The position numbers were made by a program, and so were the translations under genes. This document shows, piece by piece, positions 1 through 48,291 of a stretch of 48,291 nt of DNA. Numbering within the stretch: position 1 is the first letter of the stretch; every line of letters starts with the position of its first letter. The notes beneath the pieces were generated by a model. The model made no database searches. It had not been told where the DNA came from and saw nothing but the letters and a program-made list of their open reading frames with translations. This DNA comes from Candidatus Saccharimonadota bacterium (GTDB taxonomy: Bacteria > Patescibacteriota > Saccharimonadia > Saccharimonadales > Saccharimonadaceae), in contig JAFRJG010000017.1 in NCBI GenBank assembly GCA_017432365.1, forward strand, positions 1 to 48,291, given 5' to 3'.

Positions 1-1608
1 AAAGGCGATTTTTTCTTTGTTGAAATATAAGTTCGAAAAAATCTCGCGAATAATGAGGTCTTTTCGAACAACTGAGGCTTTTTTGAATGAAGCCTCAGCA
101 TTTTTGAGGATGGCTTCGAGCTCTTTCTCCGTATATTGTTTGACGTTACCATTCCCCCTTTGGAGCTTTGCGACGTTTTCTTCAATTCTCTTTGTCAACC
201 TTTCTATCTCGTCGTAATTATTCGCGATTATCTCGTTTTTATCGTCAATTATGCGTTGGTCTTTAAGCTTTGCTATCTGGGTAGAAATCACATCACTGTT
301 TCTTTTAAGGTTGTTTATTTTTGCTTTGAGGGAGATGTTTTCGTTGCGAATGTTTCTTTTCGCCGTTTTAGACAGCTCCTTTGTTTCTTTAAGATATGTT
401 TTGTAAGCATCGCTTGAGAGCTTCGTCATTAGACGAGGCAGGATTATAGCTATTTCGTCCATAATGACTTCGGCTTTAATGTCGTGCTTTTCTCTCTTGC
501 ATTTGGGATTACGGCAACGGAAATAGACGTAGCGGTCGCCATTTTTCTTTTTCTTGCCAGTCATATAGACACTCATTGGGCGAGGGTCATTGCAGATATT
601 GCAGTAGATACGGTCGCGACACGGCAACCAAACCTGTTTTTTCTTGTCTTTACCGCGTTTGTTTTCAGGGGTGATGGCTTGGACTTGAGCGAACTCTTCT
701 TTGGTTATCATTGGAAGAAAATTAAGTCCGAGTTCGGGGTCGGTTAGGTCTGTTTCTTGGTCGGCTTGGACGAGGACGCCGTAGTAGAACGGGTCTCTAA
801 ACATCCGGCTCAAGGTAGAATCGTCCATTAGAAGCGTCCGCCATTCGTCTATACGCCCGCCACTTGCTTTGTCTTCGGGGTGATAGTGCTTCTCGTAGCC
901 GTTTTCGTTAAGGTAAGCGGAGATTTCGGGGTATTTCGCGCCCGCTAAACGCATTTCCCAAGCGCGTCTAATGAGTTTGAAGTTATCATTGCCGTGATGG
1001 TCGGGCTCGTAAAGACCGCCGTGTTGGATGTAGCCGTGTTTTGGCGTGCCGCCGGACATACCTTCTCGCATTCTCTTGCGCACGCCACGACGCACCTTGA
1101 AGCCTAGGTCGTCGGAGTAGTGCTTGGCGAACACGAAAAGCATACCGAGTAGCATTTTTCCATTAGGGTCGTTGCTAAATTGGTGAGAGTGAAAGCGGAG
1201 GTCTTTGATTTCGTGGCGGTCGAGCATATCTATAATTTTACCGCTTTCGATGGAGTTTCTAGCGAGGCGGTCTGGATGCCACGCAATGATACCGTCGATT
1301 TTGCCGGTTTTCAGCTCTCTTAAAAGTTCGTCGAACAGGGGACGTTTGCCGGCTTCCATTGCGGATTGTTGCTCGCGTATTGGCTCGCCGACTACTGTTA
1401 ACCCTAACCTTTGCGCGAGAGATTGACAGTCGGAGATTTGGTCGGCAATAGAGCGCACTTGACGACCACTATCTTCGGTAGATTTTCTGGCATATATTCT
1501 GTATTTGAGCTTTTTACAAAGCTCATCATAAGAGACGTTGGGGTTTTCTTCCGCTATGGTAGCGTGGAGGTTCTTCATAATTTCGTTCCATTTTTTCGAA
1601 AACTCCAT
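1..1608 (-). CDS. Large serine recombinase/integrase, 3' end beyond window
   Basis: Site-specific DNA recombinase of the large serine family, which integrates or excises a mobile element. Read on the minus strand, the frame stays open from a stop at 1678-1680 to the window edge, giving at least 536 codons. Domains in order: resolvase catalytic domain with the nucleophile motif YARKST near residue 41; a later stretch GIIAWHPDRLARN that is typical of the resolvase fold; a recombinase domain (TPKHGYIQHGG onwards); a zinc ribbon with CxxC pairs (YCNICN, then FRCRNPKC); and a C-terminal Lys/Glu-rich coiled coil. I chose ATG 1608; ATG 1578 is also possible, and neither has a good Shine-Dalgarno. 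It is preceded by a clear promoter and lies next to small accessory genes, as expected for an integrative element. Confidence 0.9.
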   Translation of the reverse strand, partial: MEFSKKWNEIMKNLHATIAEENPNVSYDELCKKLKYRIYARKSTEDSGRQVRSIADQISDCQSLAQRLGLTVVGEPIREQQSAMEAGKRPLFDELLRELKTGKIDGIIAWHPDRLARNSIESGKIIDMLDRHEIKDLRFHSHQFSNDPNGKMLLGMLFVFAKHYSDDLGFKVRRGVRKRMREGMSGGTPKHGYIQHGGLYEPDHHGNDNFKLIRRAWEMRLAGAKYPEISAYLNENGYEKHYHPEDKASGGRIDEWRTLLMDDSTLSRMFRDPFYYGVLVQADQETDLTDPELGLNFLPMITKEEFAQVQAITPENKRGKDKKKQVWLPCRDRIYCNICNDPRPMSVYMTGKKKKNGDRYVYFRCRNPKCKREKHDIKAEVIMDEIAIILPRLMTKLSSDAYKTYLKETKELSKTAKRNIRNENISLKAKINNLKRNSDVISTQIAKLKDQRIIDDKNEIIANNYDEIERLTKRIEENVAKLQRGNGNVKQYTEKELEAILKNAEASFKKASVVRKDLIIREIFSNLYFNKEKIAF

Positions 1609-1692
1609 CAGTTTTTGCGAGATTATTATTGGCTTAATAACGTGTTTATATCTGTTGGTGCTATTCGAAAATGTTTTCTATTTACGTTTTAG

Positions 1693-1721
1693 ATTATAGC
1701 ATATTTACCAGACACTAACAA
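1693..1721 (-). promoter_or_regulatory. Promoter of the serine recombinase
   Basis: On the minus strand a -35 TTGTTA (1716-1721) and a perfect -10 TATAAT (1693-1698) are separated by 17 bp. The predicted start of transcription near 1686 leaves a leader of about 77 nt before ATG 1608. Confidence 0.7.
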
Positions 1722-1757
1722 GAATTGAGTGTATTTTTCGAATATCTGCCTCTATTG

Positions 1758-1801
1758 TTCAAGAAAAAGCAAGAAAGCCCGCAAGCCACTAGAACGGGCT
1801 T
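1758..1801 (-). terminator. Terminator-like hairpin after the TM2 gene
   Basis: AAGCCCG (1775-1781) pairs with CGGGCTT (1795-1801) around a 13-nt loop. On the minus strand the stem is followed by a T-rich tract (CTTTTTCTT). It would end the minus-strand accessory operon before the recombinase promoter. Confidence 0.5.
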
Positions 1802-1922
1802 CTAGAAATGCTCTATAAGGTGTCTAAAATGCGTTTTAAGGCGTGTTTGCCGTGCGAGACGATACCGAGACCGTTTTCGAATTACTGACGCTATATAGCG
1901 CGTTTTAGAGCCTTTTATGCTT

Positions 1923-2306
1923 TTATTGTCCAGTTTTCCTCTTGACGAGTGGTCTCCCCATAGAGTCGGTAAAGGAGCCAGTCGCAATTAGAATAATGTC
2001 AATGAGCCAGCCAATGCCGCCGATTCCCATAGTGAAAAACCATAGGATGCCCGTTCCGGACTTGCCAACGTAGAAGCGGTGGATGCCAAAATAGCCTAGG
2101 AAAATGCAGAGAAGAAGAGCGATGAGCCAGTCTTTGGGCGGGAACGTTTGAGCGGGCGCGGATTGAGCTTGAGCTTGCTGTTGCTCTTGTGTTTGGGCTT
2201 GCCCTTGGTTCATATTGATAATGATGTTTTGCGTAGCGGGATGATTTGTCTCGACTTTTCGAACAGTTTTGCTGCTTTGCTCGCTTTGAGATTGTTTTTC
2301 TGGCAT
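1923..2306 (-). CDS. TM2 domain membrane protein
   Basis: Small membrane protein of 127 aa. The N-terminal ~60 residues are polar and Gln/Ala-rich ([13 protein letters not shown]). The C-terminal half is a TM2 domain: a first hydrophobic helix ([20 protein letters not shown]), the typical GxxHxFY turn, a Gly-rich segment and a second helix. The function of bacterial TM2 proteins is not established. A Shine-Dalgarno (AGGAG) precedes the ATG by a few bases. It lies 8 bp after the DUF4352 gene on the same strand, so the two are probably cotranscribed as cargo of the element. Confidence 0.85.
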
Positions 2307-2314
2307 AGATACTC

Positions 2315-2941
2315 CTATAATCGAATTAGGATGGTTTTCGATAAGAACGAAGGTTTATATTGGAGGACTAATCCCGTATCACCTTGCGGGACTTCGAATA
2401 CTAACGCACCTGTTAATTTTCCGCCGCTCGCAAGCTCTACCGAGTTTAGTGCACCGTCTATCATTGCTGTCGCAGAGAAGTCGTAATCTCGAATTACACC
2501 ATTACTGTCTTGCATTTGCCAACTCGTTGCGGCGACATACGATGTGGAGTTACCGGTGTTCGTGATGCTAATATTGACCTTAACATACTCTTTACCGGCT
2601 TCTGGCTCGACAAACATATTCCCAGTTGAGAAATTACGCTCCACGCTAGTCACTACAACTTCGCTTCCGTTCGACGAGATAGTGTCGCCGACTTTATATT
2701 CATTGGTGTTTTCGGCGGTAGATGAGGAGGGACTACCTTGCTCGGAGGTGTTCGTCTCGGACTTTTTGTCATTTTCATTTGAACTGCTTGTTGCACCGAT
2801 GCCAAGTAAGACAACTACGATTATGACCCAAAACCACCATTGTTTATAGACTGGCTTTTTCGCTCCGGCTGTTGATTTAGGCTTGCTACCCGTCTTAGAC
2901 GGAGTTTTAGGATTAGTTTTGTTTCTGGCTTTTTGGCTCAT
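2315..2941 (-). CDS. DUF4352-type secreted or membrane-anchored protein
   Basis: A protein of 208 aa from the preferred start at 2941, which has a strong Shine-Dalgarno (AGGAGG) a few bases upstream; an in-frame start at 2989 is possible but lacks one. The N-terminus is basic (about 30 residues), then one membrane helix ([16 protein letters not shown]), a Ser/Thr/Asn/Glu-rich linker, and a C-terminal beta-rich domain beginning [15 protein letters not shown] and containing [19 protein letters not shown], the signature of DUF4352 (telokin-like) domains. Such proteins are extracellular and often carried by phages and integrative elements of Gram-positive-like bacteria. Exact role unknown. Confidence 0.8.
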
Positions 2942-3193
2942 ATTTCCTCCTAGGAGATGATTTGATATACCTCCATTGAGACCGTCCAAAACTAAATGGA
3001 ATACTCGCTTGGAGTGTTCGAAGTTCCATTTTCTGCAGTAAGCGGTTAAGCCGACTGGAGCGAGTGCTCCACCTAGGACTTAACTCTTACTTACCTTGTC
3101 GGGGCAAACTTGCTACAGAGTTGGGACTTCGAACATTTTTATTATATCACACTTTGCTTATGTTTCGAACTGCGCGCGCAAAACCAGTAGATG
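2942..3193 (-). promoter_or_regulatory. Structured leader of the DUF4352-TM2 genes
   Basis: On the minus strand a -10 TATAAT lies at 3141-3146, preceded by TGTG; no good -35 is visible. The following ~200 nt leader holds two small stem-loops, GGAGC-gagt-GCTCC (3057-3070) and CGG-ttaag-CCG (3043-3053), and three TTCGAA motifs. No ORF is supported here. A regulatory role is inferred only. Confidence 0.4.
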
Positions 3194-3664
3194 TCAACGG
3201 CGAACGCGGGCTTTTCGCGGCGACGTCCCCTCTATTCTCTTTGTTATTTCTTTTAGATATTTGATACTTTTGAGACTCTTAAAGACCGCTATGAGGGCGG
3301 TCTCTTCAACTATGGTGTGGTCTTCTGGCGGGTAGTCTTTTGGGTTGTCGCCGACATTGAGCTCAAAGACTTGATACTGCTTGCCTAGCTTTACAAATGC
3401 TCTTTTCTCCATCGCGAAGAAACGCCTATATTGGTAAGATATGGTCATCCGTTTGTCCCATCCGCCACCCTTGCGCCGATGTTCGGGATGATAATCGAAG
3501 CCGCCGATAGTTCTTGTCCCTGGCACAAATCTGCCACTACTATCTCGCAACGAGCCGTCGCGGACGACGCGATAGTCGCCATTGGCATAATTCTTTATGC
3601 GGTCGGCGTCTATCGCCGCTCTTTCGGCGGGGGAGGGGTGACTACTTCGTTTTGATGTCGCCAT
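3194..3664 (-). CDS. Unknown element protein, basic
   Basis: Protein of 156 aa that I do not recognise. It is soluble and basic, with an N-terminal Ser/Arg-rich part, a central stretch (GRFVPGTRTIGGFDYHPEHR then KGGGWDKRMTISYQYRRFF) and a C-terminal Arg-rich tail (RKARVRR). The central layout, a 'GRFVPG' entry followed by a basic helix, is loosely like DNA-binding small-terminase or packaging proteins of phages, but this is a weak resemblance. The start overlaps the end of the upstream gene by 23 bp, suggesting translational coupling. Confidence 0.6.
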   Translation of the reverse strand: MATSKRSSHPSPAERAAIDADRIKNYANGDYRVVRDGSLRDSSGRFVPGTRTIGGFDYHPEHRRKGGGWDKRMTISYQYRRFFAMEKRAFVKLGKQYQVFELNVGDNPKDYPPEDHTIVEETALIAVFKSLKSIKYLKEITKRIEGTSPRKARVRR

Positions 3665-3950
3665 TTAGGAGAGTTCCTTTCTTTATCTCTCCTAAAAGCT
3701 GTTCGGAAGGCTCGACGATATTTATGACTATTGAGGAGTTCTTCTGGTGTATTTCTATCGTCAGCGTCCCATACTCTTCACGGTCGTCTATGGTTTCGAC
3801 GGAGAGTTTAACGGTATTGCCCTCACTATCAGTATATGTGTTGCCAGAGCCGGTATCGGAGTTAGCCCCGTCCAAAAGACCGACAAATTCGGCAAGTCCT
3901 TTGTTTAGCTGGTTTATTTGCTGGGAGAGATTAGTTGTTCGATACTGCAT
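3642..3950 (-). CDS. Unknown acidic element protein
   Basis: Protein of 102 aa, not recognised. The N-terminus is helical (NLSQQINQLNKGLAEFVGLL), the middle is Gly/Asp/Thr-rich, and the rest has alternating hydrophobic residues typical of beta strands. No signal or membrane segment. A -10-like TAAAAT at 3960-3965 lies 9 nt before the ATG. Its 3' end overlaps the next gene, so it probably starts this small operon. Confidence 0.55.
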   Translation of the reverse strand: MQYRTTNLSQQINQLNKGLAEFVGLLDGANSDTGSGNTYTDSEGNTVKLSVETIDDREEYGTLTIEIHQKNSSIVINIVEPSEQLLGEIKKGTLLNGDIKTK

Positions 3951-3982
3951 ACTATCTGTATTTTATCATATTAGTTCGATTC

Positions 3983-4237
3983 TTACCTGCGTAGTGTATC
4001 GACATCTGTTTTTAGGCATCGATAGAGGACGTGTCTTTCGGTTTCGATGAGATTTACGGTTGCAATTTCTTCCATCTTTTGTTTGAACTTGCCGATTTCT
4101 CGCATCGTGCTTGAGAACGTGGCGTAGTCTATGCTGGCAGTTTCGGGGAGTTCGAAAAGGCTTGCGCCCGCGCCGCCAACAGAAGCGCCATTTCGGCGTT
4201 TTTTTCGCTCGCTCGCCGGGATGATTTTTTGTTGTGA
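3983..4237 (-). pseudogene. Broken ORF at the element boundary
   Basis: A minus-strand frame is open for 84 codons between stops at 4238-4240 and 3983-3985, but no normal start lies in its first half; the only ATG is at 4105. The readable sequence (GASVGGAGASLFELPETAS, then KFKQKMEEIATVNLIETERH) looks like real coding sequence of a C-terminal domain. I infer a 5'-truncated gene left at the junction between element and chromosome. A short gene of 40 aa from ATG 4105 without a Shine-Dalgarno is the alternative. Confidence 0.45.
4183..4205 (+). terminator. Orphan plus-strand terminator
   Basis: AAGCGCC and GGCGTTT form a 5-7 bp stem around ATTTC, followed by seven T on the plus strand. No plus-strand gene lies upstream for more than 4 kb, so the terminator has no visible client. 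Confidence 0.45.
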
Positions 4238-4241
4238 TTAT

Positions 4242-4247
4242 GATAAT
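4242..4247 (+). promoter_or_regulatory. -10 box of the 4256 gene
   Basis: GATAAT lies 8 nt before ATG 4256 and no Shine-Dalgarno of useful length fits, so the mRNA is probably leaderless. Confidence 0.5.
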
Positions 4248-4255
4248 ATGGGAGT

Positions 4256-4732
4256 ATGGAGAAAAAGACTACTTCTAGGGGGAGTGTGAATTGGGAGGCG
4301 GAGGAATATATTCAGGCGGAGAAAAACGGGGGGTGGTATCTCGGGCTGGTAGTGGTGACGGCGGTGCTGGTTTTAGCATCGGTGCTGCTGAGATGGTGGA
4401 CGTTTACGGTGTTGATTGTGTTGTCGGCAGTGGCGTTGGTGATTTATGCGAAGCGACCGCCGAGGATGCTGCATTATTCCCTGACGAGTAAGGGGCTGTC
4501 CGAGGGGAATCGGTTGTATAGTTATGAAGATTTCCGGAGTTTTGGGGTACTCATGGAGGGGGCGAAGCCAGCGATTGTGTTGACGCCGCGAAAGCGATTT
4601 TCTCCGCGAGTGACGGTTTATTTTCCGGAGGAGCGAGGGGAGGAGATTGTTGATGCGTTCGGAGCGAAGTTGCCGATGGGGGAAGTGAAGCTGGATTTTT
4701 TGGATAAGGTCGTGAAAATGTTGCGATTTTAA
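4256..4732 (+). CDS. Conserved-type two-helix membrane protein, unknown
   Basis: Protein of 158 aa with a polar N-terminus of ~28 residues, two closely spaced membrane helices (LGLVVVTAVLVLASVLL and TFTVLIVLSAVALVIYA), and a cytoplasmic C-terminal domain (YSLTSKGLSEGNRLYSYEDF onwards) with alternating strands. The fold recalls small bacterial membrane proteins with a PH-like C-terminal domain, but I cannot assign it. First chromosomal gene after the element; its codons are G-rich like other plus-strand genes here. Probably leaderless. Confidence 0.75.
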   Translation: MEKKTTSRGSVNWEAEEYIQAEKNGGWYLGLVVVTAVLVLASVLLRWWTFTVLIVLSAVALVIYAKRPPRMLHYSLTSKGLSEGNRLYSYEDFRSFGVLMEGAKPAIVLTPRKRFSPRVTVYFPEERGEEIVDAFGAKLPMGEVKLDFLDKVVKMLRF

Positions 4733-4797
4733 GAAGCTTATGATAAACTTGAGGTAAGTAGAGTAGCAAAAATAATTTTAATACAAAAGGGTGGTTT

Positions 4798-5490
4798 ATG
4801 AGTAACGACGAATTGCAGAAAGCAATTGACGATATAACTAGAGATAATGCGATGCCGGTTGCGCCTGCGCAAGCGGGAGAGGCGGAGAATGAGGCGCTCG
4901 CGAACGAGCTAGCGGGAGCGGCGCCAACGAAGGGCGAAGGAGTAGCTCTGAATCCGTTAGCGGATTTGGGGGCGGCGCCAGCGCCGGCAGTGCCAGAGAC
5001 GCCGGGAATGCCGCCGGTAGCGCCGGTTCAGGCGGAGCAAGCGGCAGGAGCGCCGGCTCAGGGAGCGGTTGCGGCTCCGGAGGCAGGAGCAGCGGCGACG
5101 GAGGCGACTGGAACGACAGCGCCAACGGAGGGGGCGAACGTGCAAGGGATTGAGGAAGCCGATGCGCAGCGGGGAGAGGCGTTAGCGCCGGTTGAAGCCT
5201 TATCTGAGGAGCAGGCAGAGAGCTTGGTGATTGGTGAGTCGAAGGCGGAGAAGACGGAGACGGAAGCGAGCGGGGAGGATTTAGAGAAGATTGAGAAGGC
5301 GGCGATGAAGGAGCTGTATCCGTTGTTGGAGCAAGTTTCCCTGTCGGCGGAAGAGAAGTTTGAGATTTGTATGGAAGTCGCAGAGGAGGAGCCAAAAGCG
5401 GTTGTGGGGGCGTTTGAGGCGGCGAAGCGGATACAGGATGAGAAAGTTAAAGCCGAAGCTTTGTTGAGGATTGTGAAGTTTAAGCGATAG
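4798..5490 (+). CDS. Ala/Pro/Glu-rich unknown protein
   Basis: Protein of 230 aa, not recognised. A short helical N-terminus (NDELQKAIDDITRDN) is followed by ~140 residues of low-complexity Ala/Pro/Gly/Glu sequence that should be disordered. The last ~75 residues (EDLEKIEKAAMKELYPLLEQ onwards) form a predicted helical domain. No signal peptide or membrane segment, so cytoplasmic. AAGGGTGG upstream of the ATG can serve as ribosome binding site. A strong terminator follows. The architecture is like scaffold or adaptor proteins with a long linker, but function is unknown. Confidence 0.7.
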   Translation: MSNDELQKAIDDITRDNAMPVAPAQAGEAENEALANELAGAAPTKGEGVALNPLADLGAAPAPAVPETPGMPPVAPVQAEQAAGAPAQGAVAAPEAGAAATEATGTTAPTEGANVQGIEEADAQRGEALAPVEALSEEQAESLVIGESKAEKTETEASGEDLEKIEKAAMKELYPLLEQVSLSAEEKFEICMEVAEEEPKAVVGAFEAAKRIQDEKVKAEALLRIVKFKR

Positions 5491-5535
5491 GCTTTGCTTT
5501 TTGACGAATTTCTGCGTCAAAGCTTCCGATACTCA

Positions 5536-5564
5536 AGAGACGTACCACTAAGTACGTCTCTTTT
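5536..5564 (+). terminator. Intrinsic terminator
   Basis: Perfect 10-bp stem AGAGACGTAC / GTACGTCTCT with a 6-nt loop and a TTTT tail, after the Ala/Pro-rich gene. Confidence 0.85.
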
Positions 5565-5593
5565 CGTTTCTCAGCTTTTCCTTGAACTTCATT

Positions 5594-5623
5594 CAAAAAT
5601 CTAAAGCCCTCGATGAGAGGGCT
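5594..5623 (-). terminator. groEL terminator
   Basis: On the minus strand AGCCCTC / GAGGGCT (5605-5611, 5617-5623) forms a 7-bp stem with a 5-nt loop, followed by a TTTTT run at 5596-5600, just after the groEL stop. Confidence 0.75.
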
Positions 5624-5630
5624 GAAGATT

Positions 5631-7247
5631 TTAGTACATGCCCATGTTGCCGCCGGCGGGAGCTTCGGGTTCTTTTTCGGGGACTTCGCAGATGAGGGCG
5701 CCCATGGTGATAGTGGTGGCGGCGATGGAGACGGCGTTTTGGACGGCTTCACGAGTGACGCGAGCGGGGTCGATAACGCCGGCTTTTTTCAGGTCAACGA
5801 GACCTTTTTCCGGGGTCATGACGTTGATTCCCTGTCCAGGCTTAGCTTTTTCGACTTCGGCGAGGAGGGCGGGAGCGTTCAGTCCCGCGTTTTCTAAGAT
5901 GTGGACGAGGGGACGCATGAGGGCGTTTTTGACGATTTTAGCGCCAGCGTCCGAGTCGTCGAGTTTTTCGGCGAGGTTGACGAGGGTAACGCCGCCGCCG
6001 GGGACGATACCTTCAGAGAGAGCTGCCTTGGTTGCGGCGACAGCGTCGTCAACGCGGAACTTCTTTTCGTCAATTTCGGTTTCGGTTGCGCCGCCGACCT
6101 TGATGATGGCGACTTTTCCAGAGAGGGCGGCCGCGCGTTTGTCAAACTGTTCACGTTCGTAGTCGGAAGTGGCGAGTTCCTTTTGGTTTTTAATTAGTTC
6201 AATACGGTCTTCAACGGATTTTTTCGAGCCGGCACCTTTGATGATGGTGGTTTCGTCTTTAGTGGCGATAACTTTTCCGGCGGAGCCTAAGACTTCCATG
6301 CCGACTTCTTCGAGCTTGAGACCCTTATCTTCGGAGACGAGGGTGGCGTCGGTCAAGATGGCGATGTCTTCCATGATTTCTTTACGACGGTCGCCGAAGG
6401 CGGGGGCTTTCAGGACAAGAGAATTAAAGACGCCTTTTAATTTGTTGAGGACGAGGAGGGAAAGAGCTTCTCCTTCGACTTCTTCAGCGATAATGACGAG
6501 GTCTTTCTTCCCGGCTTGGGCGCATTGCTCAAGGAGAGGAAGAAGGTCGGAAGCACTGGTGATTTTTTTGTCGGTGACGAGAATGAGGGGTTTGTCGAAG
6601 ACGGCTTCCTGGCGGTTGACGTCGGTGACGAAGAACGGGGAGGAGTAACCCTTGTCATAAGAGAAACCTTCGGCGATTTCCTGCTCCATTTCGAGACCCT
6701 GGCCAGCTTCGACCGTGACAACGCCGTCTTTGCCAATTTTAGCGATGACGTCGGCGATGAGCTGACCGATTTCGGCATCGCCAGCGGAGATGGTCGCGAC
6801 TTCGGCGATTTTCTTTGAGTCGCCCTCGATTTTTTCGGCGAGAGAGTCGATATGCTTGACGATTTCGGCGCCAGCGGTTTCGATTCCCTTGCGAAGTTCC
6901 ATAGGGTTGACGCCGGCGGCGATTAATTTGTTCGCTTCGTTTAGGATTTCATAGGTTAAGACTGTGACGGTTGTGGTTCCGTCGCCGGCGACTTTGTTGA
7001 GTTTTTGAGCGGCGGATTTGATGAGTTTAGCACCGATTTCTTCACCGAGGTTTTCTTCGGTCGAACCGAGTTCAACAGCTTCAGCGACGGTAACGCCGTC
7101 GTGAGTAATAACAGGGGCGCCGTAAGACTTTTCAATGATGACGTTTTTACCTTTGGGTCCGAAAGTGACCTTGACGGCATCGTAAAGTTGTTTAGCGCCG
7201 CTCAAGACTTTTTCGCGGGCTTCAGATTCGTAGTAGATTTTTTTCAT
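5631..7247 (-). CDS. groEL: Chaperonin GroEL
   Basis: Cytosolic 60-kDa chaperonin that folds proteins in an ATP-driven double ring with GroES. It has 538 aa, normal for the family. Diagnostic motifs: KVTFGPKGKNVIIEK near the N-terminus, the ATPase signature GDGTTTVTVL (around residue 85), the equatorial stretch VEDRIELIKNQKELATSDYE, and the C-terminal ATP-site region VPGGGVTLVNLAE. The C-terminus ends in a short Gly/Met tail (GGNMGMY), as in most GroELs. The N-terminal MKKIYY is slightly unusual. It follows groES by 11 bp and is controlled by the CIRCE element upstream of groES. Confidence 0.98.
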   Translation of the reverse strand: MKKIYYESEAREKVLSGAKQLYDAVKVTFGPKGKNVIIEKSYGAPVITHDGVTVAEAVELGSTEENLGEEIGAKLIKSAAQKLNKVAGDGTTTVTVLTYEILNEANKLIAAGVNPMELRKGIETAGAEIVKHIDSLAEKIEGDSKKIAEVATISAGDAEIGQLIADVIAKIGKDGVVTVEAGQGLEMEQEIAEGFSYDKGYSSPFFVTDVNRQEAVFDKPLILVTDKKITSASDLLPLLEQCAQAGKKDLVIIAEEVEGEALSLLVLNKLKGVFNSLVLKAPAFGDRRKEIMEDIAILTDATLVSEDKGLKLEEVGMEVLGSAGKVIATKDETTIIKGAGSKKSVEDRIELIKNQKELATSDYEREQFDKRAAALSGKVAIIKVGGATETEIDEKKFRVDDAVAATKAALSEGIVPGGGVTLVNLAEKLDDSDAGAKIVKNALMRPLVHILENAGLNAPALLAEVEKAKPGQGINVMTPEKGLVDLKKAGVIDPARVTREAVQNAVSIAATTITMGALICEVPEKEPEAPAGGNMGMY

Positions 7248-7258
7248 GATAAGTTCCT

Positions 7259-7516
7259 TTAAAGAGTAGCTAAGATGTCTTTATCTTCGAGAATGATATA
7301 TTCTTCGGAGTCGAGTTTAACGTTGGTTCCGGAGTATTCTTTATAGATGATTTTATCTTTAGGTTTGATGTCTTTAACGTCGGGTCCAACAGAGAGGACG
7401 ACGGCGTAGGCGGGTTTTTCTTTGCTATCGGACGGCAAGAGGAGCCCGGATTCGGTTTTTTCTTTAGGCTTGTCGAGTTGCGCAACAATGCGATTCTTGA
7501 GCGGTTTTAATACCAT
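7259..7516 (-). CDS. groES: Co-chaperonin GroES
   Basis: Co-chaperonin of 85 aa that caps the GroEL ring. The sequence starts LKPLKNRIVAQLDKPKEKTE, contains the mobile loop region (TESGLLLPSDSKEKP) and ends in the usual EEYIILEDKDILATL. A Shine-Dalgarno (AAGGAGA) stands just before the ATG. First gene of the groESL operon. The family is usually ~95 aa, so this is a short but complete member. Confidence 0.97.
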   Translation of the reverse strand: MVLKPLKNRIVAQLDKPKEKTESGLLLPSDSKEKPAYAVVLSVGPDVKDIKPKDKIIYKEYSGTNVKLDSEEYIILEDKDILATL

Positions 7517-7535
7517 ATGTTCTCCTTTTCTGTAT

Positions 7536-7579
7536 CTATATTAGCACAAAAATTAGCACTCGCAAGTAGAAAGTGCTAA
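7536..7579 (-). promoter_or_regulatory. CIRCE operator with overlapping groESL promoter
   Basis: TTAGCACTC (7553-7561), a 9-nt spacer and AAGTGCTAA (7571-7579) match the CIRCE consensus except for one base (GAGTGCTAA). CIRCE is bound by the repressor HrcA. On the minus strand a possible -35 TTGCGA (7560-7565) lies inside CIRCE and TAATAT follows 16 bp later. Binding of HrcA would therefore block RNA polymerase directly. hrcA is not in the window. Confidence 0.9.
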
Positions 7580-7604
7580 AAAGCAGAGGAAAGTCCGAGG
7601 GGGA

Positions 7605-8270
7605 TTAGAGGGTGGGCTTTTTGTGCTTGATAAGGGCGAGACAGGCGGCGGAGATGGCGAGGAGGAGCGTGACGAGGAAGGCGATGAACCAGGGGTTTAG
7701 TGGGACGGTATTGAGGTCTAGGACGAGGACGGATTGGGCGGTGGAACGAGAGAGGTCGGAGGCGGCTTGGGCGGAAGTTGAGGAGGCATGAGAAGAGGAG
7801 ACGGAATTGGAGACGACGAGAGAGATGGGCTGGGAGGAGGTTTTCGGAACGACGTTGACGGCGAGACCGGGGTCGGCGTCGACGGGCTGGGAGTCTTTAT
7901 AGGCTTCGGTCGTGAAGACCCAGACGATTTCGCCGCTGGTGTCTGAGTAGCGGTTTTTAAGATTGGCGGGGGCAGAGACGGTTACAGACAAGGTCGTGGC
8001 GTCGCCATAGACGAATGTGCCGAGGTTGAGATGTTCGGACAGAGCGCCGGGTTCGTTGGCGGGGGCGCTGGAGAGAAGTTCATCGCCGTTATAGACAGAG
8101 AGAGTGAGTTGTTGAAGGAAATCCGAGGCGGAGGCGGAAACGGGTTCGGCGTGGAGATAGATTTTGACGTAATCGTAATCTGGGGAAGTGTTTTGGATGA
8201 CGACAGTTTCTGTGCGAGTGTCGCCAGGCATGAGGTTTTTCAAGTTGTTGAACAAGTCCGTGTTGGTCAT
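7605..8270 (-). CDS. TasA/camelysin-like module with C-terminal membrane anchor
   Basis: Protein of 221 aa. The N-terminal half has the beta-sandwich motif of TasA/CalY-type proteins (LMPGDTRTETVVIQNTSPDY), then a Ser/Thr/Ala linker, one membrane helix (WFIAFLVTLLLAISAACLAL) and a basic tail KHKKPTL. It lacks its own signal peptide, odd for a protein whose domain and tail predict an outside location. Its ATG directly follows, in the same frame, the TAA of the upstream gene, which does have a signal peptide. Either a separately translated gene (AGGAG sits 5 nt before the ATG) or the second half of one protein interrupted by a stop. Confidence 0.75.
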   Translation of the reverse strand: MTNTDLFNNLKNLMPGDTRTETVVIQNTSPDYDYVKIYLHAEPVSASASDFLQQLTLSVYNGDELLSSAPANEPGALSEHLNLGTFVYGDATTLSVTVSAPANLKNRYSDTSGEIVWVFTTEAYKDSQPVDADPGLAVNVVPKTSSQPISLVVSNSVSSSHASSTSAQAASDLSRSTAQSVLVLDLNTVPLNPWFIAFLVTLLLAISAACLALIKHKKPTL

Positions 8271-8843
8271 TTATACTCCTTCTTCTGTCCAGGTTGCGTT
8301 GGTCGGCGAAGTGCCGTTGTTTTTGACTTGAGTTGCGTAAGCGTCGATGGTGAAGGTAAATTCGGTGTTCGGATAGAGTTCGATGAGGGTTTCTCGGAAG
8401 GTGATAGAGGTGAAGAGCGGTTCAGTTGTTTCGCTGCTAGCAAGGGCAGAGGCGTAATAATAAAAGCCGTCTTCGCTGTTGAGCCAATGAGTTCCAGGTT
8501 CGCCGAGTTCGATGAACGAGGCGAGGTCGGGGATTTCTGCGTCACGATCTTCGTCACGACGAATCAGAGAGAGTCGAGCGCGAATCCAAACGGGTTCGGG
8601 TCCGACGTTCTCGATATAGGGAATTTTCGAGTAGAGGGTGTTCGGGTTGATGTTTTCTAGGGAGTTGAAGGGGACGGCGCCAGTCGGGTCGGCGCGATCG
8701 AGGAGAGCGATACCGACACTGCTCGTGGTGATGAGATTATGGGTTGGTTGAGTTGTGACAAAATACGCCACAGAACCGGTCATGGTGAGGAATAGGAGAA
8801 TACCGAAGAGGAGGAGAGCAGGAGCTTTGGTTCTATGGCGCAT
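8271..8843 (-). CDS. TasA/camelysin-like secreted protein with SipW-type signal
   Basis: Protein of 190 aa. N-terminal signal: RHRTK, hydrophobic core LLLFGILLFLTM, then TGSVAYFVTT, which fits the SipW-dependent signal pattern (small residues before AYF and a Thr/Asp-rich start). The mature part has the expected VxRAR-like strand (EPVWIRARLSLIRR) and an aromatic FYYYA stretch. Likely cleaved by the SipW-type peptidase encoded three genes upstream and exported as a surface or fibre component. The TAA stop is immediately followed in frame by the next ATG. Confidence 0.8.
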   Translation of the reverse strand: MRHRTKAPALLLFGILLFLTMTGSVAYFVTTQPTHNLITTSSVGIALLDRADPTGAVPFNSLENINPNTLYSKIPYIENVGPEPVWIRARLSLIRRDEDRDAEIPDLASFIELGEPGTHWLNSEDGFYYYASALASSETTEPLFTSITFRETLIELYPNTEFTFTIDAYATQVKNNGTSPTNATWTEEGV

Positions 8844-8875
8844 GGGTTTGTTTTCCTGTTGGTGTCGATTAGGGA

Positions 8876-9883
8876 TTAGAGATTGTTGACGGCTTCGACA
8901 GCGTCGGAGAAGGTTTTAGCTTGAATAGCGTCGGCATCAACGCGAATGTCGACAGCGGCTTCGTAATTGAAGTCAGTACTATCAACAGAGGTTTTCAGGC
9001 GGACGGTGTTGACTGGGCTCCAGAAGGTCATTTCGTTTGACTTGACGACGTCGGTTGTGACGGCGGCGAAGACGCGATATTCAACGTTGTCGATAGTGTC
9101 GATATAGCCTGTGTAGTAATCCATGGCGTCTGCGGCGCTGGCGTCGAAAGCTTCGTATTTGCCGGTTGTGGCGTTCTTAGTTAAGGCGGTGAAATAGCCT
9201 TGAAGGCCAGCCTGGTCGGCGTGGACATCTTCTTCATATGGAGTGCCAGGGATTTTGATGTCGAGTTTGTCGGCGTATTCGGTCGGAATCATGTAGCGAA
9301 TCAAGATATAAGCGTCGCTATGGCCGGCGTTTTCGACGTAGCTAAACTTGCGAACCCATTGGCCGGGAGCGATACCAGCGGAGACGGTTGTGAAATAGCC
9401 GTCCGCAGTGGCGTTGTTTTGTCCAGCGACAGCCTTATAGGCGGCAGCGTCGGCCTTGATAGTGGCGTCGGTGTAGCCCCAGGTGCGGTTGGCGTTGGAG
9501 AAGCCGGTGCGGGTATGACCGTTGGCGATAGCAGAGATAGAGGTTGAATCACCTTCGTTCGCGTTCATGCCAGGGGTGCAATAGCGAGCTTTTTCATAAG
9601 AGCCTTTGATGAGGCCAGTGTTAGAATCTAGTCCGCTGTCGTTTTCGTTGGCGTTCCAGTCGCAGTAGTTCGGGTCGGAAGCGAGGGCGCCGAAGGAACC
9701 TTGGCGACCGGAGTTTTGGCGATGGAGCTGGGATTCGTAAAGATTGATGGCGACGTCACCGGTCGTGAAATGGTTAGATTCGGTTTTATGATCGGTGAAA
9801 TAGGCGATGGTGCCACCGGCGGCGAGGGCGGCCATGCCGAGGACGGCGCTGGTAGAGAGGACGACTTTCTTGTTGATTTGCAT
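8876..9883 (-). CDS. TasA/camelysin-like major secreted protein with SipW-type signal
   Basis: Protein of 335 aa. Signal: MQINKKVVLSTSAVLGM followed by AALAAGGTIAYFTDHKTESN, a textbook SipW-dependent motif (GGTxAYFTD). The mature region begins with HFTTGDVAINLYE, like TasA and CalY, and contains KFSYVENAGHSDAYILIRYM, the conserved strand pair of the family. It has only two Cys, both in an insertion of ~100 residues (DYCDW-like and RYCTPG). Largest product of the cluster, so a candidate main fibre subunit. AAAGGAG precedes the ATG. Confidence 0.85.
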   Translation of the reverse strand: MQINKKVVLSTSAVLGMAALAAGGTIAYFTDHKTESNHFTTGDVAINLYESQLHRQNSGRQGSFGALASDPNYCDWNANENDSGLDSNTGLIKGSYEKARYCTPGMNANEGDSTSISAIANGHTRTGFSNANRTWGYTDATIKADAAAYKAVAGQNNATADGYFTTVSAGIAPGQWVRKFSYVENAGHSDAYILIRYMIPTEYADKLDIKIPGTPYEEDVHADQAGLQGYFTALTKNATTGKYEAFDASAADAMDYYTGYIDTIDNVEYRVFAAVTTDVVKSNEMTFWSPVNTVRLKTSVDSTDFNYEAAVDIRVDADAIQAKTFSDAVEAVNNL

Positions 9884-9923
9884 TTGATAACTCCTTTAAT
9901 GATTAAATTGATATTGAACGAGG

Positions 9924-10592
9924 TTAATAAGTTTCCGGGAAGTTCGCGAAAGCGGCGAGCGCGTTCGGGAAGCCGGTGGTTTGGACTGCGTCGGAATGAA
10001 TGCTGATTCCGAGGGCGCAGGTGTTAGGATTGCTGCCGGTGCATTCGAAGACGGAAGGGTCGATATTGTCGATGTTGCCAATGATGAGTTTTTCGGTCGG
10101 CCAGGCGGCGGTTAGGCGGTTGACGTCGAGGACTTGGTTGCTGGTGAGGTAGTATTCGGCATATGTCGGGACGTGGTCGATTTCTACGGACGGGTTGTAA
10201 GATATGGTGTAGTGTTCGTTTGCGCAGGTGTTGCCGGTCGAAGGGTCGAGCGTGCAATTAGGCAAGTCGAGGACGATGGCGTCGGCCAAGGCGAGAGGAA
10301 TGACAATGCGAAAACGTTGGTAGACGGGGATGTTCCCGTCGTTAGTTGCTTGAAGAAAGAGCGGGATTTCTTGGCCTTCGGTCAAGGGGGAATAGTTTTC
10401 GGCGGCGAAGGGACGGTAAGGTTCTTCAGAGATGTCGTCATAAAGCGCCAAGGTTGTCGAGGCGTTACCGACGGTGAAGCTGTTGACTTTTGTATCAGTG
10501 TCGGTGAAATAGGCCAAGGTTGCAGTCGAACTCAAGATACAAAGGGTCATGAAAACGAGCGACGCGACGACGATTCTGAGTTTTTGATACAT
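9924..10592 (-). CDS. TasA/camelysin-like secreted protein with SipW-type signal
   Basis: Protein of 222 aa. Signal: MYQKLRIVVASLVFMTLC, then STATLAYFTDTDTKVNSFTV, again the SipW-dependent pattern with the start of the mature domain (NSFTVGNAS). Later IPVYQRFRIVIPLALAD matches the family's second strand pair. Four Cys (NCTLD, NTCAN, FECTGS, NTCALG) could form two disulfides outside the cell. First substrate gene after the peptidase. AGGAG before the ATG. May be a minor or assembly component, as TapA is for TasA; this is inference. Confidence 0.82.
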   Translation of the reverse strand: MYQKLRIVVASLVFMTLCILSSTATLAYFTDTDTKVNSFTVGNASTTLALYDDISEEPYRPFAAENYSPLTEGQEIPLFLQATNDGNIPVYQRFRIVIPLALADAIVLDLPNCTLDPSTGNTCANEHYTISYNPSVEIDHVPTYAEYYLTSNQVLDVNRLTAAWPTEKLIIGNIDNIDPSVFECTGSNPNTCALGISIHSDAVQTTGFPNALAAFANFPETY

Positions 10593-10644
10593 GATTCTCC
10601 TGTCTCTACATTAAGGTTGATATTAAAGGAATATGACTCCTCGC

Positions 10645-11343
10645 TTAGGTCATACGTTTACTCGCAGTTTTCCTCCTTTCTTCCAAAGTGTTCGGCAGAA
10701 ACGTCCAAGCCAGGAGAAGGGTTCCCACTACGAGGGTGATATAGATGCCGGGCGGCTGTTGGATGTAATAGGCGAGATAGCCGAGAAGCGGGACCACGAC
10801 GACAGGGGTGCCGAGGATGTTTTTATAATGAACGAGAGTTGCATCGGGGGCGGCGTTAGCGTCGCCTTGGGTTTTGAAACGCCAGACGTTCGAATCGGAC
10901 GGGTCGATTTCGATATCGACGATGCGATGGGTGACGACGGTTTTGTCGCTATTGGCGACATAGGAGACGACGTCGCCAATGTTCAAAGATTGATAATCGA
11001 TTGGGCGGATGTAAATCATCGAGCCGACGGGAAATTCCGGTTCCATGGATCCGGACATGACCGTGAAAGCGCGAAAACCGGCGAGCTTAGTTCCGACAAG
11101 GACGAGGGCGACAAGGACGACGACGATGGTCGCGAGAGTGCCGAACTTAGAGAAGAGAATTTTAAAAGAATTGCGGGGACGGCGAGGGGCAGTTTCGGCG
11201 GTCGGCTCGGCGGTGGGTTCAAGAGCGGCGGCAAGCGGAGCCGATGCGGATTCTCGCGATTCGTTTTCAACTTCGTCTTCGATTATCGTGACAGGGATAA
11301 TAAAGACTTTACTCTGCTCGGACGAATTTTGGTCCTGAGACAT
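10645..11343 (-). CDS. SipW-type signal peptidase I
   Basis: Membrane serine protease of 232 aa that removes signal peptides. An acidic N-terminal extension of ~58 residues precedes a membrane helix (around 70-85). The catalytic serine is in VMSGSMEPEF (Ser99). The second catalytic residue is a histidine in VVTHRIVDI (His139) where ordinary bacterial LepB has lysine; this Ser/His type is that of SipW and of archaeal and ER signal peptidases. GDVVSY and the QGDANAAPD motif complete the site. Two C-terminal hydrophobic segments follow. I chose ATG 11343 because GGAGGTGG lies just upstream; a start at 11358 is also open. First gene of the operon whose next genes have SipW-type signals. Confidence 0.92.
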   Translation of the reverse strand: MSQDQNSSEQSKVFIIPVTIIEDEVENESRESASAPLAAALEPTAEPTAETAPRRPRNSFKILFSKFGTLATIVVVLVALVLVGTKLAGFRAFTVMSGSMEPEFPVGSMIYIRPIDYQSLNIGDVVSYVANSDKTVVTHRIVDIEIDPSDSNVWRFKTQGDANAAPDATLVHYKNILGTPVVVVPLLGYLAYYIQQPPGIYITLVVGTLLLAWTFLPNTLEERRKTASKRMT

Positions 11344-11369
11344 TCCACCTCCACTCAATTAATGTTTTT

Positions 11370-11398
11370 ATTATAGTCGATGTTTAGCTTTAGCGCAA
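11370..11398 (-). promoter_or_regulatory. Promoter of the sipW/tasA-like operon
   Basis: Minus-strand -35 TTGCGC (11393-11398), 17-bp spacer, perfect -10 TATAAT (11370-11375). Divergent from the murE promoter, 40-80 bp away. Confidence 0.65.
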
Positions 11399-11437
11399 TA
11401 GCTTAATGGCTTGAAGAAAAAATAGGAAGGGGTGTGG

Positions 11438-11443
11438 TATAAT
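11438..11443 (+). promoter_or_regulatory. Extended -10 of murE
   Basis: TGGTATAAT with the TATAAT 8 nt before ATG 11452: an extended -10 without a clear -35, predicting a leaderless mRNA. Confidence 0.6.
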
Positions 11444-11451
11444 CGGGGGAG

Positions 11452-12723
11452 ATGAATTTGAAGAGGAAGTTAGAAGATAGTTTACCGTTTTATAATTCCC
11501 TAGTGAAGCCGGTGCATTTGTTCCGGGCGGTTGTAGCAGGGGTGAAGTGCAAGTTTCCGGCGCGGGGGCTGAAGGTGATTGGGGTAACGGGGACGAACGG
11601 GAAGACGTCGACGTGTTTTTATATCTGGAAGATGTTGAATGAGAGTCATCGCAAGGCAGGGATTATGACGACTGTGGCTTGGGGGGTGAAAGATTTAGAG
11701 CCGGAGTTGAATCATATGACCACCGTAGATAGTCGAACGTTAAACGAGCGAATACGGAAGATTAAAGAGGCGGGGGCGGAGTATTTGGTACTTGAGGTGA
11801 CGAGTCATGCGATGGAGCAGTTTAGGACGCTTGGGGTGCCGATTGAGGTGGCGGTGTTTACGAATCTGACGCATGAGCATTTAGATTATCATAAGACGAT
11901 GGAAAGGTATGCCCGGGCGAAGGCGAAGTTGTTTAGGAAAGCGAAGTTTGGGGTGGTTAATGCGGATGATAAATGGGCGCAGACGTTTATTAAAGCGAGC
12001 CAAGAGTATATCACTTATGGTATAAAAAACGGGAAGTTAAGGGCGAAAGAGGTTAAGCTGGGAGTTGAGGGGTCGAAATATACTGTTTATGATATGAACC
12101 GGAAGGAAGAGATGGTAAAGATTCAGACGCGGATTCCGGGAGAGTTTAATGTGTATAATTCCCTGGCGGCAGTTGGGGTCGGGCGGAGGCTCGGATTAGA
12201 GGAAGAGGAGATTAAGCGAGGGATTGAGGCGCTTGAGGGGGTTGAAGGGAGAATGACGAGGGTGGACGAGGGGCAGGCGTTTACGGTGATTGTGGACTAT
12301 GCGCATACGCCAGATGCGTTAGAGAAAGTGTTTAAGGCGATGCCGGAGGTGAAGGGGAGAGTGATTGCGGTGCACGGAGGAGCGGGGCGGCGAGATGAGA
12401 GTACGCGTGAGGAGCGGGGGCGGATTTTGGGGCGGAACGCGGACGTGGTAGTGATTACGGAAGATGATTCGAGAGATGAAGACCCAGAAGAGATTGCGGA
12501 GGATTTTGTCAGGGGGGCGGAGAAAGCCGGGAAGAAGCTCGGGAAGGATTTAGTAGTGGATTTAAACCGAGAAGAGGCGATTCGGGGGGCGATTAGGCTG
12601 GCGAAGAGAGGGGACTTGGTGTTGATTTTAGGGAAGGGGCATGAGAAGACGATACTCCGGAAGGAGGGGGCGGAGCCGTTTGAGGATATAAAAGTCGTTC
12701 GGAAGTGGTTGAAGAAGCGGTAG
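11452..12723 (+). CDS. murE: MurE-like UDP-N-acetylmuramyl-tripeptide synthetase
   Basis: Cytosolic Mur ligase that adds the third amino acid to the peptidoglycan stem peptide. P-loop GVTGTNGKTST at residues ~44-54; MurE signatures LEVTSHAMEQ and FTNLTHEHLDYH; NVYNSLAAVGVG; C-terminal HGGAGRRDESTRE and LILGKGHEK. At 423 aa it is shorter than usual MurE (~490) because the N-terminal substrate-binding domain is reduced. The motif that selects the amino acid, DNPR in diaminopimelate-type enzymes, reads DDSRDEDP here, so the substrate cannot be called. It is convergent with a degenerate paralogue. Probably leaderless. Confidence 0.92.
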   Translation: MNLKRKLEDSLPFYNSLVKPVHLFRAVVAGVKCKFPARGLKVIGVTGTNGKTSTCFYIWKMLNESHRKAGIMTTVAWGVKDLEPELNHMTTVDSRTLNERIRKIKEAGAEYLVLEVTSHAMEQFRTLGVPIEVAVFTNLTHEHLDYHKTMERYARAKAKLFRKAKFGVVNADDKWAQTFIKASQEYITYGIKNGKLRAKEVKLGVEGSKYTVYDMNRKEEMVKIQTRIPGEFNVYNSLAAVGVGRRLGLEEEEIKRGIEALEGVEGRMTRVDEGQAFTVIVDYAHTPDALEKVFKAMPEVKGRVIAVHGGAGRRDESTREERGRILGRNADVVVITEDDSRDEDPEEIAEDFVRGAEKAGKKLGKDLVVDLNREEAIRGAIRLAKRGDLVLILGKGHEKTILRKEGAEPFEDIKVVRKWLKKR

Positions 12724-12736
12724 AAGGGAGGGGAAT

Positions 12737-13477
12737 TTAATTATTCTTTTCGTCGGGGGTGTAGTTGGCGAGACCGTCGGCGATGACGTCGGGGGAGATT
12801 TTTAGGGCGGTGGCAAGGGCGGCGGCGCACGCCATATAGGAGACGATTGGCTCGCCCGTGAGGAAGCTCGCGACAGAGAAGCGAGAGGAGCCGAGGGAAA
12901 AGTTCGCTTCGGTTCCCTTTTTGTAGAGTTTAGCGGAGTCGATACGGAGAGAGGCGGAGCGGGTTGTACCGTAAGTCAAAGTCGTTTCTTTTCCGGAGAA
13001 CTTCGAGAAGGCGGGGAAGTTATTATCGTCTTCGTTTAAGATGACGATGTCGGGGGACATCTTAAAGAGGGTCGTTTCCGAGGCGGCGAATTCTTCCGGC
13101 GAGGGGGAGTCGAGAGAGGCGGGGAGGAAGTCGGTCAGGGCGGCGACATGGACCGGGAGACCGTAGAAGACGTTGTTTTTAAGGGAGTCAGCGGGGGCGG
13201 TAACGACGACGTAGTTCGAGCCGGCTTTCCAGGCGTCGGCGAAGAACTTATGAAGGACGGAGGTTTTGATTTCTGAGTCAGAGGCGAGGACGGAAGAATG
13301 TTTTCCGGCGGCCTTTAAGATTTCATGGACGAAGTTAGCGACCGTGGCTTTTCCGGAAGTTCCGGTGATACAAATCAGTTTCAAGTCGCGGATTGGGTTT
13401 CCGTAATAGTTAGAGAGGAACTTAGCACGGGCGCGCTGAGTTTTTTCTTTAAGAGAAGGTTTCGAGGAGTTCTTCAT
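12737..13477 (-). CDS. Reduced Mur-ligase-like protein
   Basis: Protein of 246 aa related to the Mur ligase N-terminal and central domains only; the C-terminal domain is absent. The P-loop reads ICITGTSGKATVANFVHEIL, so the Thr/Ser after the conserved Lys is Ala. NEDDNNFPAF corresponds to the central-domain Asn/Asp region, and MACAAALATALKI to the family's helix. It lies tail-to-tail with murE (13 bp apart). It could be a regulatory or non-catalytic paralogue, or an enzyme with another substrate. The -10 TATACT (13484-13489) is 6 nt before the ATG, so leaderless. Confidence 0.75.
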   Translation of the reverse strand: MKNSSKPSLKEKTQRARAKFLSNYYGNPIRDLKLICITGTSGKATVANFVHEILKAAGKHSSVLASDSEIKTSVLHKFFADAWKAGSNYVVVTAPADSLKNNVFYGLPVHVAALTDFLPASLDSPSPEEFAASETTLFKMSPDIVILNEDDNNFPAFSKFSGKETTLTYGTTRSASLRIDSAKLYKKGTEANFSLGSSRFSVASFLTGEPIVSYMACAAALATALKISPDVIADGLANYTPDEKNN

Positions 13478-13502
13478 AGGGATAGTATAGCACGTAATGT
13501 AG

Positions 13503-13685
13503 ATAAAAAGAGGATTTTATCTTTAGACGTTAGACTCACAAGGCGCCCTTAAAAAATACCATAGTCCGCTCAATACTCGCAAAAGCCGTTCGGGATTTCG
13601 CCGGCCACGTTTTTGCTCGTATGAGGGACATGGTATTTTTTACGGGGCGTTCGTAAAACGTCTAAAAATAAAATTTCTCTTTTTA
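13503..13685. repeat. Palindromic element A, intergenic
   Basis: Long imperfect inverted repeat of about 183 bp. The left arm (from 13503) includes TTTAGACGTT, AAAAAATACCAT and TACTCGCAAAA; the right arm gives the reverse complements (TTTTTGCTCGTA, ATGGTATTTTTT, AACGTCTAAA). The central loop reads TTCGGGATTTCGCCGGCCACG, the same core as elements B and C inside valS. It touches the 3' end of the tRNA-Arg gene. Confidence 0.85.
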
Positions 13686-13762
13686 TGGTACGCCCGACAG
13701 GATTTGAACCTACGACCTTTTGCTCCGCAAGCAAACGCTCTATCCAGCTGAGCTACGGGCGC
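13686..13762 (-). tRNA. tRNA-Arg (GCG)
   Basis: A complete cloverleaf on the minus strand: acceptor GCGCCCG / CGGGCGT, D arm GCTC / GAGC, anticodon stem TTTGC / GCAAA with loop TTGCGGA, T loop TTCAAAT, and an encoded CCA (13686-13688). Anticodon GCG reads CGC and CGU (Arg). Most bacteria use ACG (inosine) for these codons. Confidence 0.93.
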
Positions 13763-13895
13763 ATATGTGGATAATTCCGCGTTGCCGCTTCCTCATCCAC
13801 CTAGAAATTAAAAGTTCATTACGATTAACGTAACGAGTTAATTATATCACAAAAAAGTAGCGAAGAAAGGGTAAGCATGATATACTGGGGGTATT

Positions 13896-15095
13896 ATGGA
13901 GACGAATTTTAGTGGCGAGCCAAATTCAAACGAGGAAGGGCGGTTTGATATGGGGTTGTCGGAAGATGAGAGAAGAGCGGCAGTTGAGAGCTTTGAAGAG
14001 ACGGAGGAGGCTGAAGATGAGCGGAGAATTGGGAAGTTCAAAGTGAAGGAGTTTGAAGAAGAGTTGTTGCCGGGGGAGACGGAAGAAGAGAGGACGGGGC
14101 GGTATCGCTTGACGCAAGAGCGGAGGGTGGCGGTGGCGTTTTCTGAGGGGGCGGAAGCGTTGTTGGCGCCGGATTTTGATTTTAACGGGGAGAGTGAAGC
14201 GGAGCGAGAAGAGCTGACAGCGGCGGTTACTGAGAGATATGAGTGGATTGGGGGGCTGGACGAAGAGGGATTCAGAAAAGAGACGGGGAGGGTGTTGAGA
14301 GAGATTGAGACGCCGATGACTGAGGAGGGGGCGGAGGCGGTTTATGAGAAGTTGAAGGGGGATAATCTGGCACTGAGAATGGTTTATGCGTTGACGGCGG
14401 GGGAGGCTAGGACAGCAGAAGAGGCGCCGGGGGACTTGGACGAGGAGGGGCAGAAACAGCTCGGGGTAAGAGTTTTAGGGGCGTTCTTTGGGAAATATGG
14501 GAATGCTGCGGAGTTTAGAGGGGCGAAGCAAGAGTTTTTAGAAGCGGTTAAAGACGTTCCGGAGTATCAAGAGAAGATGAAGAGCGGGGAGATGGAAGAG
14601 GCGCTCGAGAACTTGGTTTGGGAGATGTATGGGGAGCAGGAAGAATGGATGGAAGTGGCGGAAGATGTGCGCGAGAAGGGGCGGAGATTGAGAGAGGTAA
14701 AGGGGGAGATGGAAGAGTTGGAGCGGAAAGCGGAGGGGATTTTAGAGGAGATAGCAGGGGTTTCTGATAAGGAGAGAATAGCAGAGATTGAGAAGGCGAC
14801 GGGCGGGAGAGTGAAGGTTGAAGAGGCGCAAGACGTACAAGAGGCGAGTGACGAGGGAGATGTCATGGGAGAGGCGGAAGAAAATGCCGAAGGAGATGTC
14901 GAAGAGGATGCTGAGGGAGCTATTGAAGAAGACAAGGGGGCGACTGAGCCGAAGAGCGGGGAGCGAAAGGTGGCGACTGGAGGAGGGGGTCGGGCGTATA
15001 GGGAGAGTAAGGCGAGGCGGGGGCGGAGTTACTTTGTGAGCGACATGTCGTTAGAAGATAGCGAACGGACACTTAGACAGATGGGGTTGATTTAG
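13896..15095 (+). CDS. Glu-rich unknown protein
   Basis: Cytoplasmic protein of 399 aa, not recognised. Glutamate is very frequent throughout. A structured helical part (residues ~90-270) is followed by a predicted coiled coil (REKGRRLREVKGEMEELERK), an acidic low-complexity segment (EENAEGDVEEDAEGAIEED), and a basic, Gly-rich C-terminal tail (AYRESKARRGR) that ends SDMSLEDSERTLRQMGLI. No signal or membrane helix. The -10 TATACT (13881-13886, extended TGA) is 9 nt before the ATG. Lies before a PP2C gene; a functional link is not shown. Confidence 0.7.
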   Translation: METNFSGEPNSNEEGRFDMGLSEDERRAAVESFEETEEAEDERRIGKFKVKEFEEELLPGETEEERTGRYRLTQERRVAVAFSEGAEALLAPDFDFNGESEAEREELTAAVTERYEWIGGLDEEGFRKETGRVLREIETPMTEEGAEAVYEKLKGDNLALRMVYALTAGEARTAEEAPGDLDEEGQKQLGVRVLGAFFGKYGNAAEFRGAKQEFLEAVKDVPEYQEKMKSGEMEEALENLVWEMYGEQEEWMEVAEDVREKGRRLREVKGEMEELERKAEGILEEIAGVSDKERIAEIEKATGGRVKVEEAQDVQEASDEGDVMGEAEENAEGDVEEDAEGAIEEDKGATEPKSGERKVATGGGGRAYRESKARRGRSYFVSDMSLEDSERTLRQMGLI

Positions 15096-15140
15096 GAGTT
15101 TGCGGGGGAGTTAGGGACTTCGAGGTTTAGGAGAGGGAGT

Positions 15141-15170
15141 TTGACGTGAGGGGAGAGGGTTTGGTAAAAT
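15141..15170 (+). promoter_or_regulatory. tRNA-Ser(CGA) promoter
   Basis: -35 TTGACG (15141-15146), 18-bp spacer, -10 TAAAAT (15165-15170), 8 nt before the tRNA. Confidence 0.7.
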
Positions 15171-15177
15171 TAGGGGT

Positions 15178-15267
15178 GGAAGCGTGGCCGAGTGGTTGAA
15201 GGCGCACGACTCGAAATCGTGTAGGCGCGCAAGCGTCTCGGAGGTTCGAATCCTCTCGCTTCCGCCA
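15178..15267 (+). tRNA. tRNA-Ser (CGA)
   Basis: Class II tRNA with a long variable arm (GTAGGCGCGCAAGCGTCTC). Acceptor GGAAGCG / CGCTTCC, anticodon stem ACGACT..., loop with CGA, T arm GGAGGTTCGAATCCTC, and encoded CCA. Reads UCG. Confidence 0.95.
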
Positions 15268-15287
15268 AACTGAAGCGAATAAGAAAG

Positions 15288-15312
15288 ATAGCCTCAAAAG
15301 AGGCTATTCTTT
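15288..15312 (+). terminator. Terminator after tRNA-Ser(CGA)
   Basis: ATAGCCTC / GAGGCTAT, an 8-bp perfect stem with AAAA loop, followed by TCTTT. Confidence 0.7.
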
Positions 15313-15346
15313 ATGGTAAAATGGGGGAAAGCAAAGGAGGTTGATG

Positions 15347-16924
15347 ATGAAGAAAGGGGCGTTAGGGGGAAGAGTAGCGAGTGCGCAGGGAGATGAGTGG
15401 AAAGATGAGCAGAGAGAAGAACGGAGAGGTGGACAGGGGGATGAGCGGAGAGGTAATCAGGGATGGCAGGAGTTGAGGCAAGAACGGGGGAGAGACGAAG
15501 CGGCGGCAAAAGAAGTAGCGGAGATGGAGCGGCGCGAGCAGAAATTGATGCAGTTTTATGCGAACGGGGGAGATGAAAATAAGATATTTGGGCAACATGA
15601 GGTTGAGTATGTGAGTATTAGCGACCGACGGAGAGCGAAGGAGGCGATTCGGGACGGAGTTGTGACGCGGAGGGACGAGAGGGAGTTATTGGAGAGGATT
15701 GCGCCGCCACTGGTGACTCGAGGGGCGAGTGAGGTATTTAAGAGAGTGGCGAATGTGTCTGGGGAGCGGGGGTTATTGATGCAGGGAGTTGACGCGCGGA
15801 GGCGGGCGGAGATGACTCAAGAGGAGATTGTTGAGACGTTCATGGAGAATTATCCGACGCCGTTTGAGTTTGAGGCTTTACAGAGGAGGACGGAGGGGGA
15901 TGTAGCGCGAGCGTATGAGAATCCGCAAGAGAGGCGGGAGGCGATTGCAGGGCATCGGGCGTGTTGCGAGAGGTTTCAGAAGAAGGTATATGGGGCGAGA
16001 TATAACTATTATAAGGTGATTCAGAAGGTACGCGGGGAGTTAGAGGGGGAGATTCGACAGGACGAGGCGCGAGAGCGACAGATGGCGGCGGCGCGGGAGG
16101 CGGCGCAGAGGCGGGCGGTCGAGACGGCACCGACGAAGATTGTGAGGGCGAGAGGGCAGGTTGAGAGAAGAGCGACGAGGGAAGCGTGGGGACCAATTGG
16201 AGAGAATCATGAGACGTATGAAGTGAGGACGGAAGTAGCGACGCGGTCGGTGAACAAGGGGGAGTTGACGGGGGCGAGAGGGCGTGAGAACGAAGACAGC
16301 TTTTTAGAGCGACCAGACGAGGGGCTGTTTGCGGTGTTTGACGGAGTGGGCGGAGCTGTGGGCGGGGCGCAGGCGTCGCGGTTAGCGGCGGAGGGGGTTG
16401 ATGAGCTGGCGCGACGAGCAGATTTACGGACGGCGCGAGGAATGAGAGAGGCGCTTGAGGCGGTTAACCGGAGGATTCGGAGTAATGGGGTGGGAGGAAT
16501 GACGACGGCGGTTGTGGCGAAGCTTTGGGAGAGTGAAGAGGGGGAGAAGTATTTGACGTATGCTTCGGTTGGAGATTCGAGGATGTATCTGTTTAATGAG
16601 AAACGGTCGAAATTATTAAAGAGGTTTAAGGGGTATGAGATGAAACAGCTGACACGAGACGAGGGGGAGGGGCGGTTTATTACGAATGCGCTCGGGACGG
16701 AGGACTTTACTTTGAGTCAGGTCGGGACGATACCGGTTCGGGCGGGAGACCGGATTTTACTCTGTTCGGACGGGATTACGGGAGATACGCCGGAGCAGGC
16801 GATTGATGATGAAGATATGAAACAGGCGATGGAAGGGGAGTCGGCAGAAGAGGCGGTTGACAATTTCCAGAGGTTGGCGAAGAAGAAAGACGACCGGACG
16901 GCGCAGGTGATTGTGGTAAAATAA
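15347..16924 (+). CDS. PP2C-type protein phosphatase with long N-terminal region
   Basis: Serine/threonine protein phosphatase (PPM family, metal-dependent). The catalytic domain is the C-terminal ~240 of 525 residues: GRENEDSF, FAVFDGVGGAVGG, GGMTTAVVAKL, ASVGDSRMYL, ILLCSDGITGDT and DDRTAQ supply the metal-binding Asp residues. The N-terminal ~280 residues are Arg/Glu/Gln-rich, charged and helical, and unrecognised; they may bring partners to the phosphatase. No membrane helix. I chose ATG 15347 because AAAGGAGG lies 6 nt upstream; ATG 15344 is also possible. Confidence 0.88.
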   Translation: MKKGALGGRVASAQGDEWKDEQREERRGGQGDERRGNQGWQELRQERGRDEAAAKEVAEMERREQKLMQFYANGGDENKIFGQHEVEYVSISDRRRAKEAIRDGVVTRRDERELLERIAPPLVTRGASEVFKRVANVSGERGLLMQGVDARRRAEMTQEEIVETFMENYPTPFEFEALQRRTEGDVARAYENPQERREAIAGHRACCERFQKKVYGARYNYYKVIQKVRGELEGEIRQDEARERQMAAAREAAQRRAVETAPTKIVRARGQVERRATREAWGPIGENHETYEVRTEVATRSVNKGELTGARGRENEDSFLERPDEGLFAVFDGVGGAVGGAQASRLAAEGVDELARRADLRTARGMREALEAVNRRIRSNGVGGMTTAVVAKLWESEEGEKYLTYASVGDSRMYLFNEKRSKLLKRFKGYEMKQLTRDEGEGRFITNALGTEDFTLSQVGTIPVRAGDRILLCSDGITGDTPEQAIDDEDMKQAMEGESAEEAVDNFQRLAKKKDDRTAQVIVVK

Positions 16925-16928
16925 ACGT

Positions 16929-17303
16929 ATGAGTAGTGTGTTTGATAAGATTGTGAAGGGAGAGATTCCCTGCTATAAGATTTATGAAGATGAGAAAAAT
17001 CTAGCGTTTTTAGATATTCATCCGGAGAGTCGGGGGCATGTGTTGGTGATTCCGAAAGTTGAGGTTGATAAGATTTATGAGCTGTCTGATGAGGACTATG
17101 ATTCCCTGTTTCGGGCGGTGAAGAAGGTAGCGAAGCGGATGGGGGAGGTTTTAGGGCAGAGGACGTTGATGAAAGTTGTCGGGACAGATGTGCCGCATGC
17201 GCATGTGCATTTGATGCCGCTAGATTCGAGCTGGACGTATGGAAGGACGCTTGAGCTGACGCCGGCGGAGTTTGAGGAGATACAGGGGAAGTTAGCGTTT
17301 TAG
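16929..17303 (+). CDS. HIT family (HINT-like) protein
   Basis: Cytosolic nucleotide hydrolase or transferase of 124 aa. It starts with the HINT signature FDKIVKGEIPCYKIYED and has the histidine triad PHAHVHLMP near residue 90. Only 4 bp after the PP2C gene, so possibly cotranscribed. TAAAAT (16917-16922) overlaps the upstream stop and lies 6 nt before the ATG, so an own leaderless transcript is also possible. Confidence 0.93.
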   Translation: MSSVFDKIVKGEIPCYKIYEDEKNLAFLDIHPESRGHVLVIPKVEVDKIYELSDEDYDSLFRAVKKVAKRMGEVLGQRTLMKVVGTDVPHAHVHLMPLDSSWTYGRTLELTPAEFEEIQGKLAF

Positions 17304-17367
17304 TTGGAGGAGGGGGTCAGACTTTTTGGTTTAAAGATTTGAGGAGAGGGGTAGTAGATTGTGATTT

Positions 17368-18795
17368 TTATTGTTCGAGGATGATGAGGTTTTCGATATG
17401 AGGGGTTTTGGGGAAGAAGTTGTAGGGGGAGATTTTGGTGATTTTGTATTTGGTGGTCAGGGCGGTTTTTTCGGCGTTCGTGAGGATGGCGACGTCGCGG
17501 GCTTGGGTCGAGGGGTTGCAGGAGAGGTAGATGATGGTTTTTGGGGTGATTTCTAGGAGGCGTTCGAGGAGTTTTTTGTCGCAGCCGGCGCGTGGGGGGT
17601 CGAGGATGACGGTTTGGTTGGGTTCGATGAAAGAGAGGCAGTCTTCGGATTTGGCGAGGAAAGCCTTTGGGGAGTTTGAATATTTATTTCTCGCTAGGGG
17701 AATGATGGTTCGGTTTTGCGCCTTGCGCGAAGCTCCGTTCGTGTCGCCGCCGTCCTCGAGCCCGTCGTTACGGGTCTCGGCGGCTATTGCTCGGTCGTGA
17801 CCTCCGCGATGCGCCACGTCCGGAGACTTCGCTCCGGCGCATTGTTCGATGCGTCGGACGTTCATAACAAGTTCGCCGAAGGCGGCGGGGTTGGATTCGA
17901 CGAGGGTGAGGTGTCGGTCGGAGGCGACGGAGAGACCGATGGTGCCGACGCCGGCGTAGAGGTCGAGGACTTTGTCGGTGTTGATGTGGGATTTAATTTC
18001 CTCGAGGGCGAGTTCGTAAACGGGGAGGTTGATTTGGAAGAAGCCGTTGGGGGAGTAAGAGTAGGGTTTTTCGAGGATTTTGTCTTCGAGGTTCGGGAAG
18101 ACGGGGTGGGGTTGGTGGTTTTCGAGGAGACCGCCGGAGATGATTCCCTGTTGGTTGCAGCGAAGGAGGAGGGATTGGTATGTGCGGGCTTCAGCGCGCT
18201 GTGAATTTAGCTCCTGAACGATTTTAAGCGCCTTTTGAGCGATTTCTGGGCGTTCAATGGAACTCGGTAGCGTTTTTAACTTTTCGGCGTTCTCAGACGA
18301 TTCTAGAGGCTTTAGCGGGAGTTTTTGATGAGTGCCGCGGGTGTGGAAGGCGAGGTAGATTTTTTGGTCGGAGTGGTCCCAGTAGAGGGCGTATTCCATT
18401 TTGTTGCGGTAGCCCCATTCGATGCCGTCGGTTTTAACAGGGGCGACGGCGACGCCAGAGGTGGCGAGGCGGTCGAGGTCGATATGAGCTTGGCGGAGGG
18501 ATTCGGCGACGAGGAGGCGTTTTTGTTCTAACTCGAAAGGGTAGGTCATGATTTGCCAAGGGGAAGTCGAGAGGAAGCAGGCGTCTTTAGGCTCGGTTCG
18601 GTATTTGGAGGGGCGAGAGATTTTTGTGGCGATTCCTTCGAGGTATGAGGATTTTTTCTTGGTGAGCTGGAAATCTGTGACGAGTTCGCCGGGGAGGGCG
18701 TTCCAGAGGAAGAGTTTTTTGCCGTGGGCAGGGTTGGTTGGGTCGTTCAAGGTCGTTAGGGCTTGACCGCCGGGGACGAGAGAGGTGATTTGCAT
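17368..18795 (-). CDS. TrmA/RlmD-family RNA m5U methyltransferase
   Basis: S-adenosylmethionine-dependent uridine-5-methyltransferase acting on 23S rRNA or tRNA. A TRAM-like N-terminal domain (LVPGGQALT, LFLWNALPGELV) is followed by the family's RNA-binding region (GYRNKMEYAL) and the methyltransferase domain: FFQINLPVYE, LDLYAGVGTIGL (SAM motif I), LDPPRAGCDKKLLE and YLSCNPSTQARD with the catalytic Cys; PHIENLIIL ends it. The four N-terminal FeS Cys of RlmD are not evident. Residues ~315-363 come from palindromic element D between motif I and DPPR. Start at 18795: TATAAT is 6 nt upstream; a longer frame to 18879 would cross this promoter and the tRNA-Gln gene. Confidence 0.9.
   Translation of the reverse strand: MQITSLVPGGQALTTLNDPTNPAHGKKLFLWNALPGELVTDFQLTKKKSSYLEGIATKISRPSKYRTEPKDACFLSTSPWQIMTYPFELEQKRLLVAESLRQAHIDLDRLATSGVAVAPVKTDGIEWGYRNKMEYALYWDHSDQKIYLAFHTRGTHQKLPLKPLESSENAEKLKTLPSSIERPEIAQKALKIVQELNSQRAEARTYQSLLLRCNQQGIISGGLLENHQPHPVFPNLEDKILEKPYSYSPNGFFQINLPVYELALEEIKSHINTDKVLDLYAGVGTIGLSVASDRHLTLVESNPAAFGELVMNVRRIEQCAGAKSPDVAHRGGHDRAIAAETRNDGLEDGGDTNGASRKAQNRTIIPLARNKYSNSPKAFLAKSEDCLSFIEPNQTVILDPPRAGCDKKLLERLLEITPKTIIYLSCNPSTQARDVAILTNAEKTALTTKYKITKISPYNFFPKTPHIENLIILEQ
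17707..17852. repeat. Palindromic element D inside the methyltransferase gene
   Basis: Imperfect palindrome of about 146 bp, in frame. Outer arms: TTTTGCGCCTTGCGCGAAG on the left, CTTCGCTCCGGCGCATTG on the right. Inner hairpin: GCCGCCG...CGAGCCCG-tcgtta-CGGGTCTCGGCGGC. The core CCCGTCGTTACGGG resembles CCCGCCGTTGCGGG of element F in argS. Confidence 0.75.
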
Positions 18796-18814
18796 TTGAA
18801 AATTATAACATGAT

Positions 18815-18843
18815 TTGACAGACAAGGGGACGACATGTAAACT
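18815..18843 (+). promoter_or_regulatory. tRNA-Gln promoter
   Basis: Consensus -35 TTGACA (18815-18820), 17-bp spacer, -10 TAAACT (18838-18843). Confidence 0.8.
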
Positions 18844-18853
18844 GTAAGGGTAT

Positions 18854-18928
18854 TGGGTCGTCGCCAAGGGGTAAGGCAACGGGTTTTGGTCCCGTCATTC
18901 GCAGGTTCGAATCCTGCCGACCCAGCCA
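18854..18928 (+). tRNA. tRNA-Gln (TTG)
   Basis: Acceptor TGGGTCG / CGACCCA, anticodon stem ACGGG / CCCGT with loop TTTTGGT (anticodon TTG), T arm GCAGGTTCGAATCCTGC, and encoded CCA. The U1-A72 pair is typical of tRNA-Gln. Confidence 0.95.
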
Positions 18929-18930
18929 GA

Positions 18931-18956
18931 AAAAAATGCCCCGAAGGGCTTTTTTT
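18931..18956. terminator. Bidirectional terminator, tRNA-Gln and valS
   Basis: GCCC-cgaa-GGGC flanked by A6 on the left and T7 on the right, so it can work in both directions. It sits between the converging tRNA-Gln and valS ends. Confidence 0.85.
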
Positions 18957-21936
18957 ATGCGATGAGGTCGAGTTCTTGGCGGAGGCGGGAGATGAGGGAT
19001 TTCTTTTCTTCAATTCCCTTTCGCGTTTCTTCGACGAGAGCTTTCGGAGCCTTGTCAACGTAGCGGGGGTTCAGCATGCGGGCTTCGAGGGCGTTTAAAT
19101 CTTTTCCGACAGAGAGAATACGGTCGGTGAGGGCGGATTTGTAGTTTTTGACGGTTTTTTCGTCAACGTCGAGGTAAAGTTCGCGACCAACGAGGGCGAG
19201 GCGGATACCCTTCGGGGCTCCGGAGGTTGGGAGGACGTTTGGGCATTTGGTGAGGAGTTTAACGAGGTCGGCGTTGTCGGCGATAAGGGAGTCGTCGCCA
19301 TAGAGGAGGTCGAAGGACTTTGACTTAAAGCTACCGGGGAGGTCGTTTTTAACGCGGCGGACTTCCGTGATTGCTTCTTTGAGACGTTCGAAGGATTCGG
19401 CGGAGATTGGGTCGTAGTCGAGGGGTTCAGCCCAAGATTGGTTGATTAAGAGACCGGAAGTCCAAGAGAGGGATTGCCAGATAGTTTCTGTGACGAACGG
19501 CATGAAAGGGTGAGCTGCTTTTAAGAGGGTCTCTAGGGTCAGTTTCAGGAGGGGGAGGTTTTTGAAGAGTTTTTCGCTTTCGAGGAACCAGTCGGCGTAT
19601 TTGTCCCAGATACATTCGTGGAGAGCTTCGACGGATTCAGAGAAGCGGTAGGTGGAGAGGTTTTTGTCGAGGGTTGAGATGAGGTTGGAAATTTCGCGGC
19701 AAATCCAGTCTTCGGACATGTTGACGGTTAAGGAAGAAAGATTCGATACGTTTTTCTTCGCTTGGGAAAATTCAGGCAGATTTTTTTCGTCGATTAGGCG
19801 TGCGGAGCGCGATGCGCTTCGGGAAACACCGGCCATCGATCGCGCTCCTTCGTAATCTCCTCGAAAAATCTGTGAATTTTCTTTAGACGCTTCAGAAAAA
19901 GTATTCGAATCTTTCGAATTCTTTTCAGCCCAGGAGTCGATGAGGCGGGAGATATTCCAGAGTTTGTTGCAGAGGTTGCGACCGGTTTTGACGGAATCTT
20001 CGGAGAAGGCTTGGGCGAGACCCATGGTGCGACCGCGGAGGATGCCGAGGCGGAAGGCGTCGGAGCCGTATTTACTGACGAGTTCGAGAGGGTTGATGAC
20101 GTTGCCCTTGGACTTTGACATTTTTTTACCGTGGGCATCGAGGACGAGACCGTGGAGACAGACTTCGCGGAAGGGGACTTCATCGGTGACGTAAAGTCCA
20201 ATCATGAGCATGCGAGCAATCCAGGCGAAGAGGATGTCGGCGCCGGTTTCCATGACGTTTAAGGGGTAGAACGGAGAGCCGGTTTCTTCGGTCCAGTCGG
20301 TGCAGACGATGGGCCAGTGGGACGAGGAGAACCAAGTGTCGAAGGTGTCTTCGTCGCGGAGGTATTTGACGCCGCCGATTTCGATTTCCTTGAGGTTTGT
20401 GCGGGGGTCGAAGAGCCAGTCGGGGGAGGAGGCGTTGTTGAGCTGACCAGTTCCGGCGGATTCAGTTCCCTGTTTTTTGAACATGGGGATAGGGATTCCC
20501 CAGGGGATTTGGCGGGAGATGTTCCAGTCCTTGAGGTTTTCGAAGTAGGTAATGAGGGCGGACTTTTTCGAGGCGGGGTAAAAGGCAATTTCGTTGTGTT
20601 TTAGAGCCTTGAGCGCGCGGGTTTTTAAGGGGTCGGTGTTGATGAACCATTGTTCCTTTAGGGTTGGTTCGATGACGGTGCCGCATTTGTAACAATGAGC
20701 GACGGAGTGGGAGATTTTATGAGTGTCGAGAAGGAGACCCGCGGCTTTTAAGTCCTTTAAGACGAGCTTGCGGCAGGCGGTAGTTGAGAGTCCGGCGTAA
20801 GTTTCGCCACAGTCGGCGGTCATGTTGCCCTCGTCGTCGATGACGCGGAGGAGTTCGAGGTTATGGCGTTGACCGACTTCGAAGTCGTCGAAATCGTGAG
20901 CAGGGGTGATTTTGACGACGCCGGAGCCGTATTCGGGGTCGGCGTGTTCATCGGGGATGATAGGGATGGTGCGGGAAGTTAAGGGGAGGCGGACGTGTTT
21001 ACCGATTAAGGATTTATAACGGGGGTCGTTAGGATTGACGGCGACGGCTTGGTCGCCGAAGAGGGTTTCGGGGCGAGTGGTGGAGACGACAATATAAGTA
21101 AGGGAGGAATCAGAAAGTTTCTTCCTCGTTTGGGAAAATCCAGTCTGATTTCTGTCGTCGTCCAGTCGTGCAGAGCGCAATGCGGTTCGGGTTCCGCCGG
21201 CCACCGATTGCGCTCTTTCGTGGACTCCTTCAGAAATCAGTGGATTTTCTTTAGCCACTTCGGAAGAACTTTCCGATTCCTCTACGATGTTATACTTGAT
21301 GTCCCAGAGGAAGCCGGGTTCGTCGATGTGGTCGATTTCGATGTCGGCGAAGGCGGTTTGGTGTTTTGGGCAGTAGTTGACGAGTTTTTTACCTCGGTAA
21401 ATCAAGCCGTCGTTCCACATTTTTTCGAAAGTTTTATACGTTCGGGAGACGACGTTTTCGTCGAGAGTGAAAGTCAAGTCGTTCCAGGCGCAGCTGGCGC
21501 CGAGGGCGCGGAGTTGGAGTTCCATGTTTCCCCGTTGTTCTTCGACGAAGTTCCAGACGCGAGCGTAGAGTTCGTCACGAGAGTATTCGAAGCGGGTGTG
21601 TCCTTCTTGTTCGAGCTTACGTTCGTAAACGACCCAAGTTTCGAAGCCGGCGTGGTCGGCTCCAGGGATGTACCAGGTTGTGTTGCCTTTCATGCGGTAA
21701 TAACGAGTCAGAGAGTCTTCGATAGCGATTGTGAGTCCGTGACCGATGTGGAGGTTGCCGTTAGCATTAGGGGGAGGCATGACGATAGAGTAAGTTTCTG
21801 ACGATGTCGTTTTGTGTGAAGCTTTGGTGCGAGCTTTTTTGTCCACGGCTTTAGGGTCGAAAGCGCCAGAAGATTCCCATTCTTTATAGATTTCGGGTTC
21901 AAATTTATCAGGTTCGTAAGCGGAAGTGAATTTCAT
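18955..21936 (-). CDS. valS: Valyl-tRNA synthetase with two palindrome-encoded inserts
   Basis: Class I aminoacyl-tRNA synthetase that charges tRNA-Val. 993 aa, longer than usual. Motifs: NANGNLHIGHGL (HIGH), KKMSKSKGNVINPL (KMSKS), editing-domain start YIVVSTTRPETLFGD, ITPAHDFDDFEVG, SKYGSDAFR, and a C-terminal coiled coil. Two homologous inserts stand out: residues ~219-278 at the entrance of the editing domain and ~674-734 before the anticodon-binding helices. Both are encoded by long palindromes (C and B). I chose ATG 21936: TATTAT is 6 nt upstream and the sequence MKFTSAYEPDKFEP fits the family start; 21966 would add 10 atypical residues. Confidence 0.97.
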   Translation of the reverse strand: MKFTSAYEPDKFEPEIYKEWESSGAFDPKAVDKKARTKASHKTTSSETYSIVMPPPNANGNLHIGHGLTIAIEDSLTRYYRMKGNTTWYIPGADHAGFETWVVYERKLEQEGHTRFEYSRDELYARVWNFVEEQRGNMELQLRALGASCAWNDLTFTLDENVVSRTYKTFEKMWNDGLIYRGKKLVNYCPKHQTAFADIEIDHIDEPGFLWDIKYNIVEESESSSEVAKENPLISEGVHERAQSVAGGTRTALRSARLDDDRNQTGFSQTRKKLSDSSLTYIVVSTTRPETLFGDQAVAVNPNDPRYKSLIGKHVRLPLTSRTIPIIPDEHADPEYGSGVVKITPAHDFDDFEVGQRHNLELLRVIDDEGNMTADCGETYAGLSTTACRKLVLKDLKAAGLLLDTHKISHSVAHCYKCGTVIEPTLKEQWFINTDPLKTRALKALKHNEIAFYPASKKSALITYFENLKDWNISRQIPWGIPIPMFKKQGTESAGTGQLNNASSPDWLFDPRTNLKEIEIGGVKYLRDEDTFDTWFSSSHWPIVCTDWTEETGSPFYPLNVMETGADILFAWIARMLMIGLYVTDEVPFREVCLHGLVLDAHGKKMSKSKGNVINPLELVSKYGSDAFRLGILRGRTMGLAQAFSEDSVKTGRNLCNKLWNISRLIDSWAEKNSKDSNTFSEASKENSQIFRGDYEGARSMAGVSRSASRSARLIDEKNLPEFSQAKKNVSNLSSLTVNMSEDWICREISNLISTLDKNLSTYRFSESVEALHECIWDKYADWFLESEKLFKNLPLLKLTLETLLKAAHPFMPFVTETIWQSLSWTSGLLINQSWAEPLDYDPISAESFERLKEAITEVRRVKNDLPGSFKSKSFDLLYGDDSLIADNADLVKLLTKCPNVLPTSGAPKGIRLALVGRELYLDVDEKTVKNYKSALTDRILSVGKDLNALEARMLNPRYVDKAPKALVEETRKGIEEKKSLISRLRQELDLIA
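19736..19915. repeat. Palindromic element B inside valS
   Basis: About 180 bp, 60 codons. Left arm starts GAAAGATTCGATACGTTTTT; the reverse complement of the right arm starts GAAAGATTCGAATACTTTTT, and similarity continues through GAAAATTCA, AGATTTTT and GAGCGCGAT. Loop: TTCGGGAAACACCGGCCATCG. Translated it gives a Ser/Arg-rich segment (SMAGVSRSASRSARL) that resembles that of element C. Confidence 0.92.
21104..21282. repeat. Palindromic element C inside valS
   Basis: About 179 bp. Left arm GAGGAATCAGAAAGTTTCTT; reverse complement of right arm GAGGAATCGGAAAGTTCTTC, then GAAAATCCA, TGATTTCT, GAGCGCAAT in both. Loop: TTCGGGTTCCGCCGGCCACCG. It is homologous along its whole length to element B, 1.2 kb away in the same gene (protein: SVAGGTRTALRSARL). 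Confidence 0.92.
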
Positions 21937-21984
21937 ATCAAAATAATAGCACAGTTCCCTGTTCATTTATAAGAAATTTTTTGA

Positions 21985-22118
21985 CTTTTTTCTCCCCGCA
22001 TTATATTTCTTTTGACAACAAAAGGCTAAAAGTGTCATTTGAAACACAAAGGCAGGGAGAAAACCAAACTTCATTCTACAGCCCCAAAAGTTTTTCTAGT
22101 CCTCGCGAACTTTTGGTT
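21985..22118 (-). ncRNA. Structured leader or small RNA upstream of valS
   Basis: Read on the minus strand from the strong promoter at 22125-22153. Hairpins: CCAAAAGTT / AACTTTTGG (22083-22091, 22108-22116); TTCTCCC / GGGAGAA (21990-21996, 22055-22061) enclosing GTGT / ACAC (22032-22047) and CTTTTG / CAAAAG (22009-22024). No ORF fits. No T-box sequence is present. It may be an independent RNA (a 6S-like rod is one idea) or a regulatory valS leader; there is no clear terminator. Confidence 0.4.
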
Positions 22119-22124
22119 AGTTTC

Positions 22125-22153
22125 ATTATAGTGGGTTGGGGTTGCTAAGTCAA
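22125..22153 (-). promoter_or_regulatory. Strong promoter facing valS
   Basis: -35 TTGACT (22148-22153), exactly 17 bp, -10 TATAAT (22125-22130). One of the best full promoters in the window. It begins ~180 nt before the valS start, although valS also has its own -10 directly before the ATG. Confidence 0.75.
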
Positions 22154-22234
22154 CTGGTTGCTAAGAAAAAGATTGAAGGGAGCAAAAAGAAGAGGGGGGA
22201 AATGTGGAAAAGGCAAAAAAGTGGATATACCCCG

Positions 22235-22275
22235 GGGCGCCTCGCTTCGCTCGGCGCCCATACCGAGAAGTTTTT
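22235..22275. repeat. Short GC-rich inverted repeats
   Basis: GGGCGCC-tcgcttcgctc-GGCGCCC (22235-22259), then ACCGA...TCGGT (22262-22280). No T tail follows the first stem, so a terminator is unlikely. The rest of 21937-22321 has no supported gene besides the structured RNA region. Confidence 0.5.
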
Positions 22276-22321
22276 TCGGTTCCAGACGAGGGAAGAGGAG
22301 GAATTGTGATAAGATATTCTT

Positions 22322-22525
22322 ATGGCTTATATTCGGAAGTTCAAGACAGGGTCGGGGAAGACCGGGGTGCAGGTTTGTTATAAGCGGGGCGGGGAAGTGG
22401 TGAAGACAGTGCATGTAGGGTCGGCGGAGAGCGAGCAGGGAATTGAGAGGTTGATGAAGCGAGCGCAAGAGGTGATTGACGAGGGGAAGCGGTCGTTGTT
22501 TGATTTGAGTGAGTTTGATAAGTAA
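22322..22525 (+). CDS. Small protein like a transposase N-terminus
   Basis: Protein of 67 aa: AYIRKFKTGSGKTGVQVCY ... TVHVGSAESEQGIERL. From memory this pattern (AYIR-TxSGxxxVQ, then HVGSA and a helix) matches the first ~60 residues of IS1634/IS4-type transposases common in Actinobacteria. The catalytic part is missing. It is either a remnant or a small DNA-binding protein that kept this domain. The -10 TAAGAT (22310-22315, preceded by TGA) is 6 nt before the ATG, so it still has an apparently working promoter. Confidence 0.65.
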   Translation: MAYIRKFKTGSGKTGVQVCYKRGGEVVKTVHVGSAESEQGIERLMKRAQEVIDEGKRSLFDLSEFDK

Positions 22526-22594
22526 GACAGGGAATTAATAATCGGGAGGGGGCAAAGATTAGGGATTTTCGGGGGAGGGGAAAAGAGAGGTAAA

Positions 22595-23311
22595 ATGGTG
22601 AAAGTTTATATTGATGAGTCAGGGAATATGGGGAGAGCGGGGAATTATTTTGTGTTGGCGGCAGTTGTGGTGAAGGGGCCGAAGGGGGAGGGGCGGCTGA
22701 AGCGGCTCGTGAGGAGGGAGCAGAGGCTTGATGCGGAGGGGAGGAGGTTAGAAGCGGAGAAGTGGCGGAAGGAGTTGAAGTTTTCGAAGATGAAGTTCCC
22801 GCAAAGGCAGAGGCTAATTCATGAGTTGGCGGAAGAAGAGGGGGCGGAGATGTTTTATTTTGTGGCGTATAAACCGAGGGTGTCGCTGTTGATGGAAGGG
22901 AAGGAGAAGAATCTGATTTATAATTATTTTTCTAAGCTGCTGATGAGCAAGATTTTTAAGAGGTATGACGAAGATTTTGAGATTATTTTTGACCAGAGGT
23001 CGACGGCGGTGAAGTCGATGAATAGTTTGACGGATTATATTGAGATTTCGGCGTATGCAGAGTATCCGAATTTGGTCGGGAAGAAGGTGACGGTCAATCA
23101 GGCGGATTCGCGGACGAATTTGTTGTTGCAGGTGGCAGATGTGGTGGCGGGGGCGGGGGCGCAAGCGTATAGTCTCAGGAATCGGCATTTTTTAGAGATT
23201 CTCGGCGAGCGGATTCGGGCGATTTATGAGTTTCCGCGGAGAGGGTTTCAGGGGTCGCTTAAGTTTATGATTGGGAAGTTGAAGCTGATTGACGTATTGA
23301 GAGGTTTTTGA
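22595..23311 (+). CDS. DUF3800 domain protein
   Basis: Protein of 238 aa. The N-terminal motif VYIDESGNMG and the C-terminal motif QADSRTNLLLQVADVVAGA are the hallmarks of DUF3800, whose conserved acidic residues suggest an RNase H-like nuclease fold; activity is not established here. FYFVAYKPRV and FEIIFDQRS are internal strands. GAGAGG lies 4 nt before ATG 22595. The family is often found near mobile and defence genes; here it follows a transposase-like remnant. Confidence 0.8.
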   Translation: MVKVYIDESGNMGRAGNYFVLAAVVVKGPKGEGRLKRLVRREQRLDAEGRRLEAEKWRKELKFSKMKFPQRQRLIHELAEEEGAEMFYFVAYKPRVSLLMEGKEKNLIYNYFSKLLMSKIFKRYDEDFEIIFDQRSTAVKSMNSLTDYIEISAYAEYPNLVGKKVTVNQADSRTNLLLQVADVVAGAGAQAYSLRNRHFLEILGERIRAIYEFPRRGFQGSLKFMIGKLKLIDVLRGF

Positions 23312-23348
23312 AATTTTTGAATATTTCAAAAACGTAATAAAAAAATAG

Positions 23349-23354
23349 TATAAT
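23349..23354 (+). promoter_or_regulatory. -10 of the candidate sRNA
   Basis: Perfect TATAAT; a weak -35 (TTCAAA-like) about 17-18 bp upstream. No ORF starts after it. Confidence 0.5.
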
Positions 23355-23360
23355 GGAGAC

Positions 23361-23457
23361 GACGTAAGACTCATGCGGAGCTTATCAATGATTAAGTTAG
23401 CGCGAGAGCGCCGAAGCGTGAGCGGTTAAAATAGACTTCTTCGGGAGTCTATTTTTT
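23361..23457 (+). ncRNA. Candidate small RNA
   Basis: About 97 nt between a TATAAT box and an intrinsic terminator. Internal hairpins: CTTATCAATGATTAAG, GCGC-gaga-GCGC (23400-23411), CCG...CGG (23411-23425). The terminator is AAAATAGACTTC-TTCG-GGAGTCTATTTT. Not recognised as SRP, 6S, tmRNA or RNase P RNA. Confidence 0.5.
23428..23457. terminator. Bidirectional terminator, sRNA and FemAB gene
   Basis: 12-bp stem with a C(UUCG)G-type tetraloop, A/T-rich base, T run on the plus strand and AAAA on the other side. It contains the stop codon of the converging FemAB gene. Confidence 0.8.
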
Positions 23458-24405
23458 AAGTTTGCGAAGGCGGCGGTTGAGGGAACGGAGGCGGGTGTAG
23501 AGGGAGTATTTTTTCGGGTCGAGAGGGAGGTCGTAAGTTCCGGCGTAACGTTTTTCTTTGCCACCGAAGGATTTTTTGAAGGCGGTGAAGCCGGCCCAAG
23601 GGTGGTTTTCGGGGGCGTTGTCGGGGGCGATCCCCCAGAAGTCAAAGGTTTCGAGACCCTTTGCCTTGGCGTCGAAGATGGCAGTCGAGAGGAGGGCGAC
23701 GGTTCCGGGGAGTTTTTTATAGGCGAGGTCGGCAGCGGATTGCATGTAGAAGCGAGTTTTACTGAGGTCGTCATCGAAGAAGAGGGAGGCGGCGATGATT
23801 TTATCTTTATTATTGGTCGGGTCTTGGTAATGGACGAGGTAGAGTGAAGCGAAAGGTTGTTCGAGTTCGGTTTTGAGATAGGTTTCAGAGAAGGTATTAA
23901 TGCCTTTTTCTCGAGCGAGGGCGGTTTGGAGGGAGACGAGATATTTGATGTCTTCAGGGTCGTGAGAAACTTCAACGGAGAGTCCTTTTTTCGCGAAGGT
24001 GTTATGGCGGGTGCGGGTTCCTTGGGACATGTGGCGGAGGATGTCTTCTTTTGATTGGGTCAGGTCGAGAATCCAGGTTTCGGCAGGGTTTAGGTCGGTT
24101 GATTTTTGAAGTCCGAGGGATTCAAGAGAAGATTTCGAGAGAGGGAAGGGGGGTTCGAGGCGGAGGAAGAAGCAGTTGTGGGCCTTAGCGAGGGATTTTA
24201 AGGAGTCGAGGACGGAGCCGAGAGCGGACTTTGGGTTTTTTTCGGAGAGGGAAGGTCCGTAAGGGAGGTAGAGGTAATTGCCGAGTTTGGTCGGTTCGAG
24301 GATGGCAAGATAGGCGAAGTCAGGGGTTGAAATTTCGAAGACGGTTTTTCCGAGGGCGGTTTGGAAAGTTTTCCAAGCGTTCGATTGGAGGAAGTGAGTG
24401 TACAT
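23449..24405 (-). CDS. FemAB-family aminoacyltransferase
   Basis: Protein of 318 aa of the Fem/MurM family, which adds amino acids from aminoacyl-tRNA to the peptidoglycan precursor to build the interpeptide bridge. Two GNAT-like halves: LFLRLEPPFPL and WILDLTQSKEDILRHMSQGT then RHNTFAKKGL (the RxNxxxAxKxG motif), and later IIAASLFF, FYMQSAADLAYKKLPGTVAL, FDFWGIAPDN and FKKSFGG. The family's inserted coiled coil is absent. The -10 TATACT (24413-24418) lies in the end of tsaD, 7 nt before the ATG. Confidence 0.9.
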   Translation of the reverse strand: MYTHFLQSNAWKTFQTALGKTVFEISTPDFAYLAILEPTKLGNYLYLPYGPSLSEKNPKSALGSVLDSLKSLAKAHNCFFLRLEPPFPLSKSSLESLGLQKSTDLNPAETWILDLTQSKEDILRHMSQGTRTRHNTFAKKGLSVEVSHDPEDIKYLVSLQTALAREKGINTFSETYLKTELEQPFASLYLVHYQDPTNNKDKIIAASLFFDDDLSKTRFYMQSAADLAYKKLPGTVALLSTAIFDAKAKGLETFDFWGIAPDNAPENHPWAGFTAFKKSFGGKEKRYAGTYDLPLDPKKYSLYTRLRSLNRRLRKLKK

Positions 24406-24410
24406 AAGTA

Positions 24411-25508
24411 TTAGTATATCGCGGAGCGGGGGGAGATGTCGAGTTTATAGGGGTCGGTCGGGGGGACGCCGTGGTTGATTTCCGAGAGGGCGGCCATGGC
24501 GACCATGGCGGCGTTGTCGCCTGTGAAACGCGGGTCGGGGAAATGAAGTACAAAAAACGGCTTAGGCGTCTTTTTCGCTTCGGCCCGCAGCAAACCGTTG
24601 GCGCTGACGCCGCCGGCGAAGGCGACGGATTGAGTGTCGGGGTGTTGTTTGAGGGCGAGGGAGAGTTTTTCGAGGAGGATGTCGATGGCGGTTTGTTCGA
24701 ACGAGGCGGCGAAGTCGGCGATTTGTTCTGGGGTGAGTAAAGTTTTTAAATCTTTTGAAGGGAAGTCGAGACCGACGCCGACTTCTTTTTGGACTTGGCG
24801 GAGGACGGCGGTTTTTAGACCGGAGAAGGAGAAGTCAAGACCCGGGGTTTTTGGATGAGGGAAGGAGTATTTTTGACGGTTGCCGGGGGCGGGGAGGGTT
24901 TGGTCGGGGAGCTGACCGAGAGCGGCGTTTGAGATGGCGGGACCGCCAGGGTAAGGGAGGCCAAGGATTTTGGCGATTTTATCGAAACATTCGCCGACGG
25001 CGTCGTCGAGAGTGGTGCCGATGATGTGAAAAGTGGTTTCGGAGGGCATGTAGATGAGCTGGGTGTGACCGCCGGAGATGACGAGTGCTAAGACGGGGAA
25101 AGTCGGGAGGGGATTGTTCGTCAGCCAGTTAGAGTAGATGTGGGATTTTAAGTGGTGGACGGGGTAGAGGGGTTTTTGATGAAGGAGGGCGAGAGTGCGG
25201 GCGGTGAGGGTGCCGATGAGGAGGGAACCGAGGAGACCGGGAGTATGAGTGACGGCGATAGCGTCGATTTTAGTCCAGTCGTTGTTATTGGCTTTATCTA
25301 AGAGATGGGCGTCGCGGAAGGCGCGGTCGAGGACAGGGAGGATAGCTTCGAGATGGGAGCGGGCGGCGATTTCCGGGATGACGCCGCCAAAATCCTTGAA
25401 GAGGTCGATTTGAGAGACGACGACGTTAGAGAGGAGGCGATTATGAGCGCCATCATAGATAGCTACTGCAGTTTCATCGCAGGAAGATTCGATAGCGAGG
25501 ATGTTCAT
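24411..25508 (-). CDS. tsaD: tRNA threonylcarbamoyladenosine synthase TsaD
   Basis: ASKHA-fold enzyme of 365 aa that transfers the threonylcarbamoyl group to A37 of tRNAs reading ANN codons. Starts with NILAIESSCDETAVAIYDG; metal-binding VHHLKSHIYS (HxxxH); LALVISGGHTQL; LDDAVGECFDK; YPGGPAIS; FSFSGLKTAV; VAFAGGVSANGLLR; and FTGDNAAMVA. All expected motifs are present. -10 TATAAT (25518-25523) is 9 nt before the ATG. Confidence 0.97.
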   Translation of the reverse strand: MNILAIESSCDETAVAIYDGAHNRLLSNVVVSQIDLFKDFGGVIPEIAARSHLEAILPVLDRAFRDAHLLDKANNNDWTKIDAIAVTHTPGLLGSLLIGTLTARTLALLHQKPLYPVHHLKSHIYSNWLTNNPLPTFPVLALVISGGHTQLIYMPSETTFHIIGTTLDDAVGECFDKIAKILGLPYPGGPAISNAALGQLPDQTLPAPGNRQKYSFPHPKTPGLDFSFSGLKTAVLRQVQKEVGVGLDFPSKDLKTLLTPEQIADFAASFEQTAIDILLEKLSLALKQHPDTQSVAFAGGVSANGLLRAEAKKTPKPFFVLHFPDPRFTGDNAAMVAMAALSEINHGVPPTDPYKLDISPRSAIY

Positions 25509-25526
25509 TGGATATATATTATACCA

Positions 25527-25551
25527 TAAAAAAGTCCCGCCGAGGCGGGAC
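25527..25551 (-). terminator. Terminator of the ABC transporter operon
   Basis: GTCCCGC / GCGGGAC, 7-bp stem with tetraloop, then six T on the minus strand. Confidence 0.9.
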
Positions 25552-25556
25552 GGAGG

Positions 25557-26789
25557 TTAGCCCCAGAACTTTAAGGAGTAAATTGGGTTTTTCTTGGCGG
25601 CTTTTATAGCGGGGAAGAGACCGAAGATGAGACCGGTCAAGAGGGCGGTCGAGAAAGTGATGGCTAGGATTTGCCAGGAGACGAACGGGTTAAACGGGGT
25701 AATTAAGCAGAGAAGGAAGGCGAGTCCGTAGCCGAGGATGAGACCGAGGAAACCGCCGGAGAGGGAGAGGATTAAAGCTTCAAAGAGGAATTGGAGGAAG
25801 ATGTTGCCGGTTGAGGCGCCGACGGCTTTCCGGATACCGATTTCGTGAGTCCGCTCGGCGACTGAGACGAGCATGATGTTCATGATACCGATACCGCCGA
25901 CGATGAGCGAGATACCGGCGACAACGGAGAGGATACTCGAGATGACGGAGAAGAGAGTGCCGGCGGGATGAGTAATGTCGTCGCCAGAGAGAACGGAGAA
26001 GTTTGTGTCGCCGTTTTTAGAGGCGATAAGGGTTTCGCGAATGGTTTTGACGGTTTTTTCGAGGTCGTTAGTGTTTTCGGTACGGATGTTGATTTGTTGG
26101 ATTTGGAGGGAGTTGTCGATTTTATTAAGGGCGGAGGCGGAGACGAATAGGGAAGAGTCGAGGTCAAGATTGTTGAAGTTAATAGGGTCGTCAACTTCGG
26201 TTAGGACGCCGACGATAATGAAGCGTTCGCCGAGGAGAGTGAGGGTTTTCCCGACGGGTTCGCCGGTTCCATAGAGGTCGTTAGCGAGTTTGGCGCCGAT
26301 AACGGCGGTAGCGGTCGGAGCATCGTCCTTGAGGAAAGTGCCGGATTTAAGGGTTAAGTTTTGGATTTTAATAAAGTCGGGATTGGTTCCGACGACGGGG
26401 ACGGAGGGAAGGAAGGTGTCGTCATCGCCAGAGAGGGAATTGACGGAGACGGCGAGAGGGGCGACCGAGGCGATATTGTCGAGTTTTTCGATTGTGGCGA
26501 CGTCTTTTAAGGTTAAATTGGACTTTAAGTACATCGAGGAGGAGGTTAATTCGTCGACGACGCGGGAGACGGCGGTTTTAGTGGTCGAGGGACGAACAAC
26601 GACGAGGTCAGAGCCGATTTGAGCGACTTGAGAAGAGATGAGCGAGGAGATACTTCCCATGAGAGAGAGAATCAGGATAATGGAGGCGACGCCGATAGAG
26701 ATACCGAGGCAGGTGAGGAAGCTGCGCCCGCGATTACGCTTGATAGAGGTACGAGCAAGCTCGTAATGAGTTCGAAGAAGGAGAGCCAT
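25557..26789 (-). CDS. MacB-like ABC transporter permease
   Basis: Membrane protein of 410 aa. Topology of the MacB/FtsX type: one N-terminal helix (FLTCLGISIGVASIILILSL), a large extracellular MacB-type domain (residues ~45-270), and three C-terminal helices. VAERTHEIGIRKAVGAS after the extracellular domain is the family's coupling region. Works with the ATPase just upstream (1-bp TAATG overlap). MacB-like pairs in Gram-positive-type cells export peptides or lipoproteins or give resistance; substrate unknown. No membrane-fusion partner (MacA) lies beside it. Confidence 0.92.
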   Translation of the reverse strand: MALLLRTHYELARTSIKRNRGRSFLTCLGISIGVASIILILSLMGSISSLISSQVAQIGSDLVVVRPSTTKTAVSRVVDELTSSSMYLKSNLTLKDVATIEKLDNIASVAPLAVSVNSLSGDDDTFLPSVPVVGTNPDFIKIQNLTLKSGTFLKDDAPTATAVIGAKLANDLYGTGEPVGKTLTLLGERFIIVGVLTEVDDPINFNNLDLDSSLFVSASALNKIDNSLQIQQINIRTENTNDLEKTVKTIRETLIASKNGDTNFSVLSGDDITHPAGTLFSVISSILSVVAGISLIVGGIGIMNIMLVSVAERTHEIGIRKAVGASTGNIFLQFLFEALILSLSGGFLGLILGYGLAFLLCLITPFNPFVSWQILAITFSTALLTGLIFGLFPAIKAAKKNPIYSLKFWG

Positions 26790-27580
26790 TATTTTTTCGT
26801 CTTTTTCTTTCGGTTAGATTTTTTCTTATTTTTGGGGCGGCGGCGATTTTTCTTTTCGACGGGGACGGGGAGGTCGGAGTCAGCGACGGTTTTAATATCG
26901 GTGTCGATTGAGCCGTCGAGCATGTGAATGACGCGGGTCGCATAAGAGGTTAGGGAAGGGTTATGAGTAACCATGATGATAGTATTTCCTTCGGAGTGGA
27001 TTCGGGAAAGCTCGGACATGACGAGGGCGGAAGAATGAGAATCGAGATTTCCGGTCGGTTCGTCGGCGAGGATGATTTCGGGACGGGCGACGATGGCACG
27101 GGCGATAGCGGCGCGTTGTTGTTGACCGCCAGAGAGTTGGGAGGGGAAATAATATTCTTTTTCTTTTAAATTAAAGCGGTCGAGGATTTCCGAGGCGCGA
27201 ATCAGACGGCGGGTTTTATGGTAGCCGGAGTAGACAAGAGGGAGGGCGACGTTTTCGATAATGGGGAGGTCGGGGATTAGGTTAAAGTTTTGGAAGATGA
27301 AACCGATTTTTTTCGCGCGGAGACGAGCTTGGCGACGGGCGGAAATTCGGGAGACAGGTTCATCGTTGAGGCGATAAACGCCGGAAGTGGCGGAGTCGAG
27401 AAGACCAATCAAATTCAAAAGAGTCGTTTTTCCGCAACCGGAAGGGCCCATGATCATGATAAACTCGCCGCGTTTCACGGTTAAGTCGAAATCTTTTAAG
27501 GCGTAAGAAGCGGCGTCTCCGTAGCCGAAGCGCTTAGTTAAGTTTTCGAGTTTTATAATTGTTTCTGTTTCCTCGCTCAT
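26789..27580 (-). CDS. ABC transporter ATPase, MacB/LolD type
   Basis: ATPase of 263 aa. Walker A GPSGCGKTT, Q loop FQNFNL, signature LSGGQQQRAAIARAIV, Walker B ILADEPTGNLD, His switch VTHNP. The C-terminal ~30 residues are almost all Lys/Arg/Asn (KKNRRRPKNKKKS), an unusual extension that may bind lipid heads or nucleic acid. -10 TATAAT (27589-27594) is 8 nt before the ATG, so leaderless, with its own promoter despite lying 58 bp after the pilin-like gene. Confidence 0.95.
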   Translation of the reverse strand: MSEETETIIKLENLTKRFGYGDAASYALKDFDLTVKRGEFIMIMGPSGCGKTTLLNLIGLLDSATSGVYRLNDEPVSRISARRQARLRAKKIGFIFQNFNLIPDLPIIENVALPLVYSGYHKTRRLIRASEILDRFNLKEKEYYFPSQLSGGQQQRAAIARAIVARPEIILADEPTGNLDSHSSALVMSELSRIHSEGNTIIMVTHNPSLTSYATRVIHMLDGSIDTDIKTVADSDLPVPVEKKNRRRPKNKKKSNRKKKTKK

Positions 27581-27638
27581 TAAAAATAATTATATGTTTA
27601 TTTTTAGGATTTTTGAAGGGAGATTTTTCAGGAAAATG

Positions 27639-28511
27639 TTATTTAGAGATAACATCGACGGTGCCGTTAGGAGAGAACTTGATAGTGCAAACGTCCCAGA
27701 TGCCGTTTTTGAAGCTGGCGTCGTTACCAGAGAATTCGAAGGAGCCGACGATACGGTTTTTGTTCGGGAAATGTCTACTAGTATTGAAACGGTCGCCCTG
27801 GAAGGTGTAACCGTCAAGGATGTAAATATATAGTTTTATGTCGGTATTACCGTCGTAAGATTGGCCTTTGAAATAGAGGGGATTGTTGACACTGACGTCT
27901 ATGGAGTTACTGGTTCCGAAGACGCTATTGAAGATATTATTTTGGAGATGGAAGTAGGAAAGTAGTGACGACATGTATGCCCAAGACAAGTCGGGACTAT
28001 AGGAGTTGGTTTCACAATGTGGCGAAGGCGGATTTTCGGAGATAGTTTCGGTATCTCCGTTTGTGATGATTTGAAAATTTTCGAAGAAGCAGTCGGCAAC
28101 GTCCGAGGAATTGTTGTATGAGGGGATGAAGTGGGCAAAATCTTGGGCGGATTGGATATTGTCTTGGTGATAAGCTTGTTGCGCGCGTTCGAGATTGAAA
28201 AGTTCAAGACATTCAGAACCGTTGACCCAATCACTAGAGAGATTATTGACGACGCTACCGTAGTTGAAGAATGTGGACGGACCAAAACAGCGGTGACGAT
28301 TGGTAAAATAGTCGGTCTGGGCGGAGTCTTTTACTTCGAAGTTCAAGTTAGGGTTACCGGAATAAACGAGGACAGAAGCCATCCAGAGACCGTCGAGAGG
28401 GTTGGAAGGATTCTTAGGATTTTGGACACAGACTTGGTTGGAACCCACGGAAGCGGGGTCACAGAGGTCGGGGTCGGAGCCGCCGACCGGTTCGGGTTCA
28501 TCCTCGTCGCC
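27639..28511 (-). pseudogene. C-terminal part of the phase-variable pilin-like gene, out of frame
   Basis: Downstream half of the interrupted gene: open from the end of the G tract to a stop at 27639 with no ATG start (only a GTG at 28448). It encodes an acidic linker (GDEDEPEPVGGSDPD), then ~270 residues with several Cys (VCVQN, HRCFG, SECLE, ADCFF, PHCETN, WDVCTI) and ending FSPNGTVDVISK. It has no signal of its own. It rejoins the upstream half if the tract loses one base (11) or gains two (14), giving 556 aa. Confidence 0.8.
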
Positions 28512-29310
28512 GGGGGGGGGGGGTATTAGAGGAGATAACAGTAGCGTCGGGGTTGTAAAGGCGGACGATGGTGGAGATGGTCGTGGAGCCGTTACCGCCG
28601 ATATTTTCCCAGCAAGTACGGATGTAAAAGTCGTAATAGCGGGGGGTACTACCGGTACCTTCTTGGACGGCGGTTATCCAGATACCTTGAGCGGAGTTTA
28701 AGCTGACGTCGGCTGTAACGTTGTTGGAGTCGGAGAGAGTCGTATCGGTCGTGGAATAAACAAGGCGAGGATAAGTCGGGGTCGCAAAGAGGCGGGAGCT
28801 AGAGGCTTTATGAGGGACAAGGACTCTTTCGAGGTTGGTGACGTTGTCGAGGTTAAGACTGCTAAGGTCGGTATTATTAAGATGGCGAGGGTTGATAACG
28901 AAACTAGATTGAGAAGACGCTCCGGAGGGGGGGAGGATGGCAAGATTGTTGGCATAGATTGTGCTACAAGATTGTCCGTTATAATTGGCGGAATTAAGGA
29001 AGGTGTCTTGGACCTGGTTGGGTTTAAACGCTTTGTCTTTGAGCTTACTCCAGAGTTTGTAATAAGGATTACTGGTGTCGCCGGCGTTCATGGAGTAGGC
29101 GTTATGAATAAAACGGAGGGCTTCAGCTTGAGTGTCGATTTCTTGGCGAGCCATGGCGGTTTCGAGGGTTCCCTGGGCGGTGGCAACGCCTTTGTTCATC
29201 ATGGCGATTGAGCTAACGGAAACCATACCGAAAATAGCGACGGCGAAGAGAACCTCGACGAGCGTGTCGCCACGAAGGGATTTTGGGATTCGAGAGTTGG
29301 GGAGTTTCAT
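28498..29310 (-). CDS. Type IV pilin-like protein, N-terminal part (truncated by G tract)
   Basis: As read, 270 aa ending in an artificial tail RRRG. The N-terminus is a type III (prepilin) signal: KSLRGDTLVEVLFAVAIFG, with G before the cleavage site, hydrophobic helix and Glu at +5; Asp at +1 is unusual. This helix would anchor and pack into a pilus or pseudopilus. The rest is a beta-rich head with Cys pair (SCSTIY, RTCWEN). -10 TATAAT (29319-29324) is 8 nt before the ATG. The TGA stop is reached only because the 12-base C run (minus strand) shifts the frame. Confidence 0.85.
   Translation of the reverse strand: MKLPNSRIPKSLRGDTLVEVLFAVAIFGMVSVSSIAMMNKGVATAQGTLETAMARQEIDTQAEALRFIHNAYSMNAGDTSNPYYKLWSKLKDKAFKPNQVQDTFLNSANYNGQSCSTIYANNLAILPPSGASSQSSFVINPRHLNNTDLSSLNLDNVTNLERVLVPHKASSSRLFATPTYPRLVYSTTDTTLSDSNNVTADVSLNSAQGIWITAVQEGTGSTPRYYDFYIRTCWENIGGNGSTTISTIVRLYNPDATVISSNTPPPRRRG
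28512..28523. repeat. Homopolymer of 12 G
   Basis: Twelve G on the plus strand (12 C in the coding strand) inside the pilin-like gene, between Asn-Thr and Gly-Asp codons. Such tracts slip at replication. 11 or 14 would restore the full reading frame. Confidence 0.95.
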
Positions 29311-29384
29311 TGTTGTTTATTATAACATAAGTGGGATGAGTTAGGTTTTTATTTTTTGTTTTTTATGATATATTGGGGAAAGAC

Positions 29385-29474
29385 GGAAGTGTGTCCGAGT
29401 GGTTTAAGGAGCACGCTTGGAAAGCGTGTGTGCGGGTAACCGTACCGGAGGTTCGAATCCTCTCGCTTCCGCCA
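29385..29474 (+). tRNA. tRNA-Ser (GGA)
   Basis: Class II tRNA: acceptor GGAAGTG / CGCTTCC, anticodon stem with loop TTGGAAA (GGA), long variable arm (GTGTGCGGGTAACCGTAC), T arm GGAGGTTCGAATCCTC, encoded CCA. Reads UCC/UCU. A -10 TATATT lies at 29369-29374. Confidence 0.95.
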
Positions 29475-29544
29475 TTTTTGTGTTTTGGATTTTTGTGGTA
29501 GAATGAGGAGGATAAGCGTGGGCGGAATTAAAAGGAGGTAACCC

Positions 29545-31281
29545 ATGAGCCAAAATAAAAATTGTAAATATATATTTGTAACGGGGGGTGTTTTGTCGGG
29601 GGTCGGGAAGGGGATCACGGCGGCGAGTATTGGGGCGATTCTCAAGGCGAAGGGATTTAAGGTGACGATGCAGAAGTGCGACCCGTATTTGAACGTGGAT
29701 GCGGGGTTGTTGAATCCGGTGGAACATGGGGAATGTTTCGTGACGGCGGACGGGGTGGAAACTGACCTTGACCTGGGGCATTATGAGCGGTTTTTGGATT
29801 TTGAGACATCGAAATACTCAATTACGTTGTCGGGGTCGATATTTAAGGAGTTGATTGATAAGGAGCGGAGCGGGGAGTTCCATGGGAAGACGGTGCAACT
29901 AGTGCCACATTTTACGAACTTAGTACAAGAGAAAATTGAGAAGGCGTCGAAGGGTTCGGAGGTGCATATTGTGGAGATTGGGGGGACGATTGGGGATTAT
30001 GAGGGGTTGTCGTTTGTGGAGGCGATTCGGTTGTTTGCAAATCGAGTCGGGCGGGAGAACTGTTTATATGTATCGGTTGTATATGTGCCGTGGATAAATA
30101 CGAGTAAGGAGTTTAAGACGAAGCCGGCGCAGAATGCGTTGAAGGATTTACGGGGGTTTGGGATTATTCCGGACGTGGTTTGTACACGAACGGAGAAGCC
30201 AGCGCCGAAAGAGATTCAAGAGAAGATTGCGGCGTTTGCGGGGATTGCGCCAGAGGGGGTTGTCAATTTACCAGATATTGAGTCGGTGTATGATGTGCCG
30301 TTTAATGTGCTGAAGAGCGGAGTGTTGACGATTTTGAATCGGTTTGTCGGAGACGAGACGGAGCCGGACATGTCGAGGTGGGAGGAGTTTTCCAGGAGGC
30401 GGAATCGGAAGTATAAGAAGACGGTCAAGGTTGGGCTTGTGGCGAAGTATGTGGGGAATGAGGATACGTATATATGTGTTACCGAGGCGTTGAAGGCGGC
30501 GGCGGCGTGGCGGGGCGTCAATCCAGAAATAATCTGGATTGACGCTGAGGGGCTTGCTCAGGAGGCGTCATCTGCGACTTCAGAAGATGCGTTGCTCGCT
30601 CACCGTACTTTAAGTACGGCTCACTCCGCTACTCCTTCTTCATTGCATCTGACACCTTCTGAGCAAGCGTACCGAACATTAGAGCGCCTAAAATTGGATG
30701 GGATTGTGGTGCCGGGGGGGTTTGGAGCGAGGGGAGTTGAGGGGAAGATTCAAGCGGCGGAGTTTGCGCTCGAACATGATGTGCCGTATCTCGGATTGTG
30801 CTTGGGGCTACAAGTGGCGACGATTGCAGCGTGTCGACGTTCTGTTGGGCAGATTTTGACGTCAGCAGACACACCGGCTAAATTATATACTTCCGAAGAA
30901 TTTGGAGCGACGGAGAAGGACGGGAATAACGTAATATATATTATGGAAGGGCAGAAAGGGAAGGAGTCGACGGGCGGGACGATGAGGCTGGGGAATTATC
31001 CGGCGAAGCTTGTGCCGGGTTCGCGAGTGGCGGAGATTTATGGGACGACGGAAGTGGTTGAGCGGCATAGGCATCGGTATGAAGTGAATAAAAAATTTGT
31101 TCAGGAGATTGAGAAAGGGGGGTTGAAGATTTCTGGAACGAGTCCGGACGGGAAGTTAGTGGAGTTTGTTGAGGCGCCAGAGAAGAAGTTTTTTGTAGCG
31201 ACGCAAGCACATCCGGAGTTCAAGAGTCGACCACTGAAAGTCCACCCGCTGTTTTTGAAGTTTATAGAGAGCATGATATAA
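29545..31281 (+). CDS. pyrG: CTP synthase PyrG with palindrome-encoded insert
   Basis: Makes CTP from UTP using glutamine. 578 aa. Amidoligase domain: YIFVTGGVLSGVGKGITAAS, KCDPYLNVDAGLLNP, EIGGTIGDYEG. Glutaminase domain: GIVVPGGFGARGVEGK, YLGLCLGLQVA with the nucleophile Cys, and HPEFKSRP with the His/Glu pair. Residues ~336-375, at the start of the glutaminase domain, are a Ser/Ala/Leu-rich insert encoded by palindrome E. AAAAGGAGG precedes the ATG, so this gene uses a normal leader. Confidence 0.97.
   Translation: MSQNKNCKYIFVTGGVLSGVGKGITAASIGAILKAKGFKVTMQKCDPYLNVDAGLLNPVEHGECFVTADGVETDLDLGHYERFLDFETSKYSITLSGSIFKELIDKERSGEFHGKTVQLVPHFTNLVQEKIEKASKGSEVHIVEIGGTIGDYEGLSFVEAIRLFANRVGRENCLYVSVVYVPWINTSKEFKTKPAQNALKDLRGFGIIPDVVCTRTEKPAPKEIQEKIAAFAGIAPEGVVNLPDIESVYDVPFNVLKSGVLTILNRFVGDETEPDMSRWEEFSRRRNRKYKKTVKVGLVAKYVGNEDTYICVTEALKAAAAWRGVNPEIIWIDAEGLAQEASSATSEDALLAHRTLSTAHSATPSSLHLTPSEQAYRTLERLKLDGIVVPGGFGARGVEGKIQAAEFALEHDVPYLGLCLGLQVATIAACRRSVGQILTSADTPAKLYTSEEFGATEKDGNNVIYIMEGQKGKESTGGTMRLGNYPAKLVPGSRVAEIYGTTEVVERHRHRYEVNKKFVQEIEKGGLKISGTSPDGKLVEFVEAPEKKFFVATQAHPEFKSRPLKVHPLFLKFIESMI
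30552..30668. repeat. Palindromic element E inside pyrG
   Basis: 117 bp, exactly 39 codons. GCTTGCTCAG at the left end, CTGAGCAAGC at the right, about 50-bp imperfect arms, and a perfect centre CCGTACTT-T-AAGTACGG (30603-30619). No shared loop with A-C. Confidence 0.85.
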
Positions 31282-31289
31282 TATAGGTG

Positions 31290-33071
31290 ATGGAAAAAAT
31301 CAAGGAAGTTGTTGAGAAGGTCGTTAAGCGGGTTTTTGAGGTTGAAATTGAGGCGGGAGTTGAACGGACACCGGAGGGGATTGAGGCGGATTTTGCAACG
31401 AACGTGGCAATGAAATTGGCGAAGGAAGTGCGACGGAATCCGAGAGAGATTGCGGAGGAAATTCGGAAGGGGGTTGAAGAGGATGGGGAACTCGAAGGGG
31501 CGAAGATTGAAGTGGTTGGTCCGGGGTTTTTGAATTTTACGTTGAATGATAAATTTTTTATTCAGGAAGTTGAAGAGTTGTTAGACGACTTTGATAAAAA
31601 AGTTAAGTCGGAGCAGTATCGGGGGAAAGTCGTTGTGACGGAGTTTTCTGACCCGAATCCGTTTAAAGTGCTACATGTGGGGCATTTATATACGTCGATA
31701 GTTGGAGAGGGTATGTCGAGGCTGATTGAGTTTGCTGGAGGGGAAGTGCATAGAACTAATTTTGGTGGCGACGTGGGGTTGCACGTTGCCAAAACTATAC
31801 ATGCATTACTCGCTTGCGGTCGACAGTTCGTTTCGTCGGACGCGAGTCGCGCCCGCCCGCCGTTGCGGGGGTCGCGCTCGCCGGACCTCGCTCGTAAGCT
31901 GCGGTACGCCGACGAGAACAAAACTGTCTCCCCGCTCGTAGCGGACATTGAGCTGCTAGCGGAGTGTTATGTGCGGGGGACTCGGTTGTATGAGGAAGAT
32001 GAGAGGGCGAGGGGGGAGATTAAGGAGTTGAATAAGAAGATTTATCAGATTGCTGAGAGGGGGGAGGGGAATGAGGAAGGGTTGAGCGAGGAAGATAAGC
32101 GGTTAGCGGAGATGTATTGGCAGGGGCGAGCGTTGTCGTATAAATATTTTGAACAGTTTTATGAGCGGATTGGGGTGAAGTTTGAGAAGTTTTATCCGGA
32201 GTCGAGCGTGGTGGAGCGAGGACGGGAGACGGTTTTACGCGAGTTAGGGAACGGAGTGTATGAGCGGAGCGAGGGAGCGGTTGTGTTTTCGGGGGAGAAG
32301 TATGGATTACATACGAGAGTGTTTATCAATCAGGAGGGGATACCAACGTATGAGACGAAAGATGTGGGGTTATTGTTGACGAAGAATGAGGATTATCACT
32401 TTGATGAGTCGGTAGTGATTACGGGGAACGATATTGTTGATTATATGAAGGTTGTGTTGAAGAGCGTGGAGCAGTATGCGCCGGAGTTGGTTAGAAAGAC
32501 GCGGCATGTAACGCATGGGAATGTGAGGTTGCCAGGGAATGAGAAGATGTCGAGTCGGAAGGGGAATTTTATTAAGGCGGTGGATATTTTAGATGATGTT
32601 TTTGAGAGAACTAAGAGTGAGATTATTGGGTTGGCGGCGATTAAGTATGCGTTTTTGAAATATCGAGTTGGGGGGGATATTGAGTTTGATGCGGAGGAGT
32701 CGGTGAGGACGGTGGGGAATAGTGGGGTGTATTTGCTATATTCGGCGGTTCGGGGGAAGAAAATCATCAATAGCGCCTTGCGCGTAGAGACGCCCGATAT
32801 ATTGGTGGGCTTGAATGAGTTCGAGCGGGAGTTGGCGAAGAAGTTTATGGAGTATCGGGGGGTGTTGAGAGAGGCGGTGGAGGGGTTGGCGCCGAATGTG
32901 GTGTGTAAATATTTGTTCGAGTTAGCGCAGGAGTTTTCTCGGTTTTATGAGCATTGCCGAGTTGTGGGGGACGAGCGAGAAGCCGAGCGAGTGAAGCTGG
33001 TGAAACTTTTTGTACAAGTGATGGAGCATGGGCTTTTCTTGCTCGGAATAACGGTACCGGAGGAGATGTAA
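31290..33071 (+). CDS. argS: Arginyl-tRNA synthetase with palindrome-encoded insert
   Basis: Class I synthetase, 593 aa from ATG 31290 (a GTG one codon earlier is open). N-terminal Add-1 domain, then DPNPFKVLHVGHLYTS (HIGH), RTNFGGDVGLHVAK, KDVGLL, KMSSRKGNF (KMSKS-like), and a C-terminal DALR anticodon-binding domain (LVKLFVQVMEHGLFLLGI). Residues ~173-217 are an Arg/Ser-rich insert from palindrome F in the catalytic domain. TATAAT (31277-31282) overlaps the end of pyrG, 7 nt before the ATG: leaderless. Confidence 0.96.
   Translation: MEKIKEVVEKVVKRVFEVEIEAGVERTPEGIEADFATNVAMKLAKEVRRNPREIAEEIRKGVEEDGELEGAKIEVVGPGFLNFTLNDKFFIQEVEELLDDFDKKVKSEQYRGKVVVTEFSDPNPFKVLHVGHLYTSIVGEGMSRLIEFAGGEVHRTNFGGDVGLHVAKTIHALLACGRQFVSSDASRARPPLRGSRSPDLARKLRYADENKTVSPLVADIELLAECYVRGTRLYEEDERARGEIKELNKKIYQIAERGEGNEEGLSEEDKRLAEMYWQGRALSYKYFEQFYERIGVKFEKFYPESSVVERGRETVLRELGNGVYERSEGAVVFSGEKYGLHTRVFINQEGIPTYETKDVGLLLTKNEDYHFDESVVITGNDIVDYMKVVLKSVEQYAPELVRKTRHVTHGNVRLPGNEKMSSRKGNFIKAVDILDDVFERTKSEIIGLAAIKYAFLKYRVGGDIEFDAEESVRTVGNSGVYLLYSAVRGKKIINSALRVETPDILVGLNEFERELAKKFMEYRGVLREAVEGLAPNVVCKYLFELAQEFSRFYEHCRVVGDEREAERVKLVKLFVQVMEHGLFLLGITVPEEM
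31808..31940. repeat. Palindromic element F inside argS
   Basis: About 133 bp. GACAGTTCGTTTCGTCGG on the left and CCGACGAGAACAAAACTGTC on the right; inner GCGAGTCGCGCCCGCC with GGGGGTCGCGCTCGC; centre CCCGCCGTTGCGGG, similar to element D. Confidence 0.8.
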
Positions 33072-33072
33072 G

Positions 33073-33597
33073 ATGAAAAAAGCGAGTTTGCTTTGGGTTG
33101 ACCTTGAGATGACGGGCTTGAGTCCGGAAAAAGACCGGATTTTAGAAGTGGCGGCGGTGGCGACGGGGTGGGATTTGGAGCCGTTAGGCGAGTATCGGGG
33201 GGTAGTGAAGGTTGATGAGGAGTTGATTCGAGAGAGGATGGTCGGGGAGTTTTGGGAGAAGAATTGGAAGGCGCGAGACGGGCTGATTGTGCAGAACGAG
33301 CAAGGGAAGCCGATTGAGGAGATCGAGGCGGAGCTTTGCAAATTTTTGGACAAAAGGTTTAAGAAAGAGATTTATCTTGCGGGTAATTCGATTCATCAAG
33401 ACCGGAAATTTATTGAACGCGAAATGCCGAAGTTAAATCGGAGGTTACATTATCGGATGTTAGATGTGTCGGCGTGGAAGGTGTATTTTGAGAATGCGTT
33501 GAGTAAAAAGTTTATGAAGCCGGAAGAGCATCGTGCGATGTCGGATATTCTCGGAAGTATTGATGAACTAAAGTTTTATTTAGGATTTATAAAATGA
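33073..33597 (+). CDS. orn: Oligoribonuclease
   Basis: 3'-5' exonuclease of 174 aa that degrades short RNA oligomers left by other RNases. DEDDh motifs: LLWVDLEMTGL, AGNSIHQDRKFIEREMP, YRMLDVSAWK and EEHRAMSDILGSIDELKFY. It follows argS by 1 bp and has GGAG before the ATG, so an argS-orn-33594 operon is likely. Confidence 0.96.
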   Translation: MKKASLLWVDLEMTGLSPEKDRILEVAAVATGWDLEPLGEYRGVVKVDEELIRERMVGEFWEKNWKARDGLIVQNEQGKPIEEIEAELCKFLDKRFKKEIYLAGNSIHQDRKFIEREMPKLNRRLHYRMLDVSAWKVYFENALSKKFMKPEEHRAMSDILGSIDELKFYLGFIK

Positions 33598-33839
33598 AAC
33601 GAAAAATCAAAAAAGTGAACGGGAGGGCGTACTTGGTGGAGAATGAGAAGACGATTGAGGTGCGGACGGATGAGAGACTAGGGAAGCTGCTCAGAGAGAA
33701 GTATGAGAGCGTGATGGAGAGTCGATATTTTGGGAAGGGGGGGATTGAGATTGTGAGAGCAGGGAAGCAACTGAGCGAGAGCGAGATTGAAGATTTGATT
33801 CGATTAAGCCGTGATTTGACAGAGGTGTTAGAAGATTAG
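33594..33839 (+). CDS. Small unknown protein after orn
   Basis: 81 aa, basic then acidic, not recognised. N-terminal strands (KKVNGRAYLVENEKTIEVRT) and C-terminal helices (SESEIEDLIRLSRDLTEVLED). The ATG overlaps the orn stop (ATGA), so it is translationally coupled. Confidence 0.65.
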   Translation: MKRKIKKVNGRAYLVENEKTIEVRTDERLGKLLREKYESVMESRYFGKGGIEIVRAGKQLSESEIEDLIRLSRDLTEVLED

Positions 33840-33848
33840 AGTACGAAG

Positions 33849-35549
33849 ATGATGGTGGTTGTATTAAGTTTGTTTTATGCGACCTGTATGGTTGTAGGAA
33901 CTTCGTTTTGGCTGAGTGAGGGGTTTGAGCTGATTGAGAAGCATTGGGTGTTAAGTTTAGCGATATGGGGCGGGTTGGTTTGTTTGAACATGAGAGTGTT
34001 GAAGAAACTTTTTGATTGGCTAAGCAGAGGAGCGAAGCGGAAAGGAAGAAAGAAAGCGGAGAGGAAGGGAAAGACGTTGGCGGGTTCAGCGTGGGCGGAT
34101 TTGAGGCGGACGAAAGCGTTTGAGAAGTTCAGAGAGAAGCCGTTTTGGGTGAGTTTGATTGTGATGGCAGTGTGTTGGTTGCCGTATGTGGTGGCGTTCT
34201 ATCCGGCGATTTTGTCGCCAGACCCGAGTAATCAGATTAGGCAGTTTTTCGGGATTTGGAATGATTATTATGAGTATGTAGTGATGATTCCAGACGGGGC
34301 GTCGATAACGAACCATCATCCGGTTTTACATACGATATTGTTGGGCGGAGCGGCGAAGCTCGGGGTGATGATGGGGAATGTGAACGTTGGATTGTTTTTA
34401 TATAGCTGTTGTCAAGTGGCGATTTTGGCGGCGACGTTAGCGTGGACGATTGAGTTTTTGAGGCGGGAGGGAGCAGGAGATAAATATACATTCTTAATGT
34501 TGGCAGTATATAGTTTCGTGCCGATGTTTCCGTTGTACGGGATGTCGGTCGTAAAAGATACGATTTTTGGATGTTTGGTGATTTTATATACTGTTGAGCT
34601 ATATAAGATGGTGAAGGAGACGAAGATTGAGAAAAGGGCGGGGTGGAGAATGGTTGGGGTGATGATTTTAATGATGCTGTTTCGGCATAACGGGATTCAT
34701 GTGATTTTATTGTCGTTACCATGGTTGTTGATAGGGAAGAGGGGGAGACGATATCGACTGAGCGTGGCGGCGATTTTAGTGGGGGTGGTAGGATTTTGGG
34801 GAGTGTACAATAAAGTGGTGTTGCCTTATTTTAAAGTGACACCAGGAAGTGTGAGAGAAAAATTGTCGATTCCGTTTCAGCAGACGGCGAGGTATGTAAA
34901 GAAGCATGAGGAAGAAATGACGACAGAGGAGAAGGAGGCGATTGACAAGGTCTTAGGGATAGAGACGTTGGCGGAGAGATATAAAGGGAATATTTCCGAC
35001 CCGGTTAAGAACGGATTTAATAAGTATGCGACGGAAGAGGATTTAAAAAGATATTGGGAGGTTTGGGGAGAGGAGTTATTGAAAGACCCGAAAACGTATA
35101 TTGAAGCGACGGTTGAGAATACGTATGGGTATATTTATCCGTTAAAGACGAATTGGTATGTGTACGGGGAGTTTGATGAACGGTTGAACGATAGTGGAAT
35201 AGATTATCATTATAATGATTGGTCGAGAAAGATGAGAGAGGGGCTGTTGTCGTTTGGGCAGACGTTTTTGTATCTCCCGGTTGTGGGGCTATTGTCGAAT
35301 ATTGGGGCGAATGTGTGGCTGGTAGGGTTGATGGTGGGGTATTTAGGATATAAGAAGAAGTATCGGGAGATGATTTTCTTGACGCCGGCATTAGCATTGG
35401 TTTTGGTCTGTGTTGCGTCGCCTGTGAATTGTTATTTTAGATATGCGTTGCCGTTTGTGTTTGCGTCGATGTTGAACTTTGGGTTGTTCTGGAAAGAAGT
35501 GATGAGAGAGGGGTGGCGAGAATCGAGAAAGGAAAAGGAGAAAAAATAA
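33849..35549 (+). CDS. Multi-spanning membrane protein, DUF6020/GT-C like
   Basis: Membrane protein of 566 aa with about ten to twelve hydrophobic helices. After two N-terminal helices and a very basic loop comes an outside loop with DPSNQIRQFFG and later TNHHPVLHTILLGG, the pattern I associate with DUF6020 proteins; the acidic residue in the first outside loop is what GT-C glycosyltransferases use with polyprenyl-phosphate sugars. A large outside region (residues ~330-460) with YATEEDLKRYWEVWG and NTYGYIYPL precedes the last helices. A role in envelope glycan assembly is inferred. Confidence 0.7.
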   Translation: MMVVVLSLFYATCMVVGTSFWLSEGFELIEKHWVLSLAIWGGLVCLNMRVLKKLFDWLSRGAKRKGRKKAERKGKTLAGSAWADLRRTKAFEKFREKPFWVSLIVMAVCWLPYVVAFYPAILSPDPSNQIRQFFGIWNDYYEYVVMIPDGASITNHHPVLHTILLGGAAKLGVMMGNVNVGLFLYSCCQVAILAATLAWTIEFLRREGAGDKYTFLMLAVYSFVPMFPLYGMSVVKDTIFGCLVILYTVELYKMVKETKIEKRAGWRMVGVMILMMLFRHNGIHVILLSLPWLLIGKRGRRYRLSVAAILVGVVGFWGVYNKVVLPYFKVTPGSVREKLSIPFQQTARYVKKHEEEMTTEEKEAIDKVLGIETLAERYKGNISDPVKNGFNKYATEEDLKRYWEVWGEELLKDPKTYIEATVENTYGYIYPLKTNWYVYGEFDERLNDSGIDYHYNDWSRKMREGLLSFGQTFLYLPVVGLLSNIGANVWLVGLMVGYLGYKKKYREMIFLTPALALVLVCVASPVNCYFRYALPFVFASMLNFGLFWKEVMREGWRESRKEKEKK

Positions 35550-35571
35550 GCCCCGAAGGGCTTATTTTTTT
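35546..35571. terminator. Bidirectional terminator
   Basis: ATAAGCCC-cgaa-GGGCTTAT followed by T6; it contains the stop codon of the upstream gene and separates it from mscL. A's before the stem allow use from the other side. Confidence 0.88.
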
Positions 35572-35578
35572 GAGATGG

Positions 35579-36046
35579 TTATTTTTTCTTGGCGAGAAGG
35601 TCGCGGATTTCCTTGAGGACGGCGGTTTGGTCGTCTTCAGCCTTGGCTGCCTTTTTATCTTCGACAGGGGCGGGTTCAGCTTTCTTTTTCATGTTGTTGA
35701 GCGTGCGGACGATGAGGAAGATGACGAAGGCGATGATGAGGAAGTTGATTAAGGCCTGAATGAAGTTACCGTAGTTAATCGTGGCGGGTTCGATTCCGGA
35801 GACGTAAGCGGGAATAGTGATTTTTAAGTTGGTAAAGTCGAAGCCACCGATAATCATGGAGATGACGGGCATGACGACGTCGTTGACGAGGGAATTGACA
35901 ATCGACGTGAACGCGCCGCCGACGATAATACCGACAGCGAGGTCAACGACGGAGCCGCGGTTGATGAACTCCTTAAATTCTTTGATGACTTTTGGTTCTT
36001 TTTTCTTTAAGTTGTCAAGGTTTTTAGAGATATCTGTGGTTTTCAT
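35579..36046 (-). CDS. mscL: Large-conductance mechanosensitive channel MscL
   Basis: 155 aa. Opens under membrane tension to release solutes in osmotic downshock. KEFKEFINRGSVVDLAVGIIVGGAF is split over the N-terminal helix and TM1; VNDVVMPVISMIIGG closes TM1; TM2 is FIQALINFLIIAFVIFLIVR; then a charged C-terminal bundle (ETRDLLAKKK-like end, EIRDLLAKKK). -10 TATAAT (36053-36058) is 6 nt before the ATG. Confidence 0.96.
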   Translation of the reverse strand: MKTTDISKNLDNLKKKEPKVIKEFKEFINRGSVVDLAVGIIVGGAFTSIVNSLVNDVVMPVISMIIGGFDFTNLKITIPAYVSGIEPATINYGNFIQALINFLIIAFVIFLIVRTLNNMKKKAEPAPVEDKKAAKAEDDQTAVLKEIRDLLAKKK

Positions 36047-36063
36047 GAGGAGATTATATCATT

Positions 36064-36666
36064 TTATTCGGAATAAGACGAGAAGGTTTCGTAAAGCTGA
36101 GCCAGGGAAGTGTATGAGGAGGAGAGATAGTCACGAGTAGGAGAGTCGGAGACGCTTTCGAGAGCCGCTTCTTCTGCGAGGCTGAGTCGGGAGATTTGGT
36201 AAGCGATTTCAGAGGCGTAGGCGCGCTCGAGAAGACCGTTCAGGCGGGCGGATTCGAGTTTTTCGGTCGCCTTTTGGAAGGCGGAAGTTTCGTTAGCGGA
36301 GATGGTGGGCTTTTTGATTTTATAGGTTTCGGCGAGGGTCGAGGAAGTCCGAGAGGAGAGGTCGGTTAAGATTGTATCGAGGGTTGTGCCGGCGGCGCGA
36401 AGGGAGGGGGAACTGATTTTGGAATTGTAAGTCGAGACAACGGTTTCTAAAGAGGAGGCGCGAGCATAGACGAGGGAGAGGTCGGCGGACGGGTTAGCGG
36501 GTTCGGGGGTCAACATGGGGACGAGAACGGCAGTAGCGACGGCGACAATGACGGCGCCAAGGAGAGAGAAAAGAACGATTTTCATCTTTTTATCGAAGAA
36601 GGGGAGAGCGGGCTTTTTTTGAGCGGAGGTCGGGGAAATCGAGTTTAAGTATTCTAAGTCGTTCAT
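36064..36666 (-). CDS. Single-helix unknown protein, divergent from dnaG
   Basis: 200 aa from ATG 36666, chosen because TATAAT (36673-36678) is 6 nt upstream; longer frames would run through the dnaG promoter. A polar N-terminus of ~28 residues, one membrane helix (IVLFSLLGAVIVAVATAVLV), then an extracellular alpha-helical domain rich in Ser/Ala/Leu/Glu (SLVYARASSLETVVSTYNS). Not recognised. Similar in design to the protein at 45417. Confidence 0.7.
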   Translation of the reverse strand: MNDLEYLNSISPTSAQKKPALPFFDKKMKIVLFSLLGAVIVAVATAVLVPMLTPEPANPSADLSLVYARASSLETVVSTYNSKISSPSLRAAGTTLDTILTDLSSRTSSTLAETYKIKKPTISANETSAFQKATEKLESARLNGLLERAYASEIAYQISRLSLAEEAALESVSDSPTRDYLSSSYTSLAQLYETFSSYSE

Positions 36667-36742
36667 GGTTTTATTATACACGAAAAGGGAAGAAATGAGA
36701 AAAAAAAGAGGGAGACTAGGGGTAGCGTGATATACTGGAGGT

Positions 36743-38383
36743 ATGAATGACGCGAAGGAGGAGATTAAGGCGAGGTTACCGGTTGAAGACGTGATAGCGC
36801 AGTATATTGAGTTGAAGCGGGCGGGGCGGACGCTCAAGGGGCGGTCGCCTTGGGGAGTAGATAAGACACCGAGCTTTATGGTGAGTCCAGAGAAGGGGAT
36901 TTGGCATGATTTTTCCGCGAACAAGGGCGGAGATATTTTTACGTTTGTGATGGAAGTGGAGGGGATTAGTTTCAAGGAGGCGCTGGAGAAGTTGGCGGCG
37001 CAGGCGGGGGTTGATATGACGAAATATCGAGGCGGGGACGGGCAGATGGCGAAGCGGAAGGCACGGGCGAGGGAGGCGCTCGAACTAGCGACGAAGTTTT
37101 ATCAGTTTTGTTTATCGAAGAACAAGCGGGTGGCGGAGTATGTGTTTTATCAACGGAACATGAATCGGGGGACGATTGAGGAGTTTCGGATTGGGTATAG
37201 CCCGGCAGATGGGCAGAGTTTGAAGAGGTTTTTGAAGAGTCGGGGGTTTTCTGAGCAAGAGATGAATGATGCGGGGTTATTGAACCGGTTTGCTGGAGAT
37301 ATGTTTAGGGGAAGGATGATGGTGCCGTTTATTGAGTCTTCGGCGTCGGGGGGAGTGATTGGTTATACGGCAAGGGTGTTAGATAAGAGCGAGCCGAAGT
37401 ATCTGAATACGCCGGAGACGATTTTGTTTAATAAGTCGCGGTTTATTTTTGGGCTGGCGCAGGCGAAAGAGGCGATTCGACGAGAGGGGTTTGTGGTGAT
37501 TGTGGAGGGGAATATGGACGTGATTTCTAGTCATCAGGCGGGGGTTCGAGGGGCGGTCGCGACGAGTGGGACGGCGATGACGGAGCAACATTTGAAGATT
37601 TTAGCGAGATTAACGAACGATATACGATTGGCGTACGACGGGGACGAGGCGGGGGTTAAGGCGACAGAGCGGGCAATAAAGATGGCGGGAGACCTCGGGA
37701 TAAATCTGACGGTAATTTCTGACTATCAAGGGGCGAAGGACCCAGATGAGCTGATTCAGAGGGGGGCGGAGCTGTGGCAGAAGGCGGTTGAGGAGCGGAA
37801 GCCGGCGGTGGAATGGCTGTTAGATAAATATGAGGAGAAGCTTGACCTCAATTCGGGGTTCGGGAAGCGGGAGTATTCGGACATGGCGCTCAAGTTGCTT
37901 GAGAATGTGAAAGATAAGATTGAGCGGGCGCACTATGAGGAAGTGGTGGCGCGGAGATTAGGGGTGCTTAGGGAGGACTTACGGGGGAAGGAAGAAGATT
38001 TAGAGCGGAAAATGGAGGAGCGACCGAAACGGAGGTTAAAGAAGGCAAAGACGGAAGTTAGAGGAGAGACGTTGAAGAAGTTGGAAGATAATATCTTAGC
38101 GTTGGCGGTATATGGAGGGGTTGAGGCGCCGAGCGAGGTCGAGATTCCGGAAGAGGAGACGAGGCTCGAGGAGCTGGAACTGATATTTGACAGTCAATAT
38201 AAAACATGGGGAAAAGAAGCGATAAAAGCGGAAATGGGAGGGTTGACGGAACGGCTACGAGATGAGCTGGCTAAAAATGAGATTGGAAAATTGCAAGCGG
38301 AGTTAGAGAGCGAAGGGATTGATGCGGAGCGAGAGAAGGAAATTTTGCGGAGAATCACAGAGTTGCAAAAAAATAAAAATTAA
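36743..38383 (+). CDS. dnaG: DNA primase DnaG lacking zinc ligands
   Basis: Makes RNA primers for replication. 546 aa. The N-terminal zinc-binding domain is present in shape ([38 protein letters not shown]) but the usual ligands C-P-x-H and C-x-x-C are replaced by SPWG and HDFSAN. Catalytic TOPRIM core: [32 protein letters not shown]; the RNA-polymerase fold start EEFRIGYSP and a charged C-terminal helicase-binding region follow. TATACT (36731-36736, extended) is 6 nt before the ATG. Followed by rpoD as in many bacteria. Confidence 0.95.
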
Positions 38384-38399
38384 CATAAAATCGAGGGTA

Positions 38400-39356
38400 A
38401 TGGATTTAGAAAAAGACGAGATGGCTTTAGAGCCGTCCGAGCCGAACGCGCTCGACCTACAGGACGAGGAAGAGCTTTCTGATGAAGACCTAGAAATTAC
38501 GGTTGATAATGTTGATGCGTTTGCTGACGATTCAGTGCGGCTATATCTCCGAGAAATTGGAAAGATTCCGTTGTTATCTCCGGAAGAAGAGCAAGAATTG
38601 GCGAAGAAGATTGTGGCAGGGGATCGGAAGGCGAAAGATAAGATGGTCGAAGCGAACATGAGACTTGTTGTGTCGATTGCGAAGCGGTATTCAGGGAGGG
38701 GACTCGACTTTTTGGACTTGATTCAAGAGGGGAATACCGGGCTACTTAGGGCGGTGGAGAAATTTGACCCGGAGAAGGGGTTTAAGTTTTCGACGTATGC
38801 GACGTGGTGGATTCGTCAGGCGATTACGCGGGCGATTGCGGACCAAGCGCGGACGATTCGGATTCCGGTGCACATGGTTGAGACGATAAATAAGGTGTTG
38901 AGGACGACGCGGAAATTGACGCAAGAGTTGAACCGGGAGCCGACAACGGCGGAGATTGGGAAAGAGCTGGATATGGAGCCGGAGAAGATTGAGTATGTGA
39001 TGAGGATTAAGCAAGATATTGCGAGCCTTGACGCGAGTGTGGGGCGAGAGGGAGATGATGAAGATTCAGTCTTAGGGGATTTTGTGGAAGACGAAGAGCG
39101 AGTTTCTCCGGAGGATTCGGCGGCGACGCAGATTCTCAAGGAGCAGTTGGCGTCGATTATTTCTACGCTGTCGGATAGGGAACAGAAGATTATTAAGATG
39201 AGGTTCGGGATTGGGGGGGAGCGACCACATACGTTGGAAGAAGTTGGTACGGAGTTTTCTGTGACGCGGGAACGGATTAGGCAGATTGAGGCGAAGGCGT
39301 TGTCGAAGTTGAGGAAGCATAAAGATACTAAAAAGCTGCATGAGTATTTAAGATAA
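38400..39356 (+). CDS. rpoD: RNA polymerase sigma factor RpoD (sigma-70)
   Basis: Housekeeping sigma factor, 318 aa, short because the region 1.1 is a brief acidic segment. Region 1.2 starts [21 protein letters not shown]; region 2 has [36 protein letters not shown] and [17 protein letters not shown]; region 3 has EPEKIEYVM; region 4 has [29 protein letters not shown] chose ATG 38400: TAAAAT is 8 nt upstream and the family start fits; an earlier frame would overlap dnaG by 60 bp. Confidence 0.97.
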
Positions 39357-39374
39357 GAGGGGAACGGAGAAGAT

Positions 39375-40166
39375 ATGAGAGAGGTAGTTAAGCGAGTTTT
39401 AAGAGGGGCGTTGGCGGGGTTTTTGGTCGGGACGATGATGTCCATGGGACTTGTGGGCGAGGTTTGGGCAACGCAAGCACAGGATTGTAGCAAAGCGGGA
39501 GGCACTTGGAGAGGAGAAAGTGGCTCGGAAGCGAATGGGACTTGTACGTATAAAAGTAAGACGAAAGATTGGTGTGAAAAGAATAAAGGGACGTATTATG
39601 CGCCGTCATCGTCGGACCCGATTGCGCGATGCGTCGTGAAGCATGGAACGGCGGCGAGTAGTACGGGAACGGATACAAGTTCGGGGACTGATACGAGTAC
39701 TGATACAAGCACTGGTTCTGGAACAGATACTAGTACAGGCACTAGCACAGGTACAGACACGAGTACAGGAACTGGGACTGGTACGGGTACAGGTACGGAT
39801 ACGAGTACAGGCAGTTCGACGGATGACCCGGCGACGACAGTTGAGACGAGTAATGGTTCGAAATGTGGAGATAATCAGGTCGAGACGTCGATTTTAGGGG
39901 GAGACAGCGGTTGTTATGACGTGCAGGGAGACGGGAAAGACATATTTGAGATGTTGGGGATTGTGTTAGACGTGTTGACGTATGGCGTGGGGGCGGCGGG
40001 GGTGATTGGGATTGTAATAGCGGCGATTCAGTATGCGACGGCGGCAGGGAATGAGTCGCAGATGACGAAGGCGAAGACACGGATTATTGAGGTGGTGATT
40101 GGACTGATAGCGTACGGACTGATGTATACGTTCTTGCAGTGGTTGGTGCCGGGTGGAATGTTCTAG
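39375..40166 (+). CDS. T4SS-pilin-like secreted protein with Thr/Gly/Ser/Asp repeats
   Basis: 263 aa. A signal peptide (VLRGALAGFLVGTMMSMGL, then EVWA) is followed by a Cys-containing domain (six Cys, e.g. TCTYKS, DWCEKN), a ~55-residue low-complexity segment of ST/GT/DT repeats, another Cys pair, and two C-terminal helices (LDVLTYGVGAAGVIGIVIAA and EVVIGLIAYGLMYTFLQWLV) joined by AAGNESQMTKAKTR. The last part is the pattern of VirB2/TrbC-type pilins found in CPR genomes. Located after rpoD with its own GGAG. Probably surface exposed; assembly genes are not here. Confidence 0.75.
   Translation: MREVVKRVLRGALAGFLVGTMMSMGLVGEVWATQAQDCSKAGGTWRGESGSEANGTCTYKSKTKDWCEKNKGTYYAPSSSDPIARCVVKHGTAASSTGTDTSSGTDTSTDTSTGSGTDTSTGTSTGTDTSTGTGTGTGTGTDTSTGSSTDDPATTVETSNGSKCGDNQVETSILGGDSGCYDVQGDGKDIFEMLGIVLDVLTYGVGAAGVIGIVIAAIQYATAAGNESQMTKAKTRIIEVVIGLIAYGLMYTFLQWLVPGGMF
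39655..39830 (+). repeat. Coding tandem repeat region
   Basis: Degenerate 6- and 12-bp units (ACGGGTACAGGTACG, ACAAGTACAGGC types) coding for TGTDTSTG-like repeats. Length can vary by slippage in units that keep the frame. Confidence 0.8.
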
Positions 40167-40184
40167 CTGAGGGGAAGGGCAGGA

Positions 40185-41117
40185 ATGAAGCGACTGATTG
40201 TTGTGTATAATCCGCGGTCGACGAGGTTTCCAGAAGTTGAGCGAGAGGTATTAGAGAAGGCGCGGAAGCTTCAAGGGTGGATGGTGCTGAAGTTTGAGGT
40301 TGAACATCGACCGGTTGAGGAGGAAGCGAAGCGGTTGAAGGAGATTATTCGGAAGGGGGACTTGGTTTTGGCAGTGGGGGGAGACGGGACGGCGGGGATG
40401 GTTTTGAACGCGATTATGGAGTCGGGGAAGTTGGCGACGATGGGGGTGTTGCCGTTTGGAAACTTTAATGATTTTGCGGCGACAGTCGAGGAGCCGAGTT
40501 TTACGCAAATTATTAAGCGGTTTATGGAGGGGAAGTATACGGAGTTCTATCCGCTTGAAGTGAGGGTGGACGGGAGGAGATTGGCGTATGCGGGGATGTA
40601 TTTGACAGTGGGGATGTTAGCGGAGGCGGCGGAGCTGTTCGAGGGGGAGAAGGTACGGAAAAAGTTGGGAAAAGTGAAGAGTCGACTGTCGTATGCGGCG
40701 AAAGTGACGTTTTTTTGGTATATGAAGAATAAGAAAAGGCGAGATTTTTTGAGGAAGCTGAAGGCGCTAGGAGGATTGACGAAGGAGGAGATTGAGCGAG
40801 GAGAAGTGACGGATTATGTGGCGATGAACGGGAGAAGCATGGCGGGGGTCGTTGAGGCGGAAGGATGGTTCCGAGAGCCGAGGCAGTTCCGAAGGGGAGT
40901 GATGAAGAATCGGAAATTGTGGCGATTGTTGAAGGTGTTTGTGGAGACGGTTGAGGGGGAGATGCCAGGGGAAGATATCGAGGAAGAGGTGATTGAGTTT
41001 ATGAAGGGAGAAGGGGAGGTTTGGGTGAACTTTGATGGGGAAGCGAGGAAGCTCAAGGGAGTAACGGAAGTAAGAGTGAGGAAAACGGGAGAGGGGTTAA
41101 GGGTGATTGAGAAATAG
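40185..41117 (+). CDS. Diacylglycerol-kinase-family lipid kinase
   Basis: 310 aa. Phosphorylates a lipid (diacylglycerol or similar) with ATP. VVYNPRST at the start, catalytic LAVGGDGTAGMVLNAI, LPFGNFNDFAATVE, and C-terminal VNFDGEARKL, as in the YegS/BmrU group. Likely membrane-associated and used for phospholipid or envelope lipid metabolism. AGG precedes the ATG. Confidence 0.9.
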   Translation: MKRLIVVYNPRSTRFPEVEREVLEKARKLQGWMVLKFEVEHRPVEEEAKRLKEIIRKGDLVLAVGGDGTAGMVLNAIMESGKLATMGVLPFGNFNDFAATVEEPSFTQIIKRFMEGKYTEFYPLEVRVDGRRLAYAGMYLTVGMLAEAAELFEGEKVRKKLGKVKSRLSYAAKVTFFWYMKNKKRRDFLRKLKALGGLTKEEIERGEVTDYVAMNGRSMAGVVEAEGWFREPRQFRRGVMKNRKLWRLLKVFVETVEGEMPGEDIEEEVIEFMKGEGEVWVNFDGEARKLKGVTEVRVRKTGEGLRVIEK

Positions 41118-41179
41118 GGGATTAACAGGGGTAGAAGAGGAGAAGTTTCGGGGATTTCGTACGCGCTACAAAAATAGGG

Positions 41180-41185
41180 TATAAT
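41180..41185 (+). promoter_or_regulatory. -10 of the kinase-polA transcript
   Basis: TATAAT 23 nt before ATG 41209, leaving room for the AGGAG site; an ordinary leader. Confidence 0.6.
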
Positions 41186-41208
41186 GGAAGAAACTAGAAG
41201 GAGTCGAG

Positions 41209-41787
41209 ATGGGAAAAGCCGAGAGAGATGTAAAGATTTTAGCCTTGGTCGGGATGAGTGGGAGCGGAAAAAGTGTGGCGGTTGATTATTTGACGGAGAA
41301 AGGGTATCCGAAAGTGTACTTTGGGGGGATGATTTATAAGGAGATGGAACGGCGAGGGATTCCGCGGACGCCAGACGGAGAGAGTGAGAAGAAGTTTCGG
41401 GAAGAAATTCGGGAGACGGAAGGGAAAGATTGGGTCGTGAGGCAGGTGATTGAGGAGACGAATAATTTGATTCAGGCGGGGCAAAAGCGAATTGTGTTGG
41501 ACGGGGTTTATTCTTGGACGGAATATCAGACGCTCAAGCAGGAGTTTCCAGGGGAGTTGACGTTTATTGCGGTGGTGGTGCCGAAGAGATTGAGATATAA
41601 GCGAGTGGCGGAGCGGGTTGAGCGACCGTTTAATCGGCAGGAGATTATTGAGAGAGATAGGAGTGAGATTGAGAAGTTGGAGAAGGGGGGGCCGATTGCG
41701 GCAGCCGACTATTATATTTTGAATGATGGAGAGGTAAAAAAGTATCAGGAAGATTTGGAGAAGATTTTGGCGGAGATTGAGTTTTAA
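41209..41787 (+). CDS. P-loop kinase, dephospho-CoA-kinase-like
   Basis: 192 aa. Walker A GMSGSGKSVAVDYL at residue ~14; a lid with RVAERVERPFNRQEIIERDR; ADYYILNDG near the end, like CoaE and related nucleotide kinases (the adenylate kinase-like archaeal UPF0200 group is the closest pattern I know). Substrate not certain. The stop overlaps the polA start by 1 bp (TAATG), a coupled pair. AAGGAG precedes ATG. Confidence 0.7.
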   Translation: MGKAERDVKILALVGMSGSGKSVAVDYLTEKGYPKVYFGGMIYKEMERRGIPRTPDGESEKKFREEIRETEGKDWVVRQVIEETNNLIQAGQKRIVLDGVYSWTEYQTLKQEFPGELTFIAVVVPKRLRYKRVAERVERPFNRQEIIERDRSEIEKLEKGGPIAAADYYILNDGEVKKYQEDLEKILAEIEF

Positions 41788-44300
41788 TGCGAAAGTTGGT
41801 TGTTATTGACGGGAAAAGCGTATTTTATCGGGGGTATTATGCGATGGGGGCGCTCAGTACAAGCGATGGGACGCCGACGGGGGGAGTGTATGGGTTTGCG
41901 GCGATTGCGATGGAACTGGTAAAACGGTTTCAGCCAGATAAGGTTGTGGTGGCTTGGGACAAGGCGGGGACGTCGGTTGAGAAGCGAGTGGCGATTTATC
42001 CAGACTATAAGGCAGGACGGCGGAAGCCGCCCGAGGATTTTTTTGTGCAGATTCCGTTACTCCGGGAGTTGGTTGAGGCGCTTGGGTGGGCGTTTGTGGA
42101 GTGTGACGGGTATGAGGCAGACGATATTATAGGGACGCTGGCTTTCCAGACGACACATGCTGTCGGAGCAGAAGATGGTGAGATGGTGATAGTTTCGAGC
42201 GATTTAGATATGTTGCAGGTAGTGAGTGAGAAGGTGAAGATGTGTCGGTTGTTGAAGGGGTTTACGGAGCTTCAGGAGATTGATGTGGCGGCGATTGAGG
42301 AGAAATACGGGATTCGGAAGGAGCAGTTTTTAGATTTGAAGGCGCTCAAGGGAGATGCGTCGGATAATATACCGGGCGTGCCGGGGATTGGGGAGAAGGG
42401 GGCGGTCAAGTTGTTGAATCAATATGGGACGCTCGAGGAGGTATATGAACATCTTGAAGAGGTTCCGGCGGGGGTGCGGAAGAAGCTTGAGGCGGGGCGG
42501 GAGTCGGCGTTTATGTCGTATCGGCTGGCGAAGATTATGACAGATGCGCCGGTGAAGCTCGAAGAGATTCCGCAAGTGAGGTGTGAGAGGGAGAGGGTGG
42601 GGGAGGTGTTGGATAAGTTGGAGTTTAGGAGTTTGAAGAAGAAGTTTCTTAGTGGTTCATTTTCTGGGCTTGCGAACAGAGATTCTTTTCGAGGTCGCCA
42701 GACTCGGTCCGGAACGTCATACGCTGGGCGTCCGGCAGAACCGTCTCCTGCGGAGACGAACCTGTCGGCGCCGTCAGGAATATACGTTGCGTCCCTCGCA
42801 GGTGGAAAAGACCTCGAGAAAGAACACTCTGTTCCGCGCCAGGAAAATGAACTGAATAAGACGGTGATCTCTTACGACGTGAAGGAGTTGATGCATCGGG
42901 ACGAGGGGGTGGCGAGGAAGGTGCTTTACGGGGAGGAGTTTTATGATTTAGGGCAGGGGAAGTTTTTGTTGAATCCGCTCGTGCGAGAGGAGAAGAGGGA
43001 ACAAGGAGAATTGTTTGAGCCGGGGAGGAGAGAACTTGAGGCGGAGTATGTGCGGCAGAAGGAAGAGTACGCGAAAGAGCCGAGACTGTGGAAAGTATTG
43101 ACGGAGCTGGATTTACCGATGATTCCGGTTTTGTATAAGATTGAGAAGAGGGGGATGAAGATTGACCGGGAGTATTTCAAGAGACTGCAACGAGAGTATG
43201 AGCAGTTGGTAGAGAAGATGACCGAGGAGATTTATCGGTTGGCGGGGGCGGGGTTTAATGTCAATTCGCCCGTGCAGTTGTCAGAAGTGCTGTTTTCTCG
43301 ACTTAATTTGTCGACGAAGGGAATTAAGAAGACGTCGAGAGGGTATTCGACTGGGGTGAGAGAGCTGGAGAAGTTAAAAGGACAGCATCCGATAATTGAG
43401 AAGATTATGGAATATCGAGAGGCGACGAAGCTACTCGGGACGTATATTGGACCGTTGCCGGCGTTGGCGGACGAAGAGGGGCGCGTGCATACGACGTTTA
43501 CACAAAATGTGACGGCGACGGGGAGGTTGTCGAGCGTGAACCCGAATTTACAGAATATTCCGACGAGGACGGAGGAAGGGAAGCGAATCAGGGAAGGGTT
43601 TATCTCGGAAGAGGGGAAGGTGTTGATTTCTGCGGATTATGCGCAGTTTGAGCTAAGATTGGCGGCGGAATTGGCGGGAGATACGGCGTTAATTGAGGAT
43701 TTTAACTCGGGGGTGGATATTCATACGAAGACAGCGGCGGAAGTGTATAAAATCCCGATGGAAGAGGTGACGAAAGACCAGCGGAGGCTGGCGAAGGTGG
43801 TGAATTTTGGGATTATTTACGGAATGAGCGCGCGAGGATTGGCAGATGCGGCAGGAATGCAATTTTGGGAAGCTAAGCAGTTTATTGACCATTATATGGA
43901 GGTGCGCAAGCCGATTGGGGAGAAGATGAAAGAGTATCTGGAACAGGCACGAGAGCAAGGGTATGTGGAGACGTATTTCGGGCGGAGACGACCAACGCCA
44001 GATGTGAAGAGTGCGAATTTTATGGTTCGAACAGGGGCGGAGCGAGCGGCGCAGAATATGCCGATTCAAGGAACAGAGGCGGACTTAGTGAAGAAAGCGA
44101 TGATTCAGCTCGACCGGGAGTTACCGGAGGGGGCGGAGATGATTATGCAGGTGCATGACTCGATTATGGTCGAGGCGAGACCAGAGCAAGTTGAGGAAGT
44201 GGCGCGAGTGATGACGGAAGTGATGGAAGGAGTGGCGCCGGAGTTTAAGGTTAAATTGAAAGTTGATGTGAAAGTGGGGAAGAATTGGGGAGAGGTCTGA
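41787..44300 (+). CDS. polA: DNA polymerase I
   Basis: 837 aa. 5'-nuclease domain: LVVIDGKSVFYRGYYA, VVAWDKAG, YKAGRRKPPEDF, CDGYEADDIIGTLA, VSSDLDMLQ, LKGDASDNIPGVPGIGEK. The 3'-5' exonuclease region is short and lacks the catalytic acids, so no proofreading. Polymerase motifs: SADYAQFELRLAA (A), RRLAKVVNFGIIYG (B, O helix), MQVHDSIMVEA (C). Residues ~290-355, after the nuclease domain, are an insert from palindrome G. Acts in primer removal and repair. Confidence 0.96.
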   Translation: MRKLVVIDGKSVFYRGYYAMGALSTSDGTPTGGVYGFAAIAMELVKRFQPDKVVVAWDKAGTSVEKRVAIYPDYKAGRRKPPEDFFVQIPLLRELVEALGWAFVECDGYEADDIIGTLAFQTTHAVGAEDGEMVIVSSDLDMLQVVSEKVKMCRLLKGFTELQEIDVAAIEEKYGIRKEQFLDLKALKGDASDNIPGVPGIGEKGAVKLLNQYGTLEEVYEHLEEVPAGVRKKLEAGRESAFMSYRLAKIMTDAPVKLEEIPQVRCERERVGEVLDKLEFRSLKKKFLSGSFSGLANRDSFRGRQTRSGTSYAGRPAEPSPAETNLSAPSGIYVASLAGGKDLEKEHSVPRQENELNKTVISYDVKELMHRDEGVARKVLYGEEFYDLGQGKFLLNPLVREEKREQGELFEPGRRELEAEYVRQKEEYAKEPRLWKVLTELDLPMIPVLYKIEKRGMKIDREYFKRLQREYEQLVEKMTEEIYRLAGAGFNVNSPVQLSEVLFSRLNLSTKGIKKTSRGYSTGVRELEKLKGQHPIIEKIMEYREATKLLGTYIGPLPALADEEGRVHTTFTQNVTATGRLSSVNPNLQNIPTRTEEGKRIREGFISEEGKVLISADYAQFELRLAAELAGDTALIEDFNSGVDIHTKTAAEVYKIPMEEVTKDQRRLAKVVNFGIIYGMSARGLADAAGMQFWEAKQFIDHYMEVRKPIGEKMKEYLEQAREQGYVETYFGRRRPTPDVKSANFMVRTGAERAAQNMPIQGTEADLVKKAMIQLDRELPEGAEMIMQVHDSIMVEARPEQVEEVARVMTEVMEGVAPEFKVKLKVDVKVGKNWGEV
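42655..42852. repeat. Palindromic element G inside polA
   Basis: 198 bp, 66 codons, the longest copy. Left GTTCATTTTCTGGGCTTGCG; reverse complement of right GTTCATTTTCCTGGCGCGG, then AACAGAG, TTCTTT, CGAGGTC in both. Perfect centre CGTCTCC-tgc-GGAGACG (42742-42758). Confidence 0.92.
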
Positions 44301-44303
44301 ACT

Positions 44304-44350
44304 TGTGCATTTTTTGCACATGTTGAACTGCGAAAAAAAGTTTCGCGGTT
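44304..44350 (+). promoter_or_regulatory. Two hairpins before the RhuM-Fic gene
   Basis: TGTGCA-ttttt-TGCACA (44304-44320) and AACTGCGAAA-aaaag-TTTCGCGGTT (44326-44350), the latter with 10 pairs including one G-T. They fill the 72-bp gap between polA and the next gene. Operators or attenuator-like structures are possible; no T run follows, so they are not typical terminators. Confidence 0.5.
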
Positions 44351-44372
44351 CGAAGCGTAAAAAGGAGAAAAG

Positions 44373-45392
44373 ATGGAAGAAAGTAAGGCGGTGGTGATGT
44401 ATCAGGGGGAAGAGGGGGAGGTGGTGTTTGATGTGAGTAACGAGGAGGAGACGATTTGGGCAACGCAGGAGCAGATTGCGCAGTTGTTCGGAGTGACGGT
44501 CGCGAACGTGAACATGCACTTGAAAAAAATCTATAAAGAAGAGGAACTCGCGGAGAAGGGAACTATTCAGAAAAACTTAATAGTTAGAAGGGAGGGAAAC
44601 AGACAGGTACGACGGGCGATTAACTTCTATAATCTTGACGCGATTATTTCGGTCGGGTATCGGGTTAATTCGAAGAAAGCGACGAAGTTCAGAGTTTGGG
44701 CGACGGGAGTGTTGAAGAAATATATGCTCGGCGGGGTGGCGGTTAATGAGCGGAGAGTGAAAGAGTTGTCGGAGGGGCAACTTGAGGAGATTGAGGGGGC
44801 GCTGAAGATGGTACGGCGGTTGATGGAGAAGACGGAGCTTGAAGAGGGGGAGGCGAAAGGGGTACTTGAAGTGATTGCGAAATATGGGAAGGCGCTAGAG
44901 ACGATTCGGGAGTTTGATGAGGGGAAGCAGCTCGGGACGGGCTTTTTAGAGAGGTCGCAATTTGGAGAGCGGAGGGGTGGAGCGAAGCGTCAAAGACGGG
45001 GACTAACGGGGGGAGATGTGCGGAACTTGGTAGAAAACTTACGAGAGGAGCTTGATGAGCGAGAGGAGTTTGGAGAGTTTAAGGACGAGGAGAGGTTCGA
45101 GGAGACGCTTAGGGGATTGATGACGGAAGAGACGGAGATGAGCGGAGCGGAACGGGCGGTGAGACTGTTGTATATGATAGTGAAAGAACGACCGTTTAGA
45201 GACGGGAATCGGCGGATTGGGGCGCTATTGTTTATTTATTATTTGACGATTAATGATTTCCATTTGAGTGCAGAGGGGGAGACGAAAATTTCTGACCGGG
45301 CGCTAACGGCGATTGTGCTACTAATGGCGGAGAGTGAGGAACGGGAGAAGGAATTGATGATTGGGGTGGTTAGGAAGTTGATTGAGGGGTAG
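44373..45392 (+). CDS. RhuM-Fic family protein with altered Fic motif
   Basis: 339 aa. N-terminal RhuM (virulence-protein) domain with TIWATQEQIAQLFGVTVANV (HTH-like), AINFYNLDAIISVGYRVNS and FRVWATGVLKKYM; C-terminal Fic/DOC domain with RPFRDGNRRIGALLF. The canonical Fic motif begins HPF; here the catalytic His is Arg (codon CGA). AMP-transfer activity is therefore doubtful. The family often acts in toxin or defence functions. AAAAGGAG before the ATG. Confidence 0.88.
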   Translation: MEESKAVVMYQGEEGEVVFDVSNEEETIWATQEQIAQLFGVTVANVNMHLKKIYKEEELAEKGTIQKNLIVRREGNRQVRRAINFYNLDAIISVGYRVNSKKATKFRVWATGVLKKYMLGGVAVNERRVKELSEGQLEEIEGALKMVRRLMEKTELEEGEAKGVLEVIAKYGKALETIREFDEGKQLGTGFLERSQFGERRGGAKRQRRGLTGGDVRNLVENLREELDEREEFGEFKDEERFEETLRGLMTEETEMSGAERAVRLLYMIVKERPFRDGNRRIGALLFIYYLTINDFHLSAEGETKISDRALTAIVLLMAESEEREKELMIGVVRKLIEG

Positions 45393-45416
45393 AGGGAAAT
45401 AGGGTATAATCGTGAT

Positions 45417-46355
45417 ATGAAAAAAGCAGAGGTAAAGAAGGGGGAGAAAACAGATAAGCAAGAAGGGAAAGAAAATAAGAAGGGGCGAGGAAAGAAGATA
45501 GGGATTATTTTAGGGGTAGTATTAGGGGTTTTGATAATGGTGGGCGGGGGGTATATGGTGCTGAAGCGAGAAATAGTTGAGACTGAGGAATTGGTAGTTG
45601 TACAAGAGGGAAAAGAGTTTTCTCGGGTTTTTACGGAGTATATTCAGGGGCGACTTGAGGCGACAGAGCTGTTTCAGGAAGAATTTAGGAAGTTGGAAGA
45701 TGAGGAAATTGTGGAGAAATTGGCGGAGCTGAAAGATACGTTTTCCGGAGTGGCGAAAGAGGTAGCGACGAAGTATCAGGGGACGGAATTTGAGGAAATG
45801 GCAGAGATAATGAAAAACGACACGACGGTGTATTTGAAGGAGGTGCGTGAACTGAGGCAGGTGCTGACCGGGAGTGGGGTGAGCGCGGACAAGCAAGTAG
45901 AATTGTTGAAGATTACACAAGAGAATGAAGAATTATTGAGGTCGGCGGTTTATCTGGCGGAAAGTGCGTTTCCGGAGGGAGCAAGCGGACTTGGCGGGAA
46001 GGGGGTGATGATTGTGCAGGGGGAGATGTTGACTGAGGTCGGGGGCGGAGTGATGAATGTGTTTGTGGGAAATACAGAGAAGAAAGTAGTAGCGGTTTCG
46101 ACGGACGATTACTCGGAAACCGTGAAAACGATTCGAGCAGAGAAGGCGTTAGTATTTTCCGGGGGAGGAGTGAGGAAGATTGGGGAGGGGGTAAAAAATG
46201 AATTGGTGACTGGTAAGCTGAAAGTGGTGACGGTTCAAGAAATGTCGGGAGGGGAAGCGAAGCTCGAGAAGCGATTGATTAGTTTGTTGGGGGAGACGAC
46301 ATGGAGTTTGGCGCCGAAACTGGAAGCGAGGGGGATTATGGGATTGACGGAATAG
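45417..46355 (+). CDS. Single-helix unknown protein
   Basis: 312 aa. A strongly basic cytoplasmic N-terminus (KKGEKTDKQEGKENKKGRGK), one helix (IIGIILG type: IGIILGVVLGVLIMVGGGYM), then a helical outside region, and a C-terminal domain of mixed strands (EMLTEVGGGVMNVFVGNTEK). Not recognised. TATAAT (45405-45410) is 6 nt before the ATG, so leaderless. Confidence 0.7.
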   Translation: MKKAEVKKGEKTDKQEGKENKKGRGKKIGIILGVVLGVLIMVGGGYMVLKREIVETEELVVVQEGKEFSRVFTEYIQGRLEATELFQEEFRKLEDEEIVEKLAELKDTFSGVAKEVATKYQGTEFEEMAEIMKNDTTVYLKEVRELRQVLTGSGVSADKQVELLKITQENEELLRSAVYLAESAFPEGASGLGGKGVMIVQGEMLTEVGGGVMNVFVGNTEKKVVAVSTDDYSETVKTIRAEKALVFSGGGVRKIGEGVKNELVTGKLKVVTVQEMSGGEAKLEKRLISLLGETTWSLAPKLEARGIMGLTE

Positions 46356-46382
46356 AAAGGGCGAGACCGAGAGGAGAAGCAA

Positions 46383-47237
46383 ATGCCGGAATTGCCAGAG
46401 GTTGAGACGATTCGGAGGGGACTTTCTGAGCGCTTGCTCGAACGGCGAGCGGGGCGGATTTTACGGGTGAAGGTGTTTGAGCCGAAGACGTTTTTAGGGA
46501 GGGAGGAGGAGATAACGGGGCGAGAAGCGAAAGGTCTGCGGCGGTTCGGAAAAGCGTTGGTAGTGGATTTATCGGGAGGGCGAAGTTTGTTGATTCATTT
46601 GAGAATGACGGGGCAGTTGGTTTGGCGAGGAGACGACATGTTCGGAGGAGGACATCCGAACGAGGATTGGCTCGGGGAATTGCCAAATAAGCATACGAGG
46701 GTGGAGATTGAGTTCGAGCGGGGGAAGCTGTTTTTTAACGACCAGCGGAAGTTTGGATTTATTAAAGTGATATCGACGGAAGAAGTGGAGGAAGACGGGT
46801 TTGTGCGGAAGTTAGGAAAAGAGCCTTGGGAGATAACGGGGGAGGAGTTATATGAGAAATTGCAGAGACGAAAGGGGACGGCGATTAAGGCGGTGTTGTT
46901 GAACCAAGAAGTAATAGCGGGGCTGGGGAACATTTATGCGGACGAGGCGTTGTATTTTGCGGGGGTGAGTCCTATGAGAAAGGCGGGGGAGGTTTCTCGA
47001 GCGGAGGCGGAGAAGCTAGTAGAAGGAGCGAGAGTGGTAATGGAGAGAAGCCTCGAGTCGGGCGGGTCAACGATTCGAAATTATGTGCGGAGTGACGGGA
47101 CGAGGGGGAATTATTTGGATTTGTTTGCGAAAGTGTATGGGAGGGGAGGAGAGAAGTGTGAAAAATGTGGCGGAGAGATTAAAAAGGTGAAAGTTGGGGG
47201 GAGAGGGACGCATTATTGTCCGAGGTGCCAGAAATGA
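46383..47237 (+). CDS. mutM: Formamidopyrimidine-DNA glycosylase MutM
   Basis: 284 aa. Removes 8-oxoguanine and formamidopyrimidines and nicks the DNA. Mature start PELPEVETIRRGL with catalytic Pro2/Glu3; LIHLRMTGQL; FNDQRKFGFI; VIAGLGNIYADEALY; zinc finger CEKCGG ... HYCPRCQK at the end. ATGA overlap with holA. Confidence 0.97.
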   Translation: MPELPEVETIRRGLSERLLERRAGRILRVKVFEPKTFLGREEEITGREAKGLRRFGKALVVDLSGGRSLLIHLRMTGQLVWRGDDMFGGGHPNEDWLGELPNKHTRVEIEFERGKLFFNDQRKFGFIKVISTEEVEEDGFVRKLGKEPWEITGEELYEKLQRRKGTAIKAVLLNQEVIAGLGNIYADEALYFAGVSPMRKAGEVSRAEAEKLVEGARVVMERSLESGGSTIRNYVRSDGTRGNYLDLFAKVYGRGGEKCEKCGGEIKKVKVGGRGTHYCPRCQK

Positions 47238-47863
47238 TTAAAATTTTTACGGGGGAAGATAGGGGGAAGTTGCAGGAGGCGGTTAAGCGGGAGCTAGGGG
47301 AGGAGTATGAAGTGTTTGAGGGGGAAGAGCTGACGACCGGGGATTTGCCAGGGATTTTTTTTGGAGCGACGCTGTTTGCGGGGTTTGCGGAGCGCAGGGT
47401 AGTAATTCGGGACCTCGGGGAGAATAAGGTGGTGTTTACGGAATTGGGGGAGAAAATTGAAGAGTTTGTGAAGACGGAAGCAAAAGTGATTTTGGTCGAG
47501 ACGAAGTTTGATAAGCGCTTGAGCGCGGCGAAGAAGTTAGCGAAGGCGGGGGTTGAGGTTCGAGAGTTCAAGATGGCGGGAAAGGGCGACTCGAGGGCGG
47601 TGTTTGAGATTTATGACTTGGCGCTAAAAGACGGGGCACAAGCGGTCAGGGCGCTTGAGAAGATTCAGGCGGAGCAAGAGCCGTATATGTTTTTTGGGTT
47701 ATTGGCGTCGCAGGCGTTGAAACGGTTGGAATGGCGACCGAACGGAACGAAAGAACGGAGAGCGGTTAAGGAGTTGGCGGAGGTGGATATGAAAATGAAA
47801 ACCACGGCAGTTGAGCCGTGGTTGCTAGTGAAAAGCTTTTTGGTTAGGCTTTCTTCGTTGTAG
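47234..47863 (+). CDS. holA: DNA polymerase III delta-subunit-like protein (HolA)
   Basis: 209 aa from ATG 47234 (overlaps mutM stop as ATGA). FTGEDRGKLQEAVKREL at the start, FFGATLFAGFAERRVVIRDL, then a helical part with EQEPYMFFGLLASQ and a C-terminal PWLLVKSFLVRL, the pattern of HolA. It is shorter than the usual ~330 aa, so a reduced clamp loader delta. Position next to rpsT is typical for holA. Its last 20 bp overlap rpsT tail-to-tail. Confidence 0.8.
   Translation: MIKIFTGEDRGKLQEAVKRELGEEYEVFEGEELTTGDLPGIFFGATLFAGFAERRVVIRDLGENKVVFTELGEKIEEFVKTEAKVILVETKFDKRLSAAKKLAKAGVEVREFKMAGKGDSRAVFEIYDLALKDGAQAVRALEKIQAEQEPYMFFGLLASQALKRLEWRPNGTKERRAVKELAEVDMKMKTTAVEPWLLVKSFLVRLSSL
47800..47823 (-). 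terminator. rpsT terminator inside holA
   Basis: Perfect 9-bp stem AACCACGGC / GCCGTGGTT with a 6-nt loop, lying in the holA coding region; on the minus strand T-rich sequence (TTTTCATTTTC) follows. Confidence 0.6.
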
Positions 47864-48152
47864 AAGGGGATTTTTTAGTGGTTTTTGAAGCGGACTTTTT
47901 AACGGGAGTCTGGGTCAGTTCTTTAGCGATTTTAGCGAGGCGGGATTTACGGCGAGAGGCGGTATTTTTCTTGAGCAAGCCCTTTTTGACGGCTTTATCG
48001 TATTCGCTTTGAACTTTTTTCATATTCTCGGCGGAAGGGTCGGATTTAAAAGTTTTCAGGGCAAGTTTGATGTTTTTCTTGATTTCTTGGTTTTTGGCCT
48101 GACGCTTGGTCGCTTGGCGAGCGGCTTTTTTTGCGGATTTAATAATCGGCAT
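47844..48152 (-). CDS. rpsT: 30S ribosomal protein S20
   Basis: 102 aa, a helical protein that binds 16S rRNA. PIIKSAKKAARQATKRQAKNQ at the start, ALKTF and KGLLKKNTASRRKSRLAK further on. A ~20-residue Lys/Thr/Ser tail extends the usual length. AGGA lies upstream of the ATG. The family match is clear. Confidence 0.95.
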   Translation of the reverse strand: MPIIKSAKKAARQATKRQAKNQEIKKNIKLALKTFKSDPSAENMKKVQSEYDKAVKKGLLKKNTASRRKSRLAKIAKELTQTPVKKSASKTTKKSPSTTKKA

Positions 48153-48291
48153 TGAGGAATTCCTGTAGTTATAGATGATAATTTTTAGTAATTATATAGT
48201 ATTTTTATAGATTAGGCAAGAGGAGGAGGCGGGTGAGGCGTCTTGGGGCTTCTGATGGCTTCTTGTGATATGGAAGAGGGTGAGGGGACTG
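48153..48291. other. Right edge, no gene seen
   Basis: AT-rich rpsT upstream region (a TATAAC-like box on the minus strand near 48170), then a G-rich stretch. I see no start codon with support on either strand. Confidence 0.4.

Follow-up and report, generated by a model that had tools for sequence, protein, structure and literature searches.

A pilin gene divided by a 12-base cytosine run

The window, by which we mean the whole 48,291-nt stretch of DNA that was analyzed, is contig C9 of a 677-kb Saccharibacteria genome in 19 contigs. On its minus strand lies a gene whose two halves are in different reading frames and meet at a homopolymer of 12 cytosines. The features of the locus are as follows.

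27639-29310, minus strand: the whole modular pilin gene (reading frames at several run lengths; codon log-odds frame change at the run)
29319-29324, minus strand: TATAAT hexamer 8 nt upstream of the ATG, likely the -10 box of the gene (our reading of the sequence)
28498-29310, minus strand: N-terminal pilin module of 270 aa, open in the assembled sequence and closed by TGA (open reading frame, AlphaFold2 model, relatives in most congeners)
29089-29271, minus strand: prepilin cleavage site between G14 and D15 and N-terminal helix, residues 14-74 (sequence, relatives and model)
28512-28523, minus strand: run of 12 C in the coding strand (G12 on the plus strand), the proposed contingency tract (sequence, frame analysis, shuffling)
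27639-28511, minus strand: C-terminal extension of 290 aa, which in the assembly is in a different frame from the start; an acidic linker, then an orphan domain, with 7 Cys (open frame)
26789-27580, minus strand: LolD-type ABC ATPase, 58 nt beyond the stop of the full-length reading, used as a synteny marker (Pfam ABC_tran)

As assembled, the open reading frame runs on the minus strand from the ATG at 29310 to a TGA at 28498-28500 and encodes 270 aa, ending in SNTPPPRRRG. The initial annotation had proposed that the 12-base tract shifts the frame into this nearby TGA and that 11 or 14 bases would keep it open for about 556 aa. Both statements hold: the TGA follows 270 codons, and run lengths of 11, 14 and 8 set in silico gave products of 556, 557 and 555 aa. 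With 10 or 13 cytosines the product has 321 or 322 aa and a short unrelated tail, and with 12 (as assembled) or 15 it is the 270-aa pilin. As in homopolymer contingency loci, a long pure mononucleotide run lies where its length alters the encoded product (270, 321/322 or 556/557 aa).

The run is the only G/C homopolymer of at least 8 bases in the window, where the second-longest G run has 7. Dinucleotide shuffling gave an expectation of 0.09 G12 runs per window, and 5 of 100 shuffles contained one, so that the length by itself is a borderline and weak argument. What lifts the run above chance is its position at a domain boundary, the intact and codon-biased frame beyond it, and the context of the genus.

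To assess the coding character of both halves, we used a codon log-odds score trained on 22 genes of the window. Upstream of the run, frame 0 is favored (0.28 vs -0.26 and -0.87); downstream, frame 1 is favored (0.145 vs -0.87 and -0.16), and the frame switch coincides with the run. The distal 290 codons are free of stops, a state that none of 2000 shuffles of the distal part reproduced. The alternative frame is thus both intact and codon-biased, as expected at a contingency locus, and both halves look like real coding sequence. We note as a caution that the distal score of 0.145 is lower than that of every training gene (0.17-0.51).

The upstream half is a complete pilin module

A prepilin signal had been noted in the gene, and we could verify it: the protein begins with a class III leader, cut between G14 and D15 in the context G14-D15-T-L-V-E-V, with Gly before the cut, Glu (E19) at position +5 and a hydrophobic helix following. 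G14, D15 and E19 are invariant across sets of 30 and 41 relatives. An AlphaFold2 model of the N-terminal module, built from 41 sequences (pLDDT 85.9), has a 59-residue helix (residues 16-74) and an alpha/beta head; the final strand of this head stops at residue 252, upstream of the run. Of 60 genomes of the same genus that were searched, 57 contain relatives of residues 1-266, with 31-52% identity; the prepilin residues, Cys115, Cys233 and a C-terminal TIST-RLYNP strand are conserved among them.

Matches to curated families are all below cut-off. Pfam N_methyl scored 17.2 bits against a cut-off of 21.2, and the nearest families of the module are the minor pseudopilins and pilins GspI, GspJ, ComGE and PilV. 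A Foldseek search of the module against the PDB gave no significant match, and the best solved structure in VIA-align was a Thermus competence pilin, at a Z score of only 3.7. The genome encodes pilus machinery on contig C16 (PilM, PilB, PilT, PilC and a PilD-type A24 peptidase). In the sequence read at the TATAAT upstream of the gene, there is neither a consensus -35 box nor a G tract.

The 270-aa form is a complete pilin module, of a length typical of the stand-alone pilins of congeners. Taken as a whole, the gene would specify a minor type IV pilin of modular build, in a Saccharibacterium of the ruminant gut.

The downstream half is an orphan extension

The pilin module (residues 1 to about 255) joins the extension through a linker rich in proline and acidic residues (GDEDEPEP), and the proline codons are the pure C run. 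With 11 or 14 cytosines, the reading is that of a modular pilin, in which an extra domain comes after a complete pilin module. The initial annotation had described this domain as Cys-rich; it does contain cysteines, but 7 in 290 aa is not strikingly many.

The distal 290 residues matched nothing in Pfam, PHROG, NCBIfam or PDB sequences. Among 173 congeners there was no credible relative of the distal part and only four marginal matches, which we dismissed because they were short or lay in unrelated proteins or non-coding frames. Folded alone from its single sequence, the C-terminal half gave no usable model (pLDDT 34). The extension is likely a species-specific domain, and likely one that binds the host bacterium, a role proposed by analogy.

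Short and long pilins among the relatives

Named relatives of the gene were recovered by an alignment-based scan of contigs; a single-protein scan gave none. They come from Saccharibacteria MAGs, mostly of sheep, goat, deer, buffalo and yak gut, and from Candidatus Nanosyncoccus alces. Most of the 80 named loci (63) encode a short pilin, and the remaining 17 a pilin with a longer, different and intact C-terminal extension. The short pilins mostly end where the run lies in the window gene. In a tree of 60 modules, short and long forms are interleaved, with 12 changes by parsimony and at least 7 forced by well-supported branches; extensions therefore come and go. Across the genus, pilin modules of the long form (L116-L182) carry many different C-terminal extensions of about 190-840 aa with several Cys, repeatedly gained and lost.

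Two relatives (L123 and L131) share the gene order pilin-lolD-macB-tsaD with the window, at identities of 84-85% for lolD, 73-75% for macB and 67-68% for tsaD. Both have only a short pilin, which ends about 110-120 nt before lolD. Because these syntenic orthologues are short, the extension in the window is probably derived, an addition at this locus. Judged from these comparisons, the 12-C product probably resembles the ancestral short pilin, so that the run would join a pilin of ancestral type to a species-specific C-terminal domain.

No other congener has a C run at the end of the pilin module in its pilin, and a pattern search for a run beside the module end matched only the window gene and an unrelated promoter in one genome (G050). 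The run is thus not conserved in position among relatives, and as a switch it is unconserved. Contingency runs are often strain-specific; a conserved position is supportive and not strictly required. In the closest relative (L115), a candidate readthrough domain after the pilin stop was rejected since the open stretch, although in frame, is the neighboring phosphoglycerate mutase gene.

Poly-G runs in this genome and across the genus

G/C runs of at least 10 bases occur at two distinct sites in the genome: the C12 run, and the ends of contigs C19 (G16) and C1 (G17).

Contig C19, 47079-47146, and contig C1, 1-89 (L010 3081-3147 and L009 1-1284 of genome G000): second run, with the contig break in a promoter spacer

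The second site reads TTGACA-N5-G16/17-TAACAT, with -35 and -10 hexamers flanking the run as in phase-variable promoters, and the start codon for a 402-aa protein follows 46 nt later. This protein is secreted and has weak LRR matches and a C-terminal membrane segment. Its gene is, on this reading of the sequence, likely a second phase-variable surface gene of the genome. Elsewhere in the same genome, on contig C10 at 20989 (L208 2491-2499), a G9 run is followed by TATTTT, with no clear open reading frame after it on the same strand.

We searched for MutS in this genome and 39 relatives and found it in none of the 40; the control search was positive in 11 of 14 genomes.

The motif TTGACA followed by G8 within 0-9 nt was found in 37 of 174 genomes of the genus, and the reversed control gave no matches. 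In an order-wide sample, the same pattern was present in 9 of 43 same-genus genomes vs 4 of 252 others (Fisher P about 6e-6). A -10-like hexamer (at most two mismatches) directly follows 36 of 68 unbiased, non-redundant runs of at least 9 bases, vs 4% of 198 runs of 5-7 G. The spacers between -35 and -10 at these runs measure 14 to 26 nt, mostly 15-21. An N-terminal hydrophobic segment is present in 33 of 55 genes downstream of runs, and some have a C-terminal xxTG and hydrophobic anchor. The downstream domains include DUF285, Fib_succ_major and LRR-like stretches, and a few of the proteins are not secreted, for instance a GNAT acetyltransferase. The runs in congeners are likely on/off switches before many surface-protein genes, to judge from this arrangement.

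Contigs tend to end at such runs: 11 of 58 lie within 100 nt of a contig end, vs 0.7 expected. This excess is consistent with length heterogeneity, though contigs could equally be interrupted by paralogous copies or by runs that are hard to sequence.

Several further observations were made among the 174 congeners. Poly-G promoter spacers at their loci (L046-L114, L195-L254) have the general form TTGAC(A/T)-N4-9-G9-19-TATAAT-like before mostly secreted or anchored proteins, and the number of runs of at least 9 bases is 10-18 in some genomes and none in others. Two genomes, G141 (L242-L250) and G114 (L235-L241), contain paralogous promoter families, for instance ACTAAAATTCGTCT-Gn-TATAAAAGCTATTT, with many members at contig ends; these are likely families of switchable surface genes. 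In L254 (3545-3554, contig C39 of G028) and also in L133, TTGATT-N5-G10-TATAAT lies just downstream of a short pilin gene and drives a secreted protein truncated by the contig end.

The runs of the genus are mostly in promoters, and the only plausible coding case besides the window gene is L210. There, a C10 run (2471-2480; G017, contig C10:7269) lies in a proline-rich and acidic linker of a protein without known identity; the in-frame reading is Arg/Gly-rich, and another frame gives an acidic, folded-looking tail. It is possibly a second coding switch. A C9 run at the end of a PhoH-like gene in G126 (L075) was judged not to be a switch.

Explanations of the run

The initial annotation had read the tract as an on/off switch by phase variation. 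Phase variation remains the best-supported reading, given the intact distal frame, the lack of MutS and the poly-G promoter spacers of the genus, but the supposed off state is not null, as it yields a complete pilin of 270 aa. The switch would therefore be one between a bare pilin and a pilin with an added domain. We consider it reasonably probable, from the sequence evidence, that the run is a slipped-strand contingency locus toggling these two forms.

A simpler account is an assembly or sequencing error. The true run would then be 11 (or 14) bases, the gene intact and its product always the long pilin, with the run a neutral proline linker. Metagenome assemblies often miscount homopolymers of about 12 bases, and the other long modular pilins of the genus are intact, both of which favor this account. 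We nevertheless regard it as unlikely, because even at 11 C or more the run should slip in a cell that lacks MutS, proline can be encoded without a pure run, and such runs are kept at regulatory positions of surface genes in the genus. Somewhat more doubtful still is a decaying extension, in which a fixed frameshift has silenced the C-terminal domain, a pseudogene is forming and the species uses the short pilin only. The assembled length is the off length, the syntenic orthologues have the short form only, the distal codon bias is somewhat weak and the distal part lacks a homologue, all of which would fit. Against this, no stop or second frameshift interrupts the 290 codons, the frame ends near the next gene, and for a recent frameshift that falls exactly in 12 identical bases a reversible run is the better account. 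Broken relatives, named beforehand as a sign of a dead gene, were not what we found: the relatives are intact, and either end naturally before the position of the run or bear unrelated C-terminal domains without a run.

Both forms could also arise from one allele with a fixed 12 C, if the ribosome (+1 on CCC codons) or RNA polymerase slips and produces a set ratio of short to long protein. Poly-C is a plausible slippery site, and such slippage would account for the intact distal frame; the other runs of the genus, mostly in promoters, where only a change in DNA length makes sense, argue against it and leave it improbable. We give the least credence, and very little, to two separate genes, with the distal part translated alone from a GTG at 28448. 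A 269-aa open reading frame does begin there, but its product would have no signal peptide, and the GTG lies inside the distal part, whereas the coding signal reaches upstream to the run.

In the contingency locus that we favor, cytosines would be gained and lost by replication slippage in the population, since the run is long and the lineage lacks MutS. Cells with 11 or 14 C would make the 556/557-aa pilin, and the pilus would probably display its extra domain; those with 12 or 15 C would make a 270-aa pilin of the relatives' short type, and those with 10 or 13 C a pilin of 321/322 aa. An add-on domain that may bind the host bacterium would thus be switched while the pilin itself stays. In the 12-C state, about 860 nt would be untranslated before lolD, which could lower the expression of the ABC genes.

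Comparison with known systems and significance

The arrangement resembles that of the minor pilins PilX1 and PilX2 of Nanosynbacter lyticus TM7x, which bear extra C-terminal domains (PMC12206443); deletion of pilX2 lowers host binding, which is halved (PMC12206443). The likeness is one of architecture, a saccharibacterial minor pilin whose pilin module is extended by a further domain at the C-terminus. No homopolymer switch has been described for PilX1 and PilX2, and their extra domains are jelly-roll-like and beta-propeller, whereas that of the window gene is an orphan. In the bimodular type IV pilin PilB of Streptococcus sanguinis, a grafted domain mediates adhesion (PMC8179133). There too a small pilin module carries a functional module, joined to it through a short loop, but the grafted part is a vWA domain, permanently attached and without a switch. 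An attachment role for the switch in the window is suggested by analogy with TM7x PilX2 and S. sanguinis PilB.

Switching by homopolymers is known from other bacteria. In pathogenic Neisseria, a G/C homopolymer of 9-20 within the coding frame of pilC switches a pilus-associated adhesion protein (PMC5953494, citing Jonsson et al. 1991). PilC is not a pilin and the frameshift abolishes the protein, whereas the truncated form of the window gene is a complete pilin. Helicobacter canadensis shows C-terminal phase variation, with the run late in the gene (PMC2823697); there, as would be the case here, the run alters the C-terminus rather than abolishing the protein. In H. canadensis mostly a few residues are changed, whereas here a whole domain of 290 aa would be added or removed. 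Our search of the open literature, with subscription papers and preprints outside its scope, returned no account of phase variation by homopolymers in Saccharibacteria; the nearest one concerns a Gracilibacterium, in which a surface gene has a hypervariable 9-mer repeat (PMC6851277).

Poly-G/C-switched pilus genes (Neisseria pilC) and C-terminal switching (H. canadensis) are thus already known. What is new in the proposed switch is that it would add an entire domain to a pilin already complete by itself, in an epibiont of the candidate phyla. Of wider interest is the set of poly-G promoters found across the genus. We hold it about evenly balanced whether the genus has a phasome without mismatch repair, in which poly-G spacer promoters of many surface genes, together with, in this species, a coding C run that toggles a pilin-grafted domain, would let the epibiont stochastically sample states of host recognition.

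To our knowledge, the field has yet to explain how host-dependent Saccharibacteria locate compatible host bacteria and stay with them, and only a few factors, type IV pili among them, have been shown to play a part in this pairing. Neisseria, Campylobacter and Helicobacter diversify their surfaces by hypermutation. If the reading proposed here is true, these epibionts would do the same, and this would partly explain why assemblies of such genomes are interrupted at poly-G runs.
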